The notes beneath the pieces are model-generated. The model was not told the DNA's origin. It did no database searches and was given only the letters and a program-made list of their open reading frames with translations. This document shows positions 1 through 64,000 of a stretch of 64,000 bases of DNA, piece after piece. This DNA is from Arcanobacterium sp. (lineage in GTDB: Bacteria; Actinomycetota; Actinomycetes; Actinomycetales; Actinomycetaceae): assembly GCA_022783665.1 (NCBI GenBank), contig JALFZJ010000020.1:1-64000 (forward strand), given 5' to 3'. Position numbers and translations under genes: made by a program. The first letter of the stretch is position 1. Each line of letters opens with the position of its first letter.

Positions 1-1213
1 CAACGATTGCGGTTACCTCACCCCGGCGAATGCTCAGATGCTCAATACTCAGTACCCTGTTGCGTCCATAGCGTGCATCCAAGTGCGAAATGCTAATCCC
101 ATCGGCGCGCTCTTCGGTATGGAACGGCTGCGTTGCGCCAGTAGTTGACGGTGTGCCGTGGTTTAGCGTGTTTGAGTCTCTATATACTTTTCCCGTCTCG
201 CTGTAGACGAGGTGTTCGGTGATGAGATCGCTTACCTGCGGGGGATCAAAGCTTCGCAGCCCGAGGCTTTGGCGTTGCCCATCTGGCATGGTGAAGAACT
301 CTTCAGCGCCAAGGTGAGCCGTAACCCCACCATCGATAAGAGCAACGCGATCTGCCACACCGCGCAAATAAGACGTGCGATGCTCGGTGATGATAACCGT
401 CGCCCCTTCACTTTTTATATGCTTGACGAAGGCTGCAAAGCGCTCAGTAGCTGCATCGGAAAGATTCGACGTAGGTTCATCAAAGAGGTACAGTTGCGGG
501 CGTTGAGCAAGTGCCGCTGCGCACGCAACGAGTTGGCGCTCACCGCCTGAGAGCTTGAATAAGGAGCGCCCTAAGAGCTCGCTAATGCCAGCCTGTGCGG
601 CTGCATTACGTACCCGCTGGAGTATATCGTGGGCAGGAAGGCCCTGATTTTCAAGAGCGAAGGCTATTTCAGACGTGACGTCGGTTGTAAAGAATTGCGT
701 CCGTGGATTCTGAAATACGGTTGCTGCCACTTCGCCTGTGCGCCATAACGGCTCAGTGCTCGGGTGGAACGCCCGCCCCTCATGATCCTCAATACTGATC
801 GAACCGTCGATAAGCCCGTGATAATAGTGGGGAATGAGGCCATTGAGAAGGCGAATAATTGAGGATTTTCCGCCACCTGATGGGCCTGTAAGAAGGAGGC
901 ATTCACCAGATTGCACCTGTAGGTTGACGCTGCGAAGTGCATCGGCTAAAACGGTGCGTTCTTCGCTGATCTGCTGGTTCGGCGCATGTGCGGCATCGCC
1001 GGTTGTAACGGTTGGAGGCTGATCGCCCTGTGTGTAGGAGAAACTGAGAGCGTCAATGCTAATACTTACGCCAGAGCTGGCTACGCCTTCGTGTGCGACG
1101 GCGTTGCGATCCTGCGTGCTCGGGCTAGTGCTATCGCCGCTCCTAGACTTCCTGCTCATATCGCTCTTGGTGCTAACACTTTTAGATTCATTCGATCGAG
1201 AATGCGGCATCAT
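1..1213 (-). CDS. ECF/cobalt-type ABC transporter ATP-binding protein, tandem ATPase, C-terminus truncated by window edge
   Basis: My translation of the minus strand from ATG at 1213 is open to position 1. It contains GPSGGGKSS (Walker A), LSGGERQL (signature) and LYLFDEP (Walker B). A second ATPase domain begins near the left edge (ISISHLDARYGRNRVLSIEHLSIRRGEVTAIV). It is absent from the ORF track because it has no stop inside the window. The start overlaps the EcfT stop (ATGA). Confidence 0.9.
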   Translation of the reverse strand, partial: MMPHSRSNESKSVSTKSDMSRKSRSGDSTSPSTQDRNAVAHEGVASSGVSISIDALSFSYTQGDQPPTVTTGDAAHAPNQQISEERTVLADALRSVNLQVQSGECLLLTGPSGGGKSSIIRLLNGLIPHYYHGLIDGSISIEDHEGRAFHPSTEPLWRTGEVAATVFQNPRTQFFTTDVTSEIAFALENQGLPAHDILQRVRNAAAQAGISELLGRSLFKLSGGERQLVACAAALAQRPQLYLFDEPTSNLSDAATERFAAFVKHIKSEGATVIITEHRTSYLRGVADRVALIDGGVTAHLGAEEFFTMPDGQRQSLGLRSFDPPQVSDLITEHLVYSETGKVYRDSNTLNHGTPSTTGATQPFHTEERADGISISHLDARYGRNRVLSIEHLSIRRGEVTAIV

Positions 1214-1899
1214 AGCTGGATTCCATTCCATGTGTACACGAACACTGCAATAAGTGCTGCACATGCTGCGATTCCGAGTAGATCGGTTACGCCGAAGCCG
1301 ATGCGTGTGATAGATGTGGGGCGTTCAGGGCGGCCAAGGCCGCGCACCATAGCTGATGCGGATAGATCATCTGCAATCTGGAGCGTCGACCCCACGAGCG
1401 GAACTACCATGTATTCGGCTGCCCGTACTGGATGTGCCACAAGTGATCCGGTACTTGAGAAAAGCCCGCGTAAACGCATCGCAGCCCAAATTGATTGCAC
1501 TTCTTCAAGTGCTGCTGGGAAATAACGGAACATCACGGAAATCGGCACTGTGATTGCTCGGGGTACATGTGCACGGTTTAGCGCTGCCAGAAATGCGGCG
1601 GGGGTGGTAGTAGCGAACAGCCATACAGCGCAGAAGAGCACTACGGTGAGTCGCGAACCGTACTGCCCGATCACAGCGAGAAGCGCACCGAGCCAATGCG
1701 GTACTACACCCGCAATGAAATGTATGGTTGTGAACATCGAAAACAACGCGAGAAAACTGCACAGAACATAGTACTTGCGCGAAACAAGTAGAGCTGTGGC
1801 CACGATAGCGAGAGCCGTGAGCGTCACTGGTGTTTTCACGACCGTCATGACGCATACGTTCGCCACGATCACCATAAGGAGCTTGGTGCGCGGATCCAT
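1210..1899 (-). CDS. ECF transporter transmembrane component (EcfT/CbiQ family)
   Basis: Protein starts MDPRTKLLMVIVANV, with multiple hydrophobic segments and an EcfT-like coupling region (ALNRAHVPRAITVPISVMFRYFP...RLRG). Overlaps the ATPase gene. Confidence 0.88.
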   Translation of the reverse strand: MDPRTKLLMVIVANVCVMTVVKTPVTLTALAIVATALLVSRKYYVLCSFLALFSMFTTIHFIAGVVPHWLGALLAVIGQYGSRLTVVLFCAVWLFATTTPAAFLAALNRAHVPRAITVPISVMFRYFPAALEEVQSIWAAMRLRGLFSSTGSLVAHPVRAAEYMVVPLVGSTLQIADDLSASAMVRGLGRPERPTSITRIGFGVTDLLGIAACAALIAVFVYTWNGIQL

Positions 1900-2550
1900 C
1901 TATATGATTCCAGCCTTTTCAAAATGCTTACGCAAGATGCGTTGCCCGATCCATGAGCCTAAGATTGACAACCCCAACACAAGCCCAACAATCGCTGCTA
2001 AGAAGAGCCAGTTATGTGATAGATCCACCACCTGCTGGGCGTATTGTTGCGTTTTGCCACGATTCTCAATGAGCATCTGCGAATACGCGCGAGCGTTGAC
2101 GAATATCGGCACGATAGGGCCAAAACACCACAGCTGATACACGGGGTAGGCCCAGAAGTTCGCGACGCGTGAGCGATATTGCCCAAGCCAGATAATCACT
2201 TCAGCAGCCGCAGAAAACAACACCACGAAAATCATCGTCTGCCAACCATGAATCATGGAAATAAATGCGCCGAATATCACCCCAAAGACGAACACCATGC
2301 CCGCATGGCTAACTCGGGTGAGAAAAAGCTGATACACGATGCCACCCAAAGGAGCTGCAAGCACGAGAGCGAGATAAATCCATATTGGACCAGCCACAGC
2401 GGCAGCGTTGACCGCCATCGTCATAAAATACAGCACAAGAAAAATGCCGATATTGATCAGATCTTTTGGCGACATCTTGAAGCTAGGAGCTTGCATCAAA
2501 CCCTCACTGGTAGGCGTGAAATAGGCGAAATACCTAATGATATTACCCAT
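1900..2550 (-). CDS. MptD-like putative ECF transporter S component
   Basis: Polytopic membrane protein adjacent to EcfT and ATPase (SPKDLINIGIFLVLYFMTMAVNAAA...). The ORF track extends to 2586; the internal ATG of MGNIIRYFAYF is the likely start. Confidence 0.75.
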   Translation of the reverse strand: MGNIIRYFAYFTPTSEGLMQAPSFKMSPKDLINIGIFLVLYFMTMAVNAAAVAGPIWIYLALVLAAPLGGIVYQLFLTRVSHAGMVFVFGVIFGAFISMIHGWQTMIFVVLFSAAAEVIIWLGQYRSRVANFWAYPVYQLWCFGPIVPIFVNARAYSQMLIENRGKTQQYAQQVVDLSHNWLFLAAIVGLVLGLSILGSWIGQRILRKHFEKAGII

Positions 2551-2728
2551 TCTTATATCATACGGTTTTGTGGGCAGTACGAGCATAACAGCTTATTATG
2601 GGGGAATCTAGCGGCGCGAGCCGTGGTTTTGCTACTCCTCGCAGTGGTGTAGGTTAGAATTTGGTGGAAGCGTGGATAGCCCACATACGTAGCTCCGAAT
2701 CCACAAGGTTCTAGCGGGAGGAATCGCT

Positions 2729-3475
2729 ATGGCAGATAATGAAATGAGCGACGCACACGATGGCCATAAGCGCCGAGTATTGCTTAAGCTCTCTGGCGAA
2801 GTATTTGGCGGCGGTGAAGTTGGGCTAGATACCACCGTATTAGCGCGCATCGCCCATGAGATTGCGGACGCAGTCACTAAAGGTGTGCAGGTAGGAGTTG
2901 TCGTCGGCGGTGGGAATTTCTTCCGAGGCGTTGAACTCCAGGAAAGTGGAATGGATCGTGCCCGCGCCGACTATATGGGCATGCTCGGCACAGTGATCAA
3001 TTCGGTAGCTCTTCAAGATTTCCTTGAGAAAGCAGGCGTGCCCTCGCGCGTGCAAACCGCCATCACGATGGCGCAGGTGGCAGAGGCGTATATTCCGCTC
3101 CGTGCTATCCGTCATCTTGAAAAAGGCCGTGTGGTGATCTTTGGTGCCGGTGCCGGCATGCCATTCTTCTCTACGGACACAGTGGCTGCCCAGCGCGCGC
3201 TTGAACTTCGGTGCGATGAGTTGCTGGTAGGCAAGAACGGGGTAGACGGCGTCTATACGGCTGATCCTCGCACGAATCCGGACGCGACGAAACTAGACGT
3301 CGTCACCTATGAAGAAGCTCTGCGTGAGCAGCTCAAAGTTGTGGATGCTGCGGCGTTCTCTCTGTGTCAAGACAACAAACTACCTATGCGAGTATTCGGA
3401 ATGAGCGAGCCAGGAAACGTAACCTTGGCGCTTCGTGGCGAGAAAATCGGTACTCTTGTAACATCGCAAAGGTAG
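2729..3475 (+). CDS. pyrH: UMP kinase
   Basis: [13 protein letters not shown]...[11 protein letters not shown]...[17 protein letters not shown] motifs; followed by frr. Confidence 0.97.
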
Positions 3476-3609
3476 GATTTGCGGCTCGGCAATACCGCTG
3501 GCTGCTGAGAAGTTGCCCGTGATATGTACAAATCGTACTCATCGCACATCGTAGCGCACCTGGCGCACACGAAAGCAAAACCATAGATTACAACCGCGAA
3601 GGACTCCCC

Positions 3610-4167
3610 ATGATAGACGACGTACTGCTCGGAGCTGAGGAAAAGATGGAACGAGCCATCGTTTCAGCTCGCACTGATTTTTCAAAGATCCGTTCTGGCC
3701 GCGCAAACCCGGAACTATTCACCTCGCTTCTTGTGGATTACTACGGTGCCCCAACACCGCTTCAGCAGCTCGCAACAGTATCTGTGCCTGATGCGCGCAC
3801 AGTGATCATCACCCCGTATGACCGCAGCGCTATGAAAGATATTGAGCGCGCGATTGCAGAGTCTGATCTCGGCGTCAACCCCACCGATGATGGCCAAGTA
3901 CTGCGAATCAATATGCCAGCTCTTACGGAGGAGCGGCGCAAAGACTACGTGAAGCTCGCGAAAACGAAAGCAGAAGAATCGCGTATTTCTGTTCGAGGCA
4001 TTCGACGCAAAGCTAAGGAAGAACTTGAGGCTTTGAAGAAAGACGGCGAGGCCGGCGAAGACGACGTCGCACGCGCAGAGAAAGATCTTGAGGCCTTGAC
4101 GAAGCGTTTTGTTGAACAGGTAGATTCACTGCTTGCAGGCAAAGAAAAAGAACTTATGGAGATGTAG
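3610..4167 (+). CDS. frr: Ribosome recycling factor
   Basis: 185 aa, KIRSGRANPELF...YGAPTPLQQLA...ITPYD; downstream of pyrH. Confidence 0.97.
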   Translation: MIDDVLLGAEEKMERAIVSARTDFSKIRSGRANPELFTSLLVDYYGAPTPLQQLATVSVPDARTVIITPYDRSAMKDIERAIAESDLGVNPTDDGQVLRINMPALTEERRKDYVKLAKTKAEESRISVRGIRRKAKEELEALKKDGEAGEDDVARAEKDLEALTKRFVEQVDSLLAGKEKELMEM

Positions 4168-4169
4168 GC

Positions 4170-5087
4170 ATGGCCAGTGGCGAAACTGGTGCACAGGCGG
4201 TGGGCGCGCCGTCAGGTGCCTCATCGTTTGTGAAGCATCTACGCCCCCATCCTCCAAAACCGCCCAAGGAGCAGCACTCTAAGAGTGGCCGCAACTTACC
4301 GGCTGCGATCATTACTGGCCTCTCGCTTCTCGCTTTGGTGGGTCTCTCACTTGCCTTCCGCAAGGAGCTTTTCGGGCTGATGGTGATCGTATTTCTTGCT
4401 ATTGGTATATGGGAGGCCACCGGCGCATTTTTGGCTCGCAATATCCGCATCCCGCTCATCCCACTCGTGGGTGCCATGGTGGTGATGTGCGCATTTACCT
4501 GGACGCACGGGCTCGGATTCAGTTTCGTGATGTTTACGGCTTCTATCGCCGTGGTGATGCTGTGGCGAGTGCTTATGGATTCCAACCGTGCCATCACCGA
4601 TGGTATTGCTGCAGCGTTTGTGCTTGGCTGGCTCGCCTTTTCTGGATGCTTCGCCATCGCGATTCTTGCTATGCCTGAAGGTGTGCTCGGTATCGTCGCC
4701 CTCGTTTTACTTCCGGTTGCGAGTGATACCGGGGGATTCCAGATGGGCGTAATGTTTGGCAAGCATCCGATTGCTGCATCAATTTCGCCGAAGAAGTCGT
4801 GGGAAGGGTTCTTAGGATCTTTGATCCTCAGCCTAGTTGCCTCATTCTTGGTAGTGGGTTTCCTCATGGATCTTGGGCGATGGTGGGCATTGCTATTCGG
4901 CGTTGTGACGCCCATTTTGGCCACGATGGGCGATTTTTCCGAATCCTTGCTTAAGCGCGACCTCGGCATTAAAGATATGGGCTCGATATTCCCAGGCCAC
5001 GGTGGTATGCTCGACCGTCTGGATTCAATACTGTTCGTAGCGCCAACGTTCTATCTTTTCTTCGCTCTGGCCTACGATTTGCTGTGA
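4170..5087 (+). CDS. cdsA: Phosphatidate cytidylyltransferase
   Basis: Polytopic; C-terminal CTP-transferase signature [28 protein letters not shown]. Confidence 0.95.
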
Positions 5088-5094
5088 GGACGTT

Positions 5095-6321
5095 ATGAAG
5101 AAACAGGTGCTACCTCGGGTAGAGCACGGCGAACGCCCGTTGCTGAGTTTCACTGAAAAGCGTTTCGGCAAGCCGCCACAGCATTTGGCAGATTTGAGCC
5201 GAGACGAGCGCCGCGCCCTCGTAGCCGATATGGGGGTGCCTGCTTTTCGCGCAGATCAAATCTCGCGCCACTATTTCGAGCACCTGGTCACCGATCCTGA
5301 GGCGATGACGGATCTGCCTCAGCGCGAACGTACGAAGCTCGCCTCGACGCTCCTCCCACCTCTCGCTGAGCGTATCCGCGATCAGATAGCAGACGGCGGA
5401 GCCACGATCAAAACGCTGTGGCGCTTATTTGATGGTGCAGTCGTCGAAAGTGTTTTGATGCGCTATCCCGATCGAGCAACGTTATGTATTTCCTCGCAAT
5501 CAGGGTGCGGTATGGCATGCCCGTTCTGTGCAACAGGGCAGGCCGGACTCACGCGCAATCTTTCAACGGCTGAGATTGTAGAGCAGCTGCGCCTTTCAAT
5601 GATTGCTGCGCGCGATGGTGCCTTGGGAGAGCCGGTGCGTATCTCCCATATCGTGTTTATGGGGATGGGTGAGCCTCTGGCAAATTACAAGGCAGTGGTA
5701 GGCGCCCTGCGTAGGATCACGGATCCTACTCCTTACGGGTTTGGCATATCGGCGCGCAACGTCACCGTATCCACTGTGGGTTTGGTGCCTTCAATCAATA
5801 AGCTGGCGGAGTTGGGACTACCGGTGACGCTTGCTGTGTCGCTTCATGCTCCTGATGATGGCCTTCGTGACGACCTTATCCCGATTAACTCGCGCTTTAA
5901 GGTGAAGGAGCTTTTAGATGCGGCTCGGCACTATTTCGTGCGCACTGGCCGGCGCGTCTCGATCGAATACGCCCTAATTAAAGATATGAACGATCACGAG
6001 TGGCGCGCTGAACTTCTCGCCAAAGAGCTCAATTCACGAGGCAAAGGTTGGGTACACGTGAATCCGATCCCACTTAACCCGACTCCCGGTTCGATATGGA
6101 CTGCTACCACGAAGAAGGCTCAAGATGTGTTTGTAAAAACATTGAGGAACGCCGGCATTCCCACAACCATTCGAGATACCCGTGGATCTGATATTGATGG
6201 TGCATGCGGGCAACTTGCAGCCGAAGTGATCGATCGTGAACACGTCTCGCGCCGCGCAGCCAAAGCGCAGGCCGCAGTGGATGCGCGTATCGCTGAGCAT
6301 CGCGATCAGCCAGTAGAATAG
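5095..6321 (+). CDS. rlmN: 23S rRNA (adenine(2503)-C2)-methyltransferase
   Basis: [23 protein letters not shown] radical-SAM motif and GACGQL C-terminal Cys region. Confidence 0.97.
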
Positions 6322-6331
6322 GAGGACATCG

Positions 6332-6919
6332 GTGAGTAATACCTTTTCCCGGGCCGGGTTTTTCCTGGCAGGATACAGCGTCAAGCAGGTGGATCGTTTC
6401 CTTGATCGCGCCAAGGAAGCCTACCACAACCTTGCCGAGTCCAGTGCCTCCAGTGGCGGGGGCACGCCAGATGCTACGCCTGATACGGTTGACGAAAACG
6501 CCATTCGAAGCGTTGCTTTTGATTGGACGCGCGATGGATACAGCCCAAAGGAAGTAGACGCGACGCTTATCAGGCTTGAGGAAGCATTCATGCGCAGGCG
6601 CCGAATGCTATTCGTTGAAGAACACGGTGAGCAGGCCTGGATGGATCGCACGTATGAGGAAGCCAAAGTGCTCTATCCGCGTCTTGTACGCCCCGCAGGA
6701 GAGAGATTCGCTTCTGCCCACGGCCAAGGATACGCAAAGACGGCGGTCGACCGGTTCATGGATCACGTCTCACGGTTCTTCGATGGTAAAGATGCGCTCA
6801 GATCCACGCAAGTACGCAGCGTCACATTTCCAGCTGCAAAGAACGACGCCGCATACGACGAATCAGTGGTAGACGTCTACCTTGAACGATTAACTCAGAT
6901 ACTCGTTGCAGTCGAATAG
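6332..6919 (+). CDS. DivIVA-domain repeat protein
   Basis: GTG start. Repeated GYS.KQVDRFLDR / GYSPKEVDATLIRLE / GYAKTAVDRFMDHVS / YDESVVDVYLERL segments resembling the DivIVA N-terminal motif; lies between rlmN and dxr. Confidence 0.8.
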   Translation: MSNTFSRAGFFLAGYSVKQVDRFLDRAKEAYHNLAESSASSGGGTPDATPDTVDENAIRSVAFDWTRDGYSPKEVDATLIRLEEAFMRRRRMLFVEEHGEQAWMDRTYEEAKVLYPRLVRPAGERFASAHGQGYAKTAVDRFMDHVSRFFDGKDALRSTQVRSVTFPAAKNDAAYDESVVDVYLERLTQILVAVE

Positions 6920-6932
6920 ACGGTACATTCAG

Positions 6933-8144
6933 ATGACATCAGTACATATCCTCGGCTCTACCGGATCGATCGGCACTCAAGCGATCGACGTCATTTCACG
7001 CAATCGCGAACATTTTGATGTGGTTTCGCTTGCAGCGGGCGGCGCGCAACTTGAACTCCTTGCTCGTCAAGCCAGTGAGCTCCACGTACAACGCATCGGT
7101 ATCGCACGTAAGGGCAGCGCCAGCGACTTCGCTGAGCTCTTCCGCGCCATTGCTCCGAATCACGCGTTGCCAGAGATTGTTGACGGCGCAGATGCCGCTA
7201 CTCAACTCGCTTCGGGAGCCGCACAGGGCGATGTGCTCCTCAACGGTATGACGGGTTCAATAGGGCTTGAGCCAACTCTTGCAGCTCTTCGCAGTGGTGC
7301 CCGCGTGGCCTTAGCCAATAAAGAGTCACTTGTGGCTGGCGGCGCGCTCGTGCGTGAAGCCATGAGCCGCCCAGGGCAGATATACCCAGTAGATTCTGAG
7401 CATTCAGCGATAGCTCAAGCTCTGCGCTCAGGGGTGCATCATCGAGGGCTAACATCGCCGAATCTTGACGGCGAATCCGAGGTACGCCGCATTATTTTGA
7501 CGGCATCAGGAGGCCCTGTCCGAGGCAAAACGCGCGAAGAACTCCGAAACGTCACACCCAGCCAGGCGCTTAACCATCCCACGTGGAATATGGGGCCGGT
7601 CGTCACGATCAATTCCTCCACATTGATGAATAAGGCTCTAGAGCTCATTGAAGCGGCCTATCTGTTTGACGTGTCACCCGATGCGATTGTGCCTGTGGTG
7701 CATCCGCAGTCGATTGTGCATTCTATGGTGGAGTTTCGCGATGGTGCCACAATCGCTCAGGCATCACCTCCCGATATGCGCCTGCCTATCGCGTTGGGGC
7801 TCTCTGCCCCCATGCGTTTAGACGGCGTCACTCCCAGTTTCGATTGGACTCAAGCTTCCGAGTGGACGTTCGAGCCCTTAGATAATGAGACTTTTCCCGC
7901 TGTTTCCCTCGCCCGCGAGGCTGTGGCGGCATCGCCGCTGCATCCCGCTGCACTCAATGCTGCTAATGAGGAATGTGTAGAAGGTTTTATTCGCGGCCAG
8001 ATCGGCTACCTTGATATCACCGACATCGTGGCACGCGTGCTGAGCGAGACTGAAGGCTCTGAAAGCATCACCTTCGAAGCCGTTACCAATATCGAGACAT
8101 GGGCACGCATGCGCGCTCATGAGCTGATGCTCTCGCGCGCATAA
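6933..8144 (+). CDS. dxr: 1-deoxy-D-xylulose 5-phosphate reductoisomerase
   Basis: ILGSTGSIGTQAIDVI...ALANKESLVAGG...PVDSEHSAI...LNHPTWNMG. Confidence 0.97.
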   Translation: MTSVHILGSTGSIGTQAIDVISRNREHFDVVSLAAGGAQLELLARQASELHVQRIGIARKGSASDFAELFRAIAPNHALPEIVDGADAATQLASGAAQGDVLLNGMTGSIGLEPTLAALRSGARVALANKESLVAGGALVREAMSRPGQIYPVDSEHSAIAQALRSGVHHRGLTSPNLDGESEVRRIILTASGGPVRGKTREELRNVTPSQALNHPTWNMGPVVTINSSTLMNKALELIEAAYLFDVSPDAIVPVVHPQSIVHSMVEFRDGATIAQASPPDMRLPIALGLSAPMRLDGVTPSFDWTQASEWTFEPLDNETFPAVSLAREAVAASPLHPAALNAANEECVEGFIRGQIGYLDITDIVARVLSETEGSESITFEAVTNIETWARMRAHELMLSRA

Positions 8145-8157
8145 CAAGGAGTCATCC

Positions 8158-9504
8158 GTGGCAATTATTGGGATTATCCTGTTCATTGTGGCATTGCTTG
8201 CTACTGTTGCAATCCACGAACTCGGGCATCTCGTGCCAGCGAAGCTTTTCGGCACGAAAGTGTCGAAGTACTTCATCGGTTTTGGGCCAACTCTGTGGTC
8301 GCGTACATGGAAGGGTACCGAGTTCGGCATTAAAGCAATCTTGCTTGGAGGGTTCGTAGCCATTGCTCACATGCTGCCGCCCGCCCCCGTAGGTACGCGC
8401 ACACTACGTAAGGATGGTACTCTCACGCTCGCCGAAGAAGCACGGCGGGCTTCAGCAGCCGAAATTGATGAGCATGAAGAGCATCAAGCCTTCTGGAGGC
8501 TTCCTGCGCGCAAAAAGATCGTCGTGATGTTTGGTGGACCGGCAACCAATCTTGTGATCGCCTTTCTGTGTGCCGTGGTGGTTGTTTCGGGGCTTGGCAT
8601 TCCAACTACCACAACCACGGTGGCGGAGGTCGTGAAGTGCATGCCAGCAGCTGAGGCTGCGAAGGAGGCCGATACTGCTTCGCGCGAGGCTTCTAGCAGG
8701 CAGACGGCGTCTGCGTGCGAGTACGGTGTGAGTCCGGCGTTTCTTGCGGGTTTCCAGCCAGGTGACAGAATCACGACGTGGAACGGCGAGGAAGTATCGT
8801 CCTGGGAGCAAGTTCAAGGCGCAATCAAAGGCGCAGGTACACAACAAGTCAGCGTGACGGTGGTACGCAATGGAGCCGAACGCCGTCTATCCGTACAAGC
8901 CCGTGAAACGCCCCGCCCACGGCTCGATAGTTCAGGCCAGATTGTAACCGATCAAGACGGTGAGCCTCGTCTGGAAATGAAACCATACGTCGGTATCGGG
9001 CCGGCAATAGAGCGCCAAGCCCAGCCACTCGGGCGCGCTGTGGCGTTTACCGGTGAGCTTGCTTGGGGCACTGCGAAAATCGTGCTCACCCTGCCGGCGC
9101 AATTGTGGAACACAGTGTCAGATCTCTTCACTGGCGAACCGCGAGATGCAAATTCCGTGGTCGGGGTAGTGGGCGTTGCGCAGATGGCAGGTTCTATAAC
9201 GAGCGTCGAAGCAGACCAATACACTTTAAGTGATCGCGTTGGTGACTTTGTGATGCTCATTGGTTCGTTGAATATGTCGCTTTTCGTGTTCAACATGCTG
9301 CCCCTCTTGCCGCTCGATGGAGGCCATATACTCGGGGCGTTGATCGAGGGAGCGCGTAGGCATTGGGCGAGACGTCGTGGAAAACCTGATCCTGGAGCCT
9401 TTGATACCGCGAAGATGTTGCCGCTGAGTTACGCAGTCATTGTGTTTTTCATCGCGATGACGCTTTTGCTCGTAGTGGCAGATCTTATTAATCCTGTGGT
9501 GTGA
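8158..9504 (+). CDS. M50-family site-2 protease (RseP/Rip1-like) with PDZ region
   Basis: HELGH near the N-terminus, FGFGP-type region, and NMLPLLPLDGGHI C-terminal motif. Confidence 0.93.
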   Translation: MAIIGIILFIVALLATVAIHELGHLVPAKLFGTKVSKYFIGFGPTLWSRTWKGTEFGIKAILLGGFVAIAHMLPPAPVGTRTLRKDGTLTLAEEARRASAAEIDEHEEHQAFWRLPARKKIVVMFGGPATNLVIAFLCAVVVVSGLGIPTTTTTVAEVVKCMPAAEAAKEADTASREASSRQTASACEYGVSPAFLAGFQPGDRITTWNGEEVSSWEQVQGAIKGAGTQQVSVTVVRNGAERRLSVQARETPRPRLDSSGQIVTDQDGEPRLEMKPYVGIGPAIERQAQPLGRAVAFTGELAWGTAKIVLTLPAQLWNTVSDLFTGEPRDANSVVGVVGVAQMAGSITSVEADQYTLSDRVGDFVMLIGSLNMSLFVFNMLPLLPLDGGHILGALIEGARRHWARRRGKPDPGAFDTAKMLPLSYAVIVFFIAMTLLLVVADLINPVV

Positions 9505-9657
9505 GATGCCCCAACCATCGACGAATCACATGCTTCGCTGCTGCGTGAGGCCGAAACTCGGCATGAATGTGGAGTGCGCGTGAGTACTCATAAACTCGCC
9601 GGATCGCCCAATATCTCTTGCCCAGAGCTGAGACGAGAAGCATTTAGTGCAATAATC

Positions 9658-10824
9658 GTGAATGTGAATACATCAGTGCAATCAGGTATGCCGCAGATTC
9701 AAACAGAACTACCCGTACTGGCTCCACGGAGAAAAACCCGCCAGATCAAGGTAGGTAATGTGCTTGTGGGTGGGGATGCGCCGATCTCCGTGCAGTCGAT
9801 GACGACGACGAAAACTCATGATGTGGGCGCAACTCTCCAGCAGATCGCGGAATTGACGGCATCGGGATGCGATATTGTGCGTGTAGCATGCCCTACCGAT
9901 AAAGATGCGGCCGTACTGAAGACGATCGTCGACAAATCGCAAATCCCAGTAGTTGTAGACGTGCATTTTCAACCCGCCTACGTGTTTGCGGCTATCGAAG
10001 CCGGTGCTGGCGTGCGGGTGAACCCAGGGAATATCAAGAAATTCGACGACAAGATCCCTGAGATCACTGCCGCGGCAAAAGCCAATGGCACTGCGATGCG
10101 TATCGGCGTCAACGCAGGATCTTTGGATCCGCGCCTACTCAAGAAATACGGCAAAGCAAGTGCGCAAGCTCTCGTAGAATCGGCTGTGAATGAGGCTCGG
10201 CTTTTCGAAGATGCAGGCTTCTACGACTTTGCGATCTCCGTCAAACATCACGATCCCGTCACGATGGTCAAAGCCTACCGCCTCCTTGCCGAAGCTGGCG
10301 ATTGGCCCTTGCATCTGGGGGTTACAGAGGCAGGCCCAGCATTCCAGGGCACGATAAAGTCCTCTACAGCGTTTGCGATTCTGCTTGCTGAAGGCATCGG
10401 GGATACGATCAGAGTCTCGCTTTCAGCGGACGTCGTGGAAGAAGTAAAAGTTGGAGAACAGATCCTGCGCTCTCTCAATCTTCGCCCGAAGACGCTCGAG
10501 ATCGTATCATGCCCGATGTGTGGGCGCGCACAAGTAGATGTGATCGAGCTTGCAAATAAGGTGACGGAAGGGCTCAAGGGCATTACCTATCCGCTCCGCG
10601 TGGCCGTGATGGGGTGTGTTGTGAACGGACCAGGGGAAGCGCGTGAAGCAGACCTCGGCGTAGCATCAGGGAATGGTAAAGGTCAGATATTTGTGCGTGG
10701 CAAGGTGGTCGATACCGTGCCCGAGGATGAGATTGTGCAGACGCTCGTCACGCGGGCTCCTATCGTTGCTCGGGAGCTAGGGCTTACTGAAGACGCAGAT
10801 GCTACCCCCGAAGTCATTGTTTGA
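9658..10824 (+). CDS. ispG: 4-hydroxy-3-methylbut-2-en-1-yl diphosphate synthase (ferredoxin)
   Basis: [14 protein letters not shown]...[13 protein letters not shown]...[20 protein letters not shown]. The track ORF starts at 9574; the true start is uncertain. Confidence 0.96.
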
Positions 10825-11707
10825 TTTTACTGATCTATTCGGCTTCGCCTCAGTTCGTACGAGGCAGCTCGGCTTTGAGCGGCTCGCGGCGGATGAGCTA
10901 CCGATTCTTGCAAGCATTTTTGCACGGCGTCCAGTTGAGACGGTGCTTTTGGCGGATGTGCTTGCGAGCTACGATCCAGGATCACGAAGTTCCTATTTTC
11001 TCGTGACGCGCGATGCACGCGAGGCAATCACTGGAGGGTGCTGGGTAGGTGGAAACATTATCCCTTGGGGATTGAGCGTTGATCAACTGGGTGACCTCGC
11101 CGGTGTGCTCCGTGCGCGCAAGATATACGCCAATTCAATTGTGGGTGAAAGATGCCAAGTGATGCCCTTGTGGTATGCTCTCAAGCCTTTCTGGCATGGC
11201 GCGCCGCGCGAAGTTCGTGCCCATCAACCACTTATGGTGTTTCGCGATAGGGCGTCTGTGAAGGCGAATCACGATGTGCGCCTGGCACAACCTGAAGATT
11301 TTGACGTCGTCTTTCCTGCTTCCGTTGCGATGTTTACCGAAGAAGTAGGCTACGATCCGAGGCGTGGCGGTTCCTATTATGAAAAGCGTGTGCGGAGCCT
11401 GATTGAAGCTGGCCGCGTTTTTGTGCACATCGGCCGAGATCCTTATGGGAAACGGCGGGTCGTGTTCAAAGCTGATATCGGAGCGCAGGCTCCAGGTGTA
11501 GCTCAAATCCAAGGAGTGTGGACCTCGCCTGATATGCGTGGGCAGGGGATAGCAAGTAGCTCTATGCTCGCGTTATCACGCGTTATCGAACGCCGAGATC
11601 ACGCCCAGGTGTGTTTATACGTCAACGACTTCAATCATGCGGCCTTGGCAGCGTATCACAATGCTGGATACGAGATAGTAGGCGATTTCGCCACCGTATT
11701 GCTGTGA
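10799..11707 (+). CDS. GNAT-family N-acetyltransferase (DUF4081 + GNAT type)
   Basis: C-terminal [21 protein letters not shown]...[20 protein letters not shown]; located between ispG and proS. Confidence 0.85.
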
Positions 11708-11782
11708 TCGCGCAGAAACCTGTGATAGGTATTGCGGCAATCCAGCTTTAGCTCGCGTGATACAGGCGTATACACTTGTAGC

Positions 11783-13573
11783 ATGCTGAAATCATCACAA
11801 CTTTTTGTTCGTACACTGCGTGAAGATCCCGCCGATGCAGAGGTGGATTCGCACAAGTTGCTTGTGCGTGCTGGCTATATCCGCCGCGTCTCGCCTGGGG
11901 TTTATTCTTGGTTACCGCTCGGATTGAAGGTATTGCGCCAGGTAGAGCAAATTGTGCGTGAGGAGATGGATAGGGCAGGGGCACAAGAAGTGCTGTTTCC
12001 GGCGCTTCTTCCTCGAGAGCCCTACGAGGCTACGAACCGTTGGGAAGAATACGGGCCGAATCTGTTTCGCCTGAAGGATCGGCGTGAGAACGACTATCTG
12101 CTCGCACCGACGCATGAGGAAATGTTTACCTTGATGGTGAAGGACATGTATTCCTCATATAAGGATCTGCCTTTGACTCTCTACCAGATCCAGAACAAAT
12201 ACCGCGATGAAGCACGCCCGCGCGCTGGCCTTTTGCGTACACGCGAGTTTTTGATGAAGGATGCATATTCTTTCGATATTGACGACGCTGGGCTCGAAAC
12301 GTCCTACGAGGCGATGCGTATCGCATACCAGCGGATTTTCGAGCGGCTCGGTTTGCCGTATGTGATTGTCTACGCGCAATCAGGTGCGATGGGCGGTTCG
12401 CGCTCCGAAGAGTTCCTTTTCCCCTGTGCGATCGGTGAGGATACGTTTGTGAAGTCACCAGGTGGGTACGCTGCGAACACGGAAGCTGTGACGACGCCTG
12501 ATGTTCCTGAGCTGGATTACTCGAATGTGCCGCCGCTGGAAGTGATCGACACCCCCGAGTCGACGACGATCCAAGCCCTAGTGGACGTCGTGAATACTCT
12601 ACGTCCGCGAGAGGATCGGCCGTGGGAAGCGGCAGATACGTTTAAGAACGTCGTCCTTGCCGCGGTATATCCAGATGGTGAACGTGAAGTTTTCGTGGTG
12701 GGTGTGCCAGGGGATCGCGAGATTGACCTCAAACGCGTGGAGGCCAATATGGCTCCCGCTGAGATCGAAGTAGCGACGCCTGAAGATATTGCTGCTCATA
12801 GCGAGTTGGTGCCAGGATATATTGGTCCAGCTGTGCTTGGCCCTAATTCACCACACCGCAGGATCGACGAAAACGGCAAGCCGGTAGGCTCGGTGCGCTT
12901 CCTCCTCGATCCTCATATTGCACGCGGTTCGTCGTGGATTACTGGTGGCAATGCGATTGAAAAGCATACGGTGAATTGTGTGTACGGCAGGGATTTCGAG
13001 GCTGATGGTTTCATTGAGGCAGTGGAAGTGCGCGCAGGTGATGCTGCTCCCGATGGCTCGGGCGAGCTTTCTATTGAGCGTGGTATCGAAATCGGCCACA
13101 TTTTCCAGCTGGGGCGTAAATATGCTCGCGCTCTTGATCTCACAGTGCTCGATAGCAACGGCACGAGTCAAGTTGTCACGATGGGCTCTTACGGCATCGG
13201 CGTTTCGCGCGTCATGGCGGCTCTTGCGGAGCTGAACCATGATGATCGCGGGCTTATCTGGCCGATGAATATTGCTCCGGCGCACGTACAGGTGATTGCG
13301 CTTGGTAAAGATCAAGCCGCTTTCGATGCTGCGGAGCAACTTGGTGCAAAAATCGAGGCTGAACTTGGTGTCGAAGTGCTTTTCGACGATCGTTTGAAGA
13401 CGTCCGCCGGCGTGAAATTTGCCGATTTTGAGCTTATTGGTATCCCGTACGCCGTTGTGTTTGGGCGGGGCTTCGCTCAAGGAAACGTTGAGTTACGTAA
13501 CCGATACACTGGGGAATCTGCCGAGATTCCTGTAGGCGATGTGGTTGAAACGCTTCGCCGGCAGATCGGGTAA
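11783..13573 (+). CDS. proS: Prolyl-tRNA synthetase
   Basis: [35 protein letters not shown]...[13 protein letters not shown]...[10 protein letters not shown]. Confidence 0.97.
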
Positions 13574-13575
13574 TT

Positions 13576-13603
13576 CTGCGCGGGATGAGGCGTGCCCGCG
13601 CAG
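13576..13603. terminator. Bidirectional terminator-like hairpin between convergent proS and the DUF4439-like gene
   Basis: Perfect 9-bp inverted repeat ctgcgcggg / cccgcgcag with 10-nt loop, followed by TTGTTAG. Confidence 0.7.
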
Positions 13604-13622
13604 TTGTTAGTGTGCAGCAGGT

Positions 13623-14537
13623 TTATTGTGCAGTGCCTTCTTGCACAGTAGTAAGGAGGCCGGCGTACACGTCTTGGGCATCTGTGTAAGCGGCGAGGGT
13701 ACAGGCATACGACGCCATTGCCTCAAGCTCTGCGCTCCCTAGTGCGGCGCTATTGCTGACTTCCGCAAGGGACTTCGCAAGTAGTTGGCGTGAATCGAGG
13801 TTCTCAATAGGCGAATCGGCGAGAATGCGATCATCAGGTGCGCCATGCGCGAGGGAAGCATCAATTGCCGCGTGGAGCATTCCTATGATGTGCGAGATAT
13901 TATCTCGCGCATCAAACGGAAGGCGCGCCACTTCATATTCATACTGCTGCAGCGCAAGATCCGCACTATATACGAAGTTCTTCCCCGTATCGGTGCTGGA
14001 GGAAGCCGCACCCCCAAGACGCTCGTAGTCTATTGCGCCGCATGCCTGCGGCACGTCAGAGGAAGCAGTGAGTTGCATTTGTGCGAGCAGTGCCTGAGTT
14101 GCCACCACGAAGAGGGTCTGGCGTTGCTGGGCAGAGGCAGAATCGTTATCTCCAAGCGATAGCACGGCGATAGTGAAGTTGTGAATCTCGTCGGCAAGTT
14201 GCTGCGCATTTTGGCTTGGCGATGCCAGATCGGGGGTTGGGTTCGTATATCCTTGCGGCGCGCCACCAGGCCACGGCTCCCAGATACCCCCAAGGGCAAG
14301 AGCCCATTGTTCAGGGTCAAAAGTGATATTCGCCGCTTCAGGGATTCGAGCTGTTCCTTCGCTGATTCGCATGGCTGCAATCGCGCTTTCCTGGCGAGCT
14401 TGCTCGGAAGAATCTGGCGTCGGTACGTCTACTGCGGTATCTAGGCGTGCTCCAACAAGGATCATCGTCAATACGAAGAGAGCGACGGCTAGAGCGGTAA
14501 TAGCACCAAAAGCTGCGGCTGAACGTGCCCTTGCCAT
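13623..14537 (-). CDS. Membrane-anchored DUF4439-like (ferritin-like) protein
   Basis: N-terminal TM segment, extracytoplasmic helical C-terminal region (LADEIHNFTIAVLSLGDNDS...YEYEVARLPFDAR); divergent from rimP. Confidence 0.65.
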   Translation of the reverse strand: MARARSAAAFGAITALAVALFVLTMILVGARLDTAVDVPTPDSSEQARQESAIAAMRISEGTARIPEAANITFDPEQWALALGGIWEPWPGGAPQGYTNPTPDLASPSQNAQQLADEIHNFTIAVLSLGDNDSASAQQRQTLFVVATQALLAQMQLTASSDVPQACGAIDYERLGGAASSSTDTGKNFVYSADLALQQYEYEVARLPFDARDNISHIIGMLHAAIDASLAHGAPDDRILADSPIENLDSRQLLAKSLAEVSNSAALGSAELEAMASYACTLAAYTDAQDVYAGLLTTVQEGTAQ

Positions 14538-14656
14538 GACGTCTCCTTAGATCGGCTCGTAGTCCAACATGTGCCTGTACCATTGTTGCACATGTTTCAT
14601 CTAGGATTGATTTGCGCGAAATAGGCCAGGCTTAGATTTCGCGTTACCCTAGGTGT

Positions 14657-15181
14657 ATGAGCGATTACAACCGCACAAATACGCAGCAGCTCACACGTAT
14701 ACTTGAGCCCCATGTGAAAGCCGCTGGATTGTATCTTGACGACGTGAGGCTCACTCGCGCTGGCAAGCATAGCGTACTGCTCATCACGGTAGATTTGGAG
14801 TACGGGCCCGGGGGTGTAGATTCCGCAGACCTCGAGAGCGTGACTCGCGCCATTTCGGCGGTATTGGATGCGGAAGATCCTATTCCTGGAGCTTACACTC
14901 TGGAAGTCAGCACGCCCGGAGCAGAACGCAATGTGAGCACTGAACGAGAGTTCTCGCGTGTGATTGGCCATCTCGTGCAGTTCACGTTGAACACTGGGGA
15001 GCAATTCCTCGCACGTGTGGAAAAGGTGACGACAAATGAGCTCAAGGTGTGGACTGTAGTAAAATCAGGCAAAAGAGATGTGCCAGGTGTGCATCGCACG
15101 ATAGAAATGACCACGATCAGCAAGGCTCGCTCGGTAGTGGAGCTAACAAAAGTTGATTTTGAGAGTGAGGAGGACGCCTAA
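14657..15181 (+). CDS. rimP: Ribosome maturation factor RimP
   Basis: 174 aa, LYLDDVRLTRAGKHSVLLITVDLE...YTLEVSTPGAER; upstream of nusA. Confidence 0.94.
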   Translation: MSDYNRTNTQQLTRILEPHVKAAGLYLDDVRLTRAGKHSVLLITVDLEYGPGGVDSADLESVTRAISAVLDAEDPIPGAYTLEVSTPGAERNVSTEREFSRVIGHLVQFTLNTGEQFLARVEKVTTNELKVWTVVKSGKRDVPGVHRTIEMTTISKARSVVELTKVDFESEEDA

Positions 15182-16176
15182 TGGATGTTTCCATTAATGA
15201 GCTCAAGATCGTTGAATCCGAACTCGGCATTAAAGTTGACGTTTTGATCGAAACGATCCAAGACGCCCTCCTTCACGCCTACTACAGAGTCCCTGGTGCG
15301 ATTAAGGGTGCGCGTGTCGAGATGGATCGCAGCTCCGGTAAAGTAACCGTCTATGCGCCAGAAGTTGATGAGTCTGGCGAGAAGATCGGAGAGTTTGATG
15401 ATACGCCCAATGAATTCGGCCGTATCGCTGCTACCACTGCGCGCTCTATTATTGCGCAGCGGCTTCGCGAAGCTGAATCAAACCGTGTGCTAGGGGATTT
15501 CAACGGTAAACAGGGTCAAATTGTGACGGGCACCGTTGAGGTACCGAAAACTAATCGTGCAGATTCTCGGGATCTGTTCGTCGAGCTTGGCGATAACGTA
15601 GGAATCCTGCGTGCCGAGGAGCAGGTGGCAACTGAGCGCTTTTCTCATGGAGATATGATCCGCTGCCTCATTCTAGACATCTCCGTCGGGTCACGAGGAG
15701 CATCAATTCGCCTCTCGCGTACCCATCCGGATTTCGTGCGGCGCCTGTTCGAATCGGAAGTGCCCGAGATTTCTCAGGGAACGGTAGAAATCGTTGCGCT
15801 CGCCCGTGAAGCAGGCCACCGTACAAAGGTTGCGGTGTGGTCATCTGATCCGAACGTGGCAGCTAAAGGCGCAGCAATCGGTCACAACGCTCAACGAGTT
15901 CGTGCTGTCACGCAAGAGCTTCAAGGTGAGAAGATAGACGTCGTTGAATATGACGACGATCCTGCCAAGTTCGTTGCTGCCGCACTCTCGCCCGCGCAGG
16001 TGGTGAAGGTAGAGATTACCGATCGTGATGCACGTAGGGCGCTGGCAGTGGTGCCTGATGATCAAGCTTCGTTAGCTATTGGAAAAGAAGCTCAAAACGT
16101 ACGTCTCGCTGCAAAGCTGACTGGGTGGTCGATCGATATTAGGAAAGAATCCGAAGTGCAACCATTGGCTGAGTGA
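15181..16176 (+). CDS. nusA: Transcription termination/antitermination factor NusA
   Basis: S1/KH domain sequence; SRTHPDFVRRLFESEVPEISQGTVEI...SIGKEAQNVRLAAKLTGWSIDI. Confidence 0.97.
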   Translation: MDVSINELKIVESELGIKVDVLIETIQDALLHAYYRVPGAIKGARVEMDRSSGKVTVYAPEVDESGEKIGEFDDTPNEFGRIAATTARSIIAQRLREAESNRVLGDFNGKQGQIVTGTVEVPKTNRADSRDLFVELGDNVGILRAEEQVATERFSHGDMIRCLILDISVGSRGASIRLSRTHPDFVRRLFESEVPEISQGTVEIVALAREAGHRTKVAVWSSDPNVAAKGAAIGHNAQRVRAVTQELQGEKIDVVEYDDDPAKFVAAALSPAQVVKVEITDRDARRALAVVPDDQASLAIGKEAQNVRLAAKLTGWSIDIRKESEVQPLAE

Positions 16177-16254
16177 TGCCCGATCTGCAACGTGAGGTCA
16201 TTCACCGTGGGGTTCGCTGTGCAGTAGTGTTCAACAGATGTGTTTTCAGGTAGA

Positions 16255-16294
16255 CTAGGCGCGGTGTGTGCAAGATTGTACACACCGCGCCTAG
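16255..16294 (+). promoter_or_regulatory. Strong hairpin in the nusA-infB intergenic region
   Basis: Perfect 15-bp inverted repeat ctaggcgcggtgtgt (16255-16269) / acacaccgcgcctag (16280-16294), 10-nt loop; no U-tract follows. Confidence 0.8.
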
Positions 16295-16503
16295 CCACTA
16301 ATAGTGCAGGCAGCCGAAACGGGCTCCGTTGGCGATATTTCAGATGGCTTGGCGTTATCCCACAACATGAGGGCGAATATGCCTGATGTTTCCGTTCGAT
16401 ATGAAAGCGGGTAGAAAGCCGATGGGCACCCGATGAGTACCCAGCGATGAGCTGCCAATAGAAGAGGTCGGCGCTTGAGCGCGGGCCGTGTAGAAGGAGA
16501 ATT

Positions 16504-19422
16504 GTGGCCAAGGTCCGCGTCCATGAACTCGCGAAGGAAATCGGCGTCACAAGCAAGAAGCTGCTTGCGATGCTCACCGAAAACGGCGAGTTCGTCAAAT
16601 CTGCCTCGTCGACGATTGAGGCACCCGTGGTGCGAAAAGCACGCGAATACTACGAAAAGCATCCAGAAGAACTCGATAAGCCAAAGGCATCTGAGTCTAA
16701 ACCCAAGAAATCTAAAGCTTCAAAAGAATCAGATGCCAGCAGTACCGCTCACACTGAAGGCGCTGAGCCTACAGGGCAGCAGGAAAAGGGAGCCAGCAGC
16801 GCGAAGCCTGGGTCGAAGCCTGCTCCAAAGCCAGGTGGCTCCAAGCCCGCCGCTCAGCCTAAAGCATCAACTAATGTGGCTGACCCGTTCACCGTGCCAG
16901 ATTCGGCTCCGCAGGATTCTTCCGAGCGTGAGAAATCTGCCGAATCCGCGAAGGCTGCTAAGGCGGCAACTGGTTCTGTAAAGCCTGCCGCCGAGCAAAG
17001 CAGCGCTCAAACCCCTGCTTCAAAGCCGAAGCGTGCTATTGCTACACCTGGTGAAGCTCATCGCAGCGCCGAGGCAGCCCGTGAAGCTGCCCCGCCGCGC
17101 CCGCATCCGCGTGCTGGCCGCGGTGGCCCGCGCCCAGGCAATTCGCCATTTGCTTCACGCCAGGGAATGGGCACGCAAAAGCGTGGCCCGCGCCCAGGCA
17201 ATTCGCCGTTCGCGCCGCGCCAAGGCATGAATCGCAAGCCTAAAGACGATGCTCCGAACACTCCGCGTCAAGGCAATAATCGCCCAACGCCAGGTGGCGT
17301 ACGCCCGAATAACCGGGGTGGAGTACGTCCGTCTCCGAGGATGATCCCGGATCAGATGCCGGCACGCTCAAATGATTCACGTTCGGGTCGCGGTGGGCGT
17401 AATTCCGGTGGTGCATACCGTGGCGGCCAAAATGGCCCAGGAGGGCGCGGCGGATTTACCCGTTCAGGTGGCAAGGCTCGCGGTGGCTCTACAGCGGGCG
17501 CATTCGGTCGCCAGGGAGGTGGGCGTAGAGGTCCACGTTCACGCAACAACCGACGCCAGGAAGTTGAAGAGCAGCAGTCGCCAATGTTGGCTGGTGTACA
17601 GGTGCCACGCGGTGATGGTTCCACCGTCGTGCGCGTGCGCGCTGGCGCTTCGCTTGCAGACTTTGCTGAGAAGATCAAGGCGGATGCGGCAGCACTCGTG
17701 ACGGTTTTGTTCCGTATGGGTGAGATGGCAACCGCTAACCAGTCGCTTGATGAAGAGACCTTCCAGCTTCTGGGTGCTGAGCTCGGCTATGACATCAAGA
17801 TCATGAGCGCCGAGGATGAGGATCGGGAGATCCTCGAATCCTTCGATATTGATCTCGATGCTGAAAAAGAGGCAGAAGATCCTGAGAATCTTGTGGCGCG
17901 TCCACCGGTCGTCACTGTGATGGGTCACGTTGACCACGGCAAGACGAAACTGCTCGATGCGATCCGTGATTCAGATGTGGTAGAAGGAGAAGCAGGCGGT
18001 ATCACCCAGACTATCGGTGCGTATCAGACGCGTTTAAAGGTTGACGGTGAAGAACGCCGAATCACCTTTATTGATACGCCGGGTCACGAAGCGTTTACCC
18101 AGATGCGTGCTCGCGGTGCCGATATCACAGATGTTGCCGTGCTCGTGGTTGCTGCAGATGACGGCGTCATGCCACAAACTGTTGAAGCAATTAATCATGC
18201 CAAGGCAGCAGATGTGCCGATCGTCGTCGCCGTCAACAAGATCGACGTCGAGGGTGCTAATCCTGGGAAGGTGCGTGCCCAGCTCACTGAATATGGCCTT
18301 GTAGCTGAAGAATATGGCGGCGACGTGCCATTCGTGGATATCTCGGCAAAGCAACGGCTGAATATTGACGATCTTCTCGAAACGATTGTGACGACGTCTG
18401 ATATTTTGGTGCAACCGACTGCCAACCCGGACAAGCACGCACGTGGCGTTGCTATCGAGGCGAAGCTCGATCAAGGCCGTGGTTCTGTAATCACTGCTCT
18501 TGTACAAGATGGCACAATGCGTGTGGGTGACTCGATCGTGGTTGGCACCGCCTATGGGCGCGTGCGTGCGATGAGTGATGAGCACGGCAAGCGCGTCGAT
18601 GAAGCAGGGCCGTCACGCCCGGTGCAGGTGCTGGGCTTGACGTCCGTCCCAGCCGCTGGTGATCAGCTCATTGTTGCTGATGACGATCGTACAGCTCGCC
18701 AGATTGCTGAGAGGCGCGAGGCTGCAAAGCGTGCTGCAACGCTCGCTAAGCGCCGTAAGCGTGTTTCGCTTGAGGATCTCACCGCCGCGATTGAAGAGGG
18801 CAAGGTTGAAAACCTCAACCTCATTATCAAGGGTGATTCGTCTGGTTCTGTGGAAGCTCTCGAATCCTCGCTGTACGACATTGAGGTGCCAAGCGATGAG
18901 GTTCAACTCAACGTGATCCATCGCGGCGTTGGCGCGATCACCCAATCGGATGTGGATCTCGCAACCGTGGATAGTGCTGTGATTATTGGATTCAATGTGC
19001 GTCCAGCAGAACGCGTCACCGAAATCGCAGATCGTGAAGGCGTAGAGATGAAGTTCTACAATGTCATCTACGATGCGATCAATGACGTCGAGGCGGCACT
19101 GAAAGGCAAGCTCAAACCGATCTATGAAGAAGTTGAGCTTGGTACTGCCGAGATTCGCCAAGTGTTTAAGAGTGGCAAGTTCGGCAATATTGCTGGTTCG
19201 ATCGTGCGTTCTGGTGTGATCCGCCGCAATGCTAAGGCGCGTTTGGTGCGCGACGGTGCTGTGGTGGCTCCTGATCTCGAGATTCAGTCGTTGCGGCATG
19301 AAAAAGACGACGTTACCGAGATCAAGGAAGGCTACGAGTGCGGTATCACTCTCGGGTATAAAGATATTCGCGAGGGCGACATCATCGAGACCTGGGAGAT
19401 GCGCGAAAAGCCACGCGACTAG
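16504..19422 (+). CDS. infB: Translation initiation factor IF-2
   Basis: GTG start; Gly/Arg/Pro-rich N-terminus; [19 protein letters not shown]...[16 protein letters not shown]...VAVNKID. Confidence 0.98.
17123..17207 (+). repeat. Direct repeat within the infB N-terminal coding region (20-codon unit)
   Basis: 25-nt gtggcccgcgcccaggcaattcgcc occurs perfectly at 17123-17147 and 17183-17207; encodes [10 protein letters not shown] twice. Confidence 0.9.
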
Positions 19423-19458
19423 CACGCCGGCGATACCGATGTGTAACTCGGCTTGAGA

Positions 19459-19511
19459 TGCGTGCGTACAGGGCGTCTGGGCGATGTTCAGCCTGGGCGC
19501 CCTCGCACGCA
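19459..19511 (+). terminator. Extended hairpin 3' of infB (terminator or processing structure)
   Basis: Outer stem tgcgtgcg/cgcacgca, 3-nt bulge (tac), inner 13-bp stem agggcgtctgggc/gcctgggcgccct (three G-U), 8-nt loop; no T-run. Confidence 0.6.
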
Positions 19512-19612
19512 GATGAGTGGCCAGATACGACCGAGCCATATGGCTCAGCCAATTCTTTGTTATCCTTTGTGAATCGCGATCGCATAAGCGATGCACTGAC
19601 GTAGGAGTTGTT

Positions 19613-20206
19613 ATGACTAGTACGCGCCAAGCACGCGTAGCAGATCAAATTAAAGAGATCGTTGCGCAGATGATTAATACGAAGCTCAAAGATCCTCGCC
19701 TTGGGATGGTGACGATCACTGATGCCCGCATCACAGGAGACCTGCAAAATGCCACCGTGTTTTACACGGTGTACGGTTCCGATCACGATGTGACGCAATC
19801 AGGGCGTGCTCTTGAATCAGCCAAAGGAATGATTCGATCGGCAGTAGGGAAGCAACTCGGCCTTCGTCTTACCCCGACGTTAGCCTTTGAACTTGACGCT
19901 TTGCCTCAAAGCTCGCAGTCAATTGAAGATGCACTTGCCGCAGCACGTTTCCATGATGAACAGGTGCGCAAGCTCGCAGAAGGGGCAAGCTACGCTGGCG
20001 ACGCTGATCCCTATAAGAAACCACGCGAAATAGACGCCGAGCCGGACGCTGATAGCAATGATTACGCCGAGTTGCCAAGCGGCGCCCATGCGTTAGCCGA
20101 ACCAGAAGACGATACTCGCCCTGACGGTGACTTAGTAGCACCAGCGGGAGCGCTGGGCGATGACGGGCGCGATACTGCGAGCGCTCAGAGTGCGGAGAAT
20201 GCGTGA
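19613..20206 (+). CDS. rbfA: Ribosome-binding factor A, with acidic C-terminal extension
   Basis: RVADQIKEIVAQMINTKLKDPRLGMVTITDARITGDLQ; between infB and truB. Confidence 0.94.
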   Translation: MTSTRQARVADQIKEIVAQMINTKLKDPRLGMVTITDARITGDLQNATVFYTVYGSDHDVTQSGRALESAKGMIRSAVGKQLGLRLTPTLAFELDALPQSSQSIEDALAAARFHDEQVRKLAEGASYAGDADPYKKPREIDAEPDADSNDYAELPSGAHALAEPEDDTRPDGDLVAPAGALGDDGRDTASAQSAENA

Positions 20207-21372
20207 CGGCGAGTGGCAGTAATGCGCGCGGAACTATGCGTGAGCGGCGCCAGATGCCCTGGGGTGATCTTCCTAGAGCTGATGCCCTCGCGCCTAGTGG
20301 CGTTATCGTCGTTGATAAGCCCTCCGGCGTCACATCGCATGACGTCGTAGGAGCAGTACGTCGCCTGGCTGGAACACGCAAAGTGGGCCATGCTGGCACG
20401 CTTGACCCGATGGCGACCGGTGTTTTAACCATTGGTGTTGGCAGCGCTACGAGGTTATTGACGTACCTGAGCGGAGAAAGAAAGACGTATATCGCCACTA
20501 TAGCTTTCGGTGTAGCCACTGATTCCGCTGATGCTGACGGCGCATTCATTGATGCTTCGCGTGGCCTGCGCGGTTCTTTTCAACGTTTTGCTCAAACTGT
20601 TGGTGTGCAGCAGAGCAGTAACTCTCCTGAACACGTTAACAACTCTGCTTTGCAAGAAGACGCGATGCGCGATGTTCCTGCCATGAAAGAGGCCATCAAT
20701 GGCCTCGTAGATCAGGCGTTGGGGGAGTTGTGCGGACCCATTATGCAGGTGCCGCCGGCCATCTCAGCGAAGAAAATCAGCGGCAAGCGCGCTTATGACC
20801 TTGCTCGTGCCGGGGAAACGGTAGAGCTCGAGGCGCAACGAGTTGAGGTGTTTCGATTCGTGCGCACGAGTGAGGCGCGTGCGCTCCAGGTAGCATCCAC
20901 GCCTGTTGTGGAAATCGACGTACTCGTAGAATGCTCGGCTGGCACATACATTAGATCCTTGGCGCGCGATCTCGGTACGGCCTTGGGCATGGGTGCCCAT
21001 TTGCGTATGTTACGCAGAACCGAGGTGGGTGCATTTTCGATAGACGACGCAGCCACGGTTCTCGATCTCAAACGGGCCGTCCTGGCTGGAGCGCCTCTTC
21101 CGGTAATACCGCTAGCTGATGCGGCAACGCGAGTGATGCCGAGCGTCGCGGTGAGCCGCACCGAAGCCGAGGCATTGCGCCACGGGCAATTCATTGAATT
21201 GGCTCCGCAACCACTGGCGTATCCTGTGGCTTTGGTGGCTGACTCACAGACGCATACAGAGCGAGAACTCGTTGCGATCGGCACCAAACGTGGCAGGAAA
21301 ACGGCTCCGACCGTCGTCTTCCAGCAAGGCGCTAGCATAACTCGCGATTTTGATGAACCGGCTTTACCATAA
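20203..21372 (+). CDS. truB: tRNA pseudouridine(55) synthase
   Basis: GVIVVDKPSGVTSHDVV...KVGHAGTLDPMATGVL...GTYIRSLARDLG; GTGA overlap with the rbfA stop. Confidence 0.97.
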   Translation: MTASGSNARGTMRERRQMPWGDLPRADALAPSGVIVVDKPSGVTSHDVVGAVRRLAGTRKVGHAGTLDPMATGVLTIGVGSATRLLTYLSGERKTYIATIAFGVATDSADADGAFIDASRGLRGSFQRFAQTVGVQQSSNSPEHVNNSALQEDAMRDVPAMKEAINGLVDQALGELCGPIMQVPPAISAKKISGKRAYDLARAGETVELEAQRVEVFRFVRTSEARALQVASTPVVEIDVLVECSAGTYIRSLARDLGTALGMGAHLRMLRRTEVGAFSIDDAATVLDLKRAVLAGAPLPVIPLADAATRVMPSVAVSRTEAEALRHGQFIELAPQPLAYPVALVADSQTHTERELVAIGTKRGRKTAPTVVFQQGASITRDFDEPALP

Positions 21373-21376
21373 GACC

Positions 21377-21610
21377 ATGGCTAGATGTGCATGTGGGATG
21401 CATGAAATCCCTGACGACGTAGATACTCTCAATGCTGGCGCAAAGCAGAAGTCTTCTGGCGGATGTGGATGTGGCGGCCATGGGAACGGTCACGGCCACC
21501 GTCATGGCGGGCACGGCCACGGGCATCACCGAGCAGTGATGCGTGAGTCCCAGTCCGTTCCGCAAGACGTCTCCCAAGGGCGTCGTCAGCTTGGTTTGCG
21601 CGGTATCTGA
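21377..21610 (+). CDS. Small His/Cys/Gly-rich putative metal-binding protein
   Basis: 77 aa MARCACGMHEIPDDVDTLNAGAKQKSSGGCGCGGHGNGHGHRHGGHGHGHHRAV...; starts 4 nt after the truB stop and its stop overlaps the ribF ATG (TGATG), consistent with a real operon gene. Confidence 0.75.
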   Translation: MARCACGMHEIPDDVDTLNAGAKQKSSGGCGCGGHGNGHGHRHGGHGHGHHRAVMRESQSVPQDVSQGRRQLGLRGI

Positions 21611-22602
21611 TGGAGATTTGGGCTCGCGCAAGTGACGTCCCGAAAGACTTTTCGCCCACAGTGGTCACAATCGGTATTTTTGATGGCATGCACCGTGGGC
21701 ATCAAGCTGTACTCACCGAAACGGTAGACACTGCAAAAGAGCTCGGATGTAAGTCGCTTGTGCTCACATTTGATCCGCATCCGCGCCAGATACACGATCC
21801 CGACTGTGATCTCCACCTTGTCACCTCTGTGCAAGATCGTTTGGAGCGCCTCGAAGGTTTTGGCGTCGATGGCGTGGTGGTGGAGCATTACGATAAAGAG
21901 TACGCGCGCCTGAGCGCCCACGATTTCGTGCAGCAAGAACTCGTCGGAAAACTGCACGCCCACGCTATCGTGGTGGGAGCCGATGCACGATTTGGTGCCG
22001 GTAATGAAGGAGACGTGAGATTCCTTCAGCGCATAGGAGCTCAGCTTGGCGTTGTTGTAAGGGTAGTGGATGATCTCGCCTCCCATGAGGGGAGACGATG
22101 GTCATCAACCTGGGTGCGTGAGTTGCTGGCGCGAGGGGATGTTGAAGGCGCGTGGCGAATTCTCGGCCGGCCTCATCGCATCCGGGGGATCGTGCGCCAC
22201 GGATACAAAAGGGGCCGAGAGCTCGGCTTTCCCACTGCGAATTTGTATGGTGAGAACTTAGGGGAGCTCCCTGCAGACGGCGTGTATGCGGGCTGGCTCA
22301 TCCGCCAGGTTGCCGGCACAAAGGCGGCGGAGTATTTGCCTGCAGCTATTTCGATTGGCCTCAATCCGCAGTTCGGCGCCGAGCAGCGCACAGTTGAAGC
22401 TCATGTGCTTGGGCGGGCCGATCTCAATCTTTATGATGAGGCGATCGCAATAGACTTCATCGAGTATTTGCGTCCGATGATGAAAATGAACTCGGTAGAA
22501 GAGCTTCTTTCCCAGATGGACGACGATCTACGCCGTAGCGCCCAGGCCTTGGGTGTGCCTGTCTCACATAGAGTTAACCCTGCGGAGGTAACGGCTCGCT
22601 AG
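21610..22602 (+). CDS. ribF: Bifunctional riboflavin kinase/FAD synthetase
   Basis: VVTIGIFDGMHRGHQAVL...RPHRIRGIVRHGYKRGRELGFPTANL. Confidence 0.96.
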   Translation: MEIWARASDVPKDFSPTVVTIGIFDGMHRGHQAVLTETVDTAKELGCKSLVLTFDPHPRQIHDPDCDLHLVTSVQDRLERLEGFGVDGVVVEHYDKEYARLSAHDFVQQELVGKLHAHAIVVGADARFGAGNEGDVRFLQRIGAQLGVVVRVVDDLASHEGRRWSSTWVRELLARGDVEGAWRILGRPHRIRGIVRHGYKRGRELGFPTANLYGENLGELPADGVYAGWLIRQVAGTKAAEYLPAAISIGLNPQFGAEQRTVEAHVLGRADLNLYDEAIAIDFIEYLRPMMKMNSVEELLSQMDDDLRRSAQALGVPVSHRVNPAEVTAR

Positions 22603-22769
22603 GTGAGGCACGCGTGGCGGGATGCGAGGTAAGCCATCTCACGTATCGAGCTCTAGGAGTGCCATGCCCTGGCTGGTAGACTAAATAAGCCGTTTGATCG
22701 GCCACGGCTAGGCGTTGCTCGGGAGAATATGCCCCGGGCTCTGTGCAACGGATACTGAAGGAGAAACGC

Positions 22770-23039
22770 ATGGCTCTCACTAAAGCTGAGAAGGATGCAA
22801 TTATTGCTGAATATGCTACCCACGAGGGCGATACCGGTTCGCCTGAGGTTCAGGTGGCCTTGCTTTCGGCACGTATTAAGGAACTTACGGAGCATTTCCG
22901 CACGCATAAGCATGATCACCACTCACGTCGTGGTTTGATGCTTCTTATTGGTAAGCGTCGGCGTTTGCTCTCGTATCTCGCATCTGAGGACATTGAGCGT
23001 TACCGTTCGCTCATTGCACGCCTCGGCTTGCGTAAGTGA
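22770..23039 (+). CDS. rpsO: 30S ribosomal protein S15
   Basis: [36 protein letters not shown]...[22 protein letters not shown]; preceded by aaggag RBS. Confidence 0.98.
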
Positions 23040-23048
23040 CGTGTGGTT

Positions 23049-23074
23049 ATCGGCTCGGTGTACACCGAGCCGAT
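23049..23074. terminator. Terminator-like hairpin after rpsO
   Basis: 26-nt perfect palindrome atcggctcggtgtacaccgagccgat starting 9 nt after the rpsO stop. Confidence 0.7.
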
Positions 23075-23207
23075 TGCCGTAGTTAGGAGAAGTCCCTCAC
23101 CTCTTCAAGGTTCGGTCCTCGGTGGTGGTTCACGTGGAGCGCACGTGGATGATTATCGATGACCGTATCGGGGTAGGGCAGACAATAGAAACAGAAAAGG
23201 AGGCCCC

Positions 23208-25586
23208 ATGGAGGGTCCAGATGTAAAGTTTGCCGAAACCACAATCGATAATGGTTCATTCGGCACCCGGACGATTCGTTTTGAAACTGGTTTACTCGCC
23301 CGCCAGGCAGCGGGTTCAGCGCTTGCCTATTTAGACGGTGAGACGACGGTGCTTTCAGCCACGGCCGTGTCGAACCAGCCGCGTGAGCATTTCGATTTCT
23401 TCCCGCTCACCGTTGATGTGGAAGAGCGCGCGTATGCTGCAGGTCGTATTCCAGGATCATTCTTCCGCCGTGAAGGGCGCCCAGGTACGGATGCTATTTT
23501 GGCTGCGCGTCTCATTGATCGCCCGTTGCGTCCTGCATTTGTGAAAGGTCTTCGCAACGAAGTGCAGGTTGTTGAGACGGTGTTGACGGTGGATCCAGAC
23601 GATGCCTACGACGTGCTTGCGATCAACGCTGCATCGATGAGCACCCAGCTTTCTGGTTTGCCTTTCTCAGGGCCAGTCGGCGGTGTACGCTTGGCTCTTA
23701 TCGATGGGCAGTGGGTTGCTTTCCCGCGTTATTCTGAAATGCCGCGCGCAACGTTCATCATGGTGGTTGCCGGCCGTATCGTGGGTGACGATGTTGCGAT
23801 TATGATGGTGGAAGCTGAAGGCGGGGAGCATCTCATTGAGAATGTTGCCCAAGGTGGCACAACTCCTACAGAGGAAGTAGTAGCTGAAGGCCTTGAGGCA
23901 GCGAAGACTTTCATCCGCGCACTGTGCGAGGCTCAGCTTGATCTTGCTCATCAGGCAGCGAAAGAAACTGAAGAATATCCGCTCTTCCCAGCGTATGAGG
24001 ATGAAGAATATGCGGCTGTTGAGTCGAAGATCGGTGATCGCTTCGATCACATCTTCGGCATTGTGGATAAGCATGAGCGCGATGAGGCACTGAACGAGGT
24101 AACGGATGCTATCGTTTCGGAGCTGATCGAGCAGTTCCCCGAGCGTGAGATTCCGCTTGCTACCGCTGTGAACAACCACTGGAAGCAGGCCATGCGTAAG
24201 CGCGTGCTTACTACGGGCGAGCGTATGGATGGGCGTACGCCTGTCGAGATCCGCACAATCACCGCCGAAGGTGGCGTGCTACCACGTGTGCACGGCTCGG
24301 CTCTTTTCCAGCGCGGCGAAACCCAAATCCTCGGCGTCACTACGCTGAATATGCTGAAGATGGAGCAGCAGGTAGATAACCTCTCACCGATTACGACGAA
24401 ACGTTACATTCACCACTACAATTTCCCGCCGTATTCCACGGGTGAAACCGGGCGTGTGGGCTCGCCGAAGCGCCGCGAGATTGGCCACGGGATGTTGGCT
24501 GAGCGTGCACTAGTGCCAGTTCTTCCAGGGCGCGAAGAGTTCCCTTATGCGATCCGTCAGGTCTCTGAGGCTCTCGGATCCAATGGTTCTACATCCATGG
24601 GTTCAGTGTGTGCGTCTACCATTTCTTTGCTCAACGCAGGCGTGCCACTGAAAGCGCCGGTTGCAGGCATCGCAATGGGTCTTGTATCGGGTGAGATTGA
24701 CGGCGAACAACGTTATGTGGCTCTGACCGATATTCTGGGTGCTGAAGATGCGCTCGGCGATATGGACTTCAAAGTTGCCGGTACGCGCGAATACGTAACG
24801 GCGCTTCAGCTTGATACGAAGCTTGACGGTATTCCAGCTGAGGTGCTTGCTGCAGCTCTTGGGCAGGCACGTGATGCACGTTTTGCTATTCTCGATCTGA
24901 TCGAAGAGGCTGTGCCTGAGGTGGGCGAGATGGCCGAAACCGCGCCCCGCATTATTTCGGTGAAGATTCCAGTAGATAAGATCGGCGAAGTGATTGGCCC
25001 GAAGGGCAAGATGATCAACCAGATCCAGGAGGATACTGGAGCCGAGATCACTATCGAGGAAGATGGCACGGTATTCATTGGCGCTACGAATGGTAGTTCT
25101 GCAGAAGCGGCTCGCCAAACGATCAACTCGATCGCGAATCCTCAGATGCCTGAGGTTGGCGAACGGTTTGTAGGTACGGTAGTGAAGACGACGACCTTTG
25201 GCGCCTTTATCTCGTTGGCGCCAGGTAAGGACGGCTTACTGCACATCTCCCAGATTCGCCGCCTTGTAGGTGGAAAGCGCGTAGAAAACGTGGAAGATGT
25301 ACTCAATGTGGGGGATAAGGTAGAGGTAGAGCTCGCTGAGATAGATCCGCGTGGCAAGCTCTCTTTGCATGCGGTGCTTACCGAAGAGCAACTTGAGGCT
25401 GAAAAAGCCGCCGAAGCTGAAGCGAAGGAGCAGCGCGGTGAGCGCTCCGAGCGCCGCGGTTCTCGCGACCGCTTAGAGCGTCGCGAGCGTCGTCCGCGTG
25501 AACGCCGCCGCACCCGCACTGCCCCTGAATCCCGTGATGAGGAGCAGAAGGAATCAGCACAGAGTTCTGAAGAATCTGCAGAGTAA
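23208..25586 (+). CDS. pnp: Polyribonucleotide nucleotidyltransferase (PNPase)
   Basis: KH and S1 domains ([52 protein letters not shown]); downstream of rpsO. Confidence 0.98.
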
Positions 25587-25676
25587 TCTTCACAATTATC
25601 TGCAAGTTACGTGAAGCTCGCGGGCTATGAACGCGAACATAGTCGATTGAACACGCACTTATCGTGTCAAGCGCAT

Positions 25677-25712
25677 GTGTGGGGAGCTAAGTTTTGACTT
25701 GGCTCCCCACAC
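25677..25712. terminator. Terminator-like hairpin after pnp
   Basis: 11-bp perfect inverted repeat gtgtggggagc/gctccccacac extended inward by further pairs, TTTG loop; followed by TTTGTG. Confidence 0.65.
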
Positions 25713-25863
25713 TTTGTGTGCTGATGCAGCGTGTGCTTATGCAGTATCTAAGCCACGTGAAATAAAGTGTTTTCCCGCCGGGTCAGTTTCTACCGTCTTC
25801 AACGTTGAATACACCGAACAGCCGCAATTGATTAATGGCGTCGTGCCAGTGCACACTTAACCT

Positions 25864-27183
25864 ATGGCTTTTTCACGCATCGACTTCCCATTAAACGATC
25901 CGAATCTATCATTTGAGGAAAATGGCATCGTTGGCCGGCGCTCAATCCTGCCCAGTGGCTTGAGGGTGCTCACTGAACGTATTCCAGGCCAGCAGTCCGT
26001 CAGTCTCGGGTTTTGGGTTGGTGCTGGCTCGCGTGACGAAGCTCGCGGGGCAGAAGGCTCCACGCACTTCCTAGAGCACCTCCTGTTTAAGGGTACCGCG
26101 CGGCGAACATCGCTCGATATCTCGCGAGAATCAGACTTTCTAGGTGGCACGATCAATGCCGCAACATCGCGCACCTATACGTGCTATTACGGGCGCGTGT
26201 TTTCCGCTGATCTTCCTCAACTCGTCGATTTATTGGCCGATATGGTAGCCAATTCTGTGCTCGATCCCTCCGTGATGGATATCGAACGAGGCGTAATACT
26301 TGAAGAACTAGCAGCCTCTGAAGACGACGTCTCCGAAGTCGCAGAAACGGCGATACTCCCGCTCGTTATGGGAGACCATCCTCTTGCTCGGCCAGTTGGC
26401 GCCACTACGGATGAAGTCCGAGTGCTCGATCACGAACACATGATTTCTCATTATCGCAATATGTATAAGGCGCCAGAGATAGTAGTGAGCGCTGCAGGCG
26501 ATGTGGATCATGACGAGCTCACCAAACTGGTGCAACAGGTACTCGTCGATGCAGGATGGGATATGGCTCCGCCGATTCCAGACCTCCCAGCTCGCCGCCG
26601 TGGGGTACACAACATAGAGTTCACTCAGGGCGGGGAGCGGATTATCGAGCATCCTGGCCGCCAAAGTGCCGTCGTGCTCGGTATGCCAGGTTTTGCTGAA
26701 GGAGATAGTGATCTCGATGCCTTTTATGCGATGAATACGATCCTTGGAGGAGGCACGTCATCGCGGCTATTCCAGGAAGTACGTGAAAAGCGTGGCCTCG
26801 CCTATTCATCGTACTCATGGATGATGAAATGGAACGAGGGTGGCGTCTTTGCGCTTGAGGCAGCTTGCGCGCCGGAGAACACCGAAACGGTACAACGCGT
26901 GATGTTTGACTGCCTCGACGACCTTGCTGCGAACGGCGTCACCGATAACGAGGTGGAGACGGCGTACAACCAACAACGCGCCCAGCTCACCTTTGCTGCC
27001 GAGACCAACAGTTTCCGGCAAAATCGCCTCGGCACGGCTGAGCTGATCCGAGGCGAACTTCGTTCAATTGACGAGATCCTGCAAGCAGCGCGGCAGGTGA
27101 GCGCATACGATGTGCAGCGTGTGGCGCAGCGCCTTGCAAGTGGTGCGCGCTCGGTAGTGATTGCAGGTCCGTCGCACGAGTAG
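25864..27183 (+). CDS. M16-family zinc peptidase
   Basis: GSTHFLEHLLFKGT (HxxEH) and EE at AVILEELAASEDD; downstream of pnp as in many actinobacteria. Confidence 0.94.
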   Translation: MAFSRIDFPLNDPNLSFEENGIVGRRSILPSGLRVLTERIPGQQSVSLGFWVGAGSRDEARGAEGSTHFLEHLLFKGTARRTSLDISRESDFLGGTINAATSRTYTCYYGRVFSADLPQLVDLLADMVANSVLDPSVMDIERGVILEELAASEDDVSEVAETAILPLVMGDHPLARPVGATTDEVRVLDHEHMISHYRNMYKAPEIVVSAAGDVDHDELTKLVQQVLVDAGWDMAPPIPDLPARRRGVHNIEFTQGGERIIEHPGRQSAVVLGMPGFAEGDSDLDAFYAMNTILGGGTSSRLFQEVREKRGLAYSSYSWMMKWNEGGVFALEAACAPENTETVQRVMFDCLDDLAANGVTDNEVETAYNQQRAQLTFAAETNSFRQNRLGTAELIRGELRSIDEILQAARQVSAYDVQRVAQRLASGARSVVIAGPSHE

Positions 27184-27388
27184 TGTGTCGTTCTTCGGGT
27201 ACGCCCGTATCATTTCAGGGCGCTGTGAGCGCATGTGATTTCACAGGGCCCTAAGATCATCTTCGTGCGGCTTTCGAGTCCTCGGCCACGCCACCAGCCA
27301 CCATGTTGTGGACTCCGCCTCAACTTCGTACAACAAGCAACGTATTATGACAGAGGAACGAGGAAGTGCTCGATGTGAGGAGAATCCG

Positions 27389-28132
27389 ATGATACGTGTT
27401 GCAGTTATTGGCAGCAATGGGCGCATGGGCAGTGCGATATGCGAAGCAGTTGACCGGGCTGAGGATCTGTCGCTCGTTGCCCGCCTTGATGCAGGCGATG
27501 CGATCACCTCGTCGTCCCTCAACAGAGCCGACGTCGCCATCGAATTCACCATCCCCGACGCGAGTGAAGCAAATGTGAATGCTGCAATAGATGCAGGCGT
27601 ACACGTGGTAGTAGGCACCACGGGTTGGACGAGAGATGCTTTAGAACGTGTAGAAACTCGAGCGTCGCAGGCGAATGTAGGCGTGATTGTGGCTCCCAAT
27701 TATTCGCTTTCTGCTGTGCTTGCTATGCGCTTTGCCGAGCAGGCTGCGGCGCTGTTTGAATCGGTAGAAGTGATCGAACTTCACCACCCCGATAAGCTCG
27801 ATGCGCCTTCAGGTACTGCCATTTCTACGGCACAACGTATCGCTGCAGCCCGCAAAGCTCGCGGCGTTGCGCCAAGCCCCGATGCCACACAAGCCGACCC
27901 TGACGGTGCTCGCGGCGCAGTGATTGATGGAGTGCATGTGCACGGAGTGCGACTTCGCGGTCTCTACGCACACGAAGAGATACTCTTGGGCAATACCGGC
28001 GAGCAACTCACCATTCGGCAAGATTCTTTCGATCGCGCGTCATTCATGCCTGGGGTTTTGCTTGCAGCACGCCAAGTGGCTCAGCATCCAGGTTTGACGT
28101 ACGGGCTTGAACATTATCTCAATCTTGATTAA
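27389..28132 (+). CDS. dapB: 4-hydroxy-tetrahydrodipicolinate reductase
   Basis: IRVAVIGSNGRMGSAI...ELHHPDKLDAPSGTA. Confidence 0.97.
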   Translation: MIRVAVIGSNGRMGSAICEAVDRAEDLSLVARLDAGDAITSSSLNRADVAIEFTIPDASEANVNAAIDAGVHVVVGTTGWTRDALERVETRASQANVGVIVAPNYSLSAVLAMRFAEQAAALFESVEVIELHHPDKLDAPSGTAISTAQRIAAARKARGVAPSPDATQADPDGARGAVIDGVHVHGVRLRGLYAHEEILLGNTGEQLTIRQDSFDRASFMPGVLLAARQVAQHPGLTYGLEHYLNLD

Positions 28133-28341
28133 CTCGATTATGCTCGATGAGTTGCAGCTTCGACGAGCTGCGGTTCGGTACGTTCAGCTGCAATGAGGCG
28201 AGCTACAGTACTTCGGGCAACCCTATCCCTGCCCGCACAATGGAGTAACGCCCACACAATTGCGTACGCCGCACAGCTCTAGCCCGCTCAATTCTAGCAA
28301 TGCATCCCTTGCCTCAACTACAGCCGATCGCAAGCGAACCT

Positions 28342-28992
28342 TTAGAGCGTCGCCCACCAGAGCTGTTCGGTGACCTGCTCTGCGTCTATCTCATATCCAC
28401 GAGCAAACCCGCGCGGCGCGAAGCCGGCCTCGTCCAAGTATCGGGTGGTGACGTCGTCACCCGCGAGAGCCCAAATGTATACTTCCGTGCCGCCAGCTTC
28501 ACGAATAATATCTGTAGCCGCAGCGAGAAGGCGGGCATGATGCCCGTTGCCAAGATGAGAGGCGATGACGTCGAATCCAGCAAGTTCGTATGCCACGGGT
28601 GCTTGTGGTGTAGATCCAGATGCAGGTGTGCCACTGCCATGGCTGCGAGCGCCTTGATCTGTGCCGGGTTTGTTTGAAAGCGCGTCACTATGATCAGTAG
28701 ACATGTTGTACTGCGTTGCGGGCACTGGCTCGGTGGGAGCCACGGTGGCAAATCCCACTACTAAGTCGCCGTGCGTGGCTACAAGCACGCGGTGGTATGG
28801 GGAGAGGTGGTGGAGAGTCGTAGCCCAAATCGCCTCGAATGACTTCTCGTCGAATTGTGCTGAGGTTGCAGAGCTCAGCGGCTTTTGAAGAATGCGGACG
28901 AGCTTTTCAGGATAAGAGCGAGCCTGCACGTGTGCAATAGCGCCTGCGTCGTCTTCTGTGGCTAGGCGAACGGCCATCTTCACATCACTCAT
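28342..28992 (-). CDS. GNAT-family N-acetyltransferase
   Basis: VRLATEDDAGAIAHVQARSYPEKL...RYLDEAGFAPRGFARGYEI. Confidence 0.75.
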   Translation of the reverse strand: MSDVKMAVRLATEDDAGAIAHVQARSYPEKLVRILQKPLSSATSAQFDEKSFEAIWATTLHHLSPYHRVLVATHGDLVVGFATVAPTEPVPATQYNMSTDHSDALSNKPGTDQGARSHGSGTPASGSTPQAPVAYELAGFDVIASHLGNGHHARLLAAATDIIREAGGTEVYIWALAGDDVTTRYLDEAGFAPRGFARGYEIDAEQVTEQLWWATL

Positions 28993-29091
28993 ACCGCTAT
29001 TGTTTCAGGAAAGCGTGATGCATGCGAAACGATGGCGTCCAGATGCCGAAATCTGCCTCTTAGGGATGGGCGCGCGCACTAGGGTGGATTT

Positions 29092-29997
29092 ATGGCACGC
29101 AGTATCCCTTCCCGCCCATTTGGTTCAGTAGCAGTGGCGATGGTTACACCTTTCCATCCCGACGGTGCAATCGATCTTGAATCTGCACGCCGGGTTGCCC
29201 GCAAACTCGTAGGCGACGGCTGTGATGCGATTGTGCTCTCAGGCACCACTGGTGAATCCCCAACCACCCACCAGCCTGAAAAAGATGCCCTCGTGGAAGC
29301 CGTCAAGGATGAGGTTGGCGCCGAAGCGATGATCATCTGCGGAGCAGGCTCCAATGATACTGCCCACGCTGTGCGAATTGCGCAGGGTGCTCGGCGTCAA
29401 GGAGCAGATGGCTTGCTTATCAATGCGCCCTATTACAATCGCCCTTCGCAAGAAGGAGTTTATCAGCACATTATCGCCGTCGCTGAAGCTGGCGGTTTGC
29501 CGGTTATGGTCTACGATATCCCGGGCCGTACTGGCGTCAAGATTGAACGTCGCACGCTCGCGCGCCTGGCTGAGCATGAACTCATCCGTGCGGTCAAAGA
29601 TGCTACAGGCGATGTGGCTGCCGGTTTCGAGAAAATGATTGAAACCGGTCTTGCATATTATTCGGGTGACGACGCCTTGAACTTCGCATGGTTAGCTCAC
29701 GGAGCATCTGGTGTGGTATCGGTAGCAGGGCATGTGATCGCGGCGAGCCTGCGTAGGCTTGTAGAGGAAGTAGACGCTGGGAATCTTCCCGCCGCACGCG
29801 CAGAATTCACGTCGCAGTTGCCTGTGATCCAAGCGGTTATGGGAGGCGGGCAAGGTGCCGTGATGGCTAAGGAAGCACTGAAACTGCTCGGCGTTGTCGA
29901 GACTGCGACTCTGCGTCTGCCTCTGGTTGGTGCTGAGCCCCAAGAACGTGAGAATCTCCGGAGTGTGCTTGCGCGCGAAGGATATCTCGGCGTGTAG
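29092..29997 (+). CDS. dapA: 4-hydroxy-tetrahydrodipicolinate synthase
   Basis: GSVAVAMVTPFHPDGAIDL...LSGTTGESPTT...YYNRPSQEGVYQH. Confidence 0.97.
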   Translation: MARSIPSRPFGSVAVAMVTPFHPDGAIDLESARRVARKLVGDGCDAIVLSGTTGESPTTHQPEKDALVEAVKDEVGAEAMIICGAGSNDTAHAVRIAQGARRQGADGLLINAPYYNRPSQEGVYQHIIAVAEAGGLPVMVYDIPGRTGVKIERRTLARLAEHELIRAVKDATGDVAAGFEKMIETGLAYYSGDDALNFAWLAHGASGVVSVAGHVIAASLRRLVEEVDAGNLPAARAEFTSQLPVIQAVMGGGQGAVMAKEALKLLGVVETATLRLPLVGAEPQERENLRSVLAREGYLGV

Positions 29998-30126
29998 ATA
30001 GTGCGCAACAATACTCGCTAGTAGAAGGCTACACGCAACGCGGCGCACACGTATCCAAGAGCGTGCTGTGCTTGTGTACATAGCAGATAGCCCCCATCGT
30101 TTGGCGTTGTGTGAAACAATAGGGGC

Positions 30127-31803
30127 GTGAGTGAAACAATGACGCCCCCGAAACTACAAAATAACACCGTCCGAATCGTGCCCCTAGGTGGTCTGGGTGA
30201 TATCGGGCGTAACATGACGGTTTTTGAATGTAACGGGCGATTACTGATCGTGGATTGCGGCGTGCTTTTCCCTGAAGAAAACCAGCCGGGTGTGGATCTC
30301 ATATTGCCTGATTTTTCCTATCTGGAAGACCGCCTCGACGATATTGACGCCATTATCCTCACCCACGGCCATGAAGACCATATCGGCGCCGTGCCCTACC
30401 TGCTGCGCATGCGCAACGATATCCCTCTTATCGGTTCGAGCTTCACCATTGCTCTCGTCGAGGCGAAGCTCGCCGAACATCGCATCACACCGTATTCACT
30501 CGTGGTTAAAGAAGGCGACGTGGAGCAGCTCGGTGCTTTCGAATGTGAGTTCATCGCCGTCAACCATTCCATTCCTGATGCTCTCGCAGTGTTTATGCGT
30601 TCGCCTGGTGGAAACATTTTAATCACCGGGGATTTTAAGATGGATCAACTTCCGCTCGATGGCCGAATTACCGATCTTCGTGCGTTCGCGCGCGCAGCCG
30701 ATGAGGGCGTCGATCTCTTCATGGTGGATTCCACGAACGCTGAGGTGCCTGGTTTCGTGCGTTCTGAGGGAGAAATCGGCCCAGTTCTCGAAAGTGTATT
30801 TGCCCAGGCACACGGGCAGATTGTTGTGGCCTCTTTTGCATCGCACGTGCATCGCGTGCAGCAGGTGCTCGACACGGCTGCACAATTTGCGCGCAAAGTG
30901 TGTTTTGTTGGCCGATCAATGGTGCGCAATATGACGATCGCGAGCGAGCTAGGCCTGCTTTCAATACCGGAGGGCGTGCTCGTCGATCTTGCAGATATTG
31001 AGCAGATTCCCGAGAGGGAGCGCGTATTTATGTCTACCGGTTCCCAAGGTGAACCGATGGCAGTGCTTTCACGAATCGCCTCAGGCACCCATAAGAAAAT
31101 TGGCGTAGGGGAGGGCGATACGGTGATATTTGCGTCGTCACTCATTCCAGGTAACGAAAACTCTATCTACCGCCTCATCAATGGACTCACTAAGCTCGGG
31201 GCTCGCGTCGTACACCAGGGGATTGCGCCTGTGCACGTCTCGGGGCATTGCGCCCAAGGCGAGCTGCTGTACGCCTACAATATCGTTGAACCTCTCAACG
31301 TTATGCCGATTCACGGCGAAGCTAGGCATCTGGTAGCAAATGGTGGCCTGGCAGTGAAAACTGGAGTTCCCGCTCAAAACGTGATGCTGTGTGAAGACGG
31401 CACGGTGGTAGATCTACACGATGGCGTTGCCCGTATCGTGGGCAGTGTGCCGTGCGGGTATGTATTTGTTGACGGCTCGTCGGTAGGAGAAATCGACGAG
31501 CCCTTCCTCACCGATCGCAGGACGCTCGGGCAAGAAGGCTTCATTGCGATCTTCGCGGTGGTGGACGGGCAAAATCGCAGCGTCATTGCTGGGCCGCATA
31601 TTCAAGCCCGGGGTATTGCTGAGGACGACACCGTATTTGATTCCATCCTTCCGCAAGTGCAGCGAGCCTTGGAGGATGCGCTCGCGAAGGAATCCTCGAG
31701 CACATATCAGATGCAACAGGCCATGCGACGCGTCGTGGGGCGTTGGGCGGCGAAGAAATTGCGCCGAGCGCCGATGATTATTCCTACGGTGATTGAAGCC
31801 TGA
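30127..31803 (+). CDS. rnj: Ribonuclease J
   Basis: Metallo-beta-lactamase HGHEDHIGA, GNILITGDFKMD; downstream of dapA as in actinobacteria. Confidence 0.95.
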   Translation: MSETMTPPKLQNNTVRIVPLGGLGDIGRNMTVFECNGRLLIVDCGVLFPEENQPGVDLILPDFSYLEDRLDDIDAIILTHGHEDHIGAVPYLLRMRNDIPLIGSSFTIALVEAKLAEHRITPYSLVVKEGDVEQLGAFECEFIAVNHSIPDALAVFMRSPGGNILITGDFKMDQLPLDGRITDLRAFARAADEGVDLFMVDSTNAEVPGFVRSEGEIGPVLESVFAQAHGQIVVASFASHVHRVQQVLDTAAQFARKVCFVGRSMVRNMTIASELGLLSIPEGVLVDLADIEQIPERERVFMSTGSQGEPMAVLSRIASGTHKKIGVGEGDTVIFASSLIPGNENSIYRLINGLTKLGARVVHQGIAPVHVSGHCAQGELLYAYNIVEPLNVMPIHGEARHLVANGGLAVKTGVPAQNVMLCEDGTVVDLHDGVARIVGSVPCGYVFVDGSSVGEIDEPFLTDRRTLGQEGFIAIFAVVDGQNRSVIAGPHIQARGIAEDDTVFDSILPQVQRALEDALAKESSSTYQMQQAMRRVVGRWAAKKLRRAPMIIPTVIEA

Positions 31804-31868
31804 CTTTCGGTTCGGCTGTGCGTGCATCTTCGCGTGGATGCATTTATGTGGGGCGCGATGACTGGTAG

Positions 31869-31900
31869 CGATCGGCTCTCCGCGATGGGCGAGCCGATCG
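31869..31900. terminator. Terminator-like hairpin after rnj
   Basis: 10-bp perfect inverted repeat cgatcggctc/gagccgatcg with 12-nt loop. Confidence 0.5.
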
Positions 31901-32059
31901 GGTCGATTAATGTGCTGGGATCAATGGCCATCATATCCGCTGCGACACATCCTATGCGTCGCATGTGTGGCTGTGACGGCGCGCCAGGGCACCCACTGAG
32001 CGATTATCGAATACGCTTAAAATGACTATGCCCTACGAGCAGGCATGTGAGGAGATACT

Positions 32060-34957
32060 TTGGCACGGGTTAAACGCGGCACAACACGTTCACCGCAGTC
32101 TGGTGGTAAGCGCACCCCTGCGCGAGGCCAGCAACCCACTCATACAGCGCAAAGAGAATCGGATGCGCGGCAAGGCCGCCAACACCACGACGGGCTTGCG
32201 ATATCGCTGCTGGTCGTAGCGGTGGTTATTGCCCTGCGTGAATGGTTTATGCTTTCAGGCATATTATTGACCGCGGTCCACCACCTTGTGGCTGGAGCAG
32301 TTGGCGTAATCGCTATGGCAGTGCCCGTCATTCTTTTAATCGTGGCGGTGATGCTTTTTCGACGCAGCGGGGCGCACACATCGCGGCGCATTATTGTAGG
32401 CCTTGTGCTACTCGCGATCGTTGTATCGGGAATCGTGCACGTCGCTAAGGGCCTGCCGAGCCCTGGCAATAGTTTTTCTGCCGTAGAAGGCGCTGGTGGT
32501 TTACTTGGATGGCTTGGTGGTGGAGGCCTGAGCGCTTTAATCTCACCGTGGGGAGCCGTGGTGGCTCTCGTCCTTCTGGGACTGTATGCGCTGTTGTATA
32601 TGTCGAATACGTCCGTCCGTAATATCCTGGATGCGATTGATGGTTGGCGTGAGACTCGCGCCAGTGGACGTGAAGCATCAGCTCCAGAGGCGGACGAACC
32701 CGATCAAGACAGGCCTTCTGCCTCTGCGCGTTCCGGCTCCGGCAAGCGATTCCTCGATAGGTTTAAGCCTGCTGAACGTACAGACGCGAATGCGTCTCGT
32801 TCACACACAGACCCTACGGGCACCGATGTAGATCTGGCTGGCGCTGAGACGCGCGTCTATACTCAAAACGCGAGGGCGAAGGAGACCGAGAGCGCAGCTA
32901 AGTCGCGTACGCGTGGATCTGGAGATACCACGCCCACCCAGCAAGGCTTTACACACAGCGGAACAACAGATGAACGTGGGGGAGCGGCGTCTCTTCGCAC
33001 AGATGCTACGAAGAACGCCAAGCGTGCAGTACAGGCAGGGGCTGCCTCGACTCAAAAAGCAGCAAAACCAGAACCTCTTCCTCCGCGCATTGAACAACTC
33101 GAGCTTGCTTCCAACATCACCTACACGCTGCCTGCCCTCGATAGTCTGAAAGCTGGACCGCCGCATCTGGAGCGCTCGGAGGCCAATGATCGTGTGGTGG
33201 AATCACTCACGCGCGTATTCACAGAGTTTTCGGTAGACGCCGCTGTGGTTGGGTTTTCGCGCGGCCCTACGGTGACGATGTATGAGGTCGAGCTTGGGCC
33301 AGGCGTCAAAGTAGAGCGCATCGAGCAGCTGTCAAAGAACATCGCTTACGCCGTTGCCTCCTCTGATGTGCGTATTATTTCGCCGATACCTGGGAAGTCT
33401 GCTATTGGCATTGAGATCCCGAACGCTGATCGTGAAACGGTGCTGATAGGTGATGTACTACGGTCCTCGGTGGCACGTAAACAAACCCATCCCCTCGTTG
33501 TGGGTGTAGGAAAGAACGTCGGCGGGCAATACGTGGTGGCAAATCTTGCCAAGATGCCCCATCTTCTTGTTGCAGGTGCGACCGGCGCAGGTAAATCATC
33601 ATTTATTAACTCGATGATCACCTCTATTATGATGCGTGCTACACCTGAGCAGGTACGTATGATCCTGGTGGATCCCAAACGAGTGGAACTGACGATTTAT
33701 GCAGGGATTCCGCATCTCATCACACCGATCATTACCAATCCTAAAAAAGCTGCTGAAGCGCTCGAGTGGGTTGTGCGTGAAATGGATCAGCGCTACGACG
33801 ATCTCGCCAACTATGGGTACAAACATATTGACGATTTCAACCAGGCGATTCGTGAATCCAAGATTGAGCCGCCTGCAGGCTCTGAACGCAAGCTCACCCC
33901 GTATCCTTATCTTCTCGTCGTGGTAGACGAATTAGCAGATTTGATGATGGTAGCTCCTCGCGACGTTGAGGCATCGATCCAACGCATCACGCAGCTTGCT
34001 CGCGCTGCCGGTATCCATCTCGTGCTTGCGACGCAGCGCCCTTCGGTGGATGTCGTGACGGGTCTGATCAAGGCGAATATTCCGTCGCGATTGGCGTTTA
34101 TGACCTCCTCCGTCACGGACTCTCGCGTCATTATTGACGCTTCGGGCGCGGAGAAGCTGATCGGTATGGGCGACGCGCTCTTCTTGCCAGCTGGCGCTTC
34201 ACGGCCTATGCGTGTGCAAGGTGCATGGGTTGATGAAGACGAAATCGAGCGCGTGGTAAAACACGTCAAAGCTCAGATGCAGCCCGTGTACCGAGAAGAT
34301 GTTATTCCGAAAGCCGAGCAGAAGAAGATAGACGAAGAGATCGGCGACGATCTTGAAACCCTACTACAAGCTGCGGAGATCGTCGTCACGACGAAATTCG
34401 GCTCAACGTCGATGCTGCAGCGTAAGCTGCGCATTGGATTTGCCAAAGCAGGGCGCATGATGGATCTGCTTGAATCACGCGGCGTGGTAGGGCCATCGAA
34501 CGGATCTAAGGCACGTGACGTGCTTGTAGAGCCGGAACAACTCCCCAAGGTGCTTGCCTTGATCAAAGGTGAAGACGTGGATCTTTTTGGTGATGACGGC
34601 GATGATGGGGATCCGTATTCTGATGCCGATTTTGGTGATGTAGACGTAGCTCGCGAGGCGGACGTCGAGGCGAAACCCTACGACGGTGGCCCAGGAAGTG
34701 TGGCACTTGCCGAGACGGCTCACACAACTGAATCCCCCGGCGATGTCGATACTCGCGAGGAGAGCGGCGAGGACGCATTCATAGCCAATGGCTCAGATGC
34801 TGCAGATGCCCGCACCGTCGTCTTGCCTCACTACGATCGGTACGCTGAAGATCCGTTGGCGGCGAATGACGCAGCCGCTGTGCCTAGTTATTACGATGAC
34901 GACGATCCATACGGAGAGTCTGGTGAAGATGCGTGGCAGTTAACGGGGAGGAAGTGA
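32060..34957 (+). CDS. ftsK: DNA translocase FtsK
   Basis: N-terminal TM segments; LLVAGATGAGKSSFINSMI, ILVDPKRVELTIYAGIPHL, C-terminal gamma-type winged helix (STSMLQRKLRIGFAKAGRMMDLLESRGVVGPSNGSKARDVL). Confidence 0.96.
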   Translation: MARVKRGTTRSPQSGGKRTPARGQQPTHTAQRESDARQGRQHHDGLAISLLVVAVVIALREWFMLSGILLTAVHHLVAGAVGVIAMAVPVILLIVAVMLFRRSGAHTSRRIIVGLVLLAIVVSGIVHVAKGLPSPGNSFSAVEGAGGLLGWLGGGGLSALISPWGAVVALVLLGLYALLYMSNTSVRNILDAIDGWRETRASGREASAPEADEPDQDRPSASARSGSGKRFLDRFKPAERTDANASRSHTDPTGTDVDLAGAETRVYTQNARAKETESAAKSRTRGSGDTTPTQQGFTHSGTTDERGGAASLRTDATKNAKRAVQAGAASTQKAAKPEPLPPRIEQLELASNITYTLPALDSLKAGPPHLERSEANDRVVESLTRVFTEFSVDAAVVGFSRGPTVTMYEVELGPGVKVERIEQLSKNIAYAVASSDVRIISPIPGKSAIGIEIPNADRETVLIGDVLRSSVARKQTHPLVVGVGKNVGGQYVVANLAKMPHLLVAGATGAGKSSFINSMITSIMMRATPEQVRMILVDPKRVELTIYAGIPHLITPIITNPKKAAEALEWVVREMDQRYDDLANYGYKHIDDFNQAIRESKIEPPAGSERKLTPYPYLLVVVDELADLMMVAPRDVEASIQRITQLARAAGIHLVLATQRPSVDVVTGLIKANIPSRLAFMTSSVTDSRVIIDASGAEKLIGMGDALFLPAGASRPMRVQGAWVDEDEIERVVKHVKAQMQPVYREDVIPKAEQKKIDEEIGDDLETLLQAAEIVVTTKFGSTSMLQRKLRIGFAKAGRMMDLLESRGVVGPSNGSKARDVLVEPEQLPKVLALIKGEDVDLFGDDGDDGDPYSDADFGDVDVAREADVEAKPYDGGPGSVALAETAHTTESPGDVDTREESGEDAFIANGSDAADARTVVLPHYDRYAEDPLAANDAAAVPSYYDDDDPYGESGEDAWQLTGRK

Positions 34958-34962
34958 GCGTA

Positions 34963-35562
34963 ATGGCTAATTCACATGATGGTGGCAACCGCGGTGCCAG
35001 CGATGCTGTACCACTGCTCAATATCGCGAATGTTTTAACGATCGTGCGTCTGATCCTTGTGCCGGTCTTCGTGGTGGTGTATTGGGATCCGACGCCGGGC
35101 AGAACATGGTGGGCATTTGCGATCTTTGTGGTGGCGGCTGTGACCGATAAGCTTGACGGCCACTTTGCACGATCACGTGGGCTTATCACAGATTTCGGGA
35201 AAATCGCCGATTCTATTGCAGACAAAGCCCTTATCATTTCGGCGCTAGTTTTGCTTTCACTCCATGGCATCGTGTGGTGGTGGGTGACGATCGTATTCAT
35301 CGTGCGTGAGGTGGCCATTATGGCGCTGAAGACGCGCCTCGTGATGGCGGCTGGCATGGGCGGAAAGATTAAAATGGCGGCGCAATCGGCTGGTATTGCT
35401 CTATTGCTCGTGCCATGGGCATCCTTCTTGCCAATGGGCGCGGCGCGCATTGTGATATGGGCAGGCTATGTACTCATCGGTATTGCGCTCGTGTTCGCAA
35501 TCACGTCGGCATTTGGGTATGTGAAAGCCGCTGGTGAACTCCTTAAACGAAGGAAAGCATAA
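34963..35562 (+). CDS. pgsA: CDP-alcohol phosphatidyltransferase (PgsA-type)
   Basis: NIANVLTIVRLILVPVF...AAVTDKLDGHFARSRGLITDFGKIADSIADK. Confidence 0.92.
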   Translation: MANSHDGGNRGASDAVPLLNIANVLTIVRLILVPVFVVVYWDPTPGRTWWAFAIFVVAAVTDKLDGHFARSRGLITDFGKIADSIADKALIISALVLLSLHGIVWWWVTIVFIVREVAIMALKTRLVMAAGMGGKIKMAAQSAGIALLLVPWASFLPMGAARIVIWAGYVLIGIALVFAITSAFGYVKAAGELLKRRKA

Positions 35563-36065
35563 TGGCGCTGATCAACTCGCCGTATCGTGATGCTATAGCT
35601 GATGTGGCGAGCCGTATCGTAGACTGTGCGAGCGAGGCGGGAATCCGCATTTCGGTAGCTGAGTCCTTAACGGGAGGCGCTCTCGCATCTGCAATTGTGG
35701 ATATCCCCGGCGCCTCGGCGGTATTGCTCGGAGGAGTGGTGAGCTATGCGGAGCAGGCGAAGGCTCAGATCCTCCACGTCTCGGCTGAACGGCTTAACGC
35801 CTACGGTGCTGTAGACCCTGTGGTTGCGCGCCAAATGGCCAGTGGTGTGCGCCGTTTGTTTGGTGCAGATTACGCGGTGTCAACAACTGGTGTGGCCGGC
35901 CCAGGGGCGAGTGAGGGCCATGAAGAGGGTGAGGTGCACATTGGGTTTGCCTGTGAGCAGGGCGTCGAGGATAACCGCTATCTGTTCGACGGTGATCGCG
36001 ATTCCATCCGTGCGCAAAGCGTGCTTGCAGCACTGAGAATGCTCGCTGAGAAAATCGGTGCGTGA
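35562..36065 (+). CDS. cinA: CinA C-terminal-domain (nicotinamide-nucleotide amidase) protein
   Basis: SVAESLTGGALASAIVDIPGAS...STTGVAGPGASEG. Confidence 0.93.
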   Translation: MALINSPYRDAIADVASRIVDCASEAGIRISVAESLTGGALASAIVDIPGASAVLLGGVVSYAEQAKAQILHVSAERLNAYGAVDPVVARQMASGVRRLFGADYAVSTTGVAGPGASEGHEEGEVHIGFACEQGVEDNRYLFDGDRDSIRAQSVLAALRMLAEKIGA

Positions 36066-36298
36066 ATGCGAGACGTGCTGAGGAGACGCGTTGAGATGGG
36101 TGAATTACGCCCGGATGGGTGCTCTCAGAACTCTTTAAGAAAAACGTGGGAACATTTCGGTTAGCGGCCGCGTTAGGTAAATCAGTGGCCAAGAAAGCTT
36201 GAGCTCGAGTACCAAGACGGGCTGGACGCCCGGCTAATCCATGGTAGTTCCAGATCGAACTCTAGGTGCATAACTCTAGATGAAAGAAGAGTGATCGC

Positions 36299-36673
36299 AT
36301 GAATACGATGAACGAAACCGCAACGTCGCACGCACTGCTTCGGCGCGAACTTGGTGATGTGCTGCGCGAGTATCGCCAACGTCAAGGTCGCACTCTTCGT
36401 GAGGTTTCCTCGGAGGCGCGTGTGTCGCTCGGTTACCTCTCGGAGGTAGAACGCGGCCAGAAGGAAGCATCCTCGGAGCTGCTTGATTCTATTGCGCTGG
36501 CTCTTAATGTGCCCCTGAGCCACGTGTTACGCCTTGTTGCTGATCGAATGGATGCGGTTGAAGGGCGGATCCCGCCAGCGGTTCGTAGGGCTCAGGCGAT
36601 ACAGAATGTGCATATTCCTGATGCTCTTCCAGACGAACTCGTTGCGGCAGAGCTCGCAGCGATGCGTGGATAA
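36299..36673 (+). CDS. clgR: ClgR-like XRE-family transcriptional regulator
   Basis: [48 protein letters not shown]; located cinA-clgR-DUF3046-recA. Confidence 0.87.
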
Positions 36674-36725
36674 GAGGTGCGAGTCGCACGCATACATGAA
36701 TGCATGCATACGTGACTGATTGCAG

Positions 36726-36763
36726 ACGGCGGATACCACACGTTCGGGTGAGGTGTTCGCCGT
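36726..36763 (+). terminator. Terminator-like hairpin after clgR
   Basis: 16-nt arms acggcggataccacac/gtgaggtgttcgccgt (one mismatch, two G-U), 6-nt loop, then TTTG. Confidence 0.55.
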
Positions 36764-36786
36764 TTGTGGTGCGGAGGTAATCCACA

Positions 36787-37014
36787 ATGAAACATTCGGA
36801 ATTTGCTGATGTGGTGGCGCGTACATTTCCCGGCCCACAGGGTGATGCGTTACTTCAAGATCTTGTGCTTCCTGAACTCGATTCACAAACGGCTCTTCAG
36901 GCGCTCGCTGCTGGCTTGGAGCCGCAGATTGTGTGGAACGCTATCGTTAAGGAAATGGACTTACCCCCTAGGTATGAGTATCTGCATCGGATAGATCCTC
37001 GGGATGCGAAGTAG
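36787..37014 (+). CDS. DUF3046-family protein
   Basis: 75 aa, MKHSEFADVVARTFPGPQGDALLQDLVLPELDSQTALQALAAGLEPQIVWNAIVKEMDLPPRY; immediately upstream of recA. Confidence 0.88.
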   Translation: MKHSEFADVVARTFPGPQGDALLQDLVLPELDSQTALQALAAGLEPQIVWNAIVKEMDLPPRYEYLHRIDPRDAK

Positions 37015-37029
37015 TGCGTCGGTTTTCTT

Positions 37030-37045
37030 TCGAACAAATGTTCGG
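37030..37045. promoter_or_regulatory. SOS (LexA) box upstream of recA
   Basis: TCGAACAAATGTTCGG, 15/16 to the actinobacterial palindrome TCGAACnnnnGTTCGA. Confidence 0.85.
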
Positions 37046-37260
37046 TTATTATTGTCCACGGACGCATCGCACAGGCACGTCTTGCACAAGCGAAAACGTC
37101 CAATATTTTGGATGTGAGGCCGCATCTAGAATTAATGATAGCCAGGAGTGTGCAATCTACGGACTGCAGCTTTCGGCGGTGGCCCGCTCGGAGAGGGCGG
37201 TGGCATAGCGAGGCCTGATCTGTACGTCGGCGGAAGCCAAGGATAAAAGGAGCACACATA

Positions 37261-38313
37261 GTGAGCGCCACACAAGCAAATAATAAACGCATGCAAGCTC
37301 TTGAGACTGCTCTTGGGCAGATCGATAAGCAGTTCGGAAAAGGATCGGCGATGCGACTGGGGGATAAGCCACGCCAGCATGTGCAGGTTATCCCAACAGG
37401 TGCTCTCGCCCTCGATGTGGCTCTGGGTATCGGAGGGCTTCCACGTGGCCGCGTCATCGAGATCTATGGTCCAGAATCCTCAGGTAAGACGACGGTAGCT
37501 CTTCACGCTGTAGCCAACGCTCAAAAGGCTGGTGGCATTGCGGCTTTCATTGATGCTGAGCATGCGCTTGATCCAGAGTATGCGAAGAAGCTTGGTGTGG
37601 ATACCGATTCGCTCGTTGTGTCTCAGCCGGACACGGGTGAGCAAGCGCTCGAGATCGCCGATACTCTCATTCGATCAGGCGCTCTCGATATCATCGTTAT
37701 AGACTCGGTTGCCGCTCTTGTGCCGAAAGCCGAAATCGATGGTGAAATGGGTGATTCCCATGTTGGTTTACAGGCGCGCCTGATGAGTCAGGCTCTGCGT
37801 AAGATTACTGGCGCGCTGTCTGCATCAGGCACAACTGCAATTTTTATCAATCAGTTGCGTGAAAAGATTGGCGTCTTTTATGGCAGCCCTGAAACGACTA
37901 CCGGCGGTAAGGCTTTGAAGTTTTATGCGTCGGTGCGTTTGGATGTGCGGCGTACCGAGACCCTCAAAGAAGGTTCGCAGCCAGTGGGTAACCGTACCAA
38001 AGTGAAAATCGTCAAGAACAAGATGGCTCCTCCATTCAAGCAAGCCGAGTTTGATATCTTGTACGGCCAGGGGATTTCGCGAGAAGGCGGAATTATTGAT
38101 ATGGGCGTAGACGCAGGCATTGTGAAGAAGTCGGGTGCATGGTATACCTACGATGGAGACCAGCTCGGCCAGGGCAAAGAGAAAGTGCGTCAGTTCTTGA
38201 AAGATAATCCTGAGATTGCCGACGAGATCGAGGTCAAAGTCAAGACGAAACTCAAGATCGGCGAATATGCAGAGCTCGATGATGCCGAGATGAGCGCCGA
38301 TGCGCAGTCGTAG
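37261..38313 (+). CDS. recA: Recombinase RecA
   Basis: [19 protein letters not shown]...[25 protein letters not shown]...[37 protein letters not shown]. Confidence 0.99.
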
Positions 38314-38344
38314 CATTGATAGTATTGCGTGAGAGTGATCTCGC

Positions 38345-38950
38345 ATGGTTGATTATTCGGAGGGTGCTGATTCCTCGCGTCGATCTCGGCCTAGGTATCG
38401 AAGTAAGGATGAAATTGAGGCTCGTCGCAGGGCAAGAAATGCTGCGCGCAGCGAATCGGATTGGCGTGCCTATGCCCGCGATATATGTTATCGCCAGCTC
38501 TCTGCGATGGATCGGTCCACGTTCCAATTGCGTGAAGCGATGGTGCGCCGGGATGTGCCTGAGCTGATCATCGAGGATACTGTTGCTGCTTTTGTTGAGG
38601 CCGATCTTGTCGACGACGAGCGATTCGCTTTGACGTTTGTGCGCTTACGTGCCGAATCTCGGCCATGCTCACGTAGATCTTTGCTCAAGGATCTACGTGA
38701 GCGCGGTATTGCAGGTGATCTTGCTCAACGCGCCGTCGAGAGTATCGATGAGAACTTTGAACTCGAAAGTGCGAGAAATCTGGCGCAGAAGAAGATGCGG
38801 AGCCTAGCCGGCGTGGATCGTCATGTGGCACGCCGGCGCCTCTATGGCGCCCTTGCTCGGCGGGGCTTTGCGCCAAATATAGTAGTTCAGGTACTGAACG
38901 AGGTAGCGTCCGCTGAATCAGATGCAGATGGTGCTTCACCATCCTTTTGA
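38345..38950 (+). CDS. recX: Regulatory protein RecX
   Basis: Directly downstream of recA; RDICYRQLSAMDRSTFQLREAMVRRDVP...DLVDDERFALTFVRLR. Confidence 0.92.
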   Translation: MVDYSEGADSSRRSRPRYRSKDEIEARRRARNAARSESDWRAYARDICYRQLSAMDRSTFQLREAMVRRDVPELIIEDTVAAFVEADLVDDERFALTFVRLRAESRPCSRRSLLKDLRERGIAGDLAQRAVESIDENFELESARNLAQKKMRSLAGVDRHVARRRLYGALARRGFAPNIVVQVLNEVASAESDADGASPSF

Positions 38951-38982
38951 TACGGCTTTTCTACTGAACTACACTGTATGCG

Positions 38983-40521
38983 ATGAATGAAGAAGTGATG
39001 CCAAAAACCTACGCTCTGAAGACGATGGGCTGCCAGATGAATGTTCACGATTCTGAACGTCTCGCTGGTTTGCTTGATGAAGCTGGATATGTACCAGTGG
39101 AACTCGTGCCACAAGCTGCTGCGCGTGCAACTGATGCGGGTGATCAAGGAGCAGACGTGCTCGTGATTAATACATGCTCAGTACGTGAGAATGCGGCGAA
39201 TCGTCTTTTCGGCAATCTCGGCCAGCTCGCAGAAGTTAAACGTGAGCGGCCGGGGATGCAAATAGCAGTAAGTGGCTGCCTGGCGCAGCAGCTGCGTGGT
39301 GGCATTGTGGACAAAGCTCCTTGGGTAGACGTGGTGCTCGGCACTCATAATCTTGATGTATTGCCGGCGCTTCTTGAGCGTGCACGCCACAACAACGAGG
39401 CAGCAGTCGAAATTGAGGAATCACTGAAAGTATTTCCTTCTACACTGCCTTCGCATCGCGAATCTGCCTATGCGGCGTGGGTGTCGATAGCTGTGGGATG
39501 CAACAACACATGTACGTTCTGTATCGTCCCGCATCTGAGGGGGAAGCAGAAAGACCGCCGGCCGGGCGACGTCTTGAACGAGATTCGCGCGGTTGTGGAT
39601 GAAGGCGCGATCGAGGTGACGCTGCTCGGGCAAAACGTGAACTCTTACGGCATAGAATTTGGCGACCGCTCGGCGTTTTCGAAGCTATTGCGGGCTGCGG
39701 GGAGCATTGATGGGCTCGAACGCGTACGATTCACCTCTCCGCATCCGGCAATGTTTACAGACGACGTTATCGATGCAATGGCTGAAACCCCTACGGTGAT
39801 GCCATCGTTGCACATGCCACTGCAGTCTGGTTCGGATGCGATTTTGCGCGCTATGAGGCGTTCATATCGTTCATCGAGGTTCTTACGGATCTTACAACGC
39901 GTACGTGAGCAGATTCCTCATGCTGCCATTACGACGGATATCATCGTGGGCTTTCCTGGTGAGACTGAGGACGACTTCCTTCAGACTCTCGATGTAGTCG
40001 AAGAATCTCGATTTAGCTCAGCTTTCACATTCTTGTACTCGCCACGTCCCGGTACGCCTGCAGCAGACATGGATAATCAGGTGCCAGATGAAGTGGCAAA
40101 CGAGCGCTTCCAGCGTCTGGTTCAGTTACAAAATCGCATATCCCTTGAAGAAAATGAAAAATGTGAAGGTCAGACAGTTACAGTGCTCGTCTCCGAGGGC
40201 GAAGGCCGCAAAGACGGTGCCACAGAACGCATCTCGGGTAGAGCAGAGGATAACCGGCTCGTCCACGTGGCGCTTCCACACCACAGTAACGAGCGGCCAC
40301 GCCCAGGCGATATGGTAAAAGCTCGCGTCACTCATGGCGCTCCCCATTATCTCCTTGCGGATTCGGCTCTTACTGGCGGTGAATTTGAAATCGTGCGTAC
40401 TCGAGCTGGTGATGCATGGGAGCGCGGCGAGGCTCGCAAGGCTGAGCTTCAGGCTGAGGCTGAAGGTCGCGTGCCGGTAACGATTGGAATGCCGACGTTA
40501 AGAGTGCGTAGTGGTTCCTAG
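38983..40521 (+). CDS. miaB: tRNA-2-methylthio-N6-dimethylallyladenosine synthase
   Basis: [23 protein letters not shown]...[22 protein letters not shown]...[10 protein letters not shown]. Confidence 0.97.
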
Positions 40522-41470
40522 CGCGCTTCCGATCCTCGCGGTTGTAGGGCCGACGGCAAGCGGTAAGACAGCATTCTCGATTGCTCTTGCCCAAGCACTT
40601 GGTGGATCTCGAAACGTCGAAATCGTCTCAGCTGATGCATTTCAGCTTTACCGTGGCATGGACGTCGGTACAGCGAAGATTACGCCGCAGCAGATGCAAG
40701 GCATAGCGCATCATCAAATCGATGTGCTTGATATTCTCGATGAAGCATCGGTTGCTGTCTATCAAAGGAGTGCGCGTGCAGATATTGAAGCGATCCTCGA
40801 TAGGGGCAAGATTCCGATTCTCGTGGGCGGATCTGGCCTTTACGTTTCGGCAGCACTCGATGAACTCGATTTCCCTGGCCACGATCCCCAGATACGCGCC
40901 GAACTCGACGGCGTCTTTACTGAGTATGGGCTTGAGCCGCTCCAGGCAGAACTTCGCGATCTCGATCCAGCATCAGCTCGCACGATCGATATGAACAATC
41001 CACGGCGAGTGATCAGGGCGCTTGAAGTTGTACGCCTGACGGGAAAATCGTACACGCCGGTATTCCCACGCCACACCCGCCACTACGATCGCGCCCAGAT
41101 ATTTGGAATAAGAAGGTCAGTTGATACTCTGAACGCCAGCATTAATGCGCGCGTGGTGGAAATGTTTGATGGGGGTCTACTTGAAGAGACTCAATATTTG
41201 GCATCTATTGGCTTACGCCAAGCCCATACAGCCAAACGGGCAACCGGCTATACGCAAGCTCTTGATGTGATCGACGGCAAACTGGATATCGGTGATGCGA
41301 TTGAACAAACGCAACTCCTCACCCGGCGTCTAGCGAAAAAGCAGCGCACGTGGTTTCGAGCCGATCCCCGTATACGCTGGTTAGATCTCGACGCTCACAG
41401 TTCGCCGGAAATTGATGAGCAAATGCGCAGCTATGCCCATGCCATTGCGAGCGCAGTGACGCACGCTTAG
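40511..41470 (+). CDS. miaA: tRNA dimethylallyltransferase
   Basis: [18 protein letters not shown]...[15 protein letters not shown]...[11 protein letters not shown]. Confidence 0.96.
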
Positions 41471-42111
41471 GCAAGGCGTACTTCGATCACGCGGTATCCT
41501 TGTGAGGAACCGACTTTTGATGCCGTGTGCGCCTGGTTGTTGAGCCATTTGATTAAAGAATCAGCGCCGAGATTCTTTTGCACAACCAGATATGCCACAC
41601 CTTCAGGGCTCAAAAGGTTGAGCCAGCGGGTAAGCAGATCGTGCAATTGGGTTTTACCAATGCGGATTGGAGGGTTTGACCATAAGAGGTCGATTGTGCG
41701 TCCCGTCTGTTCAAGCTGAGTGATTGCTGCTTCTGGCATCGAAGCGGTGACGTTGTTCAATCCATTACGTTTGGCATTGTCAGCGCTAAGAGCAAGAGCG
41801 CGTTCATTGACGTCTACAGCTATGACCTCACTCTCAGGATGCGATTGAGCAAGTGCCAAGGTAAGCGGGCCCCATCCGCAGCCTAGATCCACCGCAAGTG
41901 AGCCAGGATTCAGATCAACGAGAGGTACTTTGTGTAAAAAGACGGCGCTACCTTTATCTAGCCCTCGGGGGGAAAAGATACCTGCCTGAGTACGAATATG
42001 GTAGTGAGATTCCAGAAGCTGTACATCGAATTCGTATACCTCGTTCGAAGAATGAGGGTGAGCTGTGAAATAGTGTTCGGACACGGCATTAGAATATCGA
42101 AGCCTGTGCAT
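41467..42111 (-). CDS. Class I SAM-dependent methyltransferase (RsmC/RlmG-like)
   Basis: AVDLGCGWGPLTLALAQ...DVNERALALSADNAKRNGL...LLWSNPPIRIG (NPP[FIY]-type motif). Confidence 0.87.
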   Translation of the reverse strand: MHRLRYSNAVSEHYFTAHPHSSNEVYEFDVQLLESHYHIRTQAGIFSPRGLDKGSAVFLHKVPLVDLNPGSLAVDLGCGWGPLTLALAQSHPESEVIAVDVNERALALSADNAKRNGLNNVTASMPEAAITQLEQTGRTIDLLWSNPPIRIGKTQLHDLLTRWLNLLSPEGVAYLVVQKNLGADSLIKWLNNQAHTASKVGSSQGYRVIEVRLA

Positions 42112-43819
42112 GGCTGCCAATATGGAGACGCAAGGTGGCTACGGTATATTGATACATAGATTAGAGGAGATCACGATTAGTACCCATACGTCACATGATG
42201 GCTCATCCGCCCCCGATAACGCCACGGCGAACACCTCCGATGAGGAACGTGGCCATGAGGAAAGCCGCCCTGCTTTAGAGATTCATTCACATGCGGGCAC
42301 GGCTCTACAAGCCGACCCTGCGTATGATGGCAGCTGGGCTGGTGGCGAGTTCGAACGTGAAGTGAGATCACGGCTGCGGCGAGTTGGAGGAATCGGAAGC
42401 GAACGCCATGAAGAAGACGCAGATGTTGAATACCGCCAACTGCGCCTGGAAAAAGTAGTCCTTGTGGGGTTGTGGGTAGACGGCGACGCGCGTTCGGCGG
42501 AAGATTCGCTGAGAGAGCTAGCAGCCTTGGCTGAAACAGCTGGCTCTGAAGTGCTCGACGGGCTTATTCAGCGGCGCGCTTTACCAGATCCGGCCACTTT
42601 TCTTGGCTCAGGAAAAGCCCGAGAGCTTCGCGATATCGTCGATTCGGTTGGGGCAGATACGGTAATCGTCGATTCTGAGCTTGCCCCTTCGCAAAGGCGT
42701 GCACTTGAAGATATCCTGAACGTCAAAGTGATTGACCGTACCGCATTGATCCTTGATATTTTCGCGCAGCACGCGAAATCAAAAGAAGGCAAAGCCCAGG
42801 TGGAGCTCGCTCAACTCGAATACTTGTTGCCGAGACTGCGCGGCTGGGGTGACTCGATGTCTCGCCAGGCCGGTGGCCGCGTAGCCGGAGGTGCGGGCAT
42901 TGGCTCGCGCGGCCCGGGCGAAACAAAGATTGAGCTAGATCGCCGTCGTATTCGCACTCGGATGGCGAAACTCCGCAAGGATTTGAAAAAGATGGCTCCT
43001 GGAAGATCTGCTCGCAGAGCGGGAAGACGCCGTCATGGCATACCGAGCGTGGCAGTCGTAGGCTATACGAATGCGGGAAAATCATCCTTGATGAACGTGC
43101 TCACCGGTGCGGACGTGATGGTGGAAAACGCACTATTTGCTACGCTTGATCCCACCGTCCGGCAGTCTCTCACGCCTGACGGGCGTGAATACACGCTGAC
43201 TGACACGGTCGGATTTGTACGTTCCTTGCCCACCCAACTCGTGGAGGCATTCCGATCCACCCTAGAAGAGATTTCTGAAGCAGACCTCATTGTGCATGTT
43301 GTAGACTCCTCCCACGATGATCCCGTGGGGCAGATTGAAGCAGTCTACGAGGTGCTCCGCGGTATTGATCGAGCCATGAGTATTCCTGAACTCATCGTGT
43401 TTTCTAAAACAGATATTGCCGATCCGGTGACTCTCGTCTCCTTGCGTTCGCGCTATCCTGAATCGGTTGCAGTGAGTGCCGTGACTGGAGAGGGAATTGA
43501 CGAACTCAAAGCTGCCATTGCCGATCGTTTGCCGCGCCCATCGATCTGGGTGAATGTAACCATCCCCTATACCAGGGGTGACCTCGTCGCGCTTATACAC
43601 GATAGAGGCGAGGTGCAGAGTGAAACCTTCAGCAGTCAGGGCACAACACTCCAAGGGTTCGTTACACGGGAACTAGCAGGGTACATAGAGTCCGAAGGGT
43701 GTGAGGTGACGACGGGCACGGAGCCTCGCGTTATGGAGGAGTCCGATGGCGAAAACGCCCGTCAAGCTACGGACTTACCTCAATCGATGCCGCCGAGCCA
43801 TGCGTCAGCGCAGGCATAG
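42110..43819 (+). CDS. hflX: GTPase HflX
   Basis: GSGKARELRDIV...RGPGETKIELDRRRI...VAVVGYTNAGKSSLMNVLTGADV. The start may be downstream of 42110. Confidence 0.95.
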   Translation: MAANMETQGGYGILIHRLEEITISTHTSHDGSSAPDNATANTSDEERGHEESRPALEIHSHAGTALQADPAYDGSWAGGEFEREVRSRLRRVGGIGSERHEEDADVEYRQLRLEKVVLVGLWVDGDARSAEDSLRELAALAETAGSEVLDGLIQRRALPDPATFLGSGKARELRDIVDSVGADTVIVDSELAPSQRRALEDILNVKVIDRTALILDIFAQHAKSKEGKAQVELAQLEYLLPRLRGWGDSMSRQAGGRVAGGAGIGSRGPGETKIELDRRRIRTRMAKLRKDLKKMAPGRSARRAGRRRHGIPSVAVVGYTNAGKSSLMNVLTGADVMVENALFATLDPTVRQSLTPDGREYTLTDTVGFVRSLPTQLVEAFRSTLEEISEADLIVHVVDSSHDDPVGQIEAVYEVLRGIDRAMSIPELIVFSKTDIADPVTLVSLRSRYPESVAVSAVTGEGIDELKAAIADRLPRPSIWVNVTIPYTRGDLVALIHDRGEVQSETFSSQGTTLQGFVTRELAGYIESEGCEVTTGTEPRVMEESDGENARQATDLPQSMPPSHASAQA

Positions 43820-43838
43820 CCTGCCTAAGTGAGGATGC

Positions 43839-45812
43839 ATGGCTCTAGATGGGGATAGCTCTGCTGAGCAGTTTACTTCAGCAGATGTGCTCGATGCTTT
43901 ACATGACGTGATAACTGATCTTGGCGGGCATGCACGTGTTGGTCAAGACGCAATGGCCACAGAGGTGTATGAGGCTCTTCTCGATGGTGGTCATCTTATG
44001 GTGCAGGCGGGAACTGGTACCGGCAAGTCACTCGGCTATCTTGTGCCGGCGTTGCTCTGGGCCGATGCGAACAATACGCGAGTGGTAATATCGACTGCCA
44101 CACTGGCGCTACAACGCCAGATTATGACCCATGATGCGCCTTTGGTACTTCAGTACTTTAAGCGGCGAGGTAAAATTCCGCCGCGTATCGCCTTGCTCAA
44201 GGGGTGGAATAACTATGTCTGCCTGCGCAAGGCCAGCGGTGGCTATCCAGACGACGGTGCCTTGCTTTCCCGAGCTGAAGGGGAGTACGGTGCCACAGCC
44301 ACAGGGGAGCAGGTAACGCGGGCACGTGACTGGGCCATGAGCACCGACACTGGGGATCGTGACGATCTCGTGCCGGGCGTAAGTGAACGCGCATGGGCGC
44401 AAATATCGATCCCGAAAAGCGAGTGTATCGGCCAATCTTGCCCTTTGCGTGACGCGTGCTTCCCGAGGCTTGCTCGAATTGAAGCCGAAAAAGCGAGCGT
44501 CGTCGTCACTAATCATGCGATGCTGGGTGTAGCGACGACGGGAGCGCAAGTACTTCCTGATGCTGATGCGTTCATTGTGGACGAAGCTCATGACCTAGAC
44601 TCGCGGGTGACTTCACAGCTCACGCAAACGCTAATGCATACAGAGATTAAGCGTGTTGCGCGTATGCTTCGGCGCAACGGGCTCGACGATCTCGAACTTG
44701 AGATCTGCGCCGATAACCTCGATACAGAAATGGGTTTCCTCCCTGAAGGGCGAATCACGGAGCTCCCAGAAGGATTGAGTGGCGTCGTCTTGCAGCTTCT
44801 TGGGCAACTACAAAATGCCAGCGAAGAGCTATCGAGTTGGAGCGTCAAAGGAGAGGAACAATCAGCAGCGAAGCAAATCCTTCGGTCACGCATGATGGAG
44901 ATGATGACTTTCTGCACCGATATCCTCGGTGATGGGCTCGCCACGAAACGATCAGTGGCATGGAAGTCTCTATGGGGTGATGACACTCCTATACTCAACC
45001 TTGCCCCGATGAATATTGCCTGGAATTTGGCGCATACGTTGTTTTCCGAACATGCCGCTGTGCTGACGTCAGCTACCTTGAAGCTCGGAGGTAGTTTCGA
45101 TGCAATCGCCAGACGCGTGGGATTTACACTCGACGACGTCGGACACTGGCACGGGCTTGACGTGGGCACCCCCTTCGATACGGTGAACCAGGGAGTTCTC
45201 TATGTGGCGAAACACCTGCCCGTGCCAGGGCGCGAGGGCTATGGCGAGGAACATCTGAAAGAACTTACGGAGCTCATTCGCGCTTCACGCGGTGGAGCTC
45301 TGGCACTGTTTACTTCTCGTGCCGCTGCACAGCGCGCATCGGAATATGTGCGCCATGAATTGCCGTACGAGATTCTCCTTCAGGGTGAGGATCAGCTTCC
45401 AACACTCGTAGAGCGATTCCGTGATTCGGATTCAGCGTGTCTGTTTGGCACATATTCTCTATGGCAAGGAGTGGATGTGCCAGGAAGGACGAACCGACTC
45501 GTCGTCATCGATCGGATTCCTTTTCCCCGCCCAGACGATCCGCTTACTCAAGCGCGTACGGAAGTTGCACAAGAGCATCACCACAATGGTTTCATGAACG
45601 TTTCGGCTACCCATGCCGCCTTGCTGCTTGCCCAAGGAGCAGGGCGCTTGCTTCGCACACACGAAGATAAGGGGGTGGTGGCGATCCTCGATTCGCGAAT
45701 TGCCACCCGATCATACAGCCGGTTCTTACTCGATTCGCTTCCGCCTATGTGGGCCACAACGAGGCAAGATGTTGTGTTAGGAGTCCTTCAGCGCCTCAGC
45801 TCGAAAGGCTAA
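43839..45812 (+). CDS. dinG: DinG-family ATP-dependent DNA helicase
   Basis: VQAGTGTGKSLGYLVPAL...FIVDEAHDLDSR...LFGTYSLWQGVDVPG...QGAGRLLRT. Confidence 0.93.
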   Translation: MALDGDSSAEQFTSADVLDALHDVITDLGGHARVGQDAMATEVYEALLDGGHLMVQAGTGTGKSLGYLVPALLWADANNTRVVISTATLALQRQIMTHDAPLVLQYFKRRGKIPPRIALLKGWNNYVCLRKASGGYPDDGALLSRAEGEYGATATGEQVTRARDWAMSTDTGDRDDLVPGVSERAWAQISIPKSECIGQSCPLRDACFPRLARIEAEKASVVVTNHAMLGVATTGAQVLPDADAFIVDEAHDLDSRVTSQLTQTLMHTEIKRVARMLRRNGLDDLELEICADNLDTEMGFLPEGRITELPEGLSGVVLQLLGQLQNASEELSSWSVKGEEQSAAKQILRSRMMEMMTFCTDILGDGLATKRSVAWKSLWGDDTPILNLAPMNIAWNLAHTLFSEHAAVLTSATLKLGGSFDAIARRVGFTLDDVGHWHGLDVGTPFDTVNQGVLYVAKHLPVPGREGYGEEHLKELTELIRASRGGALALFTSRAAAQRASEYVRHELPYEILLQGEDQLPTLVERFRDSDSACLFGTYSLWQGVDVPGRTNRLVVIDRIPFPRPDDPLTQARTEVAQEHHHNGFMNVSATHAALLLAQGAGRLLRTHEDKGVVAILDSRIATRSYSRFLLDSLPPMWATTRQDVVLGVLQRLSSKG

Positions 45813-45829
45813 CCGTGTGAGTCTATGTG

Positions 45830-46642
45830 TTACAGCGAGCGGATTACTGATACGACTTTGCCGAGGATAGTTGCTTCGTCGCCGGGGATTGGATCAAAGG
45901 CAGGATTGCGCGGAAGGAGCCACACGTGGCCGTCTTTATGGCTCAGGACTTTAACGGTCGCCTCGCCGTCTATCATTGCGGCCACAATTTCGCCATTTTC
46001 TGCCGTGTTTTGTTGGCGGATGACGACGTGGTCACCGTCGCAAATAGCGGCGTCTATCATGGACTCACCTCGCACCCGCAACATAAACACCTCGCCGTGG
46101 CCGGTGATTGATCGAGGGAGAGGGAAGACATCTTCGACGTCTTCCTCAGCGAGTATTGGTGTGCCTGCTGCAATTTGCCCAACGAGCGGAACATTTACCA
46201 TTGAGGATGATTCCGCCTCAAGATGAGAATGCTCTGGATCGTGGGAGATAGGTAGTGTAGCGAGACCGGACAGGTGTGGTGCTGCGTCGTTGACTGCACG
46301 TAGATCCGTACCAACGGTGCTGGTAGGGGAGGGCTCGCCATGAGTCGAGGCGAGCGCAGCAGAAGAATCGTGCGCCCGCAGCGTACCTGTTTCGAGATCG
46401 ATGCGTGAACCGAGAGTCGTGATTTCTATTGTGCGTGAGCGGCCAGGGTCGCGCACAATGAGATCGAGATTCTCCAGGGCGTCGAGTTGGTATTTCACCG
46501 AACTAGGCGATGCGAGGCCTACGCGTTCAGCGAGTTCGCGAAAGGTAGGAGGGAAACCCTTCTCATCTACAGCGGCGCGAATAGCAGCGAAGATCTTCAG
46601 CTGGCGGTCTGAAAGACGCAGATTGGGCAGTGTATCTCGCAT
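45830..46642 (-). CDS. lexA: SOS repressor LexA
   Basis: Winged-HTH N-terminus (LSDRQLKIFAAIRAAVDEKGFPPTFRELAERVGLASPSSVKYQL), AAG cleavage site (GQIAAGTPI), catalytic GESM and ATVKVL Lys. Confidence 0.97.
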   Translation of the reverse strand: MRDTLPNLRLSDRQLKIFAAIRAAVDEKGFPPTFRELAERVGLASPSSVKYQLDALENLDLIVRDPGRSRTIEITTLGSRIDLETGTLRAHDSSAALASTHGEPSPTSTVGTDLRAVNDAAPHLSGLATLPISHDPEHSHLEAESSSMVNVPLVGQIAAGTPILAEEDVEDVFPLPRSITGHGEVFMLRVRGESMIDAAICDGDHVVIRQQNTAENGEIVAAMIDGEATVKVLSHKDGHVWLLPRNPAFDPIPGDEATILGKVVSVIRSL

Positions 46643-46829
46643 GGCTCATCCTTGCATTTATATCGGGCTCGTATATTTGCGACTCGTGTGCGATTCGTAT
46701 GTATGTATGAGATTTGTATGTACGTGACCCACGCGGATGGATGCAGGGGCAAAACGTCAAAAAATTTCTACCCCACCCACGCGCTGTAATGGTTTCATCA
46801 GTGATTCTAGCGCATCGCCCCTAGGTCAC

Positions 46830-46910
46830 TCAAACATTTGTTCGGTCGAGTCGAACAGATGTTCTAGACATTCCTTGCGAATCGCTGTATTGTGTAGAAC
46901 AGATGTTCGA
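46830..46910. promoter_or_regulatory. Three SOS (LexA) boxes in the lexA / ORF46928 divergent region
   Basis: TCAAACATTTGTTCGG (46830-46845), TCGAACAGATGTTCTA (46851-46866), TAGAACAGATGTTCGA (46895-46910). Confidence 0.88.
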
Positions 46911-46927
46911 AAAGGTTGAGGTGAAAC

Positions 46928-47587
46928 ATGGCTACTTCTTTCGCAAATTGTGCGTATTCTCTGCCTCGCAGTGCTGTATCTGTGCAAAACGTTCAACAGC
47001 AAGGTGGCATGCAGCCTCCTGTGGAGGTGCGTGATTCTCTGAGGCTGGTATCGCCGGACGAGACTGGGTTGGAGGCCGCTGTAGCTGGCGAGGAAGCTGG
47101 TGGCGAGGAGGTTGCTCGCGTAACGGGCAAACGCAGTTCTCCGGTGGCTCTCCACGTCGTAGGAGGTGCCGTTGGAGGGAGTGCAGCCGCGCGTGATCGA
47201 AACGTTGGCGCGGAATCGTTGCGTGAGTTCGGCGGAGCGAAAGAGCGTCGCGGTACGATGAGACGCAAAGACGTGGTGCGCCCGGATCGCCCTCGTATTC
47301 GTTCAGGTGCTGCATTGTTTTCTGTGCAGACACCTGTGTCTGCCCCCGAGGTTGTAGAGTTTAGCCATTATGCAGGCACGTGGCGCATTGACGCGTCAGC
47401 GCCGGATCGGGCAATCAATCACGCTCGTAGATCCGCTCAGCATACGCCGCCTGTAGCGACTCCCGGATCATTGCTTACGGGAGTTGGCGGTGCGGCTATT
47501 GGTACATTTATCGTGAAGAGTCTTGCAGCAATGTTCCTTATGGCGAGCACGTTCTTTGCAGGAATTGCACTCGTCGCGGCACTGTGA
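46928..47587 (+). CDS. Putative SOS-induced membrane protein in the DivS/ChiZ position (candidate cell-division inhibitor)
   Basis: 219 aa, hydrophilic N-terminus and a single C-terminal hydrophobic segment (IGTFIVKSLAAMFLMASTFFAGIALVAAL); preceded by gaggtg RBS and SOS boxes; located lexA<- ->orf->nrdR. Confidence 0.6.
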   Translation: MATSFANCAYSLPRSAVSVQNVQQQGGMQPPVEVRDSLRLVSPDETGLEAAVAGEEAGGEEVARVTGKRSSPVALHVVGGAVGGSAAARDRNVGAESLREFGGAKERRGTMRRKDVVRPDRPRIRSGAALFSVQTPVSAPEVVEFSHYAGTWRIDASAPDRAINHARRSAQHTPPVATPGSLLTGVGGAAIGTFIVKSLAAMFLMASTFFAGIALVAAL

Positions 47588-47676
47588 TTCGAGGCGCACT
47601 GCAATACAAGCGGCGATAGAAATAGTCAATGTGCTGCATGAGGTGAAGTATCTCCGTCGCGAGTATACTTCGCAGT

Positions 47677-48174
47677 ATGCATTGCCCATTTTGTAGACAT
47701 CCGGATTCACGCGTCATCGATACGCGAACCTCAGATGATGGAAACGTTATTCGCAGGCGACGCGAATGCCCACAGTGTAAACGCCGGTTTACAACGACGG
47801 AGACTGCATCGCTCACGGTGGTGAAACGTTCTGGAGCCACTGAGCAATTCAGCCGAGACAAGATCATTTCCGGTGTAGGAAAAGCCTGCCAGGGGCGTCC
47901 AGTGTCAGAAGATCAGCTGGCTGTGCTCGCGCAGCAGGTTGAGGAAAACATTCGCTCACGTGGAGTATCGCAGATTGAAGCTCACGAAATTGGCCTCGAG
48001 ATTCTCGATCCTCTCCGAGAGCTTGACGAAATAGCTTATTTGCGGTTCGCTTCGGTGTATTCGAATTTTGATACTCTTGAGGATTTTGAGCGTGCAATAG
48101 AGGCCTTGCGTCGCGATCACCCGTATCATCAATGTGCCGATCGTGACGTTGTTGAGCGCGGCGCGCTTGGCTGA
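47677..48174 (+). CDS. nrdR: Transcriptional repressor NrdR
   Basis: [42 protein letters not shown] zinc ribbon plus ATP-cone. Confidence 0.97.
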
Positions 48175-48200
48175 CGAGCGCGCCGCTGGTATCTCTTTTT
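48158..48200. terminator. Terminator at the convergent nrdR/serA junction
   Basis: 10-bp perfect inverted repeat gcggcgcgct/agcgcgccgc (48158-48167 / 48177-48186), followed by tatctcttttt. Confidence 0.75.
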
Positions 48201-48203
48201 GAG

Positions 48204-49418
48204 TTACGCGTTCGGGCGGTCAAGCACGCGCAGGCGGATATGGGCCTCCGAAGCGCGCAGCTCGTCGAGGGTTTGCGGCGGAATTTCTGAGGAAAGATCC
48301 GTCACCATATACCCGTATTCACCCTCAGTGGCGAGCGACTGATAGGTAATATTGGCTCCTGCTTGGGCGAACAGATGATTCACGCGAGCGAGGGCACCGG
48401 GCGTATTGCGGTGAATCCAGCCGATACGGTGCAGCACGTCCGTGGAAGGAGCACCACCGAGATTCGGGATATTGACCGACATTTCGGTTTCACCCTTGCG
48501 CCAATAGTTCATCAGCTTATTCGATACGTAGTGCCCGATATCTTCTTGAGCCTCTAGAGTAGAACCGCCGACGTGGGGAGTCAGAATCACATTCGGTACG
48601 CTGCGAAGCACAGACGTGAACTCATCACCATTTTTCTTCGGCTCAGTAGGATAGACGTCAATCCCCGCACCAATAATTGACCCGTCGAGCAGCTTTTCTC
48701 GCAGTGCGTCAAGGTCAGCCACCTGCCCACGCGCAAGGTTAATGAACACCGAGCCTTTCTTCATCTTGTTGAACATATCGCGTGAAAAGAAGCCCTTATT
48801 CGCCGGGCGCCCGTCGATATGCAAAGAGACGACGTCTGATACCGCAAGAAGCTCATCAAGGGATTTCGCGCGTTGGGCGTTGCCAATAGCGAGCTTCTCT
48901 GCCACATCATAGAAGATCACCGTCATCCCAAGAGCCTCGGCGACTACTGAGAGCTGTGAACCGATTGAACCGTATCCGATGATTCCGAGCGTTTTACCGC
49001 GTACCTCGCGTGACCCTGCTGCGGACTTTTGCCAGTCGCCGCGCTGGAGACGCGCATTATGCTCAGGCAGGTGGCGATACAGAGAAATGAGTTCCGCAAT
49101 CACCATCTCAACCACAGATCGGGTATTTGAGTATGGCGCATTGAAGACGGGTATTCCGCGTTTGGCTGCAGCATCAAGATCAATTTGGTTAGTGCCGATG
49201 CTGAAGGTGCCAATGAGCTGGAGCTGTGGAGAGTTCTCCATCACGCGCTCGGTGAGGTTCGTCTTTGATCGGATACCCACCATATCGAAGCCCTGCAAAG
49301 CCTCAATGAGATCATCTTCGTCGAGAGAGCCGGGCACGCGCACAACCTCCATACCGTAGCGGTTAAACGTTTCGTCAGCCGATGTGTGAGGATTCTCCAA
49401 CAACAGTATTTTGCTCAT
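48204..49418 (-). CDS. serA: D-3-phosphoglycerate dehydrogenase with ACT domain
   Basis: GTFSIGTNQIDLDAAAKRGIPVFNAPYSNTRSV...LGIIGYGSIGSQL...C-terminal ACT. The track ORF extends to 49454; the internal MSKILLLE start is likely. Confidence 0.92.
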   Translation of the reverse strand: MSKILLLENPHTSADETFNRYGMEVVRVPGSLDEDDLIEALQGFDMVGIRSKTNLTERVMENSPQLQLIGTFSIGTNQIDLDAAAKRGIPVFNAPYSNTRSVVEMVIAELISLYRHLPEHNARLQRGDWQKSAAGSREVRGKTLGIIGYGSIGSQLSVVAEALGMTVIFYDVAEKLAIGNAQRAKSLDELLAVSDVVSLHIDGRPANKGFFSRDMFNKMKKGSVFINLARGQVADLDALREKLLDGSIIGAGIDVYPTEPKKNGDEFTSVLRSVPNVILTPHVGGSTLEAQEDIGHYVSNKLMNYWRKGETEMSVNIPNLGGAPSTDVLHRIGWIHRNTPGALARVNHLFAQAGANITYQSLATEGEYGYMVTDLSSEIPPQTLDELRASEAHIRLRVLDRPNA

Positions 49419-49483
49419 AGCCTCATTCTCCGCTGCGCACGTGAGCAAAACCAAAAACGTTCACATTGTGAGGTGGATACCGG

Positions 49484-51853
49484 TCACATGGCGAACTCGG
49501 CAGCATCGTCAGGCTTTCCAATAACCGTTAGCGACTGTGTAGCACGAGTGAGTGCCACATATAAGTCACCAGCTGCCTGATCGAAAATGGCACGAGGGTC
49601 GACGACGATCACAGAGTCGTATTCGAGTCCTTTTGTGTCCTCAGGGCTGAGAAGCTGGAGTTGCGCATCGCCACGATCTCCTCGTGAAAACCTGCGGTTG
49701 GTAGAAGCGGCAACTCGAGCCATCGGAGCTTCAAGCGTATCGAGCAGTGGCACAGGTGCTATCACACCAATAATGCCGTTACCTTCACCATAGGCGGCAT
49801 CGAGTGAAGCTAGCTGCTCACTGACGGCGGAAAGGAGCGCATCTGAGAGATCCTCACCGCTCGTGAATTCTGCCGTCACAAACGAGTACGCGTCGCGCAC
49901 GTCGCGTGCTCCACGAATAGGATGCACCGGCGCGCCAAGCTTCTTCATCACCTCAACAGCCTTCGTTAGTACACTGCTTGGTGTTCGATAGGATACTGTG
50001 AGTTCTTCGACTCGCGCGTTGGATGCGAGTGGGCCGAGAAAACTGCGCCAATCGCCGTCTAAGGAACCGAAGCGGCGCTGATCTAAATCCCCAACGATCG
50101 TCATCGAACGTGACGGATTGCGCCGCAACACCATGCGCCATTCCATAGGGCTCAGCTCTTGAGCCTCATCAATGACGACGTGCCCATACGTCCACAGCCG
50201 GTCAGCTCGTGCGCGTTCGGCAAGAGTTTCTGCGCTCGTGGCATCGCTTACCTGACGCACAAGATCATCGCTGCGCACAATCCCACCGCCGAGGTTCATT
50301 GATGCCATAGTGCTTGCAACGTAATGCTCTATCTCCTCGCGCTCTTGCCTGTTATGGAGAGCTTCTTGGCGTTCGGCCTCGCTCATCAACGGCCCGAGGT
50401 GATCAAGTATTTCATCAATGATCGGTATATCACTGGGGGTGATCGGTGCGGTGCGTGGCCGGCTGAGGCGGGCGCGTTCTTCCGGTGACAGCTCGGGCGC
50501 GACTTGAGCGAAAAGATCTGGATGAGAAAACACATGCGCAAGCAGCCATGATGCGCTTGCCGGCAGCCAGTAACGGTTCACATCGCGTCGTACGTCCGGA
50601 TCGGAAGCCACGTCGGCCACTATCCATGGGGATGAGTCAATATCGGTGTTTTGCTCAGCTGCTACGCGCTGAGCAAGCAAACGCACAAGGTATCTGGCAT
50701 ATGTCTCGCGTGCTTCGTTATGGGTCTTTTCGCTCTTTCGTGCGCGATTTTGCGCTTGGATCACGTCGCCACGGGTAAGGCTTACTTTCACTCCGTTGAT
50801 TCTGAACGAGTGCGATTGTGTGGGTTTGCGCTCAAGAGAGGTCGTCACGGCACGGCGGGCAATATCCACCCACACCGTGTGGCCCTTGATCTCACGCACC
50901 TCGGCGTCGTCACTTCCGGAGGGCTCAACTCCAGGCACTAGACGATCGATCGTCGAAAAGACGACGTCCGACTCGCCAAGCGACGGCAACACCTGATCGA
51001 TGTATCGTAAGAACGCGTTGGACGGCCCGATCACGAGAACGCCCGAGCGTTCGAGGCGCTCGCGATAGGTGTAGAGCAGATACGCTGCTCGATGCAGGGC
51101 CACTGCAGTCTTTCCCGTACCTGGCCCACCTTGTACGACGAGTACTCCCTTATCGGATGCTCTGATAATGCGATCTTGTTCCGATTGGATCGTTGCCACG
51201 ATATCGCCCATCTTGCCGTCGCGCGCTGCACTGATGGCAGCCATCAGTGCGCCTTCGCCGGTGAGGTTCAGGTCGTTCGCGTCGTCGGCGCGGCTTAAGA
51301 GTTCGTCTTCGACGCTCATCACCTTACGAAAGCGGGTTTGTATATGACGGCGGCGCACAACATTTCCTGGATGTGCGGCGGTCGCTTGGTAGAACGGCTC
51401 CGATTGGGGTGCGCGCCAGTCGGTGAGCAAAATGTTTTGATCTGAATCGCGCAGGGTGATTCTGCCGATATGTACGGTTGAGGTGGTATCACTACCTGCT
51501 GAACCACTCACTAGGGTAGATTCTTGGGAGTTAGGGGAGTGGGGAAAGCGTAGATCGAGGCGGCCGAGCACGAGGCGATCTTCAACATTTCTTAGCCGAA
51601 GGAGGGTGTCTTCATAATGGCTGGCGAACGAATCTCGCTCAGATCGTGCGCCGGGAGTGCCTTGAGCGCCACGTGAGCGTACGTCCGTCAATAGTTTGGT
51701 ATATTCCTCACGTTCCGAGTCGAGAGCACTGTATGCTGAATCCACAAAGCGTTGTTCTTGAGCGATGGATTGTGTGCGCGAGTTACCGGCGGCGTGTTGT
51801 GCCGAATCGGGCGGCGGTGCCGGTACCGTACTATCTGCATCGCGATGTGTCAC
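49484..51853 (-). CDS. HelD/HelR-like UvrD-family ATPase
   Basis: QEQRFVDSAYSALDSEREEYTKLL..., IGRITLRDSDQNILLTDWRAPQSEPFYQATAAHPGNVVRRRHIQTRFRKVMSVEDELL, VVQGGPGTGKTAVALHRAAYLLYTYRERL, UvrD-type C-terminus. Confidence 0.88.
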   Translation of the reverse strand: MTHRDADSTVPAPPPDSAQHAAGNSRTQSIAQEQRFVDSAYSALDSEREEYTKLLTDVRSRGAQGTPGARSERDSFASHYEDTLLRLRNVEDRLVLGRLDLRFPHSPNSQESTLVSGSAGSDTTSTVHIGRITLRDSDQNILLTDWRAPQSEPFYQATAAHPGNVVRRRHIQTRFRKVMSVEDELLSRADDANDLNLTGEGALMAAISAARDGKMGDIVATIQSEQDRIIRASDKGVLVVQGGPGTGKTAVALHRAAYLLYTYRERLERSGVLVIGPSNAFLRYIDQVLPSLGESDVVFSTIDRLVPGVEPSGSDDAEVREIKGHTVWVDIARRAVTTSLERKPTQSHSFRINGVKVSLTRGDVIQAQNRARKSEKTHNEARETYARYLVRLLAQRVAAEQNTDIDSSPWIVADVASDPDVRRDVNRYWLPASASWLLAHVFSHPDLFAQVAPELSPEERARLSRPRTAPITPSDIPIIDEILDHLGPLMSEAERQEALHNRQEREEIEHYVASTMASMNLGGGIVRSDDLVRQVSDATSAETLAERARADRLWTYGHVVIDEAQELSPMEWRMVLRRNPSRSMTIVGDLDQRRFGSLDGDWRSFLGPLASNARVEELTVSYRTPSSVLTKAVEVMKKLGAPVHPIRGARDVRDAYSFVTAEFTSGEDLSDALLSAVSEQLASLDAAYGEGNGIIGVIAPVPLLDTLEAPMARVAASTNRRFSRGDRGDAQLQLLSPEDTKGLEYDSVIVVDPRAIFDQAAGDLYVALTRATQSLTVIGKPDDAAEFAM

Positions 51854-52063
51854 TAGGGCTCCTTCGAAAAACTGTCATACTATTATCCTCCATCACTGGT
51901 AGGAATGAGAACTGCTCAAGCCAGTGGTGAATACTCTGGGTGGGAATTTCGCGGGTTGCGTGCGGGATTAAAATGCCTGTTTTGGGCGCTAATCATATAT
52001 CTGCATAGTGCGGCGCATGAACTCAATTCGCTAGAATTGAGGCGAGCGGAAGGAGAGATATGA

Positions 52064-53110
52064 ATGTATGAGCTGCTTCGTTATGATCAGCCTCGTGATG
52101 GGCTGAAGGTGCCTTATCTGGTGCTCAACTTGCTCGATCCACTCGTCGATGCTGGCGACGTCATGCAGACCATCGACTCTACGATTTCCTCCCTTGATGG
52201 GGTAGAGCTTGCCAGTTTTGATTCTGATCCGCTCTATGACTATCGGGCGCAGCGCCCGGTTGTGGATTATGAAGACGGATCTATTGTAGATTTCACCTTG
52301 CCTCAGATGCGTCTGATGCTCTACACGGATGTTACTGGCAAGAATTTTCTCTACCTCTGCGGGCATGAACCTGATTTCAGGTGGTCAGCCGTTGCACGCG
52401 AAGTGCTCAACATTATCGACAAATTCGGTGTGGAGCATGTCATTTCCTATGCTGCGATGCCTGCTACTGTGCCGCATACGCGCCCGGCAGATATGCTTAT
52501 CCGCTCCACACGCCCCATTGATTCTGTAAGTCATGTGAAGGCTTCGATTACTCATTATGGGTCGCTTTCCGATTATGTGGAATATCTTGTACGAGATAAC
52601 GAAAAGACGGCGGTGGCAAATCTTCGAGTGCGTGTACCGTTCTATATGGCGCGCGGCCCGTTTCCTTTTGTATCGGGTGCTCTTGCGGCGTTGAAAATGA
52701 CGGCCTCGCTCGGCGGGCCAACCTTGCCGCTTGGCGATCTTGAGCAGATCGAAGATCGTCAACTTGCTCAAGGTGTTTAGATCGCTGCTCAAAGCCCTGA
52801 ATTTGCCGAACTAGTGCGCAAGCTAGAACGCGACTATGATATGCAGTCTACTGAGCTCGGCTTTGCGCGCACATCTGATGACGAGCTCAATATCCCGTCG
52901 TCAGATGAAATTGGACGTGCTGCAGAACTCTTCTTGGAGATGCAGGCCGAGAATCCGCTGCAGCGTGCCTTCGGGGATGGTTCACACGATGAGTCGCCGT
53001 TGGCGAGCAAAGATAAACTTCCTGGGGAGAAGGATTTCAATCTCGGCAGCGTGGCTCCAAGGCGACGCCGTGGACGGCATGCGCGGCCACGTGATGATGA
53101 GCGGCCGTGA
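52064..53110 (+). pseudogene. PAC2-family protein gene interrupted by an in-frame TAG (52778-52780)
   Basis: 52064-52780 encodes a PAC2-type domain. The same frame continues open to 53110 (52814-52064=750, divisible by 3) and resembles the usual C-terminal tail of the family (PEFAELVRKLERDYD...PSSDEIGRAAELFLEMQ). Confidence 0.75.
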
Positions 53111-53133
53111 TGAGCAGGATGGGGCGGTGAAGC

Positions 53134-54369
53134 ATGTCTCGTGCGCCGCGTGCGAAGAATCTGCGTACGAACTGGGGAGATGACGACGCCCATACGCCGA
53201 TACTCCACGTGGATATGGATGCATTTTTTGTGTCGTGCGAGCTACGTGATCGCCCTGAACTGCGTGGGCGTGCCGTGGCGGTAGGCGGCCAAAGGCGTGG
53301 GGTGATTTCAGCCGCGTCCTATGAGGCACGCGAATACGGAGTCAATTCTGCAATGCCAGTGGCTAGGGCGCTTCAACTGTGCCCAGAGTTAATCATTTTG
53401 CCTGTTGATTCGGCGAAATATCGCGCGGCTTCTAGTGAGGTGATGCGCATTTTGAGGCGGTTCACGCCGGTGGTGGAGCAGCTTTCTATTGATGAAGCTT
53501 TTCTCGATGTGCGTTCCGTGAGGAAAATACACGGGTCGCCCGTCGAGATAGCGCAGCAGATCAGGCATGAGATTCGCGATCGGATAGGGGTGCCGGCATC
53601 TGTGGGTATCGCGTCTACAAAACATCTTGCGAAACTCGCATCTACACATGCCAAACCTGACGGGCTGCTGTTGGTTCCGGCGTCACGCTCGATCGAATTC
53701 TTGCATTCCCTTCCGGTGGGTGCGTTGTGGGGCGTCGGGGAGCGGACGCGTGCGCTCCTTGAGAGCAGAGGATTCCAGACGGTGGGTGACGTGGCTCGAG
53801 CAGGGTGCGAGGCGATGATTGCGATGCTTGGACCCTCGCAAGGAGAGCACTTGAGCAATCTTGCAATGAATATCGATCCGCGCGGCGTGGCGACGACGAA
53901 GCAAGAGAAGTCAATTTCGCGTGAGCGCACGTTCTTTGAGCCTATCGTTCAGCGCGGTGACGTCGTTCGCGTACTGCTCGATCACTCGCATGATGTTGCT
54001 CGCAGGCTTCGCCAGGAAGGCCTTCAGGCAGCGTCGTTTTCAATCAAAATCCGTGGTGGTGATTTTGCTACGATTCAACGTTCTACGACGCTTAATGCTC
54101 CCACGGCGCGCGGCCACGACGTATTTGATGCCGTTGTAGCATTGTGGGATACGGTGGAGTTTCCACGTTCAGGGGTGCGCCTTGTAGGTGTGCGGGCTTC
54201 GCAGCTTGTCGATGCGGCCTATGGGCAGCAACTGCCTTTGGGTGACGATGGTAGGCAGGATCGTATTGATGCCGCGGTGGATGCATTGCGTTCACGTTTT
54301 GGGCCGAAGGCCACTCAGCCCGGCACACTGATAGATTCAGTGCAGCACCGGCACTTGGATGGGCAGTAG
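53134..54369 (+). CDS. dinB: DNA polymerase IV (Y-family)
   Basis: ILHVDMDAFFVSCELRDRPELRGRAVAVGG...PVVEQLSIDEAFLDV...VGIASTKHLAKLAST. Confidence 0.95.
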   Translation: MSRAPRAKNLRTNWGDDDAHTPILHVDMDAFFVSCELRDRPELRGRAVAVGGQRRGVISAASYEAREYGVNSAMPVARALQLCPELIILPVDSAKYRAASSEVMRILRRFTPVVEQLSIDEAFLDVRSVRKIHGSPVEIAQQIRHEIRDRIGVPASVGIASTKHLAKLASTHAKPDGLLLVPASRSIEFLHSLPVGALWGVGERTRALLESRGFQTVGDVARAGCEAMIAMLGPSQGEHLSNLAMNIDPRGVATTKQEKSISRERTFFEPIVQRGDVVRVLLDHSHDVARRLRQEGLQAASFSIKIRGGDFATIQRSTTLNAPTARGHDVFDAVVALWDTVEFPRSGVRLVGVRASQLVDAAYGQQLPLGDDGRQDRIDAAVDALRSRFGPKATQPGTLIDSVQHRHLDGQ

Positions 54370-54479
54370 TGGTTGCCAGTGGCGCGAATTGCTGGCTATC
54401 TTTGCGGCGCACCATTAAGTAGTATTGAGTTAAGTAACACTAAGATAGGGCACAGGTGTAGGAAGCGAGGAAGGCTACC

Positions 54480-54875
54480 GTGGCACTTTCTGAATATGAG
54501 CAGAAGCTTCTCGAAGAACTTGAAGCTCAGCTTAATGATAAAGATCCGAAGTTTGCTGAGGCAGTTGCCTCGCAGGTGCCTGGTGGGCAGAGGCCAAGCC
54601 TTGGTATTTCGCCGAAGAACCTTGTTTGGGGCATTTTGATAGCTCTCCTTGGGCTCGGTATCGCCCTTGTTGCGGTGAGCTTTGAGCTTGTTTCTGTAGG
54701 AGTGCTCGGTGTGATCGTTGTGTTCCTCGGGTTCTGGTATATGACGCGCGGGACTCGCCGTACTACGGTTACTCGCCAGCGTCGTGCCTCGGTAAAACCG
54801 CCTCGATCTGGGGATTTTATGAGTCGCCAGGAAGAACTGTGGCAGCGCCGTAAAGGTGACGGTGGCCGCGTATGA
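54480..54875 (+). CDS. DUF3040-family membrane protein
   Basis: MALSEYEQKLLEELEAQLNDKDPKFA N-terminus followed by TM segments; located between dinB and mraZ. Confidence 0.9.
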   Translation: MALSEYEQKLLEELEAQLNDKDPKFAEAVASQVPGGQRPSLGISPKNLVWGILIALLGLGIALVAVSFELVSVGVLGVIVVFLGFWYMTRGTRRTTVTRQRRASVKPPRSGDFMSRQEELWQRRKGDGGRV

Positions 54876-55090
54876 TCCACGGCATGGACGCGTATGCGTT
54901 GGGCGTACGTAAGAATCCTTCTCTACTGGACTACAGGACGCTAGGGGCATAGCCGCACACGCGCTAGCATAGCGAGACTCGAGTGGGAACAAAGAAACTC
55001 CATGAGTCAGCTGTGAGAGGCCGAACGAATACCCGCTTTTGACTACATATCCCAAGCTATTTATAAACGGCTAGCTAGATAACCTGCTCT

Positions 55091-55138
55091 GAGCGCGAAT
55101 GAGATGCCGCACCAATTATCGGCATCTCATTCGCGCTT
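55091..55138. terminator. Long hairpin in the DUF3040-mraZ intergenic region
   Basis: 18-bp perfect inverted repeat agcgcgaatgagatgccg (55092-55109) / cggcatctcattcgcgct (55120-55137). Confidence 0.6.
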
Positions 55139-55365
55139 TGTGCTGCCTGCGTGGGGCTAGTGCTCCTTGATATGTAGCTGCTTGTGAGCGTCACAATCTC
55201 TATCTCCTTCTGAATTCCGCCTGACGAAGACGGTATCGATTGGCTTATCCGCACCAGAATCGGAAGCAACCTTGAAGTCTCAAATGTCACAATAATCCCT
55301 CCACCGCATTTTTGGGCTCGATTACGCTAAAAACTCGAAAGACACAACGAGAATCTTGGAAAAGT

Positions 55366-55390
55366 TGGTGGATCGTGGGGTAAAGTGGAG
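55366..55390 (+). promoter_or_regulatory. Putative MraZ operator (three TGGNG repeats at 10-bp spacing)
   Basis: TGGTG at 55366, TGGGG at 55376, TGGAG at 55386, just upstream of mraZ. Confidence 0.7.
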
Positions 55391-55417
55391 GGACGAGGAG
55401 AACGGGGGTGAAGTGTG

Positions 55418-55849
55418 ATGTTCTTAGGTACGTACGAACCAGTACTTGACGACAAGGGGCGTCTCATTTTGCCTGCGAAATTCCGCGATCAGTTGGCTAA
55501 TGGTCTCGTCTTGACGAGAGGGCAGGACTACTGCTTATCGGTATATACCGTGTCTGCTTTTGAAGAGCTACTCGCAAAGCTTCAGCAAGCGCCAGTGACG
55601 TACAAAGAAGCACGCATCTACTCGCGAGTGTTTACTTCGGGGGCAAACGATCAGATACCAGATAAGCAGGGTCGTATTACCATTCCCGCCTCATTGCGCC
55701 AATACGCAGGGCTCTCAAAAGAGCTCACTGTTATCGGCTCAGGCGATCACGTTGAAATCTGGGATCGCAAGAAGTGGGATGAGTTCTTGGTGCAAAACGA
55801 GTCCAGCTTTGCAGACCGTGAAGAGGAGCTAATTCCAGGCGTCTTCTGA
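55418..55849 (+). CDS. mraZ: Transcriptional regulator MraZ
   Basis: MFLGTYEPVLDDKGRLILPAKFRD...DKQGRITIPASLRQYAGL (two AbrB-like motifs). Confidence 0.98.
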   Translation: MFLGTYEPVLDDKGRLILPAKFRDQLANGLVLTRGQDYCLSVYTVSAFEELLAKLQQAPVTYKEARIYSRVFTSGANDQIPDKQGRITIPASLRQYAGLSKELTVIGSGDHVEIWDRKKWDEFLVQNESSFADREEELIPGVF

Positions 55850-55917
55850 GTGCCGAGTGATGTGGCGGTGCCCTGAGATAATTCCCCAATTTCAGGTCAG
55901 CGCCACATGGCCGGCAC
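55850..55917 (+). promoter_or_regulatory. Structured hairpin between mraZ and rsmH
   Basis: Nested complementary blocks gtgccg/cggcac, atgtggcg/cgccacat, cctga/tcagg in correct order immediately after the mraZ stop. Confidence 0.65.
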
Positions 55918-56063
55918 TTCACAGGGTTCGCATTGGGATTCGCACAGTGTGTGAGTATGCATCGTGAGCACTCTCACCGCGGTAATGCACAGCTGATTGA
56001 TCATCACGGTTGATTGAACAATACGGTCTGACGCCGACCATTTGACTACAGAAGGGAGGGACG

Positions 56064-57131
56064 ATGGGTGACGTGACGCCACATTTTTCAAGCACTGCAG
56101 CGCGATTCGATGCAGCCAGCAACCAATTGCATCAGCCTGTGCTTGTTGAGCGGTGTCTTGAACTCCTTGAACCATCCGTGTCTCGTCCTTCTCAAGGTGC
56201 TCGATCCGTGGTGATAGATTGCACCCTTGGTCTTGGTGGCCACACCGAGGCGATCCTTAAGGCCTTTCCAGCCGTTACAGTAATTGGAATCGATCGAGAC
56301 GCTGAAGCAATCAGCTTGGCCTCGCGAAGGCTGGCCGGTTTCGGGCAGCGCTTCATCGGCATTCACACCACCTATGACGACGTTGATCGCGTCGCCGCTC
56401 GTTATGGCGAAGAATCTGGACGCGTAGACGCCGTCTTAATGGATCTTGGCGTTTCCTCGATGCAGCTCGATGTTGCCGAGCGCGGTTTTTCCTACTCCCA
56501 CGACGCACCCCTTGATATGAGGATGGATCAAGCATCAGGGAAGAGCGCAGCGGAGCTTTTGGCATCGGCGCCTGAAGCTGAAATAGCTCGAATCTTGCGT
56601 GAATATGGGGAAGAGAAATTCGCCTCCCGTATTGCTCATGCCATTGTCGAGGCACGCGCAAGCCAACCACTTCAAACCACATCGCAACTCGTTGAGCTGG
56701 TGCGTCAAAGCATTCCCGCCCCTGCACGTCGAACTGGTGGAAATCCTGCCAAACGCACCTTCCAAGCCCTGCGGATCGCCGTCAATAATGAACTTGCCAT
56801 TTTGCAACATGGCGTACCTCGCGCAGTGGAAAGTGTACGCATAGGTGGGCGCGTGGTGATCGAGTCTTACCAGTCGCTGGAAGACAAAATCGTCAAAAGA
56901 GCATTCCGCAAAGGCATTGAGTCCTCGAGCCCGCCTGGTTTGCCAGTGGAATTAGAAAGCCACAAGCCGTATCTGCGTGATCTGACGCACGGGGCGTATC
57001 TAGCCGATGCGGAAGAAATAGCGCGCAATTCTAGAGCCGCTTCGGTGCGTCTACGGGCAGTGGAGCGCACCAGAGAAACACCCGAACATCAGTTTGATCC
57101 AGATTCCTACAGGGGAGCATCACATGAATAG
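56064..57131 (+). CDS. rsmH: 16S rRNA (cytosine(1402)-N4)-methyltransferase
   Basis: HQPVLVERCLELL...DCTLGLGGHTEAIL...GIDRDAEAI...DLGVSSMQLDVAERGFSYSHDAPLDMRMD. Confidence 0.98.
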   Translation: MGDVTPHFSSTAARFDAASNQLHQPVLVERCLELLEPSVSRPSQGARSVVIDCTLGLGGHTEAILKAFPAVTVIGIDRDAEAISLASRRLAGFGQRFIGIHTTYDDVDRVAARYGEESGRVDAVLMDLGVSSMQLDVAERGFSYSHDAPLDMRMDQASGKSAAELLASAPEAEIARILREYGEEKFASRIAHAIVEARASQPLQTTSQLVELVRQSIPAPARRTGGNPAKRTFQALRIAVNNELAILQHGVPRAVESVRIGGRVVIESYQSLEDKIVKRAFRKGIESSSPPGLPVELESHKPYLRDLTHGAYLADAEEIARNSRAASVRLRAVERTRETPEHQFDPDSYRGASHE

Positions 57132-57519
57132 CACTGCAACGGCACGCATACAGCGGTCCTCTGTATCAAAATCGAGATCAGTGGTTTCCGCGCCGAACCT
57201 TCGCGTGGTAACGAGTCCTGCGCCTTCGCGCGGTCTCTTCTTCGTCATTGGCCTATGTATTGCGATATTTTTCACTGCGCTCGTCATGTGTTTCTCTCTC
57301 AATACACTTATGGTGAAGGGTGCGTATGACGTGAAGGAAATCAAGCTTGAACTCAGCGGAGTGCAGGCGCGCGAGGAAACTCTTATGGGGCAAGTCGTAG
57401 AGCTCTCAACTCCGGTGCAGCTTGCGAAGAGTGCCTCCGATCTGGGCATGGTGCCAGCTGAATCCTTGAGTCATATCGATCTTGAGGCGGGAACAGCATC
57501 TGCGCTAGATGGGGAATGA
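57124..57519 (+). CDS. ftsL: Cell-division protein FtsL-like
   Basis: Small single-TM protein between rsmH and ftsI; short coiled-coil-like region after the TM. Confidence 0.8.
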   Translation: MNSTATARIQRSSVSKSRSVVSAPNLRVVTSPAPSRGLFFVIGLCIAIFFTALVMCFSLNTLMVKGAYDVKEIKLELSGVQAREETLMGQVVELSTPVQLAKSASDLGMVPAESLSHIDLEAGTASALDGE

Positions 57520-57530
57520 GGCGTGTGTAG

Positions 57531-59390
57531 GTGGAAAAAGCGCGAGGCTCAAGAAGTGGACGCCGCACAGCAAAGCAGACCTCATTGCAGGGAACTACTC
57601 ATAAGCGGCTCCAGCTCACGATCATTATTGTGATCGCGATTGCGGCATTGCTTGTACTTCGTTTGTTCTATCTTCAAGTGCTCCAGGCCGATATTCTTTC
57701 AGCAACTGCCTCGCAGTTCCGTACACGTAGCTATACTCAAGAAGCCAAACGCGGCGATATTCTCGACGCCACGGGCGCCGTATTGGCTACATCTGTGCCA
57801 CGTTACAATGTGCGAGTGGATCAGGTAGCAATCCAGGATTACCGCGAGTATGACGACGATGACAAGCTTGTGGGTGCCGGCCCCGCCTATGCTGCACGAG
57901 TGCTTGCGCCGGTGCTGAATATGGATCAGTCAGAGCTCGGAGGCATCCTCAATGGCGGATCACAAAAGAGCCAATGGGTGATGGTGAAAAAGGGCGTGAC
58001 GCCCGAACAGTGGCGCGAGATCGATGCGCTTGATGTCCACGGGATCTTTCCAGAGCGGTATATGCAACGGATTTACCCCAATGGCCAAATAGCTGGCGAT
58101 ATTTTAGGCTTCGTTGGGCAGACGGAGGAAGATTCTACAAGTTCTGGGCGCTCAGGAATTGAGCAAGCATTCAATGAGACCTTGCAAGGCGTAGATGGTG
58201 CGTTACGCGTGGAAGTTGGCCCAGATGGCACTGTGTTCCCTCAGGCTTCCAAATATGAACAGACAGCGCAAGACGGCCGTTCGGTAAAACTTACCATCGA
58301 TCGCGACCTCCAAGAAACCACGCAGCGCGCACTAGCCGATCATGGAAAGAAATTCGGTGCCGTGTGGGCTGCGGCGGCAGTGGTAGAGATTGGCACAGGG
58401 CGGGTATTAGCTCTGGCAGATCTCGATGCTCCAGATCCGAATAAACTCGAAAAAGTCGATCCTAAGGCGTGGCGTGTGGATGCGATAGGTGCGCCTACCG
58501 AACCTGGTTCTGTGGGTAAGCTGCTCACATTTGCTGCAGCGATAGATCAAGGTAGCGTGAGCCCGACAGATACCTTCGTTGTAGAAACGCCCCATACAAC
58601 GCCCAACGGGGAGACGTTCACCGACTCTGAAAGCCATCCACGCGAAACTGAGACGGTGGCGGGCATCCTCGCCCACTCATACAATACGGGCACCGTACAA
58701 ATTGGGGATACGCTCAGCGACGAGGTTCGCTACAAGTACATGCAGAAGTTCGGAATCGGCGAAAAAACGGGAATCGAATTGCTCGCCGAAGAGCCCGGCA
58801 CGCTCAGGCCTCCAGATACCTGGGACAAACGCACCCACTACACCACAATGTTTGGGCAGGCGTGGGCTGGTACGACGCTGCAAATGGCACAAGTTGGCGC
58901 TGTGCTGGGTAATAAAGGCGTGATGATTCCGCTCCATATCGTGGAAGGAACGTGGGATGCCAACGGCCAGTATCTTCCCGCAGTGCAAGGCAAGGCGCGC
59001 CAGGTAATATCCGCAGAGTCGGCCACAACGATGCTGCAGATGATGCAAGCCGTTACCCAAAAGGGCTCAACAGCGCCGAACGCGAAGGTGCCCGGATACA
59101 ATGTTGCGGGCAAGACGGGCACCGCTCAGATCATTAAACCCGAAGGCGGTATGGACTTCGTGGGTTCTTTCGTCGGTGTGATGCCTGCGGATAATCCGAA
59201 GATCGCCGTCTCCATCATGCTGTACAAAACGGGAAGTGTGGCTTATGGCGGTACCGTCTCGGCTCCGATATTCGCGGAGATCGGAGAATTCGCGATGCGG
59301 CAGATGAAAGTACCCCCATCGAGCGAGCCCTTGTATCGTTATCCATGGGTGCCGGGAGAAGACGTCTCGGCAGACGGGAATGGTGAGTAG
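57531..59390 (+). CDS. ftsI: Peptidoglycan transpeptidase FtsI / PBP
   Basis: N-terminal TM, RGDILDATGAVLATS, EPGSVGKLLTFA (SxxK), SYN (HSYNTG), KTGTAQ. Confidence 0.96.
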   Translation: MEKARGSRSGRRTAKQTSLQGTTHKRLQLTIIIVIAIAALLVLRLFYLQVLQADILSATASQFRTRSYTQEAKRGDILDATGAVLATSVPRYNVRVDQVAIQDYREYDDDDKLVGAGPAYAARVLAPVLNMDQSELGGILNGGSQKSQWVMVKKGVTPEQWREIDALDVHGIFPERYMQRIYPNGQIAGDILGFVGQTEEDSTSSGRSGIEQAFNETLQGVDGALRVEVGPDGTVFPQASKYEQTAQDGRSVKLTIDRDLQETTQRALADHGKKFGAVWAAAAVVEIGTGRVLALADLDAPDPNKLEKVDPKAWRVDAIGAPTEPGSVGKLLTFAAAIDQGSVSPTDTFVVETPHTTPNGETFTDSESHPRETETVAGILAHSYNTGTVQIGDTLSDEVRYKYMQKFGIGEKTGIELLAEEPGTLRPPDTWDKRTHYTTMFGQAWAGTTLQMAQVGAVLGNKGVMIPLHIVEGTWDANGQYLPAVQGKARQVISAESATTMLQMMQAVTQKGSTAPNAKVPGYNVAGKTGTAQIIKPEGGMDFVGSFVGVMPADNPKIAVSIMLYKTGSVAYGGTVSAPIFAEIGEFAMRQMKVPPSSEPLYRYPWVPGEDVSADGNGE

Positions 59391-60901
59391 TGATCACAAC
59401 ATCGCTAGCGCAATTGGCGCAGGCTCTTGGAGCATCAGGTGCACCGCAATCGAGTGACTTTGAAGTGACGAGCGTCGTCACCGATAACCGGCAAGTAACA
59501 CCTGGTGCGCTTTTTGTGGCAATTGCTGGTGAACGCACAGACGGCAATGCGTACGGCGCAGATGCACTATCGCGCGGAGCCACGGCAGTGATGACGGCGA
59601 ACCGTGACGCAGCCCGTGAGGCAGGTGTACCGGGGGCTCGAATGCTTGTGGTGGAAGACGTCGTCTCCGCTCTAGGGATGCTTGCCCAGTACAATCTTGA
59701 GCGGATTCGCTCATTAGGCAGCCCAGACTTCACCGTGGTAGCCGTGACGGGATCAGTAGGCAAAACCACCACAAAAGATCTTCTGGCTGATGTGCTCGCC
59801 CCTCGCGGAGAGATTGTTGCTCCACCGAAGTCTTTTAACAATGAGATCGGCTTGCCCCTCACTGTGCTGCAAGCAGATGAGAACACCCGCACTTTGGTGT
59901 TGGAAATGGGCGCGGATCATATTGGCAATATCGACTATCTCACCTCGATTGCTCCGCCCGATATTTCGGTTGTTTTACGTGTTGCTCCCGCACATGTGGG
60001 TGAGTTTGGCGGGATCGAAGCGGTAGCTCGAGCGAAAGCGGAGATTATTGCAGGCACACGCCCATCAGGGCATGTTGTGCTCAATGCGGACGATCCGCGT
60101 GTATATGCGATGGCTGCAGGTACCCCCTTGCCGATCACGTATTTCTCTGCCTCTGGCAGTGCGCTTTCTTCGGCTCTGTCCTGCGATTCGTCTGCCGAAG
60201 AGCTTGTGCCTGCGGCTCGTGAGACGATACCAGCGAACTGTATTTGCGCCGAAGATATAACGATTGATGACGTCGGACGCGCCCGATTCACTCTCGTAAC
60301 GGCTGGTGGGAGCGCCTCGGTGCACTTGAAACTCGTGGGCGCTCACCACGTCACCAATGCTTTAGCCGCTGCGTCAGTCGCGCAGATTCTGGGCCAGGAT
60401 ATGGCTCAAACGGCACAGATTCTAAGCTCTGCGGCTGCGAGGAGCCCCCACAGAATGGATGTGCGCAGCGTTGAAGGCATGACGATTATTGACGATTCAT
60501 TCAACGCAAACCCAGCTTCAATGCAGGCAGGAATTGAAGCGCTGGCACAGATATCGCAGGCATCACAGGTACCTCAGGGGCACAGGCGCCGTAGCGTCGC
60601 CGTAGTGGGAGACATGCTTGAGCTCGGTGCGCAATCGCGCTCGGCACACGAGGCCGTTGGGCGCAGCCTGGCTAGCCATGGAATCGACGTCGTACTCAGT
60701 GTGGGTAACGAAGCGCGAATCATCAGTGAATCTTTGGAGAATTCGCATGCGGTAGCACATCATGTGGATACCGCGAGCCAGGCACTTTCTTGGCTTCGCT
60801 CACATCTGCGCACAGATGACGTAGTGTTATTAAAAGGGTCGCACGGCTCGCAGGTGTGGACTATCGCCGACGCATTCTTTACTGAGGGAGTGGGATGCTA
60901 G
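59390..60901 (+). CDS. murF: UDP-MurNAc-tripeptide-D-Ala-D-Ala ligase
   Basis: VAVTGSVGKTTTKDLLADVLAPRGEIVAPPKSFNNEIGLPLTVL...LEMGADHIGNI. Confidence 0.97.
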   Translation: MITTSLAQLAQALGASGAPQSSDFEVTSVVTDNRQVTPGALFVAIAGERTDGNAYGADALSRGATAVMTANRDAAREAGVPGARMLVVEDVVSALGMLAQYNLERIRSLGSPDFTVVAVTGSVGKTTTKDLLADVLAPRGEIVAPPKSFNNEIGLPLTVLQADENTRTLVLEMGADHIGNIDYLTSIAPPDISVVLRVAPAHVGEFGGIEAVARAKAEIIAGTRPSGHVVLNADDPRVYAMAAGTPLPITYFSASGSALSSALSCDSSAEELVPAARETIPANCICAEDITIDDVGRARFTLVTAGGSASVHLKLVGAHHVTNALAAASVAQILGQDMAQTAQILSSAAARSPHRMDVRSVEGMTIIDDSFNANPASMQAGIEALAQISQASQVPQGHRRRSVAVVGDMLELGAQSRSAHEAVGRSLASHGIDVVLSVGNEARIISESLENSHAVAHHVDTASQALSWLRSHLRTDDVVLLKGSHGSQVWTIADAFFTEGVGC

Positions 60902-61980
60902 TTATCTTTGTTGCTACAGCAGTGGCGCTCCTCGTCTCGCTTTTTGGCACGCCGGTCTTTATCAAGGTTTTGCAAAAACGCCACTACGGCCAGTTCATTC
61001 GTGAAGACGGGCCGACCTCCCATCTAACGAAACGTGGCACGCCAACGATGGGCGGCGTCGTCATTATTCTGGCTACAGTTATCGGATATGGCGCGGCGCT
61101 TCTTGTGGGATGGCGCCCACCGCGTGCGTCAGGAGTGCTCTTGGTATTCCTGATGGTTGGTTTGGGAATCGTCGGTTTTCTTGATGATTTCATTAAAGTG
61201 CGTAAGGAGCGCTCCCTCGGACTGCGGCCTCTTCCGAAGGTTATTGGCCAGGGTGCTATCGCGCTTGTCTTTTCGGTGTTGGCGTTGCGATATCGCGATT
61301 CTATGAATCGCACACCGGCCACGCTTAATCTCTCCTTCGTGCGCGATACGCGGGTGACGCTCGCATTCGCGGGAGTAATTGTTGGCGTTATCTTGTTCGT
61401 GATCTGGGCGAATTTCTTGATCACTGCGTGGTCTAACGCCGTCAATCTCACAGACGGTCTCGATGGCCTAGCCGCCGGAGCATCCGCGATAGCTTTTGGC
61501 TCCTACGCCGTGATTGCGATCTGGCAATCCTACCAACAGTGCGCGGATATGGTCAGCGCCACTGCTGGATGTTACGCGGTGCGTGACCCTCTCGATTTGT
61601 CGATCATCTGTGGTGCCATCGTAGGAGCGTGTTTAGGCTTCCTGTGGCACAATACATCGCCGGCAAAGATTTTCATGGGAGATACGGGATCCCTTGCTCT
61701 TGGCGGTGCGTTCGCCGGGGTATCGATATTATCGCAAACAGAATTCCTCGCCATTTTCATTGGTGGGCTGTTCGTGATTATCGTGATGTCGGACGTGATT
61801 CAAATCCTGTTTTTCAAAGCGACTGGAAGGCGTGTATTCAGAATGGCGCCATTGCATCACCATTTCGAGCTCAAGGGCTGGAAGGAAGTGACGATCGTGG
61901 TGCGTTTTTGGCTTATACAGCTGTTGTGCGCGATTGCTGGTCTTGGTGTTTTCTATGGTGAATGGCTATCGGTTCAATGA
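60895..61980 (+). CDS. mraY: Phospho-MurNAc-pentapeptide transferase
   Basis: TPTMGGVVIILATVIG...FLDDFIKVRKERSLGL...NAVNLTDGLDGLAAG...MAPLHHHFELKGW. Confidence 0.98.
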   Translation: MLVIFVATAVALLVSLFGTPVFIKVLQKRHYGQFIREDGPTSHLTKRGTPTMGGVVIILATVIGYGAALLVGWRPPRASGVLLVFLMVGLGIVGFLDDFIKVRKERSLGLRPLPKVIGQGAIALVFSVLALRYRDSMNRTPATLNLSFVRDTRVTLAFAGVIVGVILFVIWANFLITAWSNAVNLTDGLDGLAAGASAIAFGSYAVIAIWQSYQQCADMVSATAGCYAVRDPLDLSIICGAIVGACLGFLWHNTSPAKIFMGDTGSLALGGAFAGVSILSQTEFLAIFIGGLFVIIVMSDVIQILFFKATGRRVFRMAPLHHHFELKGWKEVTIVVRFWLIQLLCAIAGLGVFYGEWLSVQ

Positions 61981-63506
61981 GCGATCAAATTCCTGGAGCA
62001 GCGTTTTTTGACGGTAAAACTGTGGCTGTGCTCGGTCTAGGAATCTCCGGGCAGGCAAGCGTAGAGGCACTGCGTGCGCACACCCAGGCCAGTATCAGCG
62101 TCTGGGATGCACGTGACGACGCTGTGAAACCCTACAGAGGTACCGATCGAATTACCCATGCGTACGCTGATTCCCAGCCCGAACGGCTCATCACTGCATT
62201 GCTCGATACGGCGCCCGATATCGTCGTCATCGCTCCTGCTTTTCGCCACACAGGCGTGGAATGGCAGGCTCTGCGTGAGGCCAAGGCTACTGTATGGAGC
62301 GAAATTGAACTTGCGTGGCATTTGCGTGCGGCGCATCCAGATGGCACATTCGCGCCGTGGGTGTGCATCACTGGTACAAATGGTAAAACCACCACAACTA
62401 CGATGCTTGCCCATATTCTCGACGCTGCCGGCATGGGCGGGGTAGCAGTGGGGAACGTCGGCAATCCTGCAGTCACCGCCGTCAGTGATCTGAGCAGCGA
62501 TGCTCCCAGGGTCTTTGCCTTCGAGCTTTCTTCCTTCCAACTCACCGCCACATACTCGGTGGAGCCTTTAGCCTCTGTGTGCCTCAATGTGGCCGATGAT
62601 CATCTTGAATGGCATGGCACACGCGAGGCATACCGTGATGCGAAAGCGAATATCTACAATCGCGTGCATAAAGCGTGCGTCTATCCCGTGGGTGATAGCG
62701 TCGTGCAAGAGATGGTAGACGACGCAGATGTGGTTGAGGGTGCGCGGGCAATCGGGTTCGTTATCGGCACTCCCAGCATCGGTGAAGTTGGTATCGTCTC
62801 AACGGCAGACGGCGATTCTCCAGCTATGCTCGAGGATCAGCTTGTGATTGATCGAGCATTTGGCCCGCGCAGAGCCACCGAGCCAGAGGTACTGTTCACA
62901 CTGGCAGATATCGCTCACCTCGCGCCCATTGGAATGGATCTTCCTCTACATATCGTGAAAGACGCAATGGCTGCGGCCACTCTTGCCCGCGCAGCTGGCG
63001 CACCGGCCAGTGCGATCCAGTCGGCACTGCGCTCCTTCACGCCAGGCAAGCATCGCATCGAGAATCTTGGCACCTTAGAAGGCGCGCGTTGGATCGACGA
63101 TTCTAAAGCGACCAATGCCCATGCGGCAGCGGCATCACTTCTTGCACAAAATGACGCAAGCGTTGTGTGGATCGTTGGTGGCCTCGCTAAAGGTGCGCAG
63201 TTCACTGAGCTCGTTGAACGCGTGGAATCACGTATCGCGGCGGCAGTCGTGATTGGCGTGGATCAGCAACCATGGAAGGAAGCTTTTGCTTCGGTAGATT
63301 TCCCCGTGACATATATTGATCCTGCGTCAGCCACCCCTATGCGTGACGCCGTAAGATGCGCGGCGAAAGTAGCACACCCGGGCAATACCGTGTTGCTTGC
63401 CCCCGCATCTGCATCGCAGGATCAATTCCGCAGCTATGCGGAACGCGGTGATGCGTTTGCCGAGGAATTCCGCTCATTGGCGCATGATCGATCCAGCGAG
63501 GTGTGA
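61962..63506 (+). CDS. murD: UDP-MurNAc-L-alanine:D-glutamate ligase
   Basis: VLGLGISGQASVEAL...CITGTNGKTTTTTMLAHIL...WIDDSKATNAHAA. Confidence 0.97.
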   Translation: MAIGSMSDQIPGAAFFDGKTVAVLGLGISGQASVEALRAHTQASISVWDARDDAVKPYRGTDRITHAYADSQPERLITALLDTAPDIVVIAPAFRHTGVEWQALREAKATVWSEIELAWHLRAAHPDGTFAPWVCITGTNGKTTTTTMLAHILDAAGMGGVAVGNVGNPAVTAVSDLSSDAPRVFAFELSSFQLTATYSVEPLASVCLNVADDHLEWHGTREAYRDAKANIYNRVHKACVYPVGDSVVQEMVDDADVVEGARAIGFVIGTPSIGEVGIVSTADGDSPAMLEDQLVIDRAFGPRRATEPEVLFTLADIAHLAPIGMDLPLHIVKDAMAAATLARAAGAPASAIQSALRSFTPGKHRIENLGTLEGARWIDDSKATNAHAAAASLLAQNDASVVWIVGGLAKGAQFTELVERVESRIAAAVVIGVDQQPWKEAFASVDFPVTYIDPASATPMRDAVRCAAKVAHPGNTVLLAPASASQDQFRSYAERGDAFAEEFRSLAHDRSSEV

Positions 63507-63508
63507 TA

Positions 63509-64000
63509 TGCCTGATGCGACGTCACACACCTCACCCCGTTCACGTCATGATAACCCTTCGGCAACGGGGCAGCGCGCATCGCGGCAAGCAGATGCCCGG
63601 CCTACAAAAGCACAGGTGCGAAGCACATTTGCGAATAGTCGGCGAGCCGCTAGCCCGAATGAGAATCGCCTCTACGAGTATCCAAGCCTTATAGCGCAGC
63701 CAGTGTTAGATAGGAGGCCTTCGCAAGGCTCGTCTTTGCGTGACCGGCAGACCTCAAGTACACGCCAGGTTGGGCTCATTGTGATGCTCACGAGTTCGCT
63801 TGCGCTTACGGTACTCGGCGTTATCATGGTGTTTTCTGCTACCTCCGCAAGCTCGATTAGTGCGGTGACGAATAGCGGTGGCCAGGCCACATTGCTTTCC
63901 TTTTCGGTAGCTTTACGCCACTTTGCATGGGTGATTATTTCTGCAGTGGTTGGTTTCGTTATTGCTCTCATTCCTGCTCGCTGGCTCGAAATGATGTGTT
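63509..64000 (+). CDS. ftsW: FtsW (N-terminal part, truncated by window edge)
   Basis: My translation from ATG 63509 is open to the window end: ~90 aa hydrophilic N-terminus, then LLTSSLALTVLGVIMVFSATSASSI...FAWVIISAVVGFVIALIPARWLEMM. Absent from the ORF track because it has no stop. Confidence 0.9.

Follow-up and report, generated by a model that had tools for sequence, protein, structure and literature searches.

The product of the ORF between lexA and nrdR in the window (the whole stretch of Arcanobacterium DNA analysed, 64,000 nucleotides) is probably a single-pass membrane protein of the ChiZ locus that is repressed by LexA, lacks a LysM domain, and delays division through its transmembrane (TM) helix and cytoplasmic region. 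The initial annotation had placed a 219-aa ORF between divergent lexA and nrdR genes, and this was borne out by TIGR00498 and TIGR00244 matches to the two neighbors and by an ATG start, preceded by the strong ribosome-binding site that had also been proposed. G+C at the three codon positions of the ORF is 0.69/0.56/0.49, with a high first position as in the neighboring genes. The locus is made up of the following genes and site:

45830..46642, minus strand: lexA, the divergent repressor gene (Pfam PF00717/PF01726; TIGR00498, 224 bits)
46918..46923, plus strand: ribosome-binding site GAGGTG, 4 nt before the ATG (sequence)
46928..47587, plus strand: gene of the LysM-less ChiZ-locus protein, 219 aa, ATG start (ORF call; profile homology; no LysM match)
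47677..48174, plus strand: nrdR, the conserved downstream neighbor (TIGR00244, 158 bits; order kept in relatives)

The lexA-nrdR interval was extracted from 124 Actinomycetaceae genomes of 36 genera, which gave 122 usable proteins, with G069 and G015 left out because their intervals were unreadable; genera other than Arcanobacterium (g1) are given here by code (g11, g12, g17 and so on). In every family member whose fetched stretch includes lexA (119), the order is lexA(-)/orf(+)/nrdR(+), and the orf encodes a single-TM protein. Thus, conservation in related genomes, the lack of which the initial annotation had named as a possible refutation, was found in 119 of 119 cases, and the description of the ORF as an orphan does not hold, since syntenic homologues occur throughout the family. 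A LysM profile splits the 122 proteins cleanly into 93 that match at E 4e-15 or better and 29 with E >1. The LysM-less proteins come from eight genera: Arcanobacterium (10 of 10), g11 (3), g12 (6), g17 (1), g18 (1 of 6), g22 (6), g26 (1), and g29 (1 of 2). A Pfam check found LysM in two LysM-bearing relatives and one mycobacterium-like protein, and none in two LysM-less proteins.

The window ORF itself has no match in Pfam, NCBIfam, or PHROGs, LysM included, and a search of the whole window genome for LysM gave no match anywhere, in agreement with the earlier observation that no LysM motif is visible. A LysM lying downstream or hidden by a frameshift was rejected, because the stop codon is fewer than 90 bases from nrdR and LysM has no match in the genome. 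Likewise, the idea that loss at the locus merely follows genome-wide LysM loss was rejected, because G001-G004, g11, G025, G121, and g22 keep LysM elsewhere. As a separate observation, no LysM domain was found anywhere in the window genome (G000), G006, the g12 genomes, or G034; in most of the family, the count is between one and nine. Other families (Cellulomonas, Isoptericola, Cellulosimicrobium, and others) and mycobacterium-like genomes have LysM forms at this locus, which suggests that LysM was ancestral here and was later lost. On a LexA+NrdR tree, the LysM trait requires 10 changes by parsimony, of which strongly supported branches force only 3. The number of losses is therefore uncertain, and the LysM-less form is a recurrent state in the family.

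Homology to ChiZ-locus proteins was traced with a pre-LysM profile built from 10 LysM-bearing g25/g27 proteins with the LysM removed and no Arcanobacterium included. This profile places the window ORF at the top of the 870 reading frames of the window (E 1.2e-7; next frame, 0.73), and it also finds eight of the nine remaining Arcanobacterium proteins (8e-13 to 4e-5). The core of the match to the window ORF is VRPDRPR, after which come AVP-like and SA residues. In turn, the family LysM profile matches proteins of family f7 at the lexA-nrdR locus at 1e-16 to 1e-19; f7 was read as mycobacteria, because its proteins agree with ChiZ in length and in layout (the latter taken from PMC7355643). The link to ChiZ thus runs through intermediates, from the window protein to its LysM-bearing relatives by the pre-LysM profile and from these to the mycobacterium-like proteins by the LysM profile. 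No direct match joins the window protein to ChiZ, and for most of the mycobacterium-like proteins the pre-LysM profiles of the family gave no significant direct match. Based on the two profile matches, the window ORF is, as judged from sequence, a ChiZ-locus protein that lost its LysM. The name ChiZ should not be given to it, because the extracellular LysM domain of ChiZ was looked for and is absent. The reading of the ORF as a divergent or minimal SOS division inhibitor, or another SOS effector, therefore stands as regards its locus, its LexA boxes, and its homology to LysM-bearing ChiZ-type proteins, and falls as regards its orphan status.

The protein evolves fast. It is 26% identical to that of its congener G006, and single-sequence searches within the genus gave weak matches only, so that synteny and profiles were needed. 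A profile from G005-G007 alone did not find the window ORF; hence, only the wider set and the LexA/NrdR tree tie these congeners to it, and in that tree the support linking them to the window is SH-aLRT 90.

The 285-base gap between lexA and the ORF contains three LexA boxes, which confirms and extends the LexA-type palindromes seen earlier, together with a promoter-like site directed toward the ORF:

46830..46845, no strand assigned: LexA box 1, 2 mismatches to TCGAACANNTGTTCGA; overlaps the -35-like hexamer of the lexA-directed promoter-like site
46851..46866, no strand assigned: LexA box 2, 1 mismatch to TCGAACANNTGTTCGA; touches the -35-like hexamer of the promoter-like site of the ORF
46865..46893, plus strand: promoter-like site TAGACA-17-TATTGT, between boxes 2 and 3; match count alone not above chance
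46895..46910, no strand assigned: LexA box 3, 1 mismatch to TCGAACANNTGTTCGA; immediately follows the -10-like hexamer and lies 33 nt upstream of the start codon

Two promoter-like matches were found in the region, compared to 1.0 +/- 1.1 expected. Their positions, between boxes 2 and 3 for the ORF and under box 1 for lexA, would fit repression of both genes. The 1.86-Mb genome has only six sites with no more than one mismatch. Boxes 2 and 3 are two of them, and the other four lie upstream of recA, at ruvC, by an ORF that looks RecA-like, and by an AAA_14/DUF4143 ATPase gene. Boxes also accompany the gene in relatives: a LexA box lies within 180 nt upstream of 28 of the 29 LysM-less and 85 of the 93 LysM-bearing genes, where shuffles predict 0.06 and 0.14, respectively, and the distances from the start codon are about -105/-84/-40 in relatives and -98/-77/-33 in the window.

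Some details of the other four sites are recorded here. The recA box (window 37030-37045; TCGAACAAATGTTCGG) has one mismatch and lies ≈230 bases upstream of recA (37261), and a second one-mismatch box lies in the ruvC region (G000:C29 7231-7246). A perfect box at G000:C4 7245-7260 is upstream of a 266-aa ORF that has no Pfam match and looks like a candidate ImuA'-type RecA relative. The perfect box upstream of the AAA_14/DUF4143 ATPase gene (L164, G000:C31 2681-2696) is adjoined by a tandem repeat of 4.8 copies of a 23-base unit (TGTGCAAATGGGATCGTTCGTGA) at L164:1542-1651.

The encoded protein is predicted to have a disordered cytoplasmic region and, at its C-terminus, a TM helix beyond which nothing extends outside the cell:

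47039..47050, plus strand: LRLV, codons 38-41, a short cytoplasmic L[RQ]xV motif (motif count in relatives vs shuffles)
47273..47377, plus strand: VVRPDRPR...FSVQTPVSAPEV, codons 116-150, a cytoplasmic module shared with LysM-bearing relatives (profile match)
47486..47581, plus strand: C-terminal TM helix, codons 187-218, then one residue and the stop (hydropathy, AlphaFold)

The single hydrophobic segment that had been noted at the extreme C-terminus coincides with the Kyte-Doolittle maximum (residues 201-219) and with a helix at residues 187-218 in a single-sequence AlphaFold model, where pLDDT is mostly 85-94 in the helix and below 50 throughout residues 1-163. Comparison with LysM-bearing relatives upheld the earlier view that the protein ends where LysM follows the TM helix in relatives. 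Tails beyond the TM segment range from 0 to 43 residues in the LysM-less forms (10-11 in G005-G007 and 33-40 in G001-G003), and that of the window protein is the shortest of the 29 (0 by hydropathy window). Near-tail-less forms, with 0-11 residues past the TM segment, occur in part of Arcanobacterium, g11, and g22. On the cytoplasmic side, L[RQKHYS][LVAI]V precedes the TM segment in 101 of 122 relatives, compared to 8.5 expected from shuffles, and does so in 26 of the 29 LysM-less proteins and in the LysM-bearing ones alike; this motif may be a docking site. In all, 18 proteins carry the VRPDxP...[LV]xxV pattern, and each comes from g1, g25, or g27. The g25/g27 proteins share with the window protein the locus, the boxes, the cytoplasmic VRPDxP...AVP module, and the single TM segment, but have 60-66 residues with LysM after the TM segment, where the window protein has none.

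We infer from these features that the window protein inhibits division as part of the SOS response. DNA damage would lead to cleavage of LexA, freeing the observed boxes, and lexA and the window gene would then be induced together. The protein is predicted to insert N-in through its C-terminal TM helix. ChiZ interacts with FtsI and FtsQ and causes filamentation when overexpressed. By analogy, the TM helix and disordered cytoplasmic region of the window protein, including LRLV and VRPDRP...AVP, may engage the FtsW/FtsI/FtsQ septal synthesis complex and delay division. This delay would occur without peptidoglycan binding, as reported for the N-terminal region plus TM segment of ChiZ, which suffices for filamentation (PMC7355643). 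The ChiZ LysM is reported to be dispensable (PMC3989709), and the ChiZ TM segment is predicted to bind FtsW TM7 (PMC13396833).

Of the two models in the literature, the window protein fits that of ChiZ, in which N-terminal region and TM segment suffice. M. tuberculosis ChiZ (Rv2719c), compared through mycobacterium-like loci and the literature, shares with it the position between divergent lexA and nrdR, the LexA boxes in the promoter, and a disordered cytoplasmic N-terminus followed by one TM helix (PMC7355643), the last a prediction for the window protein, but has a linker and LysM outside. C. glutamicum DivS, an SOS-induced division suppressor (PMC6851548, PMC3989709), is likewise LexA-controlled, LysM-less, and beside lexA, and differs, by description only, in its predicted extracellular C-terminus. 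The requirements of B. subtilis YneA for LysM and of S. aureus SosA for its tail count against a tail-less inhibitor. YneA is also an SOS-induced, single-TM division inhibitor, but its TM segment alone localizes to the septum without inhibiting division; the TM segment finds FtsW, and LysM, for which the window protein tested negative, is needed to block synthesis (PMC13396833). SosA is also LysM-less, with a single TM segment, and beside lexA, and removal of most of its extracellular tail abolishes activity (PMC6851548). Its layout is the reverse of that of the window protein: SosA has 77 aa, a short N-terminus, and an essential extracellular segment, whereas the window protein has a long cytoplasmic part and at most about one residue past the TM helix. 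A SosA-like mode is unlikely, because that tail is missing. Turnover by a CtpA-type protease acting on such a tail was also considered. Peptidase_S41, the CtpA type that trims SosA and YneA, was found in only 11 of the 121 family genomes; the window genome lacks it, as do 110 of the 121, and its absence is therefore uninformative.

If the inhibitor had been inactive since LysM was lost, the gene could be a decaying relic that survives only temporarily under LexA control. Among the 29 LysM-less proteins, that of the window is truncated furthest and is very divergent, and dN/dS is somewhat higher in LysM-less g12 pairs with unsaturated dS (0.26-0.39) than in LysM-bearing pairs with dS ≤1 (0.12-0.22); many pairs are saturated, and the usable LysM-less pairs are those of g12, with the window's own lineage outside the estimate. 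However, the boxes, start, ribosome-binding site, cytoplasmic module, and TM segment are all retained, all of g1 and the whole genera g12 and g22 keep intact LysM-less ORFs, and the g22 proteins (89-96 aa) have dN/dS of 0.08-0.16, albeit at saturated dS. Together, these properties make decay improbable. We give still less weight to a membrane effector that is SOS-induced but has another role, such as in envelope stress, and that came to occupy the regulatory position. Such an effector would accord with the lack of any match in the protein libraries, but the cytoplasmic module is shared with LysM-bearing proteins at the same lexA-nrdR locus, and in Gram-positive bacteria those lexA-adjacent proteins that have been characterized inhibit division (PMC6851548). 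Finally, a YneA-like brake whose wall binding is supplied in trans by a partner of the TM protein, as the need of YneA for peptidoglycan binding could suggest (PMC13396833), is very improbable, because any such partner would need a non-LysM fold in a genome that has no LysM match at all.

LysM-less SOS inhibitors are already known (DivS and SosA); a limited literature search found no description of recurrent LysM loss, of the tail-less form, or of the conserved cytoplasmic module. We tentatively suggest that in several lineages the SOS brake has repeatedly been reduced to almost no outside part and acts only through its TM helix and a short docking module in the cytoplasm. If this is true, then the brake does not need to bind the wall, and ChiZ-type inhibitors have their functional core on the inside. 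Published work conflicts on this point, with LysM dispensable in ChiZ and essential in YneA. Repeated loss of LysM at a conserved SOS locus amounts to a set of natural deletions that tests which part of the brake works, and the conserved cytoplasmic motif offers a target to mutate. Moreover, the SOS division gene of the LysM-less genera would escape any search based on LysM.
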